Below, piece after piece: positions 1 to 42,864 of a DNA stretch of 42,864 nucleotides (positions are counted from its first letter, which is position 1; every line of letters begins with the position of its first letter). Both the position numbers and the translations under genes were made by a program. This DNA is from Bacteroidetes Order II. bacterium. GTDB lineage: Bacteria; Bacteroidota; Rhodothermia; Rhodothermales; UBA2364. The DNA lies in NCBI GenBank assembly GCA_016788705.1, contig JAEUSQ010000022.1:1-42864 (forward strand), in the 5' to 3' direction. A model generated the notes under the pieces. It was not told the origin of the DNA and searched no databases. It saw nothing but the letters and a program-made list of their open reading frames with translations.

Positions 1-461
1 TAAACCCCATTAGGGAGCCGCTTCGCGCCACGCCAAACGGTTGTTGGGGTGAACCCCTTCGGCGTTCGCCGAACCGTAAGGCGTTACCAGCACGAAAAAA
101 AGGGGCGTAGCCCTGACCTCTTCGTAGATCATGCAACACAAAAATGGATAAAGGGGCGTAGCCCTGACATCAACAGATGAATGTAACACGGCAAAAACAA
201 CCAAGATCACAGGGCTACCGCCCCTTATCGGCAATAAACCGCATTAGGGCGCCGCTTCGCGCCACGCCAAACGGTTGTTGGGGTGAACCCCTTCGTCGTT
301 CGCCGAACCGTAAGGCGTTACCAGCACGAAAAAAAGGGGCGTAGCCCTAATATCTTCGTAGATCATGCAACACAAGAATGGATAAAGGGGCGTAGCCCTG
401 ACATCAACCGATGGACGTAACACGGCAAAAACAACCAAGATCACAGGGCTACCGCCCCTTA
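1..461. repeat. 234-bp tandem duplication (REP-like, palindrome-rich)
   Basis: Two head-to-tail copies lie at 1-234 and 235-461 and differ at only a few positions. The first may begin before the window. Each copy holds two direct copies of AGGGGCGTAGCCCT (101-114 and 152-165; 335-348 and 386-399). Each also holds one near-inverted copy, AGGGCTACCGCCCCT (211-225; 445-459), and a GGGGT-GA-ACCCC hairpin (46-57; 280-291). The core GGGC-GTA-GCCC is itself an inverted repeat. This density of short palindromes, next to a REP-associated transposase remnant, is typical of REP/BIME-type elements. Open frames of 73-74 codons cross each copy on the minus strand, but they are by-products of the repeat and I do not call them genes. 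Confidence 0.85.
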
Positions 462-741
462 CCACCGCACGGGCAGTTTATTTGAACATGCGTTTAAGGC
501 AAAAGAGGTGGATGCAGCACGTTACTTTGGGGTTTTAATTCGGTACATCCATCAAAATCCTGTGCGGCATGGCTTTGTAGAAAGCGCCCACGATTGGCAA
601 TATTCTTCTTTTGGGGCTTATGTAGCGCCTCCTGAGAAAACCCGCATTAAAACAGAAGAGGGCCTACATGTTTTTGGTTCATGAGCGGGGTTTTTAGCCG
701 CGTATCAGGTGGCGGTAGAAGAAACGTTTTTTGATGATTAA
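460..741 (+). pseudogene. REP-associated tyrosine transposase (RAYT, Y1/IS200-like) C-terminal remnant
   Basis: Translating from 460 gives a peptide containing GSLFEHAFKAKEV and, further on, YIHQNPVRHGF and DWQYSSFGAY. These match the conserved C-terminal half of RAYT/Y1 transposases (GSLF, YIHxNPVR and WxxSS motifs). The N-terminal half with the HUH motif and catalytic tyrosine is missing: the frame runs directly into the end of the second 234-bp repeat. The frame also carries an in-frame TGA at 682-684. Beyond it, the same frame continues with plausible family sequence (AGFLAAYQVAVEE) to a TAA at 739-741. So this is a doubly broken gene, truncated at the 5' end and stopped internally. RAYTs mobilise REP palindromes, which fits the adjoining repeat. 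Family assignment is firm; the order of events is inference. Confidence 0.85.
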
Positions 742-812
742 ATCCTTCCAAAAATCCATTTGCAAGAATCCTACTACTGATGTAGTTTCTCCTTCATCCA
801 GACCAAACCCCC

Positions 813-1625
813 ATGATCTCCCCTATAACCGCCCAAAAACTTATTGAAACCCTCGTAGAAACCATGGAAAAGGCCAAACATCCATTGGGCGAAGGGATTT
901 TCATTATTCCGGCATTTTACAAAATCCGCCTACATTCGGAAGTGGTAGAAGGGCTTAAACCCATCATGGATCAGGTCAAATCCGAAGCCCGACGGCGGAT
1001 GGATCGGGAATTGACGCTAAAAAACAAGATGGCCGTCAAACGTCCGCTTTTCCGGTTCATCGAAAAACTTTTTGTGGGCTTCACCAATAAAGACCAACCC
1101 TACCGCAAAGCCGATCATTTCTGGACGATACAAATAGAAGAAGCCTTAGACCGCGATTTCCAGCCCGTGCAAATCGAAATTGAGGTGCAATTTACCCTGC
1201 CCAAGTCCGAAAAACTCTCTAACGATCCGGGCATGGCAACCCGAACCTATACCTACTACACCTTAGACGAAGCAGAAAGCGGTGCAAAACGAGGCCACTA
1301 CGGAACCTTGCATTATACCACGCCTTCCGGTGAAAAAACGACCTTCTCTTTATCTAAAACCGAAACCACTATTGGCCGACGAGACGACCACGCCCCCAAC
1401 GCCTTCGCCGATCTGGAAGTAAGCACGCATCCAGCGGTCTCGCGCCTGCACGGGGCTTTTCGGTATCACCTGATGGGACGTTATTTGGAATACCAAGACC
1501 GTAGCCGACAAGGCACAAAAATAAATGACCGCCTGATAGAGGCCCAAGCGTGGGTAAAACTCCAAGATGGCGACCGGATTTTATTGGCCGATGCCGTTTT
1601 ATTGGTTTTGGAAAGCAGCTCTTGA
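813..1625 (+). CDS. FHA-domain protein with DUF3662-like N-terminus
   Basis: This 270-residue soluble protein has no signal peptide or membrane segment. Residues about 1-130 resemble the DUF3662 (FhaA N-terminal) domain: a short beta/alpha unit around FIIPAFYKIRL, a long helix, then a basic stretch. Residues about 165-268 form a forkhead-associated domain, which binds phosphothreonine peptides. Its signature residues are visible: G188-R189, S210-R211 with H213, D229 and S231, G234-T235 and N238. In relatives this architecture sits in Ser/Thr-kinase signalling or cell-envelope regulation, but no kinase or phosphatase lies in the window, so the partner is unknown. The gene stands alone, just after the transposase remnant and convergent with the fad cassette. 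The FHA call is firm; DUF3662 is moderately sure. Confidence 0.85.
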   Translation: MISPITAQKLIETLVETMEKAKHPLGEGIFIIPAFYKIRLHSEVVEGLKPIMDQVKSEARRRMDRELTLKNKMAVKRPLFRFIEKLFVGFTNKDQPYRKADHFWTIQIEEALDRDFQPVQIEIEVQFTLPKSEKLSNDPGMATRTYTYYTLDEAESGAKRGHYGTLHYTTPSGEKTTFSLSKTETTIGRRDDHAPNAFADLEVSTHPAVSRLHGAFRYHLMGRYLEYQDRSRQGTKINDRLIEAQAWVKLQDGDRILLADAVLLVLESSS

Positions 1626-1680
1626 CCCATCACCCACCTCGCACATAGGCGGGATCGGAAACATCTGCATTGAAATCCAT

Positions 1681-1716
1681 AAAAAGAGGTGGCTTATTAA
1701 CTTAAAACCACCTCTT
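1681..1716 (-). terminator. Rho-independent terminator of the fad cassette
   Basis: The 9-bp perfect stem AAGAGGTGG (1684-1692) / CCACCTCTT (1708-1716) has a 15-nt loop. Read on the minus strand it is followed by TTTTT (1681-1685), so it fits termination 20 nt after the thiolase stop codon. It could also slow transcription arriving from the FHA gene on the plus strand. Confidence 0.75.
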
Positions 1717-1735
1717 GCCAATCATCCAAAAGGAC

Positions 1736-2908
1736 TCATACCAGGTTTTCAAAAACCCCAGCCGCGCCCATTCCGCCCCCGATACACATGCTCACAATGC
1801 CATAACGCACCGAACGCCGTTGCATCTCGTGGAGTAAGGTGGCGGTGAGCTTCGCACCTGTACAGCCCAATGGATGCCCCAGTGCAATGGCGCCGCCATT
1901 TACATTGATGATGTCTGAATTCAAACCCAACGCCTTGATCACCGACAACGCCTGCGCCGAGAACGCCTCGTTCAGCTCAATCAGCCCAATATCCGCCAAT
2001 GAAAGCCCGGTTTGGGCCAAGACCTTTTTAATGGCCGGAACGGGGCCAATGCCCATCACCCCCGCCGGAACACCCGCAACAGCAAACCCCACCATTCGTG
2101 CCATCGGCTTTAAGCCCAATGCCTCCAATTTACGCTTGCTCACCAATACGGTAGCCGCCGCCCCATCCGAAACAGGCGAGGCATTTCCGGCAGTCACAAT
2201 CCCGCCAGCCCTGAATACGGAAGGGAGTTTCGCCAGGGCCTGTGGCGTAGAAGCACGCGGTCCTTCATCGGTATCAAACACCACCGACCGCGTTACCCGC
2301 TTACCATCCACCAACAAGGTTTCTTCAAAGGATAAAGGGACGATTTCGTCTTTAAAAGTGCCCGACTGAATCGCCGCGAGGGCTTTATGGTGCGAGGCCA
2401 ACGAGAACGCATCCGCTTCTTCGCGGGAAATACCATACTCGACCGCCAGATTTTCGGCGGTATTCCCCATGTCCACATACGTATCCGGCATTTCCAACGC
2501 AAGTTCCAAATCCGGCGAATAATAATAGCCCCCCATTGGTACATAACTCATAGACTCTGCGCCACCCGCCACCACTACATCGGCCTCTCCACTCTTGATC
2601 GCCTGCGCGGCCATGGCAATGGTTTGTAAACCGGAAGAACAAAATCGGTTTACCGTTGCACCCGGAACACTATCTGGCAAGCCCGCCTTTTGGGCAATAA
2701 TCCGCCCCATGTTCATCCCTTGCGGGCCTTCAGGAAAAGCACACCCCATCAGCACATCTTCCACCATTTCTGGTTTAATTTCCGGTACTTTTGCCAAAGC
2801 ACCTTTCACGGCCTCTGCGCCCATAAATTCGGGGCGGGCATGCCGTAGCGTTCCACGTTTGGCTTTCCCAACGGCTGTGCGAACGCTGCTTACAATATAT
2901 GCATCCAT
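1736..2908 (-). CDS. fadA: Acetyl-CoA C-acyltransferase (3-ketoacyl-CoA thiolase)
   Basis: This enzyme performs the last step of beta-oxidation: thiolytic cleavage of 3-ketoacyl-CoA to acetyl-CoA and a shortened acyl-CoA. Its 390 residues match the usual thiolase length. The acylated nucleophile is Cys90 in NRFCSSGLQ. The C-terminal active-site histidine is His345 in the GHPLGCTGA block, and the second cysteine is Cys375 in SMCIGGGMGAA. It lies 45 bp downstream of the HAD/hydratase fusion gene on the same strand and ends at a strong terminator, so it is the last gene of the fad cassette. Acetyl-CoA acetyltransferase is the alternative reading, but the pairing with a FadN-like multifunctional enzyme favours a degradative thiolase. 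Confidence 0.93.
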   Translation of the reverse strand: MDAYIVSSVRTAVGKAKRGTLRHARPEFMGAEAVKGALAKVPEIKPEMVEDVLMGCAFPEGPQGMNMGRIIAQKAGLPDSVPGATVNRFCSSGLQTIAMAAQAIKSGEADVVVAGGAESMSYVPMGGYYYSPDLELALEMPDTYVDMGNTAENLAVEYGISREEADAFSLASHHKALAAIQSGTFKDEIVPLSFEETLLVDGKRVTRSVVFDTDEGPRASTPQALAKLPSVFRAGGIVTAGNASPVSDGAAATVLVSKRKLEALGLKPMARMVGFAVAGVPAGVMGIGPVPAIKKVLAQTGLSLADIGLIELNEAFSAQALSVIKALGLNSDIINVNGGAIALGHPLGCTGAKLTATLLHEMQRRSVRYGIVSMCIGGGMGAAGVFENLV

Positions 2909-2953
2909 TTATTTTTACTTATTTTAGTTGAAGGATAAAGGCGTTCGCGCCGA

Positions 2954-5344
2954 TTAATTGCGAAGGGGTTTATTGGTCGTAAGAATACTCTCGATCCGCG
3001 CTTGGGTTTTGGCCTCGCCCAAGAGCGATAAAAAGACTTCACGCTCCAATTCCAATAAGTAATCTTCATGCACTTCCGTCGGTTCCGAGAGATCACCACC
3101 CGTCATCACATAGGCCAAACGGCTACCGAGATAGCGATCATAGTCCGAAATATATTTCCCTTGTCGGAATTGATACAACGCGGCTTCAAATTGTGCCCGT
3201 CCGTCACGACCCACCACCTTGATCGCATTCCGAACGGGTGGCGGCAAATAGCCTTCTTCCGAGAGCCGTATTACTTCTTGTTTGGCCACAAACAGCCTCC
3301 GATCATCGTGCATCACCACGCGGGTATGTGCGGGTAAAAAGCCAAATGAAATGGCCTGACGACCACTGGTGGCCACTTTTGCCATTGCAATGGTCTCAAA
3401 ATGTTTGCGGAGCACCGTCTGAATGTCACTCGGAAAATCCGTCGGGGCACGTTCTGCGGCATAGGCCGTCATACGCATGGTTCCGCAACCGGCCGGAATC
3501 AGCCCCACACCCAATTCCACCAACCCCATATACGTCTCGGCAGAAACCACCGGAACCGCCGAGGCCATCGTCATCTCGCAACCGCCGCCCAACACCCGCT
3601 GGTGGGCAGCCACAATAACGGGCTTCGTACTATAATACACCTGCTGTATCGTGTTTTGGAACTGGGCAATCATGGTCTCGATCGTCACAAAATCCCCCAT
3701 CATCATGCCCATCACCATCTCGCCCAAGTTGGCCCCCACACTAAAATTCTTGCCCTCGTTTCCAATGACCAATCCGCGCCAATCTCCATCCTCCACCAAA
3801 CGGATCGCATCCCGAAGCCCTTCCATCACTTGCACGCCCAGGGCATTGGCTTTGGAACGAAATTCGAACAACGCAACGCCATCTCCAATATCCAAAAGAG
3901 CCGCCTCATCATTTTTCCAGACCAACGATCCCGCACGTTGCTTCACCACATTCAGCGATAGATTATCCACATACGTAGGGACTGCGCGATACGTGCCCGT
4001 TTCAGGAATATAAACCGCCCAACGCCCATCGGTTTCTTGATAAAATCCCGGCAATCCTTCTTGACGAATGGCCGCCACCCAATCTGGCAGCACAATGCCA
4101 CGCGCCTCCATTTCCACACAAACCGTCTCAAATCCCAGCGCGTCCCATGTCTCGAATGGCCCGGCTTCCCAACCAAACCCCCAACAAATCGCTTGGTCTA
4201 TCTCCAACGGCGTATCCGAAATTTCGGGAATCCGACGTGCGGCATACGCCATCGTATCCACCATTACATCGCGAAAAAAAGCCCCTGCACGCCCTTTATC
4301 TGCCCAAAGTGTCTTCATTTTCGCCGGAAGCCCACCACGTATTCCCGACAAATCTCCCAGATCTTTGGGCTTCGCGGGTTCAAATTGTTTCGTTTGTAAG
4401 TTTAGGGAATGAATTTCCTTGCCTACTTTTTTATAGAATCCGGCTTTCGTTTTCTGCCCCAACATACCCGCAGCGATCATCTCTTCCAGATGACGCGGCA
4501 CGCTAAACAGGTCACGGCTTTCGTCTGCACGCCCCTCCAAAGCATTGTAGAGATTACGGCAAACATGCGCCATCGTGTCCAAACCCACCACATCTGCAGT
4601 CCGAAACGTGGCCGAAGAGGGCCGCCCAATGATAGGCCCCGTGAGCGCATCAATCTCCTCGATTGTGTATCCATTTTCGAGTTCCTTCGAGGCACGCATC
4701 ATCGCATACACCCCAATCCGATTACCGATAAAGTTGGGCGTATCTTTGGCCAAAACCACCCCTTTGCCCAAATGTACCCGACCGAACCATGAAATCCGTT
4801 CTAAAATCGCCGCATCGGTATCCGGTGTTGGGATCAATTCCAGCAATTTCAGGTAGCGGGGCGGGTTAAAAAAGTGCGTTCCGAGGAACCGACGCTTAAA
4901 CGCTTCCGAACAGTCGGCGGCCATCTCGGCAATGGGCAAGCCAGAAGTATTCGAACTGACCACCACATGATCGCCCGTTGCGGCCTCGATGCGGGCCATA
5001 ACAGATTTTTTGATGTCCATCCGTTCCACAACCGCCTCAATGACCCATTCTACGTCAGCAATCTGATCGAAATGCTCATCAAAATTACCCAACCGAATCC
5101 GTTTTTCAATATCTTTATCGAAGAGCGGCGCCGGATTCAGTTTACTGGCCATTTTCCATGCATTCTCTACGATGGCATTCTTGGGGCCTTCCTTTGGTGC
5201 AATGTCCAAAAGCAAGACTTCTAAGCCGGTATTGGCCAAGTGTGCCGCAATCTGGGCACCCATTACACCCGCCCCCAAAACGGCGGCTGTTCGGAATGGC
5301 CTGCGAGTTAAACGGCCATAGTCTGAAGTTATTCGTTTTTCCAT
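2954..5344 (-). CDS. fadN: 3-hydroxyacyl-CoA dehydrogenase / enoyl-CoA hydratase fusion (FadN/FadB-like)
   Basis: This bifunctional beta-oxidation enzyme hydrates trans-2-enoyl-CoA and oxidises the 3-hydroxyacyl-CoA product with NAD+. The dehydrogenase is N-terminal: a Rossmann GAGVMG loop near residue 25, and HFFNPP containing the catalytic histidine. The hydratase is C-terminal, with the oxyanion-hole GGGCEM and the acid ELGVGLIPAG. That order is the FadN type; it is reversed in E. coli FadB. I place the start at the ATG at 5344 (796 residues). The frame runs upstream to a GTG at 5365, but that start would lie inside the operator palindrome 5358-5372. A TATAAT box on the minus strand (5373-5378) directly precedes the operator, so repressor binding would block transcription. 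Confidence 0.93.
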   Translation of the reverse strand: MEKRITSDYGRLTRRPFRTAAVLGAGVMGAQIAAHLANTGLEVLLLDIAPKEGPKNAIVENAWKMASKLNPAPLFDKDIEKRIRLGNFDEHFDQIADVEWVIEAVVERMDIKKSVMARIEAATGDHVVVSSNTSGLPIAEMAADCSEAFKRRFLGTHFFNPPRYLKLLELIPTPDTDAAILERISWFGRVHLGKGVVLAKDTPNFIGNRIGVYAMMRASKELENGYTIEEIDALTGPIIGRPSSATFRTADVVGLDTMAHVCRNLYNALEGRADESRDLFSVPRHLEEMIAAGMLGQKTKAGFYKKVGKEIHSLNLQTKQFEPAKPKDLGDLSGIRGGLPAKMKTLWADKGRAGAFFRDVMVDTMAYAARRIPEISDTPLEIDQAICWGFGWEAGPFETWDALGFETVCVEMEARGIVLPDWVAAIRQEGLPGFYQETDGRWAVYIPETGTYRAVPTYVDNLSLNVVKQRAGSLVWKNDEAALLDIGDGVALFEFRSKANALGVQVMEGLRDAIRLVEDGDWRGLVIGNEGKNFSVGANLGEMVMGMMMGDFVTIETMIAQFQNTIQQVYYSTKPVIVAAHQRVLGGGCEMTMASAVPVVSAETYMGLVELGVGLIPAGCGTMRMTAYAAERAPTDFPSDIQTVLRKHFETIAMAKVATSGRQAISFGFLPAHTRVVMHDDRRLFVAKQEVIRLSEEGYLPPPVRNAIKVVGRDGRAQFEAALYQFRQGKYISDYDRYLGSRLAYVMTGGDLSEPTEVHEDYLLELEREVFLSLLGEAKTQARIESILTTNKPLRN

Positions 5345-5357
5345 AAGGGATTGCAAA

Positions 5358-5378
5358 GTTAACACTGTTAAGATTATA
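5358..5378 (-). promoter_or_regulatory. Operator palindrome plus -10 box upstream of the HAD/hydratase gene
   Basis: GTTAACACTGTTAAG (5358-5372) contains the perfect palindrome TTAACA-C-TGTTAA (5359-5371). It begins 14 bp upstream of the ATG at 5344 and adjoins TATAAT on the minus strand (5373-5378). The same palindrome, at the same 14-bp distance, precedes the TetR gene. It is therefore very probably the binding site of that regulator; this is inferred, not shown. Confidence 0.75.
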
Positions 5379-5422
5379 AACCTAAGACTTCTAAAAGCGC
5401 TTTCAGTTCCATGACAAAAAAG

Positions 5423-6013
5423 TTATGTACCCACAAAGGTTACCACTTGATCAAAAACATGCTCTTTCAGGTCATCCGGTGCTATTTGCTGATCCACCCG
5501 CTGGGCAATTAACAGCGAAACAAGACCATGCAAAGAGGTCCAAACCGCCGTGGCCTTCAGCAACGCATCCCCCTCCCGAAACAAAGACATCCGTTGCCCT
5601 GCCTCGATCACATCCCGGAAAACCTCCAAATTTTTGCGGGCTTTGCGGTATTTCTCCACCGGATAGCGGGCCATACGCGCAGGATGTAACTGGAACATCA
5701 CCTCGTAATATTCAGGATTTTCCAATCCAAATGCTACATACCGAGCACACAACTCCCGAAGCGCCTCCAAAGGATCGGTCAGAAGGTTGTCTATACCAAG
5801 CAGTAACTGCTGCATTTTTTCCATCCCTTCATCTATCAGCGCATGAACCAAGTTGTCTTTATTCTCAAAATACAAATAGATGCTTGTGGCGCTGTATCCA
5901 ATGGCATTTGCAATTTTGCGCATAGACAAGTTTTGATACCCATCTTGGATCAACAACTTGCGGGTTGTATCCAAAATTTCTCTTCTTAGGTCGGTTCCAG
6001 AAGTACGTGCCAT
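5423..6013 (-). CDS. TetR/AcrR-family regulator of the fad cassette
   Basis: This 196-residue protein has an N-terminal helix-turn-helix: MRKIANAIGYSATSIYLYF has the pattern of TetR helices 2-3, followed by the usual E-N-K-D-N-L. The C-terminal ligand-binding half contains a YEVMFQLHP stretch seen in TetR_C regulators. I use the ATG at 6013. A TTG further upstream (6067) is in frame, but that start would place the operator inside the gene. The gene is the first of a minus-strand series tetR, HAD/hydratase, thiolase. Palindromic operators precede both it and the downstream gene, so autorepression and control of the cassette are likely. By analogy with FadR-type TetR proteins the inducer would be an acyl-CoA; that is inference. 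Confidence 0.88.
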   Translation of the reverse strand: MARTSGTDLRREILDTTRKLLIQDGYQNLSMRKIANAIGYSATSIYLYFENKDNLVHALIDEGMEKMQQLLLGIDNLLTDPLEALRELCARYVAFGLENPEYYEVMFQLHPARMARYPVEKYRKARKNLEVFRDVIEAGQRMSLFREGDALLKATAVWTSLHGLVSLLIAQRVDQQIAPDDLKEHVFDQVVTFVGT

Positions 6014-6026
6014 GATTGAATAATTA

Positions 6027-6041
6027 CTTAACAGTGTTAAG
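6027..6041 (-). promoter_or_regulatory. Autoregulatory operator palindrome upstream of tetR
   Basis: CTTAACA-G-TGTTAAG is a perfect 7+1+7 inverted repeat, starting 14 bp upstream of the tetR ATG at 6013. It shares TTAACA-N-TGTTAA with the site at 5358-5372, including the distance to the start codon. A TTGACT on the minus strand further upstream could be part of the promoter, but no clear -10 box follows it. Confidence 0.78.
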
Positions 6042-6288
6042 TTCGTGCATTTTGCCAAAAAAGTCAAGGGTGATTGCTTGCAAACAGGGATAAAGTTTCC
6101 CTAAGTTTATTCTTTATGCCCACCCACCATTTTTATAAACCCTCCGTCCATCTGGCTAAATCCAGCATAACGTATAGAGGATTCTGTTTACCACCGTTTG
6201 TAGTCCTAACCAAATAGCAGGTTTGTCAAACAGCCACTCACAGAATTAGCAAGATAATACGGAAATTAACCCATACCATTTAAAAAAT

Positions 6289-8031
6289 ATGAAGCCTGTC
6301 TTACACAACCTCTTATTCCTAACGTGCTTGGGAATGTCCTTCATGGGTCTCTACGCCCAAAACATGAACGTATCAGCCACCCGCCAACAATCTGCATATG
6401 CTTGGGTAGATGCCATCACTCTTCCCCTCGTAGACAATGACGCCGAAGTCTTACGTGCAACCCTCAAAACAAAAAAGCGGGGCAATCGGTACCGTCTTGC
6501 CAAAGCCATTCCAACGAAGATAAATTTTTCCAACGATGGAACTTGGGTAGCAGACGAGAAGGGAAATCGGGTTTGGCGTTTGGTGCTGGATTCCCCCAGT
6601 GCCCTCGGTCTCTCCCTTCGTTTCGACCACCTACAAGTACCAGAAGGGTCCATCGGACGGTTTGTTCCATTAGATGGCAAAAGCAAGCAAGTGGATATTC
6701 CGCTACAACCGAAAGCCAATGGCTCTTTTTGGTTTCCGGTGGTAAACAGCAATGCCGCATTGGTAGAATTGGTATTTCCGGGTAATGAAGCCATTTCGGG
6801 CGAGATTGGAACCGTGTATCACCATTTCCGGAACAACACCAATAATGGCTTGAACAAAAAAGCCTCTGGCAGTTGTAATGTGGATGTCGTTTGCTCCAAC
6901 GCCAATGGCTATCCTCAAATTGATGCCTGGCGTAACCCCATTCGCTCTGTCGGAATGTTGGAATTTGAGGCCGAGGACGAAAATGGCGATCTGGGCATTT
7001 ATGTCTGCTCAGGCGCCTTGATCAACAACACCAAAAACAATCAAATTCCTTATTTATTAACGGCCCAACACTGTATCATGAATGAAACAGAAGCAAACTC
7101 CACTTGGGTGTATTGGAACTACCAAAGTAGTACGTGCCGGACCCTCAACTCTACTGCCAATCAAACCCCCATAGACTACACCACTTTCCCCTATTCCGAA
7201 GGCACTACACTGGTGGCCTCTTGGGGCGGTGAAAACGCAAATGGCACTTTTTTTGGATCGGACTTCACCCTGTTGCAATTAGAAGAACAACCAAGCCCAA
7301 GTTGGAATTTGCATTATGCAGGCTGGGAACGCCGGAGTTTTATGCCGTTTTCGGCGGTAGGCATTCACCATGCAAATGGCGACGAGAAACGCATTAGCTT
7401 TGAAAACAACGCCCCTGTACAGGTCACTTTTTCTGACAATACTCCAGGAGATGCCTTTATGGAAGTTGAACAATGGGACTTAGGCGTCACAGAAGTGGGT
7501 TCTTCGGGCAGTCCTCTATTTAACCAAGCGTTCCGGATTGTCGGACAACTCAACTCGGGTGAATCGGAATGTGGGAGCAACAGTCCCACAACTGTGGTGA
7601 AAGGCCCCGACTATTATGGGCGGCTTTATACGAGTTGGAACGGAGGCGGAACCGCACAAACCCGCCTAAAAGATTGGTTAGATCCGCTCGGCACGGCACC
7701 AAACAATGTGGATGGAACAGACGCGACGATTATTACGGCCAACGAGCCGGATAAAACCCTTCCCGGCGGTGCTATTTTGAAAGCCGCATACCCCAACCCC
7801 TTCCAATCAGAAACAAGTTTCTTGATCTCGATTCCCAAAACCGAATCCGTTCAAATCCGTTGGTTCAATGCTGCTGGACAAGAGGTGAAGCCTGCTGTCA
7901 ACAGTATGTTGGAAGCCCATACCGAATACCGTGTCACATTTGATGGAACCAATTTACCAAATGGCATTTATCTGTACCAGATTAAAGGCGCCATGTTTTC
8001 CGAAACCGGAAAAGTTGTTCTACTACGATAA
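6289..8031 (+). CDS. Secreted trypsin-like serine protease with T9SS sorting domain
   Basis: This 580-residue protein starts with a cleavable signal peptide (hydrophobic core LLFLTCLGMSFMGLYAQ). A pro-region of about 170 residues follows, then a chymotrypsin-fold protease. The triad is legible: His261 in LLTAQHC, Asp325 in GSDFTLLQL, and Ser406 in GSSGSP. Paired cysteines flank the catalytic core. The last ~80 residues form a type IX secretion C-terminal domain (AYPNPF start, NAAGQEV, LPNGIYLYQI, VVLLR end), so the protein is probably exported across the outer membrane and anchored at the surface or released. The next gene begins 9 bp downstream, suggesting co-transcription. It resembles lysyl endopeptidase-like proteases; substrate preference cannot be read here. 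Confidence 0.9.
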   Translation: MKPVLHNLLFLTCLGMSFMGLYAQNMNVSATRQQSAYAWVDAITLPLVDNDAEVLRATLKTKKRGNRYRLAKAIPTKINFSNDGTWVADEKGNRVWRLVLDSPSALGLSLRFDHLQVPEGSIGRFVPLDGKSKQVDIPLQPKANGSFWFPVVNSNAALVELVFPGNEAISGEIGTVYHHFRNNTNNGLNKKASGSCNVDVVCSNANGYPQIDAWRNPIRSVGMLEFEAEDENGDLGIYVCSGALINNTKNNQIPYLLTAQHCIMNETEANSTWVYWNYQSSTCRTLNSTANQTPIDYTTFPYSEGTTLVASWGGENANGTFFGSDFTLLQLEEQPSPSWNLHYAGWERRSFMPFSAVGIHHANGDEKRISFENNAPVQVTFSDNTPGDAFMEVEQWDLGVTEVGSSGSPLFNQAFRIVGQLNSGESECGSNSPTTVVKGPDYYGRLYTSWNGGGTAQTRLKDWLDPLGTAPNNVDGTDATIITANEPDKTLPGGAILKAAYPNPFQSETSFLISIPKTESVQIRWFNAAGQEVKPAVNSMLEAHTEYRVTFDGTNLPNGIYLYQIKGAMFSETGKVVLLR

Positions 8032-8040
8032 AAAAACTTT

Positions 8041-10560
8041 ATGATGAAGACCGGGAATTCCACCGCCCAAACCCGCTATACCAACAATCGTTGGTCCTAC
8101 GACAAAACCCGCAAGTACACCATTGGATTTGTGGTGTTTATGTTGCTTTTTTCAATGGGAACGACACTGTTCATATACCTAGGAAAGAAAAGCCCGACGA
8201 TGCAAAGCCGGTTGCAAGCCCTTTCTCAGGAAATGTTGCCCTCGGTACGTTCTCAGGAATGGGCTGCACGGCAAGGGTATCGCGAAGTGGCCCAAAAACT
8301 GACGGCGTTTATACAGCGCGAAATGGCCGATAAAAAAATTCCCGGTCTTACCATTTCGCTTGCCGACGGCAAAGATATTGTTTGGGCCCGAGGTTTTGGC
8401 AGAACAGACACCACCCAGCGCCTTTTGGCTACGCCAGAATCTGTTTGGCGGGTGGCTTCTGTTACCAAGTTATTTACCGCTGTGGCCATTATGCAACTGG
8501 TGGAAAAAGGCAAGTTGGACTTGGATGCACCGCTTTCTACGTATGCACCAGAAATCGCCTTCCAAAACCCCTTTAACAAACCCATTACCATCCGCCACTT
8601 ACTCAGCCATCGGAGCGGAATTCTAAGAGAGCCTGCTACTGGAAGTTATTTTGACCCTACTACACCTTCGCTTGCTGCAACAATCAAAAGCCTTTCGGGA
8701 ACGGAAGTTTATTTTGAACCTGGAACCAGTACCAAATATTCCAACGCAGCATTTACGCTTCTTGGTTATCTCATCGAGAAGGTAAGCGGTCAGACATATA
8801 AGACCTATATTCGAGACCATATCCTTCGGCCTACCGACATGCCCCTCAGCGCCATTGACTTGGAACCCCGCCTGAAGCCCAAAATGGCGACTGGATACAT
8901 GTGGCGCTACGACGGCCATCTGTTCCGTGCCCCCATCTTCGATATGGGCATTGCACCCGCAGCAGGGCTGAATACCACGATGCCAGATTTAGCCCGTTTT
9001 GCCATGATGCTCTATCGGGGTGGAGTCAGCCCTTCCGGGAAACAAATAATCCAAGCATCCACCCTCGAAGACATGTGGACACCACAATTTACCGCTGATA
9101 AAAATGGCTTTGGCTTGGGGTTCTATGTTTCTGATTTTAGTGGCTTTAAAAGAATTCAACATTCCGGTGTTCAGTATGGGATTGCAACCCGTTTTTACGC
9201 TATTCCTTCCGAGAAAATTGCGGTTACGGTCTCAGGAAATTTAGACAACAGTAATACGGTCATAGACCGAATCAACCATTATGCCACCCAACTACTGCTG
9301 GCGCTTAAACAAAAGAAGCCGCTCCCAGAACCCGATCTTACAGTGGCTATACCAGAAGCTGAAGCACGCCCTACTTTGGGATATTACCAAAACGAAAAAA
9401 CCCAACAGATCCATGTTGTCCGGTGGTTCAACAAAGCCTTATGGTTCCATGACGGTACGTATTATCAACGCATTCGTAAAGCAACAAATGGCGGTGGAAT
9501 GATCACAGATGGACGTTTGGGATATGGGACTACTGTTCAGTTCGACGCCAATACGCTCACTTTTGGTGGGCAGCGCTATCTCAAAGTCCCCAAGCCAAGC
9601 TTACAAGTCCCTTTGCGATGGAAGGAATACATCGGGGAATATGGATGGGATCATAATGTACTATTTGTCTTCCCCCAAAACAATCGCCTGATGACCCGAA
9701 TCGAATGGTTCGACGATTACCCGATGCAAGAAGAAGGGTACGACCAGTTCTCCTTTCCCAACTCAGGCTTGTACCAAAGTGAAAAGATCGTTTTTACACG
9801 CGATAAGTCGGGAAAAATAAATGGTGTAAGAGCAGCTGGAATTTACTTTAAACGTCGCAAAATACCGATTCAACCCCACTTAACTGACGGTCTAACATTT
9901 GCCGATAAAGACAAGTCCGTTGCCTATATCGTACCTCAAAAAACGCAGGAAGAACTCCTTCTTTTGGCCAAGGAAGGAGCACCCAAAGCAGAAGTTGGGA
10001 AACGACCGATGGACTTGGTACAGCCTGCATTGCTGGATCGGACCATTTTGTTGGATATGCGGTATGCTACCGACCGTAACTTTATGGGCATGCGCTTTTA
10101 TGACCTTGCCCGCGCCTATCTACAACGCCCAGCAGCAATGGCACTTCTGCGCGTCAATCAAAAGCTAAAAGAACAAGGGCTGGGGCTGATGATTCATGAT
10201 GCCTACCGTCCTTGGTATGTCACCAAAATGTTTTGGGAAGCAACGCCTATTGCACAACGTAATTTTGTCGCCAATCCCGCAGACGGATCGCGCCATAACC
10301 GAGGCTGTGCCGTGGACCTTACACTATACCATTTGGCATCGGGGGTGGCTGTAGAAATGCCCAGTCTATACGACGAGTTTTCCGAACGCGCCGCCGCCAA
10401 TTATCCCGGTGGGACGGAAGAACAACGCCGCTACCGACAAATTTTACGCCAAGCAATGGTTTCCGAAGGCTTTACTATCATGGAAGACGAGTGGTGGCAC
10501 TTCGACTATCAGGATTGGCGCAACTACCCCATCGGCACCAAGCGCTTTGAAGAACTTTAA
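8041..10560 (+). CDS. Fusion protein: class C beta-lactamase-like serine hydrolase + VanX-like D-Ala-D-Ala dipeptidase
   Basis: This 839-residue protein has one N-terminal membrane anchor (about residues 28-50), which places the catalytic part in the periplasm. Residues about 85-425 are a class C beta-lactamase/esterase/DD-peptidase fold with Ser140-x-x-Lys143, Tyr233-Ser-Asn235 and His374-Ser-Gly376. A linker of about 200 residues follows. Residues about 660-839 are a peptidase M15D (VanX/DdpX) domain: zinc ligands His751 and Asp758 in SRHNRGCAVD, and Glu817-Trp-Trp-His820 with the catalytic glutamate and third zinc ligand. All catalytic residues I can check are present in both halves. VanX enzymes hydrolyse free D-Ala-D-Ala; DD-peptidases act on peptidoglycan stems. 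The fusion suggests sequential processing of D-Ala-containing peptides, which is inference. Confidence 0.88.
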   Translation: MMKTGNSTAQTRYTNNRWSYDKTRKYTIGFVVFMLLFSMGTTLFIYLGKKSPTMQSRLQALSQEMLPSVRSQEWAARQGYREVAQKLTAFIQREMADKKIPGLTISLADGKDIVWARGFGRTDTTQRLLATPESVWRVASVTKLFTAVAIMQLVEKGKLDLDAPLSTYAPEIAFQNPFNKPITIRHLLSHRSGILREPATGSYFDPTTPSLAATIKSLSGTEVYFEPGTSTKYSNAAFTLLGYLIEKVSGQTYKTYIRDHILRPTDMPLSAIDLEPRLKPKMATGYMWRYDGHLFRAPIFDMGIAPAAGLNTTMPDLARFAMMLYRGGVSPSGKQIIQASTLEDMWTPQFTADKNGFGLGFYVSDFSGFKRIQHSGVQYGIATRFYAIPSEKIAVTVSGNLDNSNTVIDRINHYATQLLLALKQKKPLPEPDLTVAIPEAEARPTLGYYQNEKTQQIHVVRWFNKALWFHDGTYYQRIRKATNGGGMITDGRLGYGTTVQFDANTLTFGGQRYLKVPKPSLQVPLRWKEYIGEYGWDHNVLFVFPQNNRLMTRIEWFDDYPMQEEGYDQFSFPNSGLYQSEKIVFTRDKSGKINGVRAAGIYFKRRKIPIQPHLTDGLTFADKDKSVAYIVPQKTQEELLLLAKEGAPKAEVGKRPMDLVQPALLDRTILLDMRYATDRNFMGMRFYDLARAYLQRPAAMALLRVNQKLKEQGLGLMIHDAYRPWYVTKMFWEATPIAQRNFVANPADGSRHNRGCAVDLTLYHLASGVAVEMPSLYDEFSERAAANYPGGTEEQRRYRQILRQAMVSEGFTIMEDEWWHFDYQDWRNYPIGTKRFEEL

Positions 10561-10629
10561 ACTTATAACCCCTAAGTTTATTGGGGAAAATCTTTAATTT
10601 TAAGTTTAACCGTGATAATGTAATCGAAA

Positions 10630-11640
10630 ATGCCCCAGCAGACCTCATTATATGTTGCACCCAACAGACTACCGGGGGGCTATTTACAAACCATTTATCC
10701 TGCCATTTTTGCCTATTCACCCGAACTGCCCTACCAGCGGATTCGGATCGCCACGCCCGATGATGATTTCCTAGATTTGGATACCGTTTTCACCCGGTCT
10801 TCTTGCCTCGCCGTCTTATCCCATGGATTAGAAGGCCACAGTCAACGACCTTATATCACCGAAATGGCGCGGGCATTACGGCATAACGGATTCGACATTG
10901 TGGCATGGAACTTCAGGGGCTGTTCTGGCGAGCCTAATCGCAAGGTATTTTCCTATCATGGCGGTGCGACCAACGACCTTCAAACGGTTTTAGATCATAT
11001 TTGGCGGTATAACCATTATGAACAGGTTGTTTTGGTCGGCTTTAGCTTGGGTGCAAACCTCACCCTTCGCTATTTGGGCGACGCCGGTGCTACCTTGGAC
11101 CGTAGAATTAAGGCGGGCATTGCCATTTCGGTTCCCTGCGACTTTGAATCGAGTGCACAAACATTAGACCACTGGAGCCGGCGGCCTTTTGTCCTGAATT
11201 TTATGCGAACCTTGCGTGTGAAAATTGAAACCAAGGCACGGCTGTTTCCAAATGAAATTTCAAGCACAGGTTTTGATGAAATTAAAACATTCCGCCAGTT
11301 TGATGAACGATATATTGCCCCCTATTTCGGTTTCAACTCAGCCCAGCACTACTGGCAGTCCGTGAGTTGCAAGTCTGTATTGGATCACATTCAGGTGCCA
11401 GTATTTGTACTCAATGCCCAGAACGATCCTTTTCTTGCGCCGGATTGTTTTCCTATTGACACAGCGAAGAAATGTGCAGGCTTTTATCTTGAAATGCCAA
11501 AATCGGGTGGACACAATGGATTTCCGATTTTTTCACCTCGCCTCCAGTCTTTCGCTCCGATTGCCACCATCGGTTTTTTATCACAACACTTCCCTCTACT
11601 AAATTCCTGTCAACACCTTGCAGACAGCCGTATTTTTTAG
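10630..11640 (+). CDS. Alpha/beta hydrolase, YheT family
   Basis: This 336-residue cytosolic hydrolase belongs to the YheT/ABHD1-3 group. The N-terminal family hallmark GGYLQTIYP is present. So are the oxyanion region SHGLEGHS and the FRGCSGEPN block that follows strand 4. The triad is Ser139 in GFSLGAN, Asp266 in NAQNDPF and His295 in GGHNGFP. Family members act on esters, probably lipids, but the physiological substrate is unknown. The gene lies 70 bp after the fusion hydrolase on the same strand. Its last codons overlap the promoter proposed for rimP. The C-terminus is slightly longer than usual and low in family signal. Confidence 0.88.
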   Translation: MPQQTSLYVAPNRLPGGYLQTIYPAIFAYSPELPYQRIRIATPDDDFLDLDTVFTRSSCLAVLSHGLEGHSQRPYITEMARALRHNGFDIVAWNFRGCSGEPNRKVFSYHGGATNDLQTVLDHIWRYNHYEQVVLVGFSLGANLTLRYLGDAGATLDRRIKAGIAISVPCDFESSAQTLDHWSRRPFVLNFMRTLRVKIETKARLFPNEISSTGFDEIKTFRQFDERYIAPYFGFNSAQHYWQSVSCKSVLDHIQVPVFVLNAQNDPFLAPDCFPIDTAKKCAGFYLEMPKSGGHNGFPIFSPRLQSFAPIATIGFLSQHFPLLNSCQHLADSRIF

Positions 11641-11648
11641 TACCTTCT
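11618..11648 (+). promoter_or_regulatory. Bacteroidota-type promoter for rimP-nusA-infB
   Basis: TTG (11618-11620), a 20-nt spacer and TACCTTCT (11641-11648) fit the -33/-7 layout of Bacteroidota sigma factors. The -33 box lies within the last codons of the upstream hydrolase. The same TTG-N20-TACCTTC pattern is found ahead of the UMF1 transporter gene, which supports it. The start point would be near 11655. Confidence 0.5.
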
Positions 11649-11650
11649 TT

Positions 11651-11745
11651 GCGTGCCTGTGATGTGCGGGGAGTTTCGGGGAAGCTTCCCTTTTTTATTG
11701 CGGACTTCCAAGCACGCCTACCGCCCCCACGGTGAGGCTTTTTTT
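11651..11745 (+). promoter_or_regulatory. Structured leader of rimP with two terminator-like hairpins (possible attenuator)
   Basis: The first hairpin is GGGAAGCTTCCC (11679-11690) followed by six T. The second is GCCTACCG (11716-11723) / CGGTGAGGC (11730-11738, one bulged G) followed by seven T (11739-11745), only 26 nt before the rimP start. GCGTGC at 11651-11656 can pair with GCACGC at 11712-11717. That long-range stem encloses the first hairpin and invades the 5' arm of the second, so the two folds compete. This is the layout of a transcription attenuator. NusA is encoded downstream, so feedback by NusA is possible, but that is inference. The first hairpin could instead simply terminate the upstream gene. 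Confidence 0.55.
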
Positions 11746-11771
11746 ATGGACATTAAACAACGTTTCCAGCC

Positions 11772-12230
11772 TTGTCAACCATTGAAAATCGCATATTAGA
11801 CATTGTAGCGAAAATACTAACAGATTTTCCGGATATTTTTTTGGTAGAATGTTTGATTCGGGGCAAAGAAGAACGATACGTTGTGGATGTTTTTTTGGAT
11901 GGTGACAACGGAATTGATGTGGAAAAATGTGCCAAAATAAGCCGAAAAATTTCTCGGATTCTGGAAGAAGAAGACTTTATGCCCCGCGCCTATGTGCTCA
12001 ATGTATCTTCTCCCGGCGTCACGAGTCCTCTTCGGTTTCCGCGCCAATATCCACAACATGTTGGCCGTGACTTGGCCGTCACATTGGCTGAAGAAGGCGG
12101 AAGTCGGGTCATTCGGGGAAAACTAACCGAGGCGACTTCCGAATACATCACCTTGCAGCCACCCAAAACAGAAGCCATCCGTCTTTACTATGCGGAGTTG
12201 ATCTCTGCAAAAGTTCAACTTCCATGGTAG
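11772..12230 (+). CDS. rimP: Ribosome maturation factor RimP
   Basis: RimP assists assembly of the 30S ribosomal subunit in the cytoplasm. The 152-residue product has the N-terminal alpha/beta domain (DIVAKILTDFPDIFLVE, then VVDVFLDGDNGIDVEKCAKISRKIS) and the signature SPGVTSPLRFPRQY that leads into the SH3-like C-terminal domain. The only suitable start is TTG at 11772; the ATG at 11746 is out of frame. A TTG start under a hairpin leader suggests restrained expression. It is the first gene of the conserved rimP-nusA-infB order and lies 88 bp before nusA. Confidence 0.92.
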   Translation: MSTIENRILDIVAKILTDFPDIFLVECLIRGKEERYVVDVFLDGDNGIDVEKCAKISRKISRILEEEDFMPRAYVLNVSSPGVTSPLRFPRQYPQHVGRDLAVTLAEEGGSRVIRGKLTEATSEYITLQPPKTEAIRLYYAELISAKVQLPW

Positions 12231-12318
12231 CAGTTGTGTCGGGAAAATCTTTGATCATTTTCCTAACCATAAACATAATAAATCTTTAGAAAACAATCAT
12301 TTCCATAACGGAATTAAT

Positions 12319-13578
12319 ATGGGAAAAATCAATCAAAGTGCCGAACTTGTCTCCTCGTTTGCTGAAATTGCACGAGAAAAAGCGATTGACCGCGACACCT
12401 TGCAATCCATCATGGAAGACGTTTTTAAAGCCATGATCCGCAAGCGTTATGGTGCGGACGATTCCTTTGAAATCATTTTCAACCCGGATAATGGCGATAT
12501 TCAAATCATCCATGTCCGTGAAGTGATTGCCAACCAAGATTTGGAAGACCCCGTTACGCAGATTGAACTTCGAGATGCCTTACTGATAGACGAAGATGTA
12601 GAGGTTGGAGAAGATGTGGCAACCGAGGTGAATATTCGTGACTTTGGCCGTCGTGTCATTGCAACCGCTCGTCAGACCTTTAACCAACGCATCCGAGACA
12701 TCGAGAAAGAAAATATTGTTGACCAATATTCCGAGTTGATCGGCGAGATTGTGGTGGGCGAGATTTACCAAATTCGCCGTCGCGAAGTGCTGGTTATGCA
12801 CGATAAAGTGGAATTAATTTTGCCAAAACAAGAGCAAATTCCTAAAGACCGCTACCGAAAAGGAGACATGCTACGTGCCGTGGTCAAGGACATCAATCGT
12901 GAAACAGGCGGATTTCCACAGGTTATTATTAGCCGAGCAGATCCCGCATTCATGGAGCGCCTTTTTGAACTTGAAGTGCCCGAAATATATGAAGGTGTGG
13001 TGGAAATCAAAAAAATTGTACGTGAACCTGGTGAGCGTGCGAAAGTAGCCGTGACCAGTCACGACGAACGTGTGGACCCCGTGGGCGCTTGTGTTGGCAT
13101 GAAAGGAGTACGCATTCATGCAGTGGTGCGCGAACTGAACAACGAAAACATAGACGTTGTCCCATGGACAGACGACATTTTTGAAAACATTAAACGCTCG
13201 TTGGCCCCTGCCAAACCGATTGATGTTTCCCTCAATGAAACCGTAACTCCTCCACGTGCAAAAGTGACCGTCCGTGCTGATGAGGTGAGTTTAGCTATTG
13301 GTCGGGGTGGTCTGAATATACGTCTTGGCTCGGCCTTGACTGGCTACGAAATAGATGTGTACCGAGACATCTCGCAAGATGAGGAAGATGTGGATGTTAT
13401 GGAGTTTGCAGACGAAATAGACCCCGAAACCCTGACAGCCCTGCAACGCATTGGTTGCGATACCGCCAAAGCAGTTTTGGAATTGTCGGTGGAAGAATTG
13501 GTTCGTCGTTCGGGTCTGGAAAAAGAAGTGGCCGAAAATGTGATTAACATTATGCGTGCTGAATTTGAAGAAGAATAA
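12319..13578 (+). CDS. nusA: Transcription termination/antitermination factor NusA
   Basis: NusA binds RNA polymerase and modulates pausing, termination and antitermination. The 419-residue protein shows the N-terminal RNAP-binding domain (about 1-130), an S1 domain (about 135-200, starting GEIVVGEIYQI), and two KH domains. KH1 contains CVGMKGVRIHAVVREL and KH2 contains IGRGGLNIRLGSALTG. A short C-terminal helix-hairpin-helix follows (LTALQRIGCDTAKAVLEL) and ends in acidic residues. The length fits Bacteroidota NusA, which lacks the duplicated acidic repeats of the E. coli protein. It sits between rimP and infB. A 7-bp hairpin (13579-13585 / 13595-13601) directly follows its stop codon without a T-run, so it is more likely an mRNA processing or stability element than a terminator. 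Confidence 0.95.
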   Translation: MGKINQSAELVSSFAEIAREKAIDRDTLQSIMEDVFKAMIRKRYGADDSFEIIFNPDNGDIQIIHVREVIANQDLEDPVTQIELRDALLIDEDVEVGEDVATEVNIRDFGRRVIATARQTFNQRIRDIEKENIVDQYSELIGEIVVGEIYQIRRREVLVMHDKVELILPKQEQIPKDRYRKGDMLRAVVKDINRETGGFPQVIISRADPAFMERLFELEVPEIYEGVVEIKKIVREPGERAKVAVTSHDERVDPVGACVGMKGVRIHAVVRELNNENIDVVPWTDDIFENIKRSLAPAKPIDVSLNETVTPPRAKVTVRADEVSLAIGRGGLNIRLGSALTGYEIDVYRDISQDEEDVDVMEFADEIDPETLTALQRIGCDTAKAVLELSVEELVRRSGLEKEVAENVINIMRAEFEEE

Positions 13579-13694
13579 AACGGATGAAGACTTTATCCGT
13601 TCTGTCTGATTGATACCTTCTCTACCGAAGAGAACGGTGTTGATGTTTATAAAATTGAATACTTTAAACGATCTGGAGCCGGATCCTCTACCGT

Positions 13695-16600
13695 ATGGCA
13701 GGAAACAACAAAGGCAACAAGCCCAAAAAGCTTTTTCAAGTCCTGAGAGAGTTAAATCTCAAGCAGGACACCGTAGTGGCACACCTCAAAAATGAGGGGT
13801 TTGAGTTGGGCAAGGTGGATGTTAACACCAAACTCAACGACGAGATGTACTTGTCCCTTTTGGAAAAATTTGCAAAAGAGAAAGCTGCCGCCGAGCGACA
13901 CAAACGCTGGGCGGAGGAAGAACGCCTGAGAAAGGAACAACGTGATCTGGAGGATAACGAGGATGAAACGGAAGTTGCACCAGCATCGGTTTCACCAACA
14001 ACGGAGGCGGAATCCGTACAGGTGGTAGCGGAAATGGTCACCTCGGAACCAGCACCCATCGAACTTCCCCCGGAACCAGTAGCCGTAACAGCGCCACCTG
14101 AACAAGCGCCAGAAAAGTCAGAGGTGGTAGAGGAAAGGGCAACGGAACCCCAACCCGTTTTCGTGGCTCCTGAACCTGAACCAGAGCCTGAACCGCCTCA
14201 CCAAGCAACACCTGAAACGGAGGTTGTACAAGAAGCAGCGCCGGAACCTACGGTAGTGGAAACACCTGCCATTCCAGAGCCTCAGCCTCCCTCTCATGAG
14301 ATAGCTGCTACAGAGCCGGAAGAAACGTTTGACCCTGCTCTCCTCGAAGCAGAAGCAGAACGGCTTGACCCAGTGGGCATTGAGCTTGAGGCGGTGATCG
14401 CACCCTTGCTGGATGCTGTTGCTACAGAGGATGTTCTAGCAACAGACCTTCCTCCCAGAAAGAAAAAAGACAAGCCGAAAAAGCCTGATCATTTGAGAGA
14501 AGTGGAAGAACTGGATATAGATGAAAATGGCCCAAAACTAATCAAATCTGATCGCTATATTCTTGAAGGCCCTAAAGTTCTTGGAAGGGTCAATCTTGCT
14601 ACGCTACAAGATGCGGAACCTGGCGCCAAGCGGAAAAAGCGGAAGCGAAAAGGCAAGACCGATGAACCGCTAAAACCAGTTAAGCCTGTAACAAGTGGTC
14701 ATGTTGCGACAGGAGACGGCCCTAAAAAACCTACAACACATGTTGCCACTACGTCTTCGGCCAATGCACCTACAAAGGCCAAAAAGAAAAAGGCTAAGTT
14801 GCCCGTTGTAAGCCAAGAAGAGGTGAAAGAAGCGATTTTGCAAACCAAAACAGGGATGCAGCGCCAAGGCACCAAAGAACGACAAGGCGCACGCTTGCGC
14901 CGTCGCGAAAAACGGGTAGAACGCGCTGAAATACGGGAGCAAGAATTAGCTGCACAAGAGGCATTCGAACGAAAATTGCGCGTGGTGGAGTATGTCTCGG
15001 CGAACGAACTGGCGAACATGATGGATGTCTCGGTGACCGAAATCATTTCCACGTGTTTGGAACTTGGCTTGATGGTTTCGATCAACCAACGGTTAGAAGC
15101 CGATACCATTCAGTTAATCGCAGAAGAATTTGGGGTTGAAATTGAATTTGTGACCGATGTCGCTTCCGATGAAATCGCGCTTCAAGATGATGATGAACAA
15201 GACTTGCTTCCTCGTGCTCCAGTAGTCACCATCATGGGCCACGTAGATCATGGAAAAACGTCTCTGTTGGACTATATCCGCCGGACGAATGTCGTAAAAT
15301 CTGAAGCGGGTGGGATTACCCAGCACATTGGTGCTTATTCAGTTACCTTGCCCACAGGTCAGATGATTTCCTTCTTAGATACCCCAGGCCACGAAGCCTT
15401 TACGGCCATGCGTGCCCGTGGTGCCCAAGTCACAGATATTGTGGTATTGGTGGTTGCAGCGGATGACGGGGTTATGCCACAAACCATCGAGGCCATCAAC
15501 CATGCCCATGCAGCAGGTGTTCCTTTAATTATTGCGGTGAATAAAATTGACAAAGATGGCGCAAATCCGCAGCGTGTGATGCAGGAACTCACCCAATACA
15601 ATGTGGTTGTGGAGGCATACGGCGGGAACGTGCAGCACAGCGAGATTTCTGCAAAACAAGGAACTAATATTGATGGCCTCCTTCAGCAAATCGTGGATGA
15701 AGCTGAGTTATTGGACTTAAAAGCCAATCCGAACCGAAATGCTGATGGAACAATTGTGGAAAGCCGCATTGACAAAGGCCGTGGCATTGTTGCAACCGTA
15801 TTGGTACAACGAGGCACCCTGAAAGTGGGGGATGTATTTGTTGCGGGTGCATTTACCGGAAAAGTACGGGCGATGTTCGACGAAACAGAGAAGCGAATCA
15901 AATCTGCAGGCCCCTCCAAACCGGCATTGATTGTTGGATTTAATGGTCCGCCAGATGTAGGAGACCGCTTTGTGGTGCTAGATGACGAACGCGAGGCAAA
16001 GGAAATTGCCAATAAACGTCAGCAAATTGCTCGTGAGCAAAGTATGCGTCAGAAAAAGCACCTGACCTTGGATGAAATTGGACGCCGTTTGGCTTTGGGT
16101 GACTTTAAAGAACTAAACCTGATCATCAAAGCTGATGTGGGGGGATCTGTTCAAGCCCTTACTGATTCTCTCCTGAAACTTTCAACGGAAGAAGTACAGG
16201 TTCGTATCATTCACAGCGCTGTTGGAGCGGTGACTGAAAGCGATGTTCTCTTGGCCTCCACGTCCGATGCGGTTATTATTGGATTCCAGGTGCGTCCGGC
16301 TTCACCGCAAGTTCGTAGGGTTCTGGAACAAGAACAAATTGATTTCCGGACTTATTCCGTGATTTACGATGCCATCGAAGATGTACGCGACGCCCTTGAA
16401 GGCTTGCTATCGCCAGAATTAAGTGACAAGACCTTGGGCACTGCACAAGTGCGGGAGGTATTCCACGTACCCAAAGTGGGCAGTATTGCCGGATGTATGG
16501 TCACTGAAGGCAAGATTCTGCGTAAAGATGCCGTTCGTCTTGTACGTGACGGTGTGGTCATCTGGTCTGGAAGAATGGCTTCCCTGCGACGCTTCAAAGA

Positions 16601-16730
16601 CCCTGTCAATGAGGTCAATACCGGCTATGAATGTGGTATTGGTCTTGAAGGAGGGCAAGACATCAAAGTAGGCGACCTGATTGAGACGTTCGAAGTGGTT
16701 TCTACCAAGCGAAGACTCGCTGCCCGATAA
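13695..16730 (+). CDS. infB: Translation initiation factor IF-2
   Basis: IF-2 is the GTPase that delivers fMet-tRNA to the 30S subunit and promotes subunit joining. In 1011 residues the order is: an N-terminal IF2_N subdomain (about 12-60); a long disordered region rich in Glu, Pro and Ala with EPEPEPEP-type runs, then Lys-rich stretches (about 60-400); and a second IF2_N domain (about 430-485). The G domain starts at about 505, with GHVDHGKT near 514, [16 protein letters not shown] and NKID. Domains II-IV end near residue 1011. The start codon is confirmed by [15 protein letters not shown], typical of Bacteroidota IF-2. A TACCTTC box at 13614-13620 lacks a good upstream TTG, so I do not call an internal promoter. 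A strong terminator follows. Confidence 0.96.
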
Positions 16731-16749
16731 GAACTTTTTCAATAGTGAT

Positions 16750-16779
16750 GAAGCCCCCAATTTTTTGGGGGCTTCTTTG
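16750..16779 (+). terminator. Terminator of the rimP-nusA-infB operon
   Basis: GAAGCCCCCAA (16750-16760) and TTGGGGGCTTC (16765-16775) form a perfect 11-bp stem with a TTTT loop, then TTTG, 19 bp after the infB stop codon. Confidence 0.88.
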
Positions 16780-16805
16780 TTTATACCAAATTTGTTTATA
16801 CCAAA
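16776..16805. repeat. Perfect 15-bp tandem duplication
   Basis: TTTGTTTATACCAAA occurs twice without a gap (16776-16790 and 16791-16805), directly after the infB terminator. It begins the 342-bp space between infB and the glycosyltransferase gene. Apart from this repeat and a possible 35-codon frame at 16940-17047, I see nothing definite in that space. Confidence 0.8.
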
Positions 16806-16939
16806 AATGAAGTGTCGTCAGCCTTTCAAAATGCAATGCCCAATGTCCCCCTTTCCCTTGGGAGGTTTGGATATATTTCCCTTATATAGAACGGATTAAA
16901 ACACTTAACCCAACAGCCGAATTTTGCAAAGTTTTAGAA

Positions 16940-17047
16940 ATGAGAGCATGGATGACTTTTACCATGACGCTTACAATGCTCATAATTCAAACGTTATTTT
17001 TGGTGAGCACCCCAGAATATGTAGTAATTTATACCGCTAAACCTTGA
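16940..17047 (+). CDS. Possible 35-residue hydrophobic small protein
   Basis: ATG at 16940 to TGA at 17045-17047 encodes 35 residues. The start is MRAWMTFTMTLTM, followed by a stretch (LIIQTLFLV) that could span or touch a membrane, and the end is YTAKP. The frame lies 25 bp upstream of the glycosyltransferase gene on the same strand. I see no recognisable family and no clear ribosome-binding site. It could equally be chance in a leader region. Confidence 0.2.
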   Translation: MRAWMTFTMTLTMLIIQTLFLVSTPEYVVIYTAKP

Positions 17048-17072
17048 CGACAATTTACCTTGCCCCAACGAT

Positions 17073-18281
17073 ATGGGAAAGAGGTTATATATTTTTCCTG
17101 TGACCAAATTCAAAAAAAATCGCATTCTGATGATTGTTCCACGGATTCCGCCGGATGTCGGGGAAGTAGCGGAACTTTGCCATGATATGGCACATTCGTT
17201 CCATCAGGATGTGTTTGATGTAACTGTTCTTTCAGCATCTAATTCGGATGAGCAGAACGCCCCCCCCGCCATTTATCATCGGCTGTACGATACAGACGTT
17301 GAACCCCTTAGAGAACCGCTTTTGATTCAATTTGTACAAGATGCGGGGCATAGTTTGACAGCAACGCTTAAAAAAACAGAGGTCCGGCCACGTCCTTTTG
17401 ACCTTGTTTGGGTGATTGGGCCAGAATTGAAGGGACTCAATTACGCCTTGCGAATGAAGAAAAAATATGGGATCCCTGTTTGGCTTCATGCAATAGGAGG
17501 AGGCCGTATTATCTTTCCCGGCAACTTGGAGCCAGGCATCAAGGCTAGGATGCAGGCCCAAGCCTTGATGCGCCTCATTGATCAAGTGGACGTAGTGAGT
17601 GCTTGTAGCTTTGAAGCCATCAAACGATATCGCGCCTGTACCACAAAAAATCAACCCGTCATTCGCCTGCATCCTTGGATTCCTTCTGCCTCCCCCATCG
17701 AGACCAAAGGCATTGAACACACTACCATGCAGAAAACCGTCCGTCTTTTGATTGCAGGAGAATGGGATGAAAAACAGGATGTATTACGGTTTTGCAAACG
17801 CCTTCGTCCTTCAACGGCAGATTTCAGGCTCCATATTTTGATGACTGGAGAAAAGACCGCACTGATCCGGAATTGGGTACAGGCAGAAAAAGATTTGCGC
17901 TTTACGGTAGCAGATTATCCTTTAGCAGGCATTACCCCAGAAACTTGGGCCAATACAGACCTTTTTGTGATTCCCCAAAAAACCATGTCGGAAGATATTT
18001 TCCTGCCCACCCTATACCATGCCGCCCTCTACAGGCAAGTACCGATTCTCGGCGTCTCGGACGAGCGTACAGAGCTTTTCCGGGAACTGAGCGAAAATTT
18101 AGCTGGCCCAGTATATACATGGGAGCAAATGGACGAAGTGGATGCACTCCTTCAGGTTTTACCCGAATACCCCGGAATGCTGCGCCATTGGCGAGAAAAT
18201 GCCATGCGTTTTAGCGAAAGCCGCAGCCAAAAAGCGGTGATAAAACGGTACAAAAAAATTGCACACACCATCTGTGGCTGA
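17073..18281 (+). CDS. Glycosyltransferase, family 4-like (GT-B fold)
   Basis: The 402-residue protein has two Rossmann-like halves. The N-terminal half begins RILMIVPRIPPDVGEVAEL, typical of GT4 enzymes that reach past a short Gly-containing loop, and includes the strand FDLVWVIGPELKG. The C-terminal half contains VRLLIAGEWDEKQD, FRLHILMTGEK and a weak donor-site block (ETWANTDLFVIPQKTMSEDIFLPTLYHAALYRQVPILG), in which an acidic residue precedes the family's usual helix. It would transfer a nucleotide-sugar donor to a glycan or lipid at the inner face of the cytoplasmic membrane; neither substrate can be told. It is 16 bp upstream of the GroES-like gene. Fold call moderately firm, specificity unknown. 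Confidence 0.7.
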   Translation: MGKRLYIFPVTKFKKNRILMIVPRIPPDVGEVAELCHDMAHSFHQDVFDVTVLSASNSDEQNAPPAIYHRLYDTDVEPLREPLLIQFVQDAGHSLTATLKKTEVRPRPFDLVWVIGPELKGLNYALRMKKKYGIPVWLHAIGGGRIIFPGNLEPGIKARMQAQALMRLIDQVDVVSACSFEAIKRYRACTTKNQPVIRLHPWIPSASPIETKGIEHTTMQKTVRLLIAGEWDEKQDVLRFCKRLRPSTADFRLHILMTGEKTALIRNWVQAEKDLRFTVADYPLAGITPETWANTDLFVIPQKTMSEDIFLPTLYHAALYRQVPILGVSDERTELFRELSENLAGPVYTWEQMDEVDALLQVLPEYPGMLRHWRENAMRFSESRSQKAVIKRYKKIAHTICG

Positions 18282-18296
18282 TAAACCCTACATAAA

Positions 18297-18689
18297 ATGT
18301 TTGTTTCTGGATCTAAAGGTAGTTTGATAATGGTAGGAGACCGGGTCCTCATTGAGCCAGAGGAGGAATCATCAGAAACCTCTTCAGGCTTATTGCTCCC
18401 CGCGTCGGTCAAGGAAAAAGAACGTCTCAGGGGCGGTCGTGTGGTGGCCGTCGGACCCGGATATGCGATTCCAAATCCGGAATATTCCGATGAAGACGCC
18501 TGGATGCATGAAAAAAGTGAGGTCAGGTACCTATCTCTTCAGGCAAAAATGGGTGATTATGCCTACTTTCTAAGAAAGGATGCCATCGAACTCGGTTTCG
18601 ACGGTAAAACCTATCTCATTATCCCGCATCATGCCATTTTAGCGTTGATCCGCAACCAGCCAGACGAACGGGATTTGTACAAAGGGTAG
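18297..18689 (+). CDS. Divergent GroES-like (Cpn10 family) protein, no groEL partner nearby
   Basis: The 130-residue protein matches the core of GroES: VGDRVLIEPEEESSET, then GLLLPASVKEKERLRGG with RVVAVGPG, the family's strands around the roof loop. A central insertion (about residues 62-85, NPEYSDEDAWMHEK) and a C-terminal extension (RNQPDERDLYKG) make it longer than the ~95 residues of classical GroES. The GroEL-binding mobile loop is replaced by a shorter acidic/Ser-rich stretch. No groEL is adjacent, so it is probably not the main co-chaperonin. Residue 12 is an alternative start (ATG at 18330). It converges with prfA, leaving 12 bp between the stop codons. The fold call is firm; its role is unknown. 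Confidence 0.78.
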   Translation: MFVSGSKGSLIMVGDRVLIEPEEESSETSSGLLLPASVKEKERLRGGRVVAVGPGYAIPNPEYSDEDAWMHEKSEVRYLSLQAKMGDYAYFLRKDAIELGFDGKTYLIIPHHAILALIRNQPDERDLYKG

Positions 18690-18701
18690 CGCAACGTATC
18701 C

Positions 18702-19778
18702 CTAAAATTGTGCTAATCGTTCGGCATAGTCGGCCATTCGTAATGCTTGAATAATCCCTTCAATATTTCCATCCACAATGGTCTGTAATGCATAATTCTT
18801 GGCAGTTCCCTCCAGTCGGTGATCGGTAACACGGGCTTGTGGCCAATTGTAGGTACGAATTTTGTCGGAACGATCCCCAGTACCCACCAAACTCCTACGA
18901 TGTTCTGTACGTTCTGCGTTCCGTTTTGCCAGTTCGAGGTCAAACAAGCGAGAACGCAAAACCTTCATTGCTTTGTCTTTATTTTTGTGCTGACTTTTTT
19001 CGTCCTGACACGTTACGACCAAGCCTGTTGGCAGGTGTGTAATACGAATGGCCGATTCGGTGCGGTTAACGTGTTGCCCCCCAGCCCCGCTGGCCCTCAT
19101 GGTATCAATCCGCAATTCTTCTTCGCTAATCTGAACATCCACCTCTTCCGCCTCCGGTAAAACGGCAACCGTAGCAGCAGACGTGTGAATGCGTCCACTC
19201 GACTCTGTGGCCGGAACCCGTTGTACACGATGTACCCCACTTTCGAAGCGCATCATCCCAAACGCATCCACCCCTTCGAGTCCAAAAACCACTTCCTTAA
19301 ATCCGCCCATCGTACCTGAATTTTCATCAATCAACTCCACCTTCCAACCTTTTTTTTCAGCAAAACGGGTGTACATCCGAAATAGATCTCCTGCAAAAAG
19401 TGAGGCTTCGTCTCCGCCAGTACCCGCCCGAATCTCGACAATACAGTTTTTAGAATCCTCTGGATCCCTCGGAATTAATTGATAGCTTAACGCTTCTTCA
19501 ACCTGTGGCAGTTGTTCTTCGGCTACCGACAACTCAATGCGTGCCAACTGTGTCAATTCTTCATCTTCATCTACCCGAATCATTTCTTTTAGCTCGTCAA
19601 TATTGTCTTTTAGGGTGTGATACCTTTCAATAATCTGAACCAACGCCTCCAATTCTCGGTGTTCTTTTCCCAATTGTGCCATGAGGGCAACATTGGTCGC
19701 AATCGCCGGATCGGCCAGTTGTTCCGACACATTATTAAACTTTTCTTGTATCTCGGTTAATTTTTCTGATTGTATCAT
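18702..19778 (-). CDS. prfA: Peptide chain release factor 1
   Basis: RF1 recognises UAA and UAG stop codons and triggers hydrolysis of peptidyl-tRNA on the ribosome. The 358-residue product (start ATG at 19778; an earlier ATG at 19796 would add six residues) has the usual domain order. The catalytic GGQ is in [15 protein letters not shown]. The codon-recognition element is PAT in [14 protein letters not shown], which marks RF1 and not RF2 (SPF). The coiled-coil domain 1 spans residues 1-100. No programmed frameshift is needed, which also fits RF1. No hemK/prmC gene is next to it in this window. Confidence 0.96.
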
Positions 19779-20014
19779 ATGGTTTGGCTGCATCAATGAA
19801 AAGTGAGTATCATTATACCGAACATTTGTTTCAATTTGAGAATCTTAATCTTCTAATCATTAAACCATCTTCGCTTCCGAGGCATTTAATGGGTAAATAC
19901 CCACACCACAGCCCTCACGATTGTTCTTTCTAAGAGCTTTTTTTAGCAATGCCTGTTCGTTTTCTTCTTTGGAGCGATCTGGCATACTTTGTGCTGTAGT
20001 GGTGGACAACTGCG

Positions 20015-20362
20015 ATGTTAAACCAAACGATCCTTATGCGCCTGCGCTTGTCCTCCGCACTCTTGGTCTGGCTGCTTTCATGCAGCATTGGTGCTTTTGT
20101 GCTTGATACATATGCCACCAGACCCCTTCCTATACTTGTTGAATCGTTTCGGAGCGAAGGTATGACCGATGAACAAGTGGTTCAGAAAGCCATGCGAACG
20201 GCCCGCGAGCAATCTGCCAACTGGTGGTGGGTTCATGACCGCAAAGCTACATTGGTTTTCGCCAAAACCCGCTCCTACGATCCGACCGTGTATAAAACAC
20301 TTCCGATGGCTTTTCTTTTTGAGAATACGCCAGATATAGCCATTTCAAAGGCTTCACTTTAA
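20015..20362 (+). CDS. Unknown small exported or membrane-anchored protein
   Basis: I do not recognise this 115-residue protein. After a short basic start (MRLRLSS, an alternative ATG at 20036), a hydrophobic segment (ALLVWLLSCSIGAFVL) forms a signal peptide or single anchor. LLSC could be read as a lipobox, though the hydrophobic stretch continues past the cysteine. The remaining ~80 residues are soluble, with a helix (GMTDEQVVQKAMRTAREQ) and an aromatic patch (NWWWVHD). The gene lies alone between divergent prfA and convergent transglycosylase genes. It is followed by a terminator-like hairpin, which supports it being real. Confidence 0.5.
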   Translation: MLNQTILMRLRLSSALLVWLLSCSIGAFVLDTYATRPLPILVESFRSEGMTDEQVVQKAMRTAREQSANWWWVHDRKATLVFAKTRSYDPTVYKTLPMAFLFENTPDIAISKASL

Positions 20363-20384
20363 GCGCCAAGAACGTTGATTTTCA

Positions 20385-20426
20385 TAAAAAAGGGCTAACC
20401 TGTCAGAAGGCTTCGCCCCTTTTTAT
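20385..20426. terminator. Terminator between convergent genes
   Basis: AAAAAAGGGC (20385-20394) pairs with GCCCCTTTTT, with one bulged C, around a ~19-nt loop that can form an inner helix. A-rich and T-rich flanks allow action in both directions: for the plus-strand small gene and for the minus-strand gene ending at 20446. Confidence 0.55.
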
Positions 20427-20445
20427 TTTACAAACAATCGTTTAA

Positions 20446-22323
20446 TTAAAAATTAAAACCCCCACTTCGATGACTTTGCGCCGCCGTAATACCCGCAACG
20501 CTAACGGCATCTGCAAGTTTTTTCCATTCGGCAGAATTCCATGTGTCGCGGTGGATTCGTACAATTCTGGCTTGTGACCGCCGGAAAGGGGTTGGAGTAT
20601 TTAATGCTGCCTGAATCAGTCCATTGGCAATCACCCCTAGCTTATCCTTGTTTTCTTGTGTGAATCCGAAACGACCGATAGCAGAAACTAAATTATCATA
20701 CTCATAATCTAACTCGGTTTTTTCGCCGGTTTTGACAGGATCCAAAAACGTGGTATGATCGAACCGGAAGGTCATGCGCTCATCAAGAATAGAGGGGTCT
20801 ATACGCTCTAACATATCGGCTGCGCCTGCTGGCAGGAAAAAGCGGATCCGGTCTCCATTTGATGCATACTTACGCAATACCAAATTGCCACTTTGCGGCA
20901 CATCATCCGAAGCATAATCTGGTAAACCAAAATGCGGATTCAATTCCCGAAACCTCTGATACAACGTATTATTGGGCGTGCCGTACCCCCAATTCATTTG
21001 TTTCCCTCCATTATTTTCTAAAACGGTCAATAAATCAGAGAGGGTAATGGTTGTGCCATCCGATACCTGTACCAAATCCGCCCGAAGCATTTTCGCAGGA
21101 TCTATACGCAGTTTTTCAACAGCACGCATAGAACCATATAAGGAAGGGACATACCCTTGTGAATACGCTTTAAAGGAGGAATTCCGGCTAACAATTGGGA
21201 ATCCAGTGGTCAGTCCCCAAATAAATGCCTGAGCAACAGAATTGGTAGGCATTCGCTCGGTGCGGTTCTGCAAATAAAATTGGTACACCTTAAAGATGTT
21301 ACCTGGCCCGGTATGATAAGCAGAAACGCCAGGAATTTCATGGCCAACCGCATTGGCATAAGCCCTTACCAAGGTTGCAGAGGCCTCCATGGTTAATAGT
21401 GGATGCCGTTCTTCGCGTACTTTCAACAAGCCACCTTGGATATTTTTGATGTCGTATTGTTCGATATCGAACGTGCGTAATAAACTGGGCATAAACTGAT
21501 AACGGCCTCTGGCCCCCACGCTAGAAACAAGCCAGTCTTGATTAAACGTTTCGACCGTCCCGATTTCGGTTACGAGCGTACTGAGCCCTAAGCGCTGAGC
21601 CAAACGGAGTTCATAGGTAATCAGGTTTTCTTCCCTCCGACGTGCTTCGAGAACCTGGTTTTTTCGTCCCCATCGGGTTTGAATATCTGTGGCCGCGTAG
21701 CCTCTTGCGCGATACCGTTCTTTGATTTTTCGACCTATTTTTTCACGCTCTCGATCTACTTCGTCCCAAACCATCCAGCCTCGATCGGCATACACCTGTT
21801 TTAAACTATCCAACGTCACTACTTCGATGGTGTTATCGTTTTTGTCCATAATCCGGATCGTGAAGTTATCGTCCTCGCCCTGGCGGGTTGCAAAAATATT
21901 CAGGAGGCTCGAAAATTTTTGGTAGGTTTCACTTCCAATTGCAGCAAAGTTGGAAACCATCCGGTTTTTATCTGCGGGGTCATCACCCGGAAACAAGCCT
22001 GGAAACGCCTGATCTGGATGATTATTCAGGTCTTTTAAATTAAACGGGCGGCGCGGCATAGATGTATAAAGTGCGGTCACCGAGTCTGGAGACAGCCCTT
22101 TTAGTTTTTCGGCCAATGGGTCTCGGGCCGTATAATCGGCCATGGCATTTCCATCCAAAAGCAGGCAGGTAAATAAAAAAATGCCTATACCGACCAATGC
22201 CGGGCCGGCAATATGTTGTTTTCTGACCCACCAATGTTTTACGGCCATCCATTTACCCAATTTTTCATCCGATAGTTGGGTAGTGGCCGTTTGCTCCGGC
22301 TTCGACTGTTTTTCGTGCATCAT
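20446..22323 (-). CDS. Membrane-anchored lytic-transglycosylase-like protein
   Basis: The 625-residue protein has a cytoplasmic N-terminus of ~37 residues, a membrane segment (IAGPALVGIGIFLFTCLLL) and a long periplasmic part. Residues about 235-355 carry an SLT-type lysozyme-like fold: LVTEIGTVE with the probable catalytic glutamate, SSVGARGRYQFMP (family: S-x-x-GA-x-G-x-x-Q-x-x-P), and GVSAYHTGPGN (family: AYNAGPG). Such enzymes cleave peptidoglycan glycan strands to 1,6-anhydro products. The ~270 C-terminal residues are unrecognised; VLRKYASNGDRIRFFLP could be a small surface-binding element. The start overlaps the upstream stop codon by ATGA, so it is translationally coupled to the C26-type gene. 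Fold moderately sure, activity unproven. Confidence 0.68.
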   Translation of the reverse strand: MMHEKQSKPEQTATTQLSDEKLGKWMAVKHWWVRKQHIAGPALVGIGIFLFTCLLLDGNAMADYTARDPLAEKLKGLSPDSVTALYTSMPRRPFNLKDLNNHPDQAFPGLFPGDDPADKNRMVSNFAAIGSETYQKFSSLLNIFATRQGEDDNFTIRIMDKNDNTIEVVTLDSLKQVYADRGWMVWDEVDREREKIGRKIKERYRARGYAATDIQTRWGRKNQVLEARRREENLITYELRLAQRLGLSTLVTEIGTVETFNQDWLVSSVGARGRYQFMPSLLRTFDIEQYDIKNIQGGLLKVREERHPLLTMEASATLVRAYANAVGHEIPGVSAYHTGPGNIFKVYQFYLQNRTERMPTNSVAQAFIWGLTTGFPIVSRNSSFKAYSQGYVPSLYGSMRAVEKLRIDPAKMLRADLVQVSDGTTITLSDLLTVLENNGGKQMNWGYGTPNNTLYQRFRELNPHFGLPDYASDDVPQSGNLVLRKYASNGDRIRFFLPAGAADMLERIDPSILDERMTFRFDHTTFLDPVKTGEKTELDYEYDNLVSAIGRFGFTQENKDKLGVIANGLIQAALNTPTPFRRSQARIVRIHRDTWNSAEWKKLADAVSVAGITAAQSHRSGGFNF

Positions 22324-23039
22324 AAAATATCAAGATTCATCCGCTTCATTGCCTGAATGCGGGCATGGTTAACCAAATTCATGAATAATGTGCGGGTATC
22401 ATCTGGCGCACGTTCAGGGTGAAATTGTACCCCTAAAATGGGTTTTTCCACATGTTCTATCGCCTCTACAACCCCATCTGGCGCAAATGCTACGGCATTG
22501 TACCCATCACCAATGTGGGCAATTGCCTGAATGTGGCGCGTATTTACTTCACAGACGGTTTTTCCCAGTTCGCGTGAAAGACGGGAATCTGATTGAATGG
22601 TTAATAAATGACGATCTGCACCCCGCCGATTGGAGTGAAGCCCAGCACCGGGTAATTGTTTTTGTACATCTGCATAAATAGTACCTCCAGCCAGCATATT
22701 GAGTAATTGCATCCCATAACAAATACCCAAGATGGGTTTTCCGGTTCCAGAAAAGTATTGTACGAATCGTTTATCCCATTCTCGCCGAACTGGATGCGTT
22801 TCGGACAAATCTTCCGGTAACTGGCCCACCAATCCATCACTTATTGCTGGCCCTCCGGTAATGACCAAGCCATCTAATTTGTCCGACAATTCCTGTACCC
22901 AATACTCGTCTTCTAAGATGGGAACAATCCACGGCAGGCCACCCGCTTCAGCAACGGCCTGAATATATACCCATGCCAGTTGTTGCTCGTCGGACTGAAA
23001 AGAAGTGGTAATCCCAATTACTGGAGTATATCCAGACAT
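22320..23039 (-). CDS. Class I glutamine amidotransferase-like gamma-glutamyl hydrolase (peptidase C26, PuuD-like)
   Basis: The 239-residue enzyme (start ATG at 23039, MSGYTPVIGITTS; an upstream in-frame start adds 22 unlikely residues) has the family features. These are a VIGI N-terminal strand, LVITGGP, and the nucleophile elbow GKPILGICYGMQLLN containing the catalytic cysteine. The NTRHIQAI stretch and VQFHPERAPDD hold the catalytic His/Glu. Relatives hydrolyse gamma-glutamyl amides such as gamma-glutamyl-GABA. Its neighbour is a transglycosylase-like protein, so a gamma-D-glutamyl cell-wall peptide is another conceivable substrate (inference). It is coupled by ATGA overlap to the downstream gene and lies 123 bp after the isomerase-like gene. 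Confidence 0.85.
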   Translation of the reverse strand: MSGYTPVIGITTSFQSDEQQLAWVYIQAVAEAGGLPWIVPILEDEYWVQELSDKLDGLVITGGPAISDGLVGQLPEDLSETHPVRREWDKRFVQYFSGTGKPILGICYGMQLLNMLAGGTIYADVQKQLPGAGLHSNRRGADRHLLTIQSDSRLSRELGKTVCEVNTRHIQAIAHIGDGYNAVAFAPDGVVEAIEHVEKPILGVQFHPERAPDDTRTLFMNLVNHARIQAMKRMNLDIL

Positions 23040-23162
23040 GTAAGCGTTTGGTTTTAGCGGACATTCAAGAGGCTTATTGGTGAAGATAATGAAATAATCC
23101 CCCAAATTAGCGTTTAATGGATGTTTTTTTTGCGGCGTTTCCCTAAAACTGTTTAAAGTTTC

Positions 23163-24062
23163 TCAGAGCGGATTGCTGATATAATCTCCTCCTCGGCACG
23201 ACTTGAGGTAGTGTAAGCTACGGACTTGTCCTGTCATTTCGAGTACATCTTTATACACAGGATCGTGCCAGCCTTCTATGTCTATGCTTCCTTCAAAGCC
23301 CCCCAACCGAAGTTCTGTAATAACATCATGCCAGTTACAATCCCCAAAACCTGGTGTACGATGGAATGCAAAAGGTACGGTTCCATGAATGCCATGCGTT
23401 GCCAAAACGTCCTTCCGAATGGTAGCACACTTACCATGCACATGAAAGATCCGGCTCGACCATTGCCGAATTTGCGGAATTGGATCTAAAAGTGCAATCA
23501 TCTGATGACATGGCTCCCACTCTAATCCCAAGTTTTCATTTTTCACCGTATTGAACATGCGCTCCCAATGCTCGGGATGATGGGCAATATTCCAGTCCCC
23601 AGTCTGCCAAGTACCATCCATTGCGCAGTTTTCAAAGGCCAGACGAACGCCACAATCTTCCGCCAAATTGGCCAATGGCGAAAAAACTTGGCTAAATTTT
23701 GGCAAAGACAGATCAATAGGTTGATTGCGTATGCGCCCCGTAAACCCACAAACCACATCGGTTCCAAATAGATGGGCATGGCGGATAAGTTGCTCCCAAC
23801 CTTCGCGGGTCTCCTCATCTTCCGGCCCTTCCTCTAGCGGATTACCATAGATGCCAAGTGAACTAATCACCGCTCCGGTACCCGACAAGAGTTCCCGTAG
23901 TTCCGTTGCCAACTGTGTCAGGTCTATCCCTCCCAGTGTTCGCCACCAAGTAAGTTCAAAACTTTCAAAACCATGTGGTAGTATTTGACGGATATAAGAC
24001 ACCGGATTATTGGCTCCGGATACCAGGGTGCCAATTCGGATACCCAGTTCAGACGTAAACAT
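23163..24062 (-). CDS. Sugar phosphate isomerase/epimerase-like TIM-barrel protein
   Basis: The 299-residue protein belongs to the xylose-isomerase-like/AP-endonuclease-2 TIM-barrel superfamily. The metal-ligand strands are visible: Glu in LAFENCAMDG, Glu and His in LGLEWEPCHQM, HVHGK, and the C-terminal DIEGWHDP. It has no signal peptide and is cytosolic. Members isomerise or epimerise sugars or inositols; the substrate cannot be inferred. It is first in a minus-strand group with the C26-type and transglycosylase-like genes. A TACTTTTG box on the minus strand (24093-24100) lies upstream but lacks a good TTG partner. Confidence 0.82.
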   Translation of the reverse strand: MFTSELGIRIGTLVSGANNPVSYIRQILPHGFESFELTWWRTLGGIDLTQLATELRELLSGTGAVISSLGIYGNPLEEGPEDEETREGWEQLIRHAHLFGTDVVCGFTGRIRNQPIDLSLPKFSQVFSPLANLAEDCGVRLAFENCAMDGTWQTGDWNIAHHPEHWERMFNTVKNENLGLEWEPCHQMIALLDPIPQIRQWSSRIFHVHGKCATIRKDVLATHGIHGTVPFAFHRTPGFGDCNWHDVITELRLGGFEGSIDIEGWHDPVYKDVLEMTGQVRSLHYLKSCRGGDYISNPL

Positions 24063-24163
24063 GATCGTATAATTCTAATGAATGATGAAATACAAAAGTA
24101 CAACAAATTCGCTTCGGTTCGCGTTGTGAACTTTGGTATCTTTTACAAAAAACAACACACCTA

Positions 24164-25930
24164 ATGATGTTTGACCATAATGCCCGACTTCATATAATAC
24201 TTTTTTTGTCTTTCTTTCTTGTCGGCATTTCTTACGCACAACAATTTTCAGGAAGGGTTATAGACGCAGAAACACGCAAACCACTAAATGCAGCTTCTGT
24301 CTTGATCGAGGGTCAGTTTAGCGGTCTCAAAACCGACGAAAACGGACGCTTCTCCATTATAGTAAATCGCGTCCCCTTTGCATTGGTGGTTCGATACGTG
24401 GGTTATGAATCTGCAAAACTCATTTTTACAAGACTCCCATCACAACCAGTTATTGTCCAACTTCGTGCAGTCAGTGTGCCTTTAGAAGTTGAAATTTCAG
24501 GCGAAGACCCCGCAATAGGAATTATGCGCAACGTGATTGCCCGAAAAAACCAGTTCTATGAATCATGGAAAACCTATCACGCAGAAATGTATGCTCGTTT
24601 TTCCCTTTGGGCAGGGCAAGAACTGGTTCAAATCAAAGAATCAAATGCAGATGTCTATGGGTATGGTGGCACCGAATTCAAAGAGTGGGTTCGTGCGTAT
24701 CGAAACATCCCACAAACCGAGGAATCTTTTCGTTTTGCAGACCGCGAACCAATGATTAATTTTTACAACGATTTGGTTTTGGTGCAAGGCCGTTATTTAC
24801 CCGGCCCCACCCATCCACGTGCCTTAACTTTATACAACTTCCGTCTTGGCAAAAAAACAACCACAAATCAGGGTGAACAAGCAGAAATATTTTTCACCCC
24901 CGCCCAATCCGAGGTAGCTACATTTTCCGGCAACTTGATTGTTGACTTAAATGACTTTGTACTCACTGAAATCTACGCCCGTCCATACCAGCTGGCGACG
25001 GATGGCGTAGTGAAGGATTATGAAGCCACTTACCGACAAAAATTTGAAACTTGGCTTTTGGATGTACAGGTTCCCGTAACCCTTGACATAGAGGGCCGTG
25101 TTTTGATGGGAAAAACAGGTGTACGATATCCCTTGGTACGATTTAAGCAACAAAACAAGTTGTTTAACATCCGCTTGAATGAGCCTATTCCAGATTCGCT
25201 CATGCAGCAGGCGGGCGTTTCATTTACCGAACCTGGCGCCGAGCGCAGAATACCGTTACTTCGCCGTATCCAAGACGTTCTTCCTTATGATGCAGAACAG
25301 TATGCATTTGCATCGCGTGCCGATACCAGGCTCCCCCTGTCTTCCCAAATTAAAGCAGATGGGTTCCTCGCTCCGTACCTCGGAGAATCCGTCGTAAACA
25401 AACCTATGAATGCAGGGGAAAGAATCTTGGAAACGGTGAGCAAGGTATTGCCTTTTCTGGGTTTAGGGGGGCTTCATGCAGCCATGCCAAATCTTCGGTG
25501 GAAACCTAAAGATGTATTTACAGAACTCGAACAGGTGCGCGGTTTAGGGGTGCGTGTATGGGCAGATCAATTTCCTGTTTTGAAAGAACATGCCTTCGAC
25601 ACTTCCAGATACTGGCGGCTTAAGAGCAACCTAATGCTCGAAGAACGTTTTCCACAATCCCCCCGTGCGATTGCGGAAAACGCTACGATTCAAAACTCAT
25701 TTGATACCACCAAAGACCGTTGTCTGGTGGCCCATGTCTTAGAACAAGGTTTTAAGGATCCTTTTTGGAAGAAATCTGGAAACGTCTCTTCTTTAGGCTT
25801 GAGCCTCCAATACAATGCCGCTTCCCCCTTTCCGGGTAAATGGCCCTCATCGAATGACCGAAAACCTGTATATCAGGTACAAAGAAGCAGTTATTTACAA
25901 TGGCTACTGACCGATAAATGCCTTTATTAA
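24164..25930 (+). CDS. CarboxypepD_reg-like surface protein, DUF5686-like, apparently without a barrel
   Basis: The 588-residue protein has a signal peptide (IILFLSFFLVGISYAQ) and then a carboxypeptidase-regulatory-like beta-sandwich (about 24-105: FSGRVIDAETRKPLNAASV, LKTDENGRFSI, VRYVGYES), common in Bacteroidota outer-membrane proteins. Residues about 110-330 resemble the DUF5686 domain (AIGIMRNVIARKNQF, YHAEMYARFSLW). DUF5686 proteins are usually over 800 residues and end in a predicted outer-membrane barrel. This one stops early, after a unique tail, so it is either a short form or a truncated gene; I see no frameshift. Its stop codon overlaps that of convergent nif3 by 3 bp. Confidence 0.6.
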   Translation: MMFDHNARLHIILFLSFFLVGISYAQQFSGRVIDAETRKPLNAASVLIEGQFSGLKTDENGRFSIIVNRVPFALVVRYVGYESAKLIFTRLPSQPVIVQLRAVSVPLEVEISGEDPAIGIMRNVIARKNQFYESWKTYHAEMYARFSLWAGQELVQIKESNADVYGYGGTEFKEWVRAYRNIPQTEESFRFADREPMINFYNDLVLVQGRYLPGPTHPRALTLYNFRLGKKTTTNQGEQAEIFFTPAQSEVATFSGNLIVDLNDFVLTEIYARPYQLATDGVVKDYEATYRQKFETWLLDVQVPVTLDIEGRVLMGKTGVRYPLVRFKQQNKLFNIRLNEPIPDSLMQQAGVSFTEPGAERRIPLLRRIQDVLPYDAEQYAFASRADTRLPLSSQIKADGFLAPYLGESVVNKPMNAGERILETVSKVLPFLGLGGLHAAMPNLRWKPKDVFTELEQVRGLGVRVWADQFPVLKEHAFDTSRYWRLKSNLMLEERFPQSPRAIAENATIQNSFDTTKDRCLVAHVLEQGFKDPFWKKSGNVSSLGLSLQYNAASPFPGKWPSSNDRKPVYQVQRSSYLQWLLTDKCLY

Positions 25931-27051
25931 TATTTTCGAACGAATATTCTTGTGGGATTGGTTGAGTGCCGTGTTCGGTGTACCCGTAAACCTGGCCGGA
26001 GTTCAGTCAATTGAGACACAACCAATTCCTCGGTAATCCATTCACTTTCATAATGCCCCACGTCTGCCAGTGCCATACTAGGCTTGCCCACATCGTCTAA
26101 GACTTCAAAATTAAGATGGTAGGTTAAATCTCCTGTAATGTACAGATCTGCATCCGAGCGTTGCGCCAAAGCAATGAAACTCCCCCCTGACCCACCACAA
26201 ACTGCAACCTTTTTGATCGGCATTTCGGTATTGCCAACCACCCTAATGGCACGCGTTTTTAGTCGTTCACATACCATTTCCAGATATTCATCCAAAGCCA
26301 TGGTCTCCTGAAGTTCACCAATGGCACCCAAGCCATAATTTTGCGAGGGTTGTGACGCCGGGAAAACATGATACGCAACCTCCTCATAGGGATGGACCGA
26401 TTTGATGGCATATAAAACACCATGAAGTCTCCATTTTTCAACCTGACACTCAATTCGTATTTCTGGTTCTGCATGTAGCTTCCCCTCCGTTCCCACAAAG
26501 GGCTTGGCAGCCATTCTTGGCCGAAAGTATCCCGTCCCTTTAGAAGAAAATGCACAAGCGTCATAAAGACCAATAACACCAGCCCCCGCCGAAGCCATTG
26601 CCAACTGTACCGATTCTGCATGGGCTTCTGGAACATATACCACAAGGGCTTGCAGAATATCTTCCTTCTGATCCAAAAACTGTACATTTTGCAAGCCCAA
26701 CAAACCTGCAAGCGCAAAAGAAACCCCATTTCTGGCGTTATCAAGATTGGTGTGAAACGCATAATGGGCCAATTTTGACTCGGCAAGACGAAGCGCCAAA
26801 CCGGATACATAACCCATATCCGTGAGATGTTTTATAGGACGAAAAATATTAGGGTGATGCGTGACAATCAGATTAGCATCCACTTCGAGGGCTTCGTCAA
26901 TGACGGCATGGGTTAGATCCAATGCCACCAAAACCCCTGATACTGGTGTATGCATCCTTCCAACCTGAAGCCCTACATTATCATAAGATTCTGCAACCGC
27001 ACGGGGTGCCCAATTTTCGAGTGACTGGGCCACTTCTTTTATAGTGATCAT
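25927..27051 (-). CDS. Nif3-like dinuclear metal center protein
   Basis: The 374-residue protein is the long NIF3/YqfO form with a PII-like insertion. The conserved blocks are AESYDNVGLQVG, DLTHAVIDEA, LIVTHHPNIF and YAFHTNLDNA in the N-terminal half, and ITGDLTYH and ALADVGHYESE in the C-terminal half. The histidines and acidic residues of these blocks bind two metal ions. The insert (about 130-235, ALVVYVPEAHAESV to VHPYEEVAYHVF) is the PII/CutA-like domain. It was long annotated as GTP cyclohydrolase I type 2; the true function of the family is unsettled. It follows the unknown gene at 27112-27636 on the same strand, 60 bp downstream. Confidence 0.92.
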   Translation of the reverse strand: MITIKEVAQSLENWAPRAVAESYDNVGLQVGRMHTPVSGVLVALDLTHAVIDEALEVDANLIVTHHPNIFRPIKHLTDMGYVSGLALRLAESKLAHYAFHTNLDNARNGVSFALAGLLGLQNVQFLDQKEDILQALVVYVPEAHAESVQLAMASAGAGVIGLYDACAFSSKGTGYFRPRMAAKPFVGTEGKLHAEPEIRIECQVEKWRLHGVLYAIKSVHPYEEVAYHVFPASQPSQNYGLGAIGELQETMALDEYLEMVCERLKTRAIRVVGNTEMPIKKVAVCGGSGGSFIALAQRSDADLYITGDLTYHLNFEVLDDVGKPSMALADVGHYESEWITEELVVSQLTELRPGLRVHRTRHSTNPTRIFVRKY

Positions 27052-27111
27052 TATGGTACCTTTTGGTCAAAGGAATGAAGATACTATCCGATCACTTCTC
27101 CTTGCAATGTA

Positions 27112-27636
27112 TCAGGCAGCTTGCGTCATTAAATATGTCCCATAAGGACGGAGCGGTAAGCCAGGTTTTGAAACCACACGCCAATTGGTATCGGCCTCGG
27201 CAAACCAAGCATCCCGCGTTCCTAAATTAATTCTTCCCCGCTCGCTGAATAATTGAGGGAATTTTGCTGCTACAAAAGCGGCAAAGGCATCCGGATTTTC
27301 ATAAACCGTTTGCTCATCCGCAAATATCACCGCATCAAACCCATATTCGTCTGTGACGGCATGAATGGCCGGGTCGTCCAATGGCTCAGGCCCAATCAGT
27401 AAGCCGACATTTCGGGCATGAGAAGAGAGTCGGATCAATGCAAATGGTGCATCTGCCCGCCAAGCAGCCAACCGTCGAAGAACCGTTTGTGGCTTGAGAT
27501 ATTTTCTTAGTATCCAGAAAACATCCTCCGACAACACCTCTCCCGCAGGGGCCGGAAAAGTATGTTGGCAAACCGCTTCGAGAAGAAGCGCAGGATTAGC
27601 GGCAACATGCGCAGATAAAGGTTGTAAGGTTGACAT
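27112..27636 (-). CDS. Unknown 174-residue protein with a perfect Shine-Dalgarno
   Basis: I do not recognise this protein. It is soluble, with no signal peptide or membrane segment. The sequence alternates helices (ANPALLLEAVCQHTF, DVFWILRKYLKPQTVLRRLAAW) with strands (FALIRLSS, VGLLIGP, AVIFAD) and ends in a basic/polar strand region, suggesting a small alpha/beta fold. Unlike most genes here, it has a strong ribosome-binding site: AGGAGGT on the minus strand at 27641-27647, 4 nt before the ATG. Genes of this phylum seldom use such sites, which marks it as unusual, perhaps highly translated or recently acquired (inference). The C-rich preference of its codons also differs somewhat from its neighbours. 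Confidence 0.72.
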   Translation of the reverse strand: MSTLQPLSAHVAANPALLLEAVCQHTFPAPAGEVLSEDVFWILRKYLKPQTVLRRLAAWRADAPFALIRLSSHARNVGLLIGPEPLDDPAIHAVTDEYGFDAVIFADEQTVYENPDAFAAFVAAKFPQLFSERGRINLGTRDAWFAEADTNWRVVSKPGLPLRPYGTYLMTQAA

Positions 27637-27640
27637 CGGG

Positions 27641-27647
27641 ACCTCCT
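27641..27647 (-). promoter_or_regulatory. Strong Shine-Dalgarno for the 174-residue protein
   Basis: AGGAGGT on the minus strand is a perfect match to the 16S anti-SD tail, with a 4-nt spacer (CCCG) to the ATG at 27636. It supports that start codon. Upstream on the minus strand, TACCTTCA, TAACTTTG (27669-27676) and TTGACA (27689-27694) all occur, but their spacing does not single out one promoter. Confidence 0.65.
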
Positions 27648-27720
27648 ATATTTTGTCTTGATGTTGGACAAAGTTAGATTTGAAGGTATGTCAACGTATT
27701 GTCACAGTGTCACAACTATT

Positions 27721-29094
27721 TTACATATTACTTTTGGGTGCTTCGTCTGGTACTTTTGCCAATGTCATGCCCTCTGCTTCGTCCACACGGCGCAGGAGTA
27801 TCCAGCCTATGGTAAAAAGTACAATCAACACCGCAATACCAGCACGTTGCGGTGCAAAAGGTGCTTCCCCCCCAAAGAGTTGTTCAACCAAGATGGTCAC
27901 ATTTCCAAAAAGGAACGGCCCCAAGAACGAAGTGGCTTTACCAGAAAAAGCAAAAAAGCCATAAAATTCACTTTCTTTTTCCGGTGGTACAAAACGCCCC
28001 ATTAAAGAACGGCTTGCCGATTGATTAGGTCCTGCAAATATCCCCACCAAAATTCCAGCGACCCAAAAGGTGGTTTTATCTGGCGCAACAGTGGCCAAAA
28101 TGACCGCAATCAGTAGCCCCCAGATACTATAAGAAATGGTTTTTTTTCCCCCGAGTTTATCATCTAAAAATCCAAATAAGGCAGCCCCCATACCAGCCAT
28201 CACGTTCAAAACGATGCCAAAGATCATGATTTCCTCGGTGGTGAAGTGGAGCACAACTGTTGCATAAACTGCACCCATCGAAAAAATAGTAACCAAAGCA
28301 TCGTTATAAAACAAGTTGGCAATAAGAAAGCGAACCAACTGGCGGTACTTTTTGATTTCTCCTGCGGTTTCTTTAATGCGTTGATATGATTCCGCAATCA
28401 GGTTTACGTCTTTAGTATCGGTTCTATACTTTCCAGGCTCTTTTAACCAGATAAATATGGGCATACAAAAGAGGAGCATCCAGGCCCCTACCAATAGATT
28501 CGTGGCACGGATATGTTCGGAGGCCTCTGTACCAAAACCGAACCAAGGTGTTTCCGGTTGGATGAAGCCAACCAATGCCAATACCATACACAACAACCCT
28601 CCTACATATCCAAACCCCCAACCGAACCCCGAAATCCGGCCAATTTTCTCGGCTGGCGCAATATCTGGTAAAAAAGAATTGTAAAAGGAACATCCCAACT
28701 CGAAGGCGATATTGCCCACAATAAACCAAAACAACGCTGTAAAAGCGGCGTGTGGCAAGCCGTGTTCGTGCTGCCATTCGTATGGCTTTTGAAAATATAA
28801 CATAATGGAAGCCAGAACACACATAAGCGTAGCACCAAGAAGAAACATCTTGCGCTTATTGGTCCGGTCTGCTGCGGCTCCGAGTAGTGGTGACAAGAGT
28901 GCTACTGTTACGGCTGTAAAAGAAACCCCAATGGACCATAGCCAAGTGCCATCTAACTCGGAAGCAGCCATCACCTTGGCATAATAAGTGGCATAAATAA
29001 AGGTAACGATCAGGGTTGTAAAGGCCGAGTTTCCAAAATCATAGAAATACCAAGCCCAAACCGCCTTCCGGTTGTGGTTCACATTTTCTGCCAT
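27721..29094 (-). CDS. MFS transporter, UMF1 (Atg22-like) family
   Basis: The 457-residue integral membrane protein begins with the UMF1 hallmark AWYFYDFGNSAFTTLIVTFIYATYY and has about 12 membrane segments. Family blocks include SPLLGAAADRTNKRKMFL and NQSASRSLMGRFVPPEKESEFYGFFAFSGK, the latter forming the loop before TM11. UMF1 members are common in Bacteroidota; their substrate is not established. It has its own Bacteroidota-type promoter (29125-29155, minus strand) and lies 84 bp upstream of the unknown 174-residue gene. Confidence 0.92.
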   Translation of the reverse strand: MAENVNHNRKAVWAWYFYDFGNSAFTTLIVTFIYATYYAKVMAASELDGTWLWSIGVSFTAVTVALLSPLLGAAADRTNKRKMFLLGATLMCVLASIMLYFQKPYEWQHEHGLPHAAFTALFWFIVGNIAFELGCSFYNSFLPDIAPAEKIGRISGFGWGFGYVGGLLCMVLALVGFIQPETPWFGFGTEASEHIRATNLLVGAWMLLFCMPIFIWLKEPGKYRTDTKDVNLIAESYQRIKETAGEIKKYRQLVRFLIANLFYNDALVTIFSMGAVYATVVLHFTTEEIMIFGIVLNVMAGMGAALFGFLDDKLGGKKTISYSIWGLLIAVILATVAPDKTTFWVAGILVGIFAGPNQSASRSLMGRFVPPEKESEFYGFFAFSGKATSFLGPFLFGNVTILVEQLFGGEAPFAPQRAGIAVLIVLFTIGWILLRRVDEAEGMTLAKVPDEAPKSNM

Positions 29095-29124
29095 AACCTC
29101 TTTGCTTAGTGTGTGAAGAAAAAC

Positions 29125-29155
29125 GGAAGGTACTGCAAATGTTAATTCAGAACAA
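29125..29155 (-). promoter_or_regulatory. Bacteroidota-type promoter of the UMF1 transporter
   Basis: On the minus strand, TTG (29155-29153), a 20-nt spacer and TACCTTCC (29132-29125) lie 30 bp upstream of the ATG. It is the same arrangement as ahead of rimP. Confidence 0.5.
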
Positions 29156-29182
29156 AGCCTTTTCTATCTTCGCGTCAAAAGA

Positions 29183-29214
29183 TTGCGTTTCGGTAACGAT
29201 TTCAGTTATCTTCT
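29183..29214 (+). promoter_or_regulatory. Probable tRNA-Arg promoter
   Basis: TTG (29183-29185), a 21-nt spacer and TATCTTCT (29207-29214) end 6 bp before the tRNA, so transcription would begin at or just before its first base. Confidence 0.45.
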
Positions 29215-29220
29215 TTTCCT

Positions 29221-29294
<74 letters not shown>

Positions 29295-29299
29295 CATCG

Positions 29300-29337
29300 A
29301 AAAGCCCCGATAATCTCAGTTGATTATCGGGGCTTTT
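29300..29337. terminator. Bidirectional terminator between tRNA-Arg and mutS
   Basis: AAAAGCCCCGATAATC (29300-29315) and GATTATCGGGGCTTTT (29322-29337) form a perfect 16-bp stem with loop TCAGTT. The A/T ends supply a T-tract on both strands, so it serves the tRNA (plus) and mutS (minus). Confidence 0.9.
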
Positions 29338-29358
29338 TCCCTTACTAAAAAAGGAAAT

Positions 29359-32211
29359 TTATCCCTCTTTTGCCTTACGCTGCAAAAAGGATAGCTGCAT
29401 CATCGCCTCGATCGGCGTAAGACGGTTTAGGTCAATTTCGATAAGTAACTCTTTAATTTCGGAGGCGACGGGGTCGGCATCCGAGAAAAGACTCATTTGG
29501 GAAAAACCGGAGACGGGCACCTGGCTCATGCGAGCGTGTTGAAGTTTTGGACCTGCAGTTATGGGTTCCTTGTGTGGCTCGGCTGTGGGTTCAGGGCGTT
29601 CAGAATCTGGAACCAGCGCTTCTTTGGTCACAGAATGAGGCGCTCCCGGTAGAGAATCGGGCAATGACACATTTATACAATTGTCAATTTGCGATAAACG
29701 ATTAACGAATAATGGTTCAACAGTATCGAATGACCTCTCTGTTAGTGCTGTCACTTCCAACCGTTGGGCTTCTAAGCTCTCCAAAATCTCTTTCGCCCTA
29801 TCAATAACGGGCATCGGCAATCCTGCCATACGGGCAACTTCAATACCGTAGCTAGAATCAGCCCCACCCGGCACGAGCTTTCGGAGAAAAATAACCCGTC
29901 CGTTGTGTTCTTGTACCTGAACCCTTGCATTCCGAATGCGTTCACAGCGATCCGCAAGTGCGTTTAGTTCGTGGTAATGAGTCGCAAACAGTGTCCGTGC
30001 AGCAATAGCAGGATTATCGTGAATATACTCGGCAATAGCCCACGCAATAGACATACCATCAAAGGTACTTGTTCCACGTCCTACTTCATCCAATAAAATT
30101 AGAGACTTAGGAGAAGCATTATTCAAAATATTGGCTGTTTCATTCATCTCCACCAAGAAAGTACTCTCGCCTGCAGCGAGGTTATCGGAGGCCCCGACGC
30201 GGGTAAATATTTTATCCACAACCCCAACCGATGCATGGCTGGCCGGGACAAAACTACCCACCTGTGCAAGCAAAACGATAAGGGCAGTTTGTCGAAGAAT
30301 CACACTTTTACCCGCCATGTTAGGCCCTGTTATCATGAGCATTTGTGCTTCCCCACGCGACAAACGAACGGAGTTTGGGATGAACGGTTCACCCGGAGGC
30401 AAGGTTCGTTCCACAACCGGATGCCGGCCCTCCACAATGTCTAATTCATCTCCGTCATGCACCTCTGGCCTGGTGTATCCATACCGCGAAGCCACTTCAG
30501 CCAGCGAGGCAAAACAATCCAATATCGCCAATAATTGGGCATTTTTCTGGATAGATTCAGTTTCCTCGGCAATCGCCAGACGCAATTCATTAAAAAGTGA
30601 TTGCTCCAAACCACTGATTTTTTCCTCGGCCGTCAGGATTTTTTCCTCATACTCTTTCAGTGCCGGGGTGATATACCGTTCAGCATTAACAAGGGTTTGT
30701 TTACGGATGTAGTCTGCTGGAACTTTATCCTTATGCGCATTGGTGATTTCGATATAATAGCCGAAGACATTGTTAAAGCTGACTTTAAGTGAAGGGATTC
30801 CAGTTCTTTCAATTTCTTTTTGTCGCATCTCGGCAAGCCAATCTTTGCCCGAACTGGCAATCATCCGCAATTCATCCAGTCCGGCATGAAAACCTGTTCG
30901 GAACATCCCGCCCTCGGTGATAGACGCTGGTGCATCTTCAATCAGTGCATCGTCTAAGCGATCTACGACCTCGGCACACAATAGCAGATGGTCTCCGAGG
31001 CTACGTAAAGAAGCCGTTTTGGCTGTTCTTAAAAGGGTCTTGAGCGGTGGAATTTGCCGCAAGGTCAACTTGAGGTACACCAACTCCCGTGGCGTGGCCC
31101 GTGCTGTGCTGATTTTAGCAATAATCCGCTCCAAATCCCCAACTTGTGCCAATTCTTCTCGGATTTGTTGTCGCAAGGCATGATTCTCGACCAATTCTCC
31201 TACGGCATCCAGCCTTTTACGAATGTTCTCGATATTCCGTAGCGGACGAACCAACCATTTCCGCAACAGTCGGCCTCCTGGCGGGGTTTGGGTATGGTCT
31301 AATATCTGAATCAGCGAGCCATCGCGTCCCCCGTCTTGCATCGAAGCAACCAACTCAAGGTTTCGTTTGGTTTGCGGGTCTAATGAAATATAGTCTTCAT
31401 TGGAAAAGCGGATTAATCGGCGAATATGTGGTAGTTTCCCTTTTTGCGTTTCGCTCAAGTAATGTAACACCACCCCAGCGGCAATCACCCCCAATGGCAT
31501 GTTTTCGATACCAAAACCTTTCAGCGAGTGTGTCTTAAAATGCCGAAGCAATACCTCATTAGCAAAATCACCCCCAAATGCCCAGTCCTCCATTGGCGTG
31601 GCTGTAAACGACCATTTGGGCAACGTTTGCAAGAGCGCCTTGGCACGTTTATCATAGAGCAATTCGGCGGGAGCAATCGTTTGTAACAACTCCTGCAACT
31701 GCGATTCCGGCACCTCGGAAGTGGCAAATTCGCCCGTTGTGGCATCCACAAACGAGAAACCCACCCAGCCCCGTGTCGCCCGATCTTGCCCCCAATGTAC
31801 TGCCGCCAAATAATGGGATCTTTTGGGATCAAGGAGCCGATCGCTGAACGCTACACCTGGTGTCACCACTTCGGTAACGTCGCGTTTTACCACTACCTTC
31901 GCCAATTTAGGGTCTTCCAATTGTTCGCAAATAGCGACACGATGGCCTGCAGCCACCAATTTAGGTAAATATTGATCTAATGCTTTATACGGAAATCCTG
32001 CTAAATCTATTTCCGATGCTTTGCCATTGGCCCTTTTGGTGAGGGTAATTCCCAGAACGCCACTGGCAATTCGTGCATCTTCATCAAATGTTTCGTAGAA
32101 ATCACCCATCCGGTATAACAAGATCGCATTGGGATTCCGTTCTTTAATTTTCCAATATTGCCGCATCAGCGGCGTGGCATCTTTATCGTTCCACTTCTTC
32201 TTCTCAGCCAT
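29359..32211 (-). CDS. mutS: DNA mismatch repair protein MutS
   Basis: MutS recognises mismatches and small loops and, with MutL, starts their repair. In 950 residues the order is: the mismatch-binding domain with the Phe-x-Glu motif in RMGDFYETFDEDA; connector; core and clamp (about 270-600, with FGYYIEITNAHKDKVP); and the ATPase with Walker A GPNMAGKS, Walker B LILLDEVGRGTST and FATHYHEL. The tail (about 860-950) ends with a helix that links dimers, and is preceded by a Pro/Glu/Ser-rich stretch. The length is typical of MutS1 with a slightly long linker. The upstream 323 bp (32212-32534) contain no gene: they are AT-rich and carry its promoter region, a small hairpin (TTTGCCC-TTAT-GGGCGAA, about 32328-32345) and nothing else I can name. 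Confidence 0.97.
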   Translation of the reverse strand: MAEKKKWNDKDATPLMRQYWKIKERNPNAILLYRMGDFYETFDEDARIASGVLGITLTKRANGKASEIDLAGFPYKALDQYLPKLVAAGHRVAICEQLEDPKLAKVVVKRDVTEVVTPGVAFSDRLLDPKRSHYLAAVHWGQDRATRGWVGFSFVDATTGEFATSEVPESQLQELLQTIAPAELLYDKRAKALLQTLPKWSFTATPMEDWAFGGDFANEVLLRHFKTHSLKGFGIENMPLGVIAAGVVLHYLSETQKGKLPHIRRLIRFSNEDYISLDPQTKRNLELVASMQDGGRDGSLIQILDHTQTPPGGRLLRKWLVRPLRNIENIRKRLDAVGELVENHALRQQIREELAQVGDLERIIAKISTARATPRELVYLKLTLRQIPPLKTLLRTAKTASLRSLGDHLLLCAEVVDRLDDALIEDAPASITEGGMFRTGFHAGLDELRMIASSGKDWLAEMRQKEIERTGIPSLKVSFNNVFGYYIEITNAHKDKVPADYIRKQTLVNAERYITPALKEYEEKILTAEEKISGLEQSLFNELRLAIAEETESIQKNAQLLAILDCFASLAEVASRYGYTRPEVHDGDELDIVEGRHPVVERTLPPGEPFIPNSVRLSRGEAQMLMITGPNMAGKSVILRQTALIVLLAQVGSFVPASHASVGVVDKIFTRVGASDNLAAGESTFLVEMNETANILNNASPKSLILLDEVGRGTSTFDGMSIAWAIAEYIHDNPAIAARTLFATHYHELNALADRCERIRNARVQVQEHNGRVIFLRKLVPGGADSSYGIEVARMAGLPMPVIDRAKEILESLEAQRLEVTALTERSFDTVEPLFVNRLSQIDNCINVSLPDSLPGAPHSVTKEALVPDSERPEPTAEPHKEPITAGPKLQHARMSQVPVSGFSQMSLFSDADPVASEIKELLIEIDLNRLTPIEAMMQLSFLQRKAKEG

Positions 32212-32534
32212 TTTGAGTCGTTTTTAGATTGGGGCAATTTTATTAAGATACAAAATCCAAACAAAGCTATTATCAGAAATGATGGTAGGATGCTGAACAA
32301 GAGATGGCTATTCGCTGACTACTCCGATTTTGCCCTTATGGGCGAATGAAAACGCCTTCTGCACCCATATCACGAAGTCTTTACGGCTGATGACATTGGC
32401 TTTTTTTCTATTCTAATACCCATCAAAATTAGTACCTTTATACACAAAAAGCTTATAATTACATTATAAATAATATTTACATATAATTTATACAGCACAA
32501 CATCAGACAATAACAAGCCGCTTATTTTTCTATT

Positions 32535-33443
32535 CTATTCAAACTCTTTCATAGCGATATGCCAAGCCCCTTCAACTGGGGTATATTTAGCAGGGACAAT
32601 GGACCAAGAGGCGAGTTTTTCGGCTATAATTTCATGCAACTGATTACGATAGAACTCGTTGTTATATAGTCCTCCGATAAATGAGACCTGATGCTTTAAG
32701 TGTGTATCGTAGCGGTGTGCCAGTCGGCAAATATGGGCAATAATGCCCTGGGCTTGTTCGTGAATAATTTCCACCGAAGGTGCATCTCCCATTTCGGCAG
32801 CCTCAAGCACCAATGGAGCAATATGCTGAATCGGGCGCTGGCTGCGATAGACATAATCCAGCAATGTCGCACGGTTAGACATTTGAAGCCGTTCTGCAAA
32901 CAACTGCCGCAACAACGGATGTTCTTGTTCATCGATAGCATGTGCCACTGCCTTAAGGCCCGCCAACCCGATGGCCATGCCACTCCCTTCGTCTCCGATA
33001 AGATAGCCCCATGCGCCAGTATTTACCAAACGGCCTTCATGTGTTTTCCCGAGCACATTTGAGCCCGTACCCACAATAGTCAGCAGGCCACTTTCGCCCT
33101 CCAAAGCCCCTTCGAGGGCAATATTGGCATCGTTTAACAATCGAAACGGCAGGCCGAGTGCTTCCGAAACCTCTCGTTCCAGAACCGGAGTGAGGGCATT
33201 GGGCATATCCGAAGTCCCTGCTCCGGCTGCTCCGGCACAAATTCCCCCAACCCGAAGATCGGGGAAGGCTTCTATTGCACGGGTAACCAACGAAATAAGA
33301 ATTTCCTTCGCTCGTTCCTTGGGAATCCGATATAGATTAATTCCGGCATCCGAGATGGTAAAGTCGCGCTTTTTATCTGGCGTTGCTCCCCAAAGAACGG
33401 TTTTGGTTCCGCCTGCATCAATACCAAAATAGACATGTTGCAT
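32535..33443 (-). CDS. BadF/BadG/BcrA/BcrD-family ATPase (N-acetylglucosamine kinase-like)
   Basis: The 302-residue protein belongs to the ASKHA fold. PHOSPHATE-1 is FGIDAGGTKTVLWG at residues 5-18, PHOSPHATE-2 is LTIVGTGSNVLG, followed by WGYLIGDEGSG, which is characteristic of eukaryotic-like N-acetylglucosamine kinases; the C-terminal adenosine block is VSFIGGLYNN. It likely phosphorylates an amino sugar, for instance one salvaged from peptidoglycan. I start at the ATG at 33443. An in-frame upstream start (33488) would overlap the preceding gene's end by 32 bp. It is 13 bp downstream of the penicillin-acylase-family gene, so the two are co-transcribed. Confidence 0.85.
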   Translation of the reverse strand: MQHVYFGIDAGGTKTVLWGATPDKKRDFTISDAGINLYRIPKERAKEILISLVTRAIEAFPDLRVGGICAGAAGAGTSDMPNALTPVLEREVSEALGLPFRLLNDANIALEGALEGESGLLTIVGTGSNVLGKTHEGRLVNTGAWGYLIGDEGSGMAIGLAGLKAVAHAIDEQEHPLLRQLFAERLQMSNRATLLDYVYRSQRPIQHIAPLVLEAAEMGDAPSVEIIHEQAQGIIAHICRLAHRYDTHLKHQVSFIGGLYNNEFYRNQLHEIIAEKLASWSIVPAKYTPVEGAWHIAMKEFE

Positions 33444-33456
33444 GGTCTTTATATAT

Positions 33457-35523
33457 TTATTCTGCTGGTACCAATTGGGTTTTACCAATCACTTCCACAT
33501 CTCCGCTCGCATCCAACTCGATGTATTGCTGGCGATCAGGGATGCTATACCGCGAGAGCATTTCTTCATGAATCAAGTTGGCCCGTTGGATCATCCATGA
33601 TTCTGAACTACGGTTAGCAAACCAACCTTCCCAGACCGAAGGAGACGGCAAATCGGTCAGCATACGGGTTGCACGCCATTGCAGGGTGGTCGGATGGCCA
33701 GAATGTGCCACACGGACTGGTGAAAAACGGGTTTGTGCGAGATTATGTCTATACAAAGGAATAAATTGAGCCGACCAGATTGGATAATAAACTTCACCTG
33801 CTTGGGTAAGCCCCCATTGGAAGGAGCTAAAGTCTCGCGGTGAGCTTTCCTTGTCTTTAAAACGGCTCACTACTTTAATCAAGGTTTTTTTGAGCTTTAG
33901 GCTATTTTCTGCCGTCTTCGCCGAATCTGCCCCAGCAAACATGGTCGAGTCCGGTTTAGGGATATAGGACCACCCTTTATAGTATTCAGCCATCCAAGCA
34001 TCAAAAACAGATGCTGCAATGCTTTCGTTGCTAAAATCAAACTTCCAGTTACGGAGATACGTAAGGGCGTCCTTTGCTGCATAGGTCAGGTCTTTCCGTT
34101 TTTCCATCATGCCCAATAGGCCCTTGACTGCCGGACGAACAAATGGGCTGTAGGTATCTTCAAATTTTCCTAAGAATTGCTGAGGCAATAGGCCGCTGGA
34201 GAGGACTTGACGAAGGCGCGTCGCGGAGTGACTGGCCCAAGGGGTGTCTGAAATTAACAAGCCATTGGGCAATTCTTCTCGAACCAATGGCTTCCCACGT
34301 ACCGACCATCGCCCGTCTTGGGTTAATAAAAGACCATTTCCCTTGAATAAATGGAAATTCACCCCGGTTGTATCGCCCACTAACAAGTTTCTAAAAATAC
34401 TTTGATCACTTAACGGGCGGAAACCAGGCCAATTCAGTTTCCAAACAAAGCCAACGGTGGTATCTCGCTCAACCAGCAGGGTATCCTGAACCATTTTTTT
34501 GTATTTCTTTTTAAAGGACTCAGGCAAAAAGAAGGAATTCCCATTGCTCCGGGTGGTGACCAAAGATTCGTTGCCTTCCATATCTTTAATCACCCGATTT
34601 TCGGGAACAACGAGGCTATCGGCTCCGGCGGGCAGGCGCTCTGCTGAAAAAGGACTAGTCAGAAGAAAAAACCAAGACAATCGTTCATTTCGTCCAGAAG
34701 GAAATAACAAGGTTCCAGGCACACTCACCACTTGGTTTTGCCCAATACCCCAGTCTATAATTGCCTCTTGTACCAAAGGCCATGCACTCGCCCCATAAAC
34801 ATGACGGTGGAAAAAATAGGTATCTCGGCTCTGACGGGATACCCAAGCCAAACCATGCTCGAAACCATGTAACCGCAGAAATTGCTTCAAAACCCTCTGC
34901 TCTGCCATAAACTTTTCAAAAGCGGGCTGCAACGTATCTGCAAGCGTTTTTTTATAAGGCTCCGCGCCAATCCAAGCCAACAAGTGTTCTACGGCCAAAC
35001 TGTGCCACGGCTCCCAGCGCTTAGGCTTAAGTCCAGAAAGCAACAAATCGTCATTAACCTGTTCGTTTGGATGTTCTAAAACCGCATTGACACCATTTGA
35101 ATAAGCAATCAAACGGTTCTTCTCTTCTGGTTTTAATTGTCGGTAAGCTGCATAAGCCAACTTTCCGATGCCCAAGGTTTTGGAAACACGATCTATGATG
35201 GCAGTAGAATCGCCCTGAAACCACTGTCCTAGTTCACCAAGAGCCACTTGCCGCCAAACCGACATTGGCAACGCATGACGCAACGCATGGCTATAGCCAA
35301 GGCCCGCCAATCCATCGTTTTCGGAGGAGGCGCGGATAACTGGAATACGGTCTTTTCGCCATTCAACCGAGACATTACCCCGTAAATTGGTAATTTTCAC
35401 CTGTGCGCTGTAGTCGGTTCTAAATCCATACGAAAACCAAAAAGTAATCCCCAGAATAAAGAGACCTACAATGGCAATAAGCAGCGATAGGGCAATAATA
35501 TTTCTGAATCTATAAAACAACAC
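33457..35523 (-). CDS. Penicillin acylase (S45)-family protein, probably catalytically inactive
   Basis: The 688-residue protein has an N-terminal membrane segment (about 8-32) and then the S45 alpha-subunit pattern: VEWRKDRIPVIRASS, LAGLGYSHA, ALGELGQWF, AYSNGVNAVLE, LKPKRWEPWHSLA. In active enzymes a linker is cut to expose a serine in G-S-N-x-W at the start of the beta subunit, followed by a D-P-H-x block about 22 residues on. Here the region reads YGASAW (243-248), with alanine at the aligned serine, and the DPH block is absent: only about 20 residues separate YGASAW from the conserved PGTLLFPSGRNERLSW. Autocleavage and acylase activity therefore look lost. The start is GTG at 35523. It lies 34 bp after the PolX-like gene. 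Confidence 0.8.
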   Translation of the reverse strand: MLFYRFRNIIALSLLIAIVGLFILGITFWFSYGFRTDYSAQVKITNLRGNVSVEWRKDRIPVIRASSENDGLAGLGYSHALRHALPMSVWRQVALGELGQWFQGDSTAIIDRVSKTLGIGKLAYAAYRQLKPEEKNRLIAYSNGVNAVLEHPNEQVNDDLLLSGLKPKRWEPWHSLAVEHLLAWIGAEPYKKTLADTLQPAFEKFMAEQRVLKQFLRLHGFEHGLAWVSRQSRDTYFFHRHVYGASAWPLVQEAIIDWGIGQNQVVSVPGTLLFPSGRNERLSWFFLLTSPFSAERLPAGADSLVVPENRVIKDMEGNESLVTTRSNGNSFFLPESFKKKYKKMVQDTLLVERDTTVGFVWKLNWPGFRPLSDQSIFRNLLVGDTTGVNFHLFKGNGLLLTQDGRWSVRGKPLVREELPNGLLISDTPWASHSATRLRQVLSSGLLPQQFLGKFEDTYSPFVRPAVKGLLGMMEKRKDLTYAAKDALTYLRNWKFDFSNESIAASVFDAWMAEYYKGWSYIPKPDSTMFAGADSAKTAENSLKLKKTLIKVVSRFKDKESSPRDFSSFQWGLTQAGEVYYPIWSAQFIPLYRHNLAQTRFSPVRVAHSGHPTTLQWRATRMLTDLPSPSVWEGWFANRSSESWMIQRANLIHEEMLSRYSIPDRQQYIELDASGDVEVIGKTQLVPAE

Positions 35524-35557
35524 AGTTAGCTTGGTTTGGTCAGATTAATGGAAATCT

Positions 35558-37237
35558 TTATTGATTTTTAAGGCGGAGCCATTGTTCGAAAGCAAACCGA
35601 TCCATCGCGTTCAGGCATAGACCGACTGTCAGCCCGGCTTTTCGGGCTACTTCAACGCCCCAGAACACATCTTGTAGCCCTTCCATCGCATGGGCATCTG
35701 GATTAATGGCAATAAAAACCCCTTTTTCCAAGGCATAAGGTACCCACGTCCAGTCCAAATCCAAGCGATAAGGATTTGCATTTAGTTCGAGGGCCACACC
35801 ATTGGCGGCACAGGCATCAATTATTTTATGATGATGTACCGGATAACCTTCTCTGGCCAACAATAAACGTCCGGTAGGATGACCCAGTATGGTGGTATAA
35901 GGATTTTCTATGGCCGTAATCAACCGCTGTGTGGCCACGGCCTCGGTCATATTAAAGCCATTATGAATACTGGCCACCACCAAATCAAACGAAGCCAATA
36001 CCTCGTCGGGGTAATCTAATGAACCATCGTTCAAAATATCGCTTTCGATTCCCGAAAAAATGCGGAAGTTCGTTCCCGTTGCAGCATACACGGCATTTCG
36101 GCTAGCAATTTCGGCTTGTTGTTCTAAAACCCGCTCTATGCTCATACCATTGGCCACCGTCAACGACCGACTATGGTCACAGGCCCCATAGTATTCCAAG
36201 CCTAAGTGCCGGGCAGTTTCGGCCATTTCCACCAAGGAGTGCGCGCCATCGCTATAGGTTGAGTGGTTATGCAACGTTCCTCTAAGGTCGCTGACTTCTA
36301 TGAGTTTGGGTAAGGTATTTGTTTCAGCCCAAGACATAGCAGAAGCCAAATCGCGCAACTCCGGAGATACAAAAGCCAATCCAGCCTTTTGGAACAACTC
36401 CGTTTCGGCGGCCACCTCTGGAAGTCCACCTATTTTTTGCGCAATTGCTTCCACAAAACTTTCCGGACCTGTTCTCCTGAGGCATTCGGTACCAAAAGCC
36501 ACCTCTGGAACCCATACCACCTCCACCCCAAAGCCATCTTCGAGACTGAACTGCCAAACACCTGTATTTATTTGCTGCACCGAAACCCCAATGGCCTCAA
36601 ATGCAGGAGCAATAACCTCTTCCGATTGCGCTTGAATTAACACCGTAAGCTCCGAGATGGTGGGCATTTTCCGACGAAAAGCCCCAACCACCACACAGTC
36701 TTCGATGCTAACTTGTTGTTTCAGCGTTTGCAACAAGGGCATCAACTGCCGGTAAACCGTAGCATACCGCCGTTGAGCACGATAGGACGCTAAGCGTTCG
36801 ATACTTTCTAAGAGTTGTTCCTGCGTTTTTTTACCAAAGCCTTCTGCATGTAACAACCGATTTTCCCGCGCCGCAACGGCCAATTCGCCAACCGAAGTAA
36901 TACCCAATGATTGCCATAAACTGCGCACCTTTTTAACACCAAGCCCTTTAATGTTAAGCAATTCAGGCAGACCAGCAGGGAGTTTCGCTACCAATTCCTC
37001 CCGTTGCGGCAACGATCCGGTATCCAACAGCACCTCAATGTCTTTGCCGAGTCCACTACCAATTCCCTGCACCCCTGTCAATTGTCCCGCTGCCGCCAAA
37101 TCCTTTATTTGCTCTGGCAACCGTTGTAAAACACGGGCTGCATTCGCAAAAGCCCTCGCCCGAAACGGATTACCACCCGTAAGTTCCAACAGATCTGCCA
37201 CTTCCTGTAAAGACTTGGCAATTTGTTTATTCGTCAT
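35558..37237 (-). CDS. polX: PolX-like protein: degenerate polymerase domain + intact PHP nuclease domain
   Basis: The 559-residue protein (start ATG at 37237; an in-frame start at 37264 would add nine residues) has the PolX layout. It contains helix-hairpin-helix domains (about 1-130, GVQGIGSGLGKDIEVLL and NIKGLGVKKV), a polymerase-beta-like palm (about 150-310) and a PHP domain (about 315-559). The palm motif reads GAFRRKMPTISELTVLI (185-201), where active PolX has a D-I-D. The aligned residues are E196, L197 and T198, and the third aspartate is E239. Polymerase activity is therefore unlikely. The PHP ligands H323, H325, H355, E398, H425, H453, D514 and H516 are all present, so the 3'-5' exonuclease or AP-endonuclease function may remain. 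Confidence 0.9.
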   Translation of the reverse strand: MTNKQIAKSLQEVADLLELTGGNPFRARAFANAARVLQRLPEQIKDLAAAGQLTGVQGIGSGLGKDIEVLLDTGSLPQREELVAKLPAGLPELLNIKGLGVKKVRSLWQSLGITSVGELAVAARENRLLHAEGFGKKTQEQLLESIERLASYRAQRRYATVYRQLMPLLQTLKQQVSIEDCVVVGAFRRKMPTISELTVLIQAQSEEVIAPAFEAIGVSVQQINTGVWQFSLEDGFGVEVVWVPEVAFGTECLRRTGPESFVEAIAQKIGGLPEVAAETELFQKAGLAFVSPELRDLASAMSWAETNTLPKLIEVSDLRGTLHNHSTYSDGAHSLVEMAETARHLGLEYYGACDHSRSLTVANGMSIERVLEQQAEIASRNAVYAATGTNFRIFSGIESDILNDGSLDYPDEVLASFDLVVASIHNGFNMTEAVATQRLITAIENPYTTILGHPTGRLLLAREGYPVHHHKIIDACAANGVALELNANPYRLDLDWTWVPYALEKGVFIAINPDAHAMEGLQDVFWGVEVARKAGLTVGLCLNAMDRFAFEQWLRLKNQ

Positions 37238-37326
37238 GACAAACAGTTTGTGAGGAAGCAACAATTATTGGGTAAATTGTGTATCTTCTTTGTTTAAACA
37301 TTGCTCAAATGAATTACTAACTGGCC

Positions 37327-37351
37327 CAAACAATCTTAAGCCAATTGTTTG
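37327..37351. promoter_or_regulatory. Inverted repeat in the divergent polX / GT2 intergenic region
   Basis: CAAACAAT (37327-37334) and ATTGTTTG (37344-37351) are perfect 8-bp arms with a 9-nt spacer. A second one, GAACAA-TT-TTGTTC, sits at 37430-37443. Both lie between the divergent genes at 37237 and 37499 and could be operators for either, or chance in AT-rich sequence. Confidence 0.3.
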
Positions 37352-37498
37352 AACCAGAACAAATTAAGAAAAACTTGCCCTGCACCACAGAACAAGTCCT
37401 TTTCTTTTCCGTAATTCCTGAACAATTTTGTTCTATAGGGAAAGGACGACAAGCCAGATAACGTCTTTTCTCCATTCCGTTCATCAATCTTTACCAAA

Positions 37499-38308
37499 AT
37501 GATGTACGAAACCTTGCACGTCGTACCAGAGACGTTGGAAGAGGTTTTGGCGACCTTTCGTGTCTTGCCACAAACCAGTATCATTATTCCTACCCTAAAT
37601 GAGGAAAAGATCTTAGAAAATTTACTCAGATCTTTTACACCGGAAGTCCGGCGACGTTTGGGCCTCGAAATCATCGTTTCAGATGGTGGATCAACCGACA
37701 GAACCGTCGAAATTGCGCGGAAATATGCCGACAAAGTGGTTGAACATACCGACGTACGCCCCCAAACGATTTCGGAGGGCCGCAATGCTGGCGCAGCCGT
37801 CGCACAGGGCGATGTCCTAATCTTTTTTAATGCCGATGTCCGTTTTCCTATACGAATGGAACCGTTCTTGCGGGAACTAACTGAAGCTGCTGGCATGGAA
37901 GGGGCCGCAACCTGTCGGGTGACCGTCCATCCGGAAGAAGCCAACTGGAAAGACCATTTGGTCTTGGGCGGTTGTAATGCCTATTTCTGGTGTCTGAATA
38001 AGATCGGACTGGGCATGGGGCGTGGTGAATGTCACGCCATTGCCGCCCGAACATTTAGGTTGCTGGGCGGTTATAGAACGGACTTGGTTGCTGGAGAAGA
38101 TTTTGATTTATTTAAGCGGATTGCACAACATGCGAGGCAACAAAACAAAGCAGGCATCCGTTTTCTTTGGCAGTGGACGCTTTATGAGGACCCACGACGG
38201 TATCGGGCTATTGGATATGCTCGCACCATGCTCAAGTGGTTCCAGAATGCGGCCTCTATCACGCTTTTTAACCGATCGGTCTCTAAAGAATGGACCGCAT
38301 TTCGGTAA
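37499..38308 (+). CDS. Glycosyltransferase, family 2 (GT-A fold)
   Basis: The 269-residue protein has a GT-A Rossmann-like start (SIIIPTLNEEKILENLL), then EIIVSDGGSTDRTVEIA, GRNAGAAVAQGDVLIFFNAD with the divalent-metal site, and the acceptor-side block GECHAIAARTFRLLGGY followed by VAGEDFDLFKR with the catalytic D/E. The hydrophobic C-terminal segment is weak. The first AUG of a doublet (37499, 37502) is used. It resembles enzymes of small-glycan or rSAM-associated transferases; its substrate is unknown. It is divergent from polX, with a palindrome in the 235-bp gap, and 109 bp upstream of the S41 protease. Confidence 0.85.
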   Translation: MMYETLHVVPETLEEVLATFRVLPQTSIIIPTLNEEKILENLLRSFTPEVRRRLGLEIIVSDGGSTDRTVEIARKYADKVVEHTDVRPQTISEGRNAGAAVAQGDVLIFFNADVRFPIRMEPFLRELTEAAGMEGAATCRVTVHPEEANWKDHLVLGGCNAYFWCLNKIGLGMGRGECHAIAARTFRLLGGYRTDLVAGEDFDLFKRIAQHARQQNKAGIRFLWQWTLYEDPRRYRAIGYARTMLKWFQNAASITLFNRSVSKEWTAFR

Positions 38309-38329
38309 AGACTGTTACTTTACAGATAC

Positions 38330-38358
38330 AAGGGCGTCTAAAACTGAAACACCCTTTT
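38330..38358 (+). terminator. Weak terminator-like hairpin after the GT2 gene
   Basis: AAGGGCGT (38330-38337) and ACACCCTT (38349-38356) pair with one C-A mismatch and are followed by only two more T. It may limit read-through into the S41 protease gene. Confidence 0.35.
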
Positions 38359-38417
38359 CGGCTTGTTCTCAGGCACGGAAACGATATCCATAACCATTTT
38401 TCACTCTGAAAATCCAT

Positions 38418-40100
38418 ATGCGCTTAACCAAAAAATTTACTTACATCGGAGCCGGTATCCTAATAGCAGGCTTTTTCTTTGGAATGGGCATTCAAAAAGT
38501 CTTCTCCGGAGACGATGTAGTCCAAAGTCTGCAAAAATTAGATCAGGCATTTTCATTGATCAATCAGCAGTATGTGGATGATGTGGACTCGGGTAAACTT
38601 GCCGAAAATGCGATCGAAGGAATGCTGAAGGGCTTAGACCCTCACTCGGTATATATTGATGCCAAACGCATGAAGCGCGTCCGCGAAGAATTTGATGCTT
38701 CCTTTGAGGGGATCGGTATTTTCTTTGACTTTGTGGATGAAACCTTGATGGTGCAGCAAGTAATATCGGATGGTCCCTCCGAAAAAGCTGGCCTTAAGGC
38801 AGGTGACTTCATCATTATGGTGGATGATAAGGAAACCAAAGGCTGGAAAAATGAGGATGTACAAGCCCACCTTAAAGGTCCTAAAGGAACTAAGGTGACA
38901 CTCAAAATCCGTCGAAATGGCGTGGACAAGCCCTTAACCTTTGACATTACCCGCGATACCATTCCATTTTATACGGTTACTGCCAAGCACATGATAGACG
39001 ATAAAACAGGGTATATCAACCTTGAGCGCTTCGCCCGTACCTCTTACCAGGAAGTGGCAGATGCCATGAACCAATTACGTGGTTTGGGAATGGAGCGCCT
39101 TGTGCTGGATTTGCGCAACAACCGTGGCGGATACATGGAAATGGCCGTTCGTATTGTGGATGAATTGCTCCCTGCGAATAAAATGATTGTCTATACCAAG
39201 AGCCGAATCCAATCCTTTAATGAGCAATACCGCTCCACTTCGCGAGGTAGCTTTGAAAAAATGCCCGTCATCGTCTTGGTCAATTCCGGATCGGCTTCTG
39301 CCAGCGAGATTGTTGCCGGAGCGCTTCAAGACCACGACCGCGCCCTTGTGGTGGGCGAGCGGACCTTTGGGAAAGGCTTGGTACAACGCCAGTTTGAATT
39401 ATTGGATGGATCCGTTATGCAAATGACCATTTCTCGGTATTTCACCCCTTCCGGACGCCTCATTCAAACCCCTTATGCCGACGGAGACCAAGAAGCCTAT
39501 TATAAATCCAAATTAGACATCGAACGGAAGAACAAAGGCGTTTTGAAAAAAGAAGACCTTATTGCTCAGGCGCCAGATTCCCTTAAATACAAAACCACCA
39601 GTGGACGGACCGTTTTGGGGGGTGGAGGTATTTTGCCAGATATTATCCTGCCCGACTCGCTGGGTATGCCCAAGCCCCTTGTAATTGCCCTCATTCGGAA
39701 TAGCGTAGAGGATGATTTCACCGGCCACTGGCTAAATCAGCATCCGGAATTTAGAACCCAATGGACCACTAAGAAGAGTGATTTCATCAAAAACTTCCGG
39801 ATTACGGATGCCATGCTGAATGAATTCTGGGGTTATGCTACCGATAAAAAAGGCTTTAAGTTTGTTGAAAACAATAAATCTGCTACCCTAAATACGGCTG
39901 ATGAAAAACGCAAGACCTTTACCAAAAAGGAACAGTTAGAGAACCGAGACGTGGTTGAGGTGCGTATCAAAGCTTTACTTGCCCGTCGTCTTTGGGACCT
40001 GGATGCCTCCGTGCAAGTTTTTCATAAATTAGACCTGACACTGGCTGAAGCCTTGCGGAATTGGGACAAAGCTTCAAACTTTGCTCAATCCTACCGATAG
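38418..40100 (+). CDS. S41-family C-terminal processing protease (CtpA-like)
   Basis: The 560-residue protease is anchored by an N-terminal membrane segment (about 8-28) and acts in the periplasm. A PDZ domain (about 95-170, with the carboxylate-binding FEGIGIFF and GPSEKAGLKAGDFI) is followed by the S41 core. The catalytic dyad is Ser294 in NSGSASASEI and Lys319 in TFGKGLVQ, exactly 25 residues apart as in E. coli Prc. The region beyond about 360 is a C-terminal extension with charged helices, common in Bacteroidota homologues. It degrades or trims proteins from the C-terminus. A hairpin with a T-run ends the gene. Confidence 0.94.
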   Translation: MRLTKKFTYIGAGILIAGFFFGMGIQKVFSGDDVVQSLQKLDQAFSLINQQYVDDVDSGKLAENAIEGMLKGLDPHSVYIDAKRMKRVREEFDASFEGIGIFFDFVDETLMVQQVISDGPSEKAGLKAGDFIIMVDDKETKGWKNEDVQAHLKGPKGTKVTLKIRRNGVDKPLTFDITRDTIPFYTVTAKHMIDDKTGYINLERFARTSYQEVADAMNQLRGLGMERLVLDLRNNRGGYMEMAVRIVDELLPANKMIVYTKSRIQSFNEQYRSTSRGSFEKMPVIVLVNSGSASASEIVAGALQDHDRALVVGERTFGKGLVQRQFELLDGSVMQMTISRYFTPSGRLIQTPYADGDQEAYYKSKLDIERKNKGVLKKEDLIAQAPDSLKYKTTSGRTVLGGGGILPDIILPDSLGMPKPLVIALIRNSVEDDFTGHWLNQHPEFRTQWTTKKSDFIKNFRITDAMLNEFWGYATDKKGFKFVENNKSATLNTADEKRKTFTKKEQLENRDVVEVRIKALLARRLWDLDASVQVFHKLDLTLAEALRNWDKASNFAQSYR

Positions 40101-40123
40101 ACGTTCCCTTAATTTTATGTTTG

Positions 40124-40148
40124 AAGGCTCCTTTACGGGGCCTTTTTT
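40124..40148 (+). terminator. Terminator after the S41 protease
   Basis: AAGGCTCC (40124-40131) pairs with GGGGCCTT (40137-40144), including one G-T pair, around a 5-nt loop. A run of six T ends at 40148. Confidence 0.8.
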
Positions 40149-40154
40149 ATCTTT

Positions 40155-40202
40155 TAACCGCTTTCACTGATATTTGCCAGAATCGCTTCGCCTAAGCGGT
40201 TA
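40155..40202. promoter_or_regulatory. Perfect 9-bp inverted repeat upstream of the isocitrate dehydrogenase-like gene
   Basis: TAACCGCTT (40155-40163) and AAGCGGTTA (40194-40202) face each other with a 30-nt gap, ending 51 bp before the ATG at 40254. It could be a divided operator or an RNA stem in the leader. No function is proven. Confidence 0.35.
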
Positions 40203-40253
40203 TATTGCAAAACGCTTCCCCTGCTTTTATTTCATTTATTATTTTTATCCCTG

Positions 40254-41297
40254 ATGGCACACAAAGTAGTCCTCATTCCCGGTGATGGTATTGGTCCCGA
40301 AATCACTGAAGCCGCTTTAGACGTTTTAGCCGCAACTGGCGTCCCCATTACTTGGGTATTAGAAGAAGAAGCGGGTATGCGTTCCATAGAAGCAGGGGGC
40401 GAGCCCTTGCCCGAAAAAGTAATCAATAGCATCAAGGCGCATAAGGTAGCCCTGAAAGGCCCCATTACGACTCCGGTTGGCGGTGGCTTTAAAAGTGTGA
40501 ACGTATCTTTGCGTCAAGCCTTAGACCTCTATGCAAACGTCCGGCCCAGTTATAGCTTACCGGGCATCAAAACCGCCTTTCAGCATGTAGATATGGTACT
40601 TTTCCGTGAGAATACGGAAGGACTGTATATTGGAGAAGAAAAATACGATGCCGAGACGGGCGTAGCCGAGGCCATCGCAAGGGTTACCAAAAAAGGATCC
40701 GAACGGATCATTCGGTATGCCTTTGAATACGCCAAATTTAACGAACGCGGCAAAGTTTCATTGGTTCATAAAGCCAACATCCTGAAAAAAACTTCGGGAT
40801 TGTTTTTGGAGTTGGGCCGCGAAATTGCAAAAGAATACCCCCAAATCCGCTTTGAAGAAGTGATTGTGGATAATATGTGCATGCAGATGGTAACCAATCC
40901 AGAACGCTATGATTGTATTGTCACCACCAACCTGTTTGGCGATATTTTAAGTGACCTCGCAGCCGGATTAGTGGGCGGTTTGGGCATTGTACCCGGCGCA
41001 AATATTGGCAGTGAGTATGCCGTTTTTGAGTCCGTTCATGGTTCTGCACCCGATATTGCCGGACAAAACAAAGCGAATCCTACAGCACTCATCCGTTCTG
41101 CCGAGATGATGCTCCGTCACTTGGGCGAGCACTTTGCTGCAGATGCCCTCCGCAAAAGCCTTTTCGAGATTTTCCGACGTGGAGAATTCCGCACGGCAGA
41201 CTTGGGCGGCTCCACCCCAACGAATGAGTTTGGGAAACGTGTTGCCGAGAAAGTAGCGAAAAACATCGCAAAACCACGCTGGCGTACCCAAGTATAA
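40254..41297 (+). CDS. Isocitrate/isopropylmalate dehydrogenase family, NAD-isocitrate dehydrogenase-like
   Basis: The 347-residue dehydrogenase begins HKVVLIPGDGIGPEITEAAL. The substrate motif reads SVNVSLRQALDLYANVRP, where the serine ahead of the conserved arginine suits isocitrate better than isopropylmalate. FRENTEGLYIGEE, VHKANILKKTSG (catalytic Lys), and DILSDLAAGLVGGLG (metal-binding Asp) follow. HGSAPDIAGQNKANPTA holds the coenzyme site, with no basic NADP signature, suggesting NAD. It would oxidise isocitrate to 2-oxoglutarate in the citric-acid cycle. No leuB-linked leucine genes are present, which supports IDH. Homoisocitrate dehydrogenase is the main alternative. Confidence 0.85.
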   Translation: MAHKVVLIPGDGIGPEITEAALDVLAATGVPITWVLEEEAGMRSIEAGGEPLPEKVINSIKAHKVALKGPITTPVGGGFKSVNVSLRQALDLYANVRPSYSLPGIKTAFQHVDMVLFRENTEGLYIGEEKYDAETGVAEAIARVTKKGSERIIRYAFEYAKFNERGKVSLVHKANILKKTSGLFLELGREIAKEYPQIRFEEVIVDNMCMQMVTNPERYDCIVTTNLFGDILSDLAAGLVGGLGIVPGANIGSEYAVFESVHGSAPDIAGQNKANPTALIRSAEMMLRHLGEHFAADALRKSLFEIFRRGEFRTADLGGSTPTNEFGKRVAEKVAKNIAKPRWRTQV

Positions 41298-41339
41298 TCA
41301 CGCTATTATTACCCTCACCCTTTTAATCTTTTTCCCAAT

Positions 41340-41750
41340 ATGTGGCAACGCATTCAAACGGTCTATTTGGTACTTTCCGTTGTATTACTTGCTTTGATTC
41401 CTGCGCTTCAGTTCCCGCTAACGGCCAAACAACCACTCTATTGGGGTGGTATGGTTGTCTCGGCGGTTTCCATAATTTTGGCCATCTGGGGGATTGCTCA
41501 GTTTCAAAATCGTAAACAGCAAATGAATACCGTTCGGATGGCCGCCATTGTGGCTTTTCTATCCGTCGGATTTGCAAAAGTGGTGTATTTAATCACGACG
41601 CCGCAAGCACAGTGGATGGCATTTACCCAAAATCCCGCCATTCTTTGGGGGATTGGCGGAGCCTTCGTAGGGTTTGTTTTCCAACTTTTGGCGCTACGTG
41701 CCATTCGCAAAGACGAGTCATTGGTACGGTCAATGGATCGCTTGCGATGA
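41340..41750 (+). CDS. DUF4293 family membrane protein
   Basis: The 136-residue protein has four membrane segments (about 7-25, 34-52, 65-85, 100-120). Family hallmarks are the start MWQRIQTVYLVLSVV, the short basic turn QNRKQQMN and the end RAIRKDESLVRSMDRLR, whose conserved arginines face the cytoplasm. It is typical of Bacteroidota and has no known function. Its stop codon overlaps the next start as ATGA (41747-41750), so it is translationally coupled to the EamA permease. Confidence 0.88.
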   Translation: MWQRIQTVYLVLSVVLLALIPALQFPLTAKQPLYWGGMVVSAVSIILAIWGIAQFQNRKQQMNTVRMAAIVAFLSVGFAKVVYLITTPQAQWMAFTQNPAILWGIGGAFVGFVFQLLALRAIRKDESLVRSMDRLR

Positions 41751-42619
41751 AACCACCAAGGCATTTATATCCGATTTTGGCATTGGGTGTATTGTGCGTT
41801 GCAAGTAGTTCCGTATTAATTCGGTATATTTCGGGAGAAGCGAGCGGATTAACGGTCGCCACGTATCGGACGGTTCTGGCGGCCCTTTTTTTATTGCCCT
41901 TTTCGCCGCGTGTTTGGCCAGAAATCAAGGCATTGCCCGCATCACACAAAGGCTTGATTGTGCTTTCCGGTGTTTTATTGGGTCTCCACTTTGTTACGTG
42001 GATCAGTTCCTTATACTATACCACTGTTGCCAGTTCTACCGTTTTGGTAAATACCTCACCGCTTTTCATCGCCATTGCATCGTTTTTCCTACTCGGCGAG
42101 CAGCTCCATAAATCGTTGGTTTTGGGCATTTTATTGGGCTTTACGGGTGCTGCGTTGATGGCGTTCGGAGACATGACCAACCAACAATTTCCTCATGCTG
42201 CGCGGGGGAATGGCTTGGCTCTTTTGGGTATGGTTACGGTTAGTGGCTACATGATGGCCGGACGGGTAGTACGCCAAAAGGGACTTTCGTGGTTAGGATA
42301 TGTTTTTCCCGTATATTTAATTTCTGCAATAACGGTTTTGACCTTTTCTTTATTTCTACAGGCCCATCTCTTGGTTTCATGGACGGTTTTGGGTATTTGT
42401 GCATTGATGGCCCTTGGCCCCCAAATTGCAGGTCATGGCGCAATGAACTATGCGGTTCGCTATATTCCGCCCGCCTTTGTCACTTTGGTTATCTTGGTAG
42501 AGCCTGTTCTGTCTTCGTTAATGACCTTCCTTCTTTGGGATGAAACGCCCGGCCTGCTTTCCCTTATAGGCATGGCGGTGGTGCTGATTGGATTGGCCAT
42601 AGCCATGAAGCGAGGGTAA
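41747..42619 (+). CDS. EamA/DMT-superfamily permease
   Basis: The 290-residue protein has ten predicted membrane segments in two EamA repeats. The first repeat includes GVLCVASSSVLIRY and ATYRTVLAALFLLPF; the second contains GLALLGMVTVSGYMMAGRVVRQK and ends SLIGMAVVLIGLAIAMKRG. The internal motif STVLVNTSPLFIAIASFFLLGE and the matching AFVTLVILVEPVLSSLMTFLLWDE are the paired family signatures. It is probably a metabolite or amino-acid exporter; substrate unknown. I start at 41747, where ATG overlaps the DUF4293 stop. A longer frame from 41612 would run through the DUF4293 gene. Confidence 0.92.
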   Translation: MKPPRHLYPILALGVLCVASSSVLIRYISGEASGLTVATYRTVLAALFLLPFSPRVWPEIKALPASHKGLIVLSGVLLGLHFVTWISSLYYTTVASSTVLVNTSPLFIAIASFFLLGEQLHKSLVLGILLGFTGAALMAFGDMTNQQFPHAARGNGLALLGMVTVSGYMMAGRVVRQKGLSWLGYVFPVYLISAITVLTFSLFLQAHLLVSWTVLGICALMALGPQIAGHGAMNYAVRYIPPAFVTLVILVEPVLSSLMTFLLWDETPGLLSLIGMAVVLIGLAIAMKRG

Positions 42620-42620
42620 A

Positions 42621-42654
42621 CAAAAATCCCGCCTATCTCTCAATAAGCGGGATT
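42621..42654 (-). terminator. Terminator for the minus-strand gene at the right edge
   Basis: AATCCCGC (42625-42632) and GCGGGATT (42647-42654) form an 8-bp perfect stem with a 14-nt loop. On the minus strand a T-run (TTTTTG, 42621-42626) follows, as expected after the gene ending at 42727. Confidence 0.65.
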
Positions 42655-42726
42655 ATGGGTTCCTGAAGAGGCGCTGCTAAAGTGCGGTTTACAATATTTT
42701 TAACACATCCTTAACGACCAAATCCC

Positions 42727-42864
42727 CTACTTCAGCAGCACAATTTTGCTTCTTTGTACCAAGGTTTGGTTGCCTTGTTGTGCGGTTAAGACCACAAGGT
42801 ACGTCCCAGAGGCCCAGTAGCTACCCGAATCAATCCGCATGTGATGCCCCACTCCGGCAGCAAC
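42727..42864 (-). CDS. C-terminal end of a T9SS cargo protein (partial)
   Basis: The minus-strand frame is open from the window edge to the TAG at 42727-42729 and gives 45 residues. They match the end of a type IX secretion sorting domain: a short acidic turn, the pattern ASGTYLVVLTAQ, then RSKIVLLK as the last residues (family: ...SGxYxxx... KxxxxK). The main part of the protein lies beyond the window, so its function cannot be told. Like the protease at 6289, it would be exported by the T9SS. The gap between it and the EamA gene holds only the terminator above. Confidence 0.8.
   Translation of the reverse strand, partial: VAAGVGHHMRIDSGSYWASGTYLVVLTAQQGNQTLVQRSKIVLLK

Follow-up and report, generated by a model that had tools for sequence, protein, structure and literature searches.

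An apparently undescribed fusion of an S12 serine hydrolase and a VanX-like dipeptidase in Bacteroidota

Introduction

Peptidase family S12 also takes in esterases and lactamases. One member, the D-aminopeptidase (DAP) of Ochrobactrum anthropi (PDB 1ei5), consists of an S12 domain followed by two C-terminal barrels. The VanX-type dipeptidases VanX and DdpX are separate cytoplasmic proteins of about 190–200 amino acids. Pab87, an S12 enzyme that is itself D-stereospecific, has both D-aminopeptidase and muropeptide DD-carboxypeptidase activity and attacks D-amino-acid peptides from both ends; it removes the terminal D-Ala of muropeptides, and its gene lies among genes for dipeptide transport, an aminotransferase and a D-aminoacylase (PMC2651629). 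In VanXY, DD-dipeptidase and DD-carboxypeptidase activities are combined in one protein (PMC6403190).

Here we analyse a gene from a stretch of 42,864 nucleotides (the window; Bacteroidetes Order II. bacterium, contig JAEUSQ010000022.1) in which an S12 domain and a VanX-like (M15D) domain are joined. Whereas a single M15 domain carries out both activities of VanXY, the window protein joins two unrelated catalytic domains. A literature search found no account of the S12-M15D architecture, which agrees with the first-pass annotation of this DNA, where the combination was not known as a described enzyme.

Results

The fused gene is a single uninterrupted open reading frame of 839 amino acids with an ATG start (8041..10560, + strand, as are all features of the protein given below), recognised by its Pfam matches and its homologues. 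Sequence inspection places a hydrophobic anchor at approximately residues 24–47 (8110..8181), with the basic side inside. This is followed by an S12 serine-hydrolase domain (residues 88–409, 8302..9267), which matches PF00144 (Beta-lactamase) at 230.8 bits against a Pfam cut-off of 27 (E 3e-68), by two small modules within residues 411–623, and by the M15D domain with an N-terminal lead (residues 624–839, 9910..10557). The match to PF01427 (Peptidase_M15) covers residues 671–825 (104.5 bits, cut-off 27, E 8e-30), and VanX (PDB 1r44) is matched at E 2e-17. Homologues mostly have a lipobox cysteine or a signal peptide where the window protein has its anchor. Based on the anchor here and the lipobox cysteine in most homologues, the protein is likely membrane-bound outside the cytoplasm and facing the periplasm. 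The first-pass annotation had proposed one membrane-anchored polypeptide with both domains and two complete catalytic centres. The single reading frame, the two Pfam domains and the anchor bear this out, and the centres are complete; its positions S140, K143, Y233, H374, E817 and H820 are right, but its H751 and D758 should read H752 and D759.

Fusions were searched for in all 114 genomes of the window's order and in 98 genomes of a second order. Twenty-three full-length fused proteins, 32–92% identical to the window protein, are present in 22 genomes and span eight families (f1, f2, f3, f4, f7, f11, f21 and f39). Two further fusions (G394 and G452) are interrupted by contig ends and are outside the 23. 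The recurrence in 22 separate genomes shows that the fusion is neither a chance joining nor a frameshift, and rules out the sequencing error that had been named at the outset as a way in which two separate genes might have been joined. Both catalytic centres are complete in 19 of the 23 proteins. Comparison with the nearest, 92%-identical homologue (L032) gave dN/dS values of 0.08 for the S12 domain (values for the S12 part lie at 0.05–0.08), 0.04 for each of the modules and 0.03 for the M15D domain; strong purifying selection acts on every segment of the fused frame. The fusion is real and old and apparently undescribed; what is new is the architecture and not the chemistry.

The S12 domain carries the three motifs of its family, S140-V-T-K143 with the nucleophile (SxxK, 8458..8469), Y233-S-N235 (YxN, 8737..8745) and H374-S-G376 (HxG, 9160..9168), which together with the PF00144 score place it in peptidase family S12. 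The catalytic residues are all kept in 19 of the 20 non-degenerate fused proteins. Narrower assignments fail. The class C label given initially does not hold: the class C beta-lactamase model scores 68 bits against an NCBIfam cut-off of 415, and in place of the KTG of class C enzymes the third motif reads HSG (374–376). DAP-type D-aminopeptidase is likewise rejected (PRK13128, 50 bits, cut-off 443). The top NCBIfam match is AmpH (PRK10662), at 108 bits with a cut-off of 266. Pab87 (PDB 2qmi) is the nearest solved relative (E 3e-47), and the window S12 domain is predicted to be Pab87-like. In both, the S12 domain precedes a small module, lipocalin-type in Pab87 and probably so here, and the gene contexts among relatives are comparable; Pab87 is an archaeal self-compartmentalising octamer with a single lipocalin module and without M15D. 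The YAE and ERY motifs specific to the CubicO (Pab87) family (PMC2651629) are both absent from the window protein, so it is not a member of that family.

In the M15D domain, alignment to 1r44 identifies R723 (10207..10209) as the equivalent of VanX Arg71, H752-x6-D759 (10294..10317) as the zinc ligands His116 and Asp123, and E817-W-W-H820 (10489..10500) as the catalytic glutamate and third zinc ligand. D778 (10372..10374) aligns with VanX Asp142, which presumably binds the free amino end of the substrate, and is kept in 20 of 20 non-degenerate fused proteins. The PF01427 match, the HxxxxxxD and ExxH zinc-site motifs and R723 place the domain in M15D. All nine positions checked, equivalent to VanX Y21, Y35, R71, S114, H116, D123, D142, E181 and H184, are kept. 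R71 and E181, including the role of Arg71, are discussed for VanX in PMC5778951. Because the active-site and substrate-contact residues are kept, the domain is predicted to be a D,D-dipeptidase. It differs from VanX and DdpX in being fused rather than separate, and it scores below both equivalog cut-offs, which rejects it as a VanX resistance equivalog (NCBIfam dipept_VanX, 75.9 bits, cut-off 320) and as a DdpX equivalog (PRK10178, 133 bits, cut-off 176).

Between the catalytic domains, the first module (residues 411–530, 9271..9630), probably lipocalin/DUF3471-like, is the fastest-diverging part of the fused protein; DUF3471 is weakly recognised in seven of 19 homologues (best E 8e-5). The second module (residues 527–610, 9619..9870) is shared with stand-alone S12 proteins of rhizobia and with half proteins that have no S12 domain. 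When the two modules were compared with hhalign as possible duplicates, the probability was 58% over 35 columns only. The module 2 profile aligns with the last part of the O. anthropi D-aminopeptidase (1ei5) at just E 0.3, and a barrel fold for the modules is therefore a lead, not a result. The same profile retrieves the rhizobial proteins at E 3e-6 to 5e-8. These proteins, of about 552 amino acids, align in one piece with window residues 83–606 at 31–32% identity. One of them, WP_113156755.1 from Nitratireductor (32% identical over this range), stops where M15D starts and is encoded in a transporter/epimerase operon. Since the S12 domain and two modules stand alone as a unit in rhizobia, it is clear from these alignments that both modules belong to the S12 unit, and the stretch previously taken for a 200-residue linker is part of it. 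The O. anthropi enzyme resembles the window protein in having an S12 domain plus C-terminal modules, of which the last weakly matches module 2, but it is without M15D, and the window protein scores far under the cut-off of the DAP model.

The S12 domains of all fused proteins group in a single clade of the S12 tree (support 100/98). In the M15D tree, one clade (100/100) mixes fused, S12-less and stand-alone forms, interleaved with one another. Family f21 has eight proteins, and Gemmatirosa one, in which module 2 is followed by M15D without S12; as module 2 derives from the S12 unit, these proteins look like relics of an ancestor that had the fusion. In genus g10, the fusion is present in G451, whereas G179 has M15D alone at the corresponding locus, where one flanking gene is 87% identical and another 49%. 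A single old fusion followed by repeated loss of S12 is the simplest account and fits best; separate fusion events are a less likely possibility.

Unexpectedly, three fused paralogues, all on the + strand and in family f11, are pseudoenzymes that have lost both catalytic centres (L096:1966-4395, L097:5882-8263 and L098:5940-8330). Their changes are K143 to Q, H374 to I or L, H752 to Q, D759 to A or S, and E817 to T, K or R. The proteins are full-length (794–810 amino acids) and their S12 parts are 51–59% identical to one another; on both counts they look maintained rather than decaying. G412 carries an intact copy (L086) besides the degenerate one, and the other two f11 genomes have no further M15 match. 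Outside this branch, only K143 is lost in L194 (K143N), and M15D is intact. Because the loss of both sites is confined to one branch, it counts as a single event and is weak evidence for coupling of the domains.

Upstream of the window gene lies a trypsin-like protease gene (6289–8031, +) whose product has a T9SS sorting tail; it ends nine bases before the fused frame, and the pair is kept in each of the three genomes that the genus comprises here. An alpha/beta hydrolase gene lies downstream. The neighbours of the window's own fused gene are uninformative and include no D-amino-acid gene; resistance genes are absent beside it and from the neighbourhoods annotated for its relatives. The conserved neighbours of the fused genes in family f7 (rpoC, a MOSC protein and a permease) are housekeeping or unrelated. 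All four rhizobial stand-alone S12 loci examined contain a dipeptide ABC transporter and, variously, genes for a dipeptide epimerase, an aminotransferase, an M55 D-aminopeptidase, a D-serine ammonia-lyase or an alanine racemase/D-Ser dehydratase. In Gemmatirosa, a cluster (L208:1895-9091) encodes an S12 protein of the DUF3471 kind, an M19 dipeptidase, the module 2-M15D protein, an amino-acid permease and an amidohydrolase. G298 and G536 carry a gene resembling L-Ala-D/L-Glu epimerase at a distance of 3–4 kb from the fusion, and in G298 an amino-acid permease gene separates the two; a 39%-identical homologue of this epimerase-like gene is located elsewhere in the genome of G000. The rhizobial, Gemmatirosa and G298/G536 contexts point to the breakdown of D-amino-acid peptides.

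Two rhizobial plasmid operons (L205:1-12880 and L206:519-12901) combine S12 with dipeptide transport, dipeptide epimerase, aminotransferase and M55 D-aminopeptidase genes, and apparently represent an uncharacterised D-peptide catabolic system.

Among 80 Bacteroidota loci with a stand-alone M15D gene, an S12 gene is nearby in five, so that as a rule the two activities are not encoded close together; the case for operons of separate S12 and M15D genes in this phylum is weak at best. The only directly adjacent case is L116:3878-6693 (- strand), where M15D is immediately followed by an S12 gene with DUF3471.

Discussion

We consider it fairly probable that the fusion is a membrane-anchored bifunctional D-peptidase, predicted to be periplasmic, for the breakdown of muropeptides and other D-peptides; its export topology, substrates, order of steps and physiological role are inferred. 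The S12 domain with its two modules would act as a Pab87-like D-stereospecific peptidase, trimming peptides that contain D-amino acids, such as muropeptide stems. M15D would then release free D-amino acids from D-Ala-D-Ala or similar D,D-dipeptides, whether produced by this trimming or taken up. That both steps sit on one chain may reflect their sequential action on one peptide pool, and the products could feed cell-wall recycling or the scavenging of cell debris. Several points count against this reading. The window's own gene has no D-amino-acid gene around it, the S12 family includes esterases and lactamases, and separate S12 and M15D genes seldom lie together. Related genomes kept M15D after losing S12, which suggests that the coupling is dispensable, and free D-Ala-D-Ala is, to our knowledge, not a common periplasmic metabolite.

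The same domains might instead serve wall remodelling, with an AmpH-like S12 DD-carboxy/endopeptidase taking the last D-Ala off pentapeptides of the sacculus and M15D clearing stray D-Ala-D-Ala, so that the protein sets pentapeptide levels rather than feeding catabolism. The membrane anchoring, the rank of AmpH as top NCBIfam match and the muropeptide DD-carboxypeptidase activity of Pab87 (PMC2651629) are consistent with such a role. However, the AmpH score is far under its cut-off, the gene contexts point towards peptide uptake and catabolism, and the fused protein is absent from many close relatives; we regard remodelling as unlikely. That M15D survives the loss of S12, as in the f21 module 2-M15D proteins and in G179 compared with G451, and remains intact beside K143N in L194, raises the question whether the M15D half alone matters physiologically, with the S12 domain and modules as a readily lost part that serves binding or structure. 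The retention of every S12 catalytic residue in all but one of the non-degenerate fused proteins and the low dN/dS of the S12 domain make this improbable.

The first-pass annotation had suggested recycling or an antibiotic response. The former, as recycling or catabolism of D-peptides, is likely. For the latter, S12 would hydrolyse beta-lactams or D-Ala-like antibiotics while M15D reduces D-Ala-D-Ala, in the manner of VanX in resistance to glycopeptides. Family resemblance is all that speaks for it; the class C and VanX cut-offs are missed (68 against 415 and 76 against 320 bits), HSG replaces KTG, the surroundings of the window gene and the annotated neighbourhoods lack resistance genes, and glycopeptides hardly cross the outer membrane. 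We therefore find an antibiotic response highly improbable.

A more specific proposal is that the fusion hands D,D-dipeptides from S12 to the VanX-type dipeptidase and that the f11 paralogues have become receptors or regulators that no longer catalyse but still bind D-peptides or fragments of the wall. Taken as a whole, this is quite unlikely. The doubly inactive paralogues nevertheless offer a test case for an enzyme pair turning into a non-enzyme.

In the bifunctional D-peptidase that we favour, two unrelated catalytic domains aimed at D-amino-acid bonds have come together, in the simplest account through a single event, and distant Bacteroidota have retained them in one chain. Should the two domains act as predicted, one compact protein would lead from wall peptides to free D-amino acids while still outside the cytoplasm. 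This would also hint at what the many uncharacterised M15D dipeptidases exported by Bacteroidota do. Separately, G146 encodes a 552-residue M15D protein with a long N-terminal part (L172:5706-7361, - strand), perhaps another fusion.
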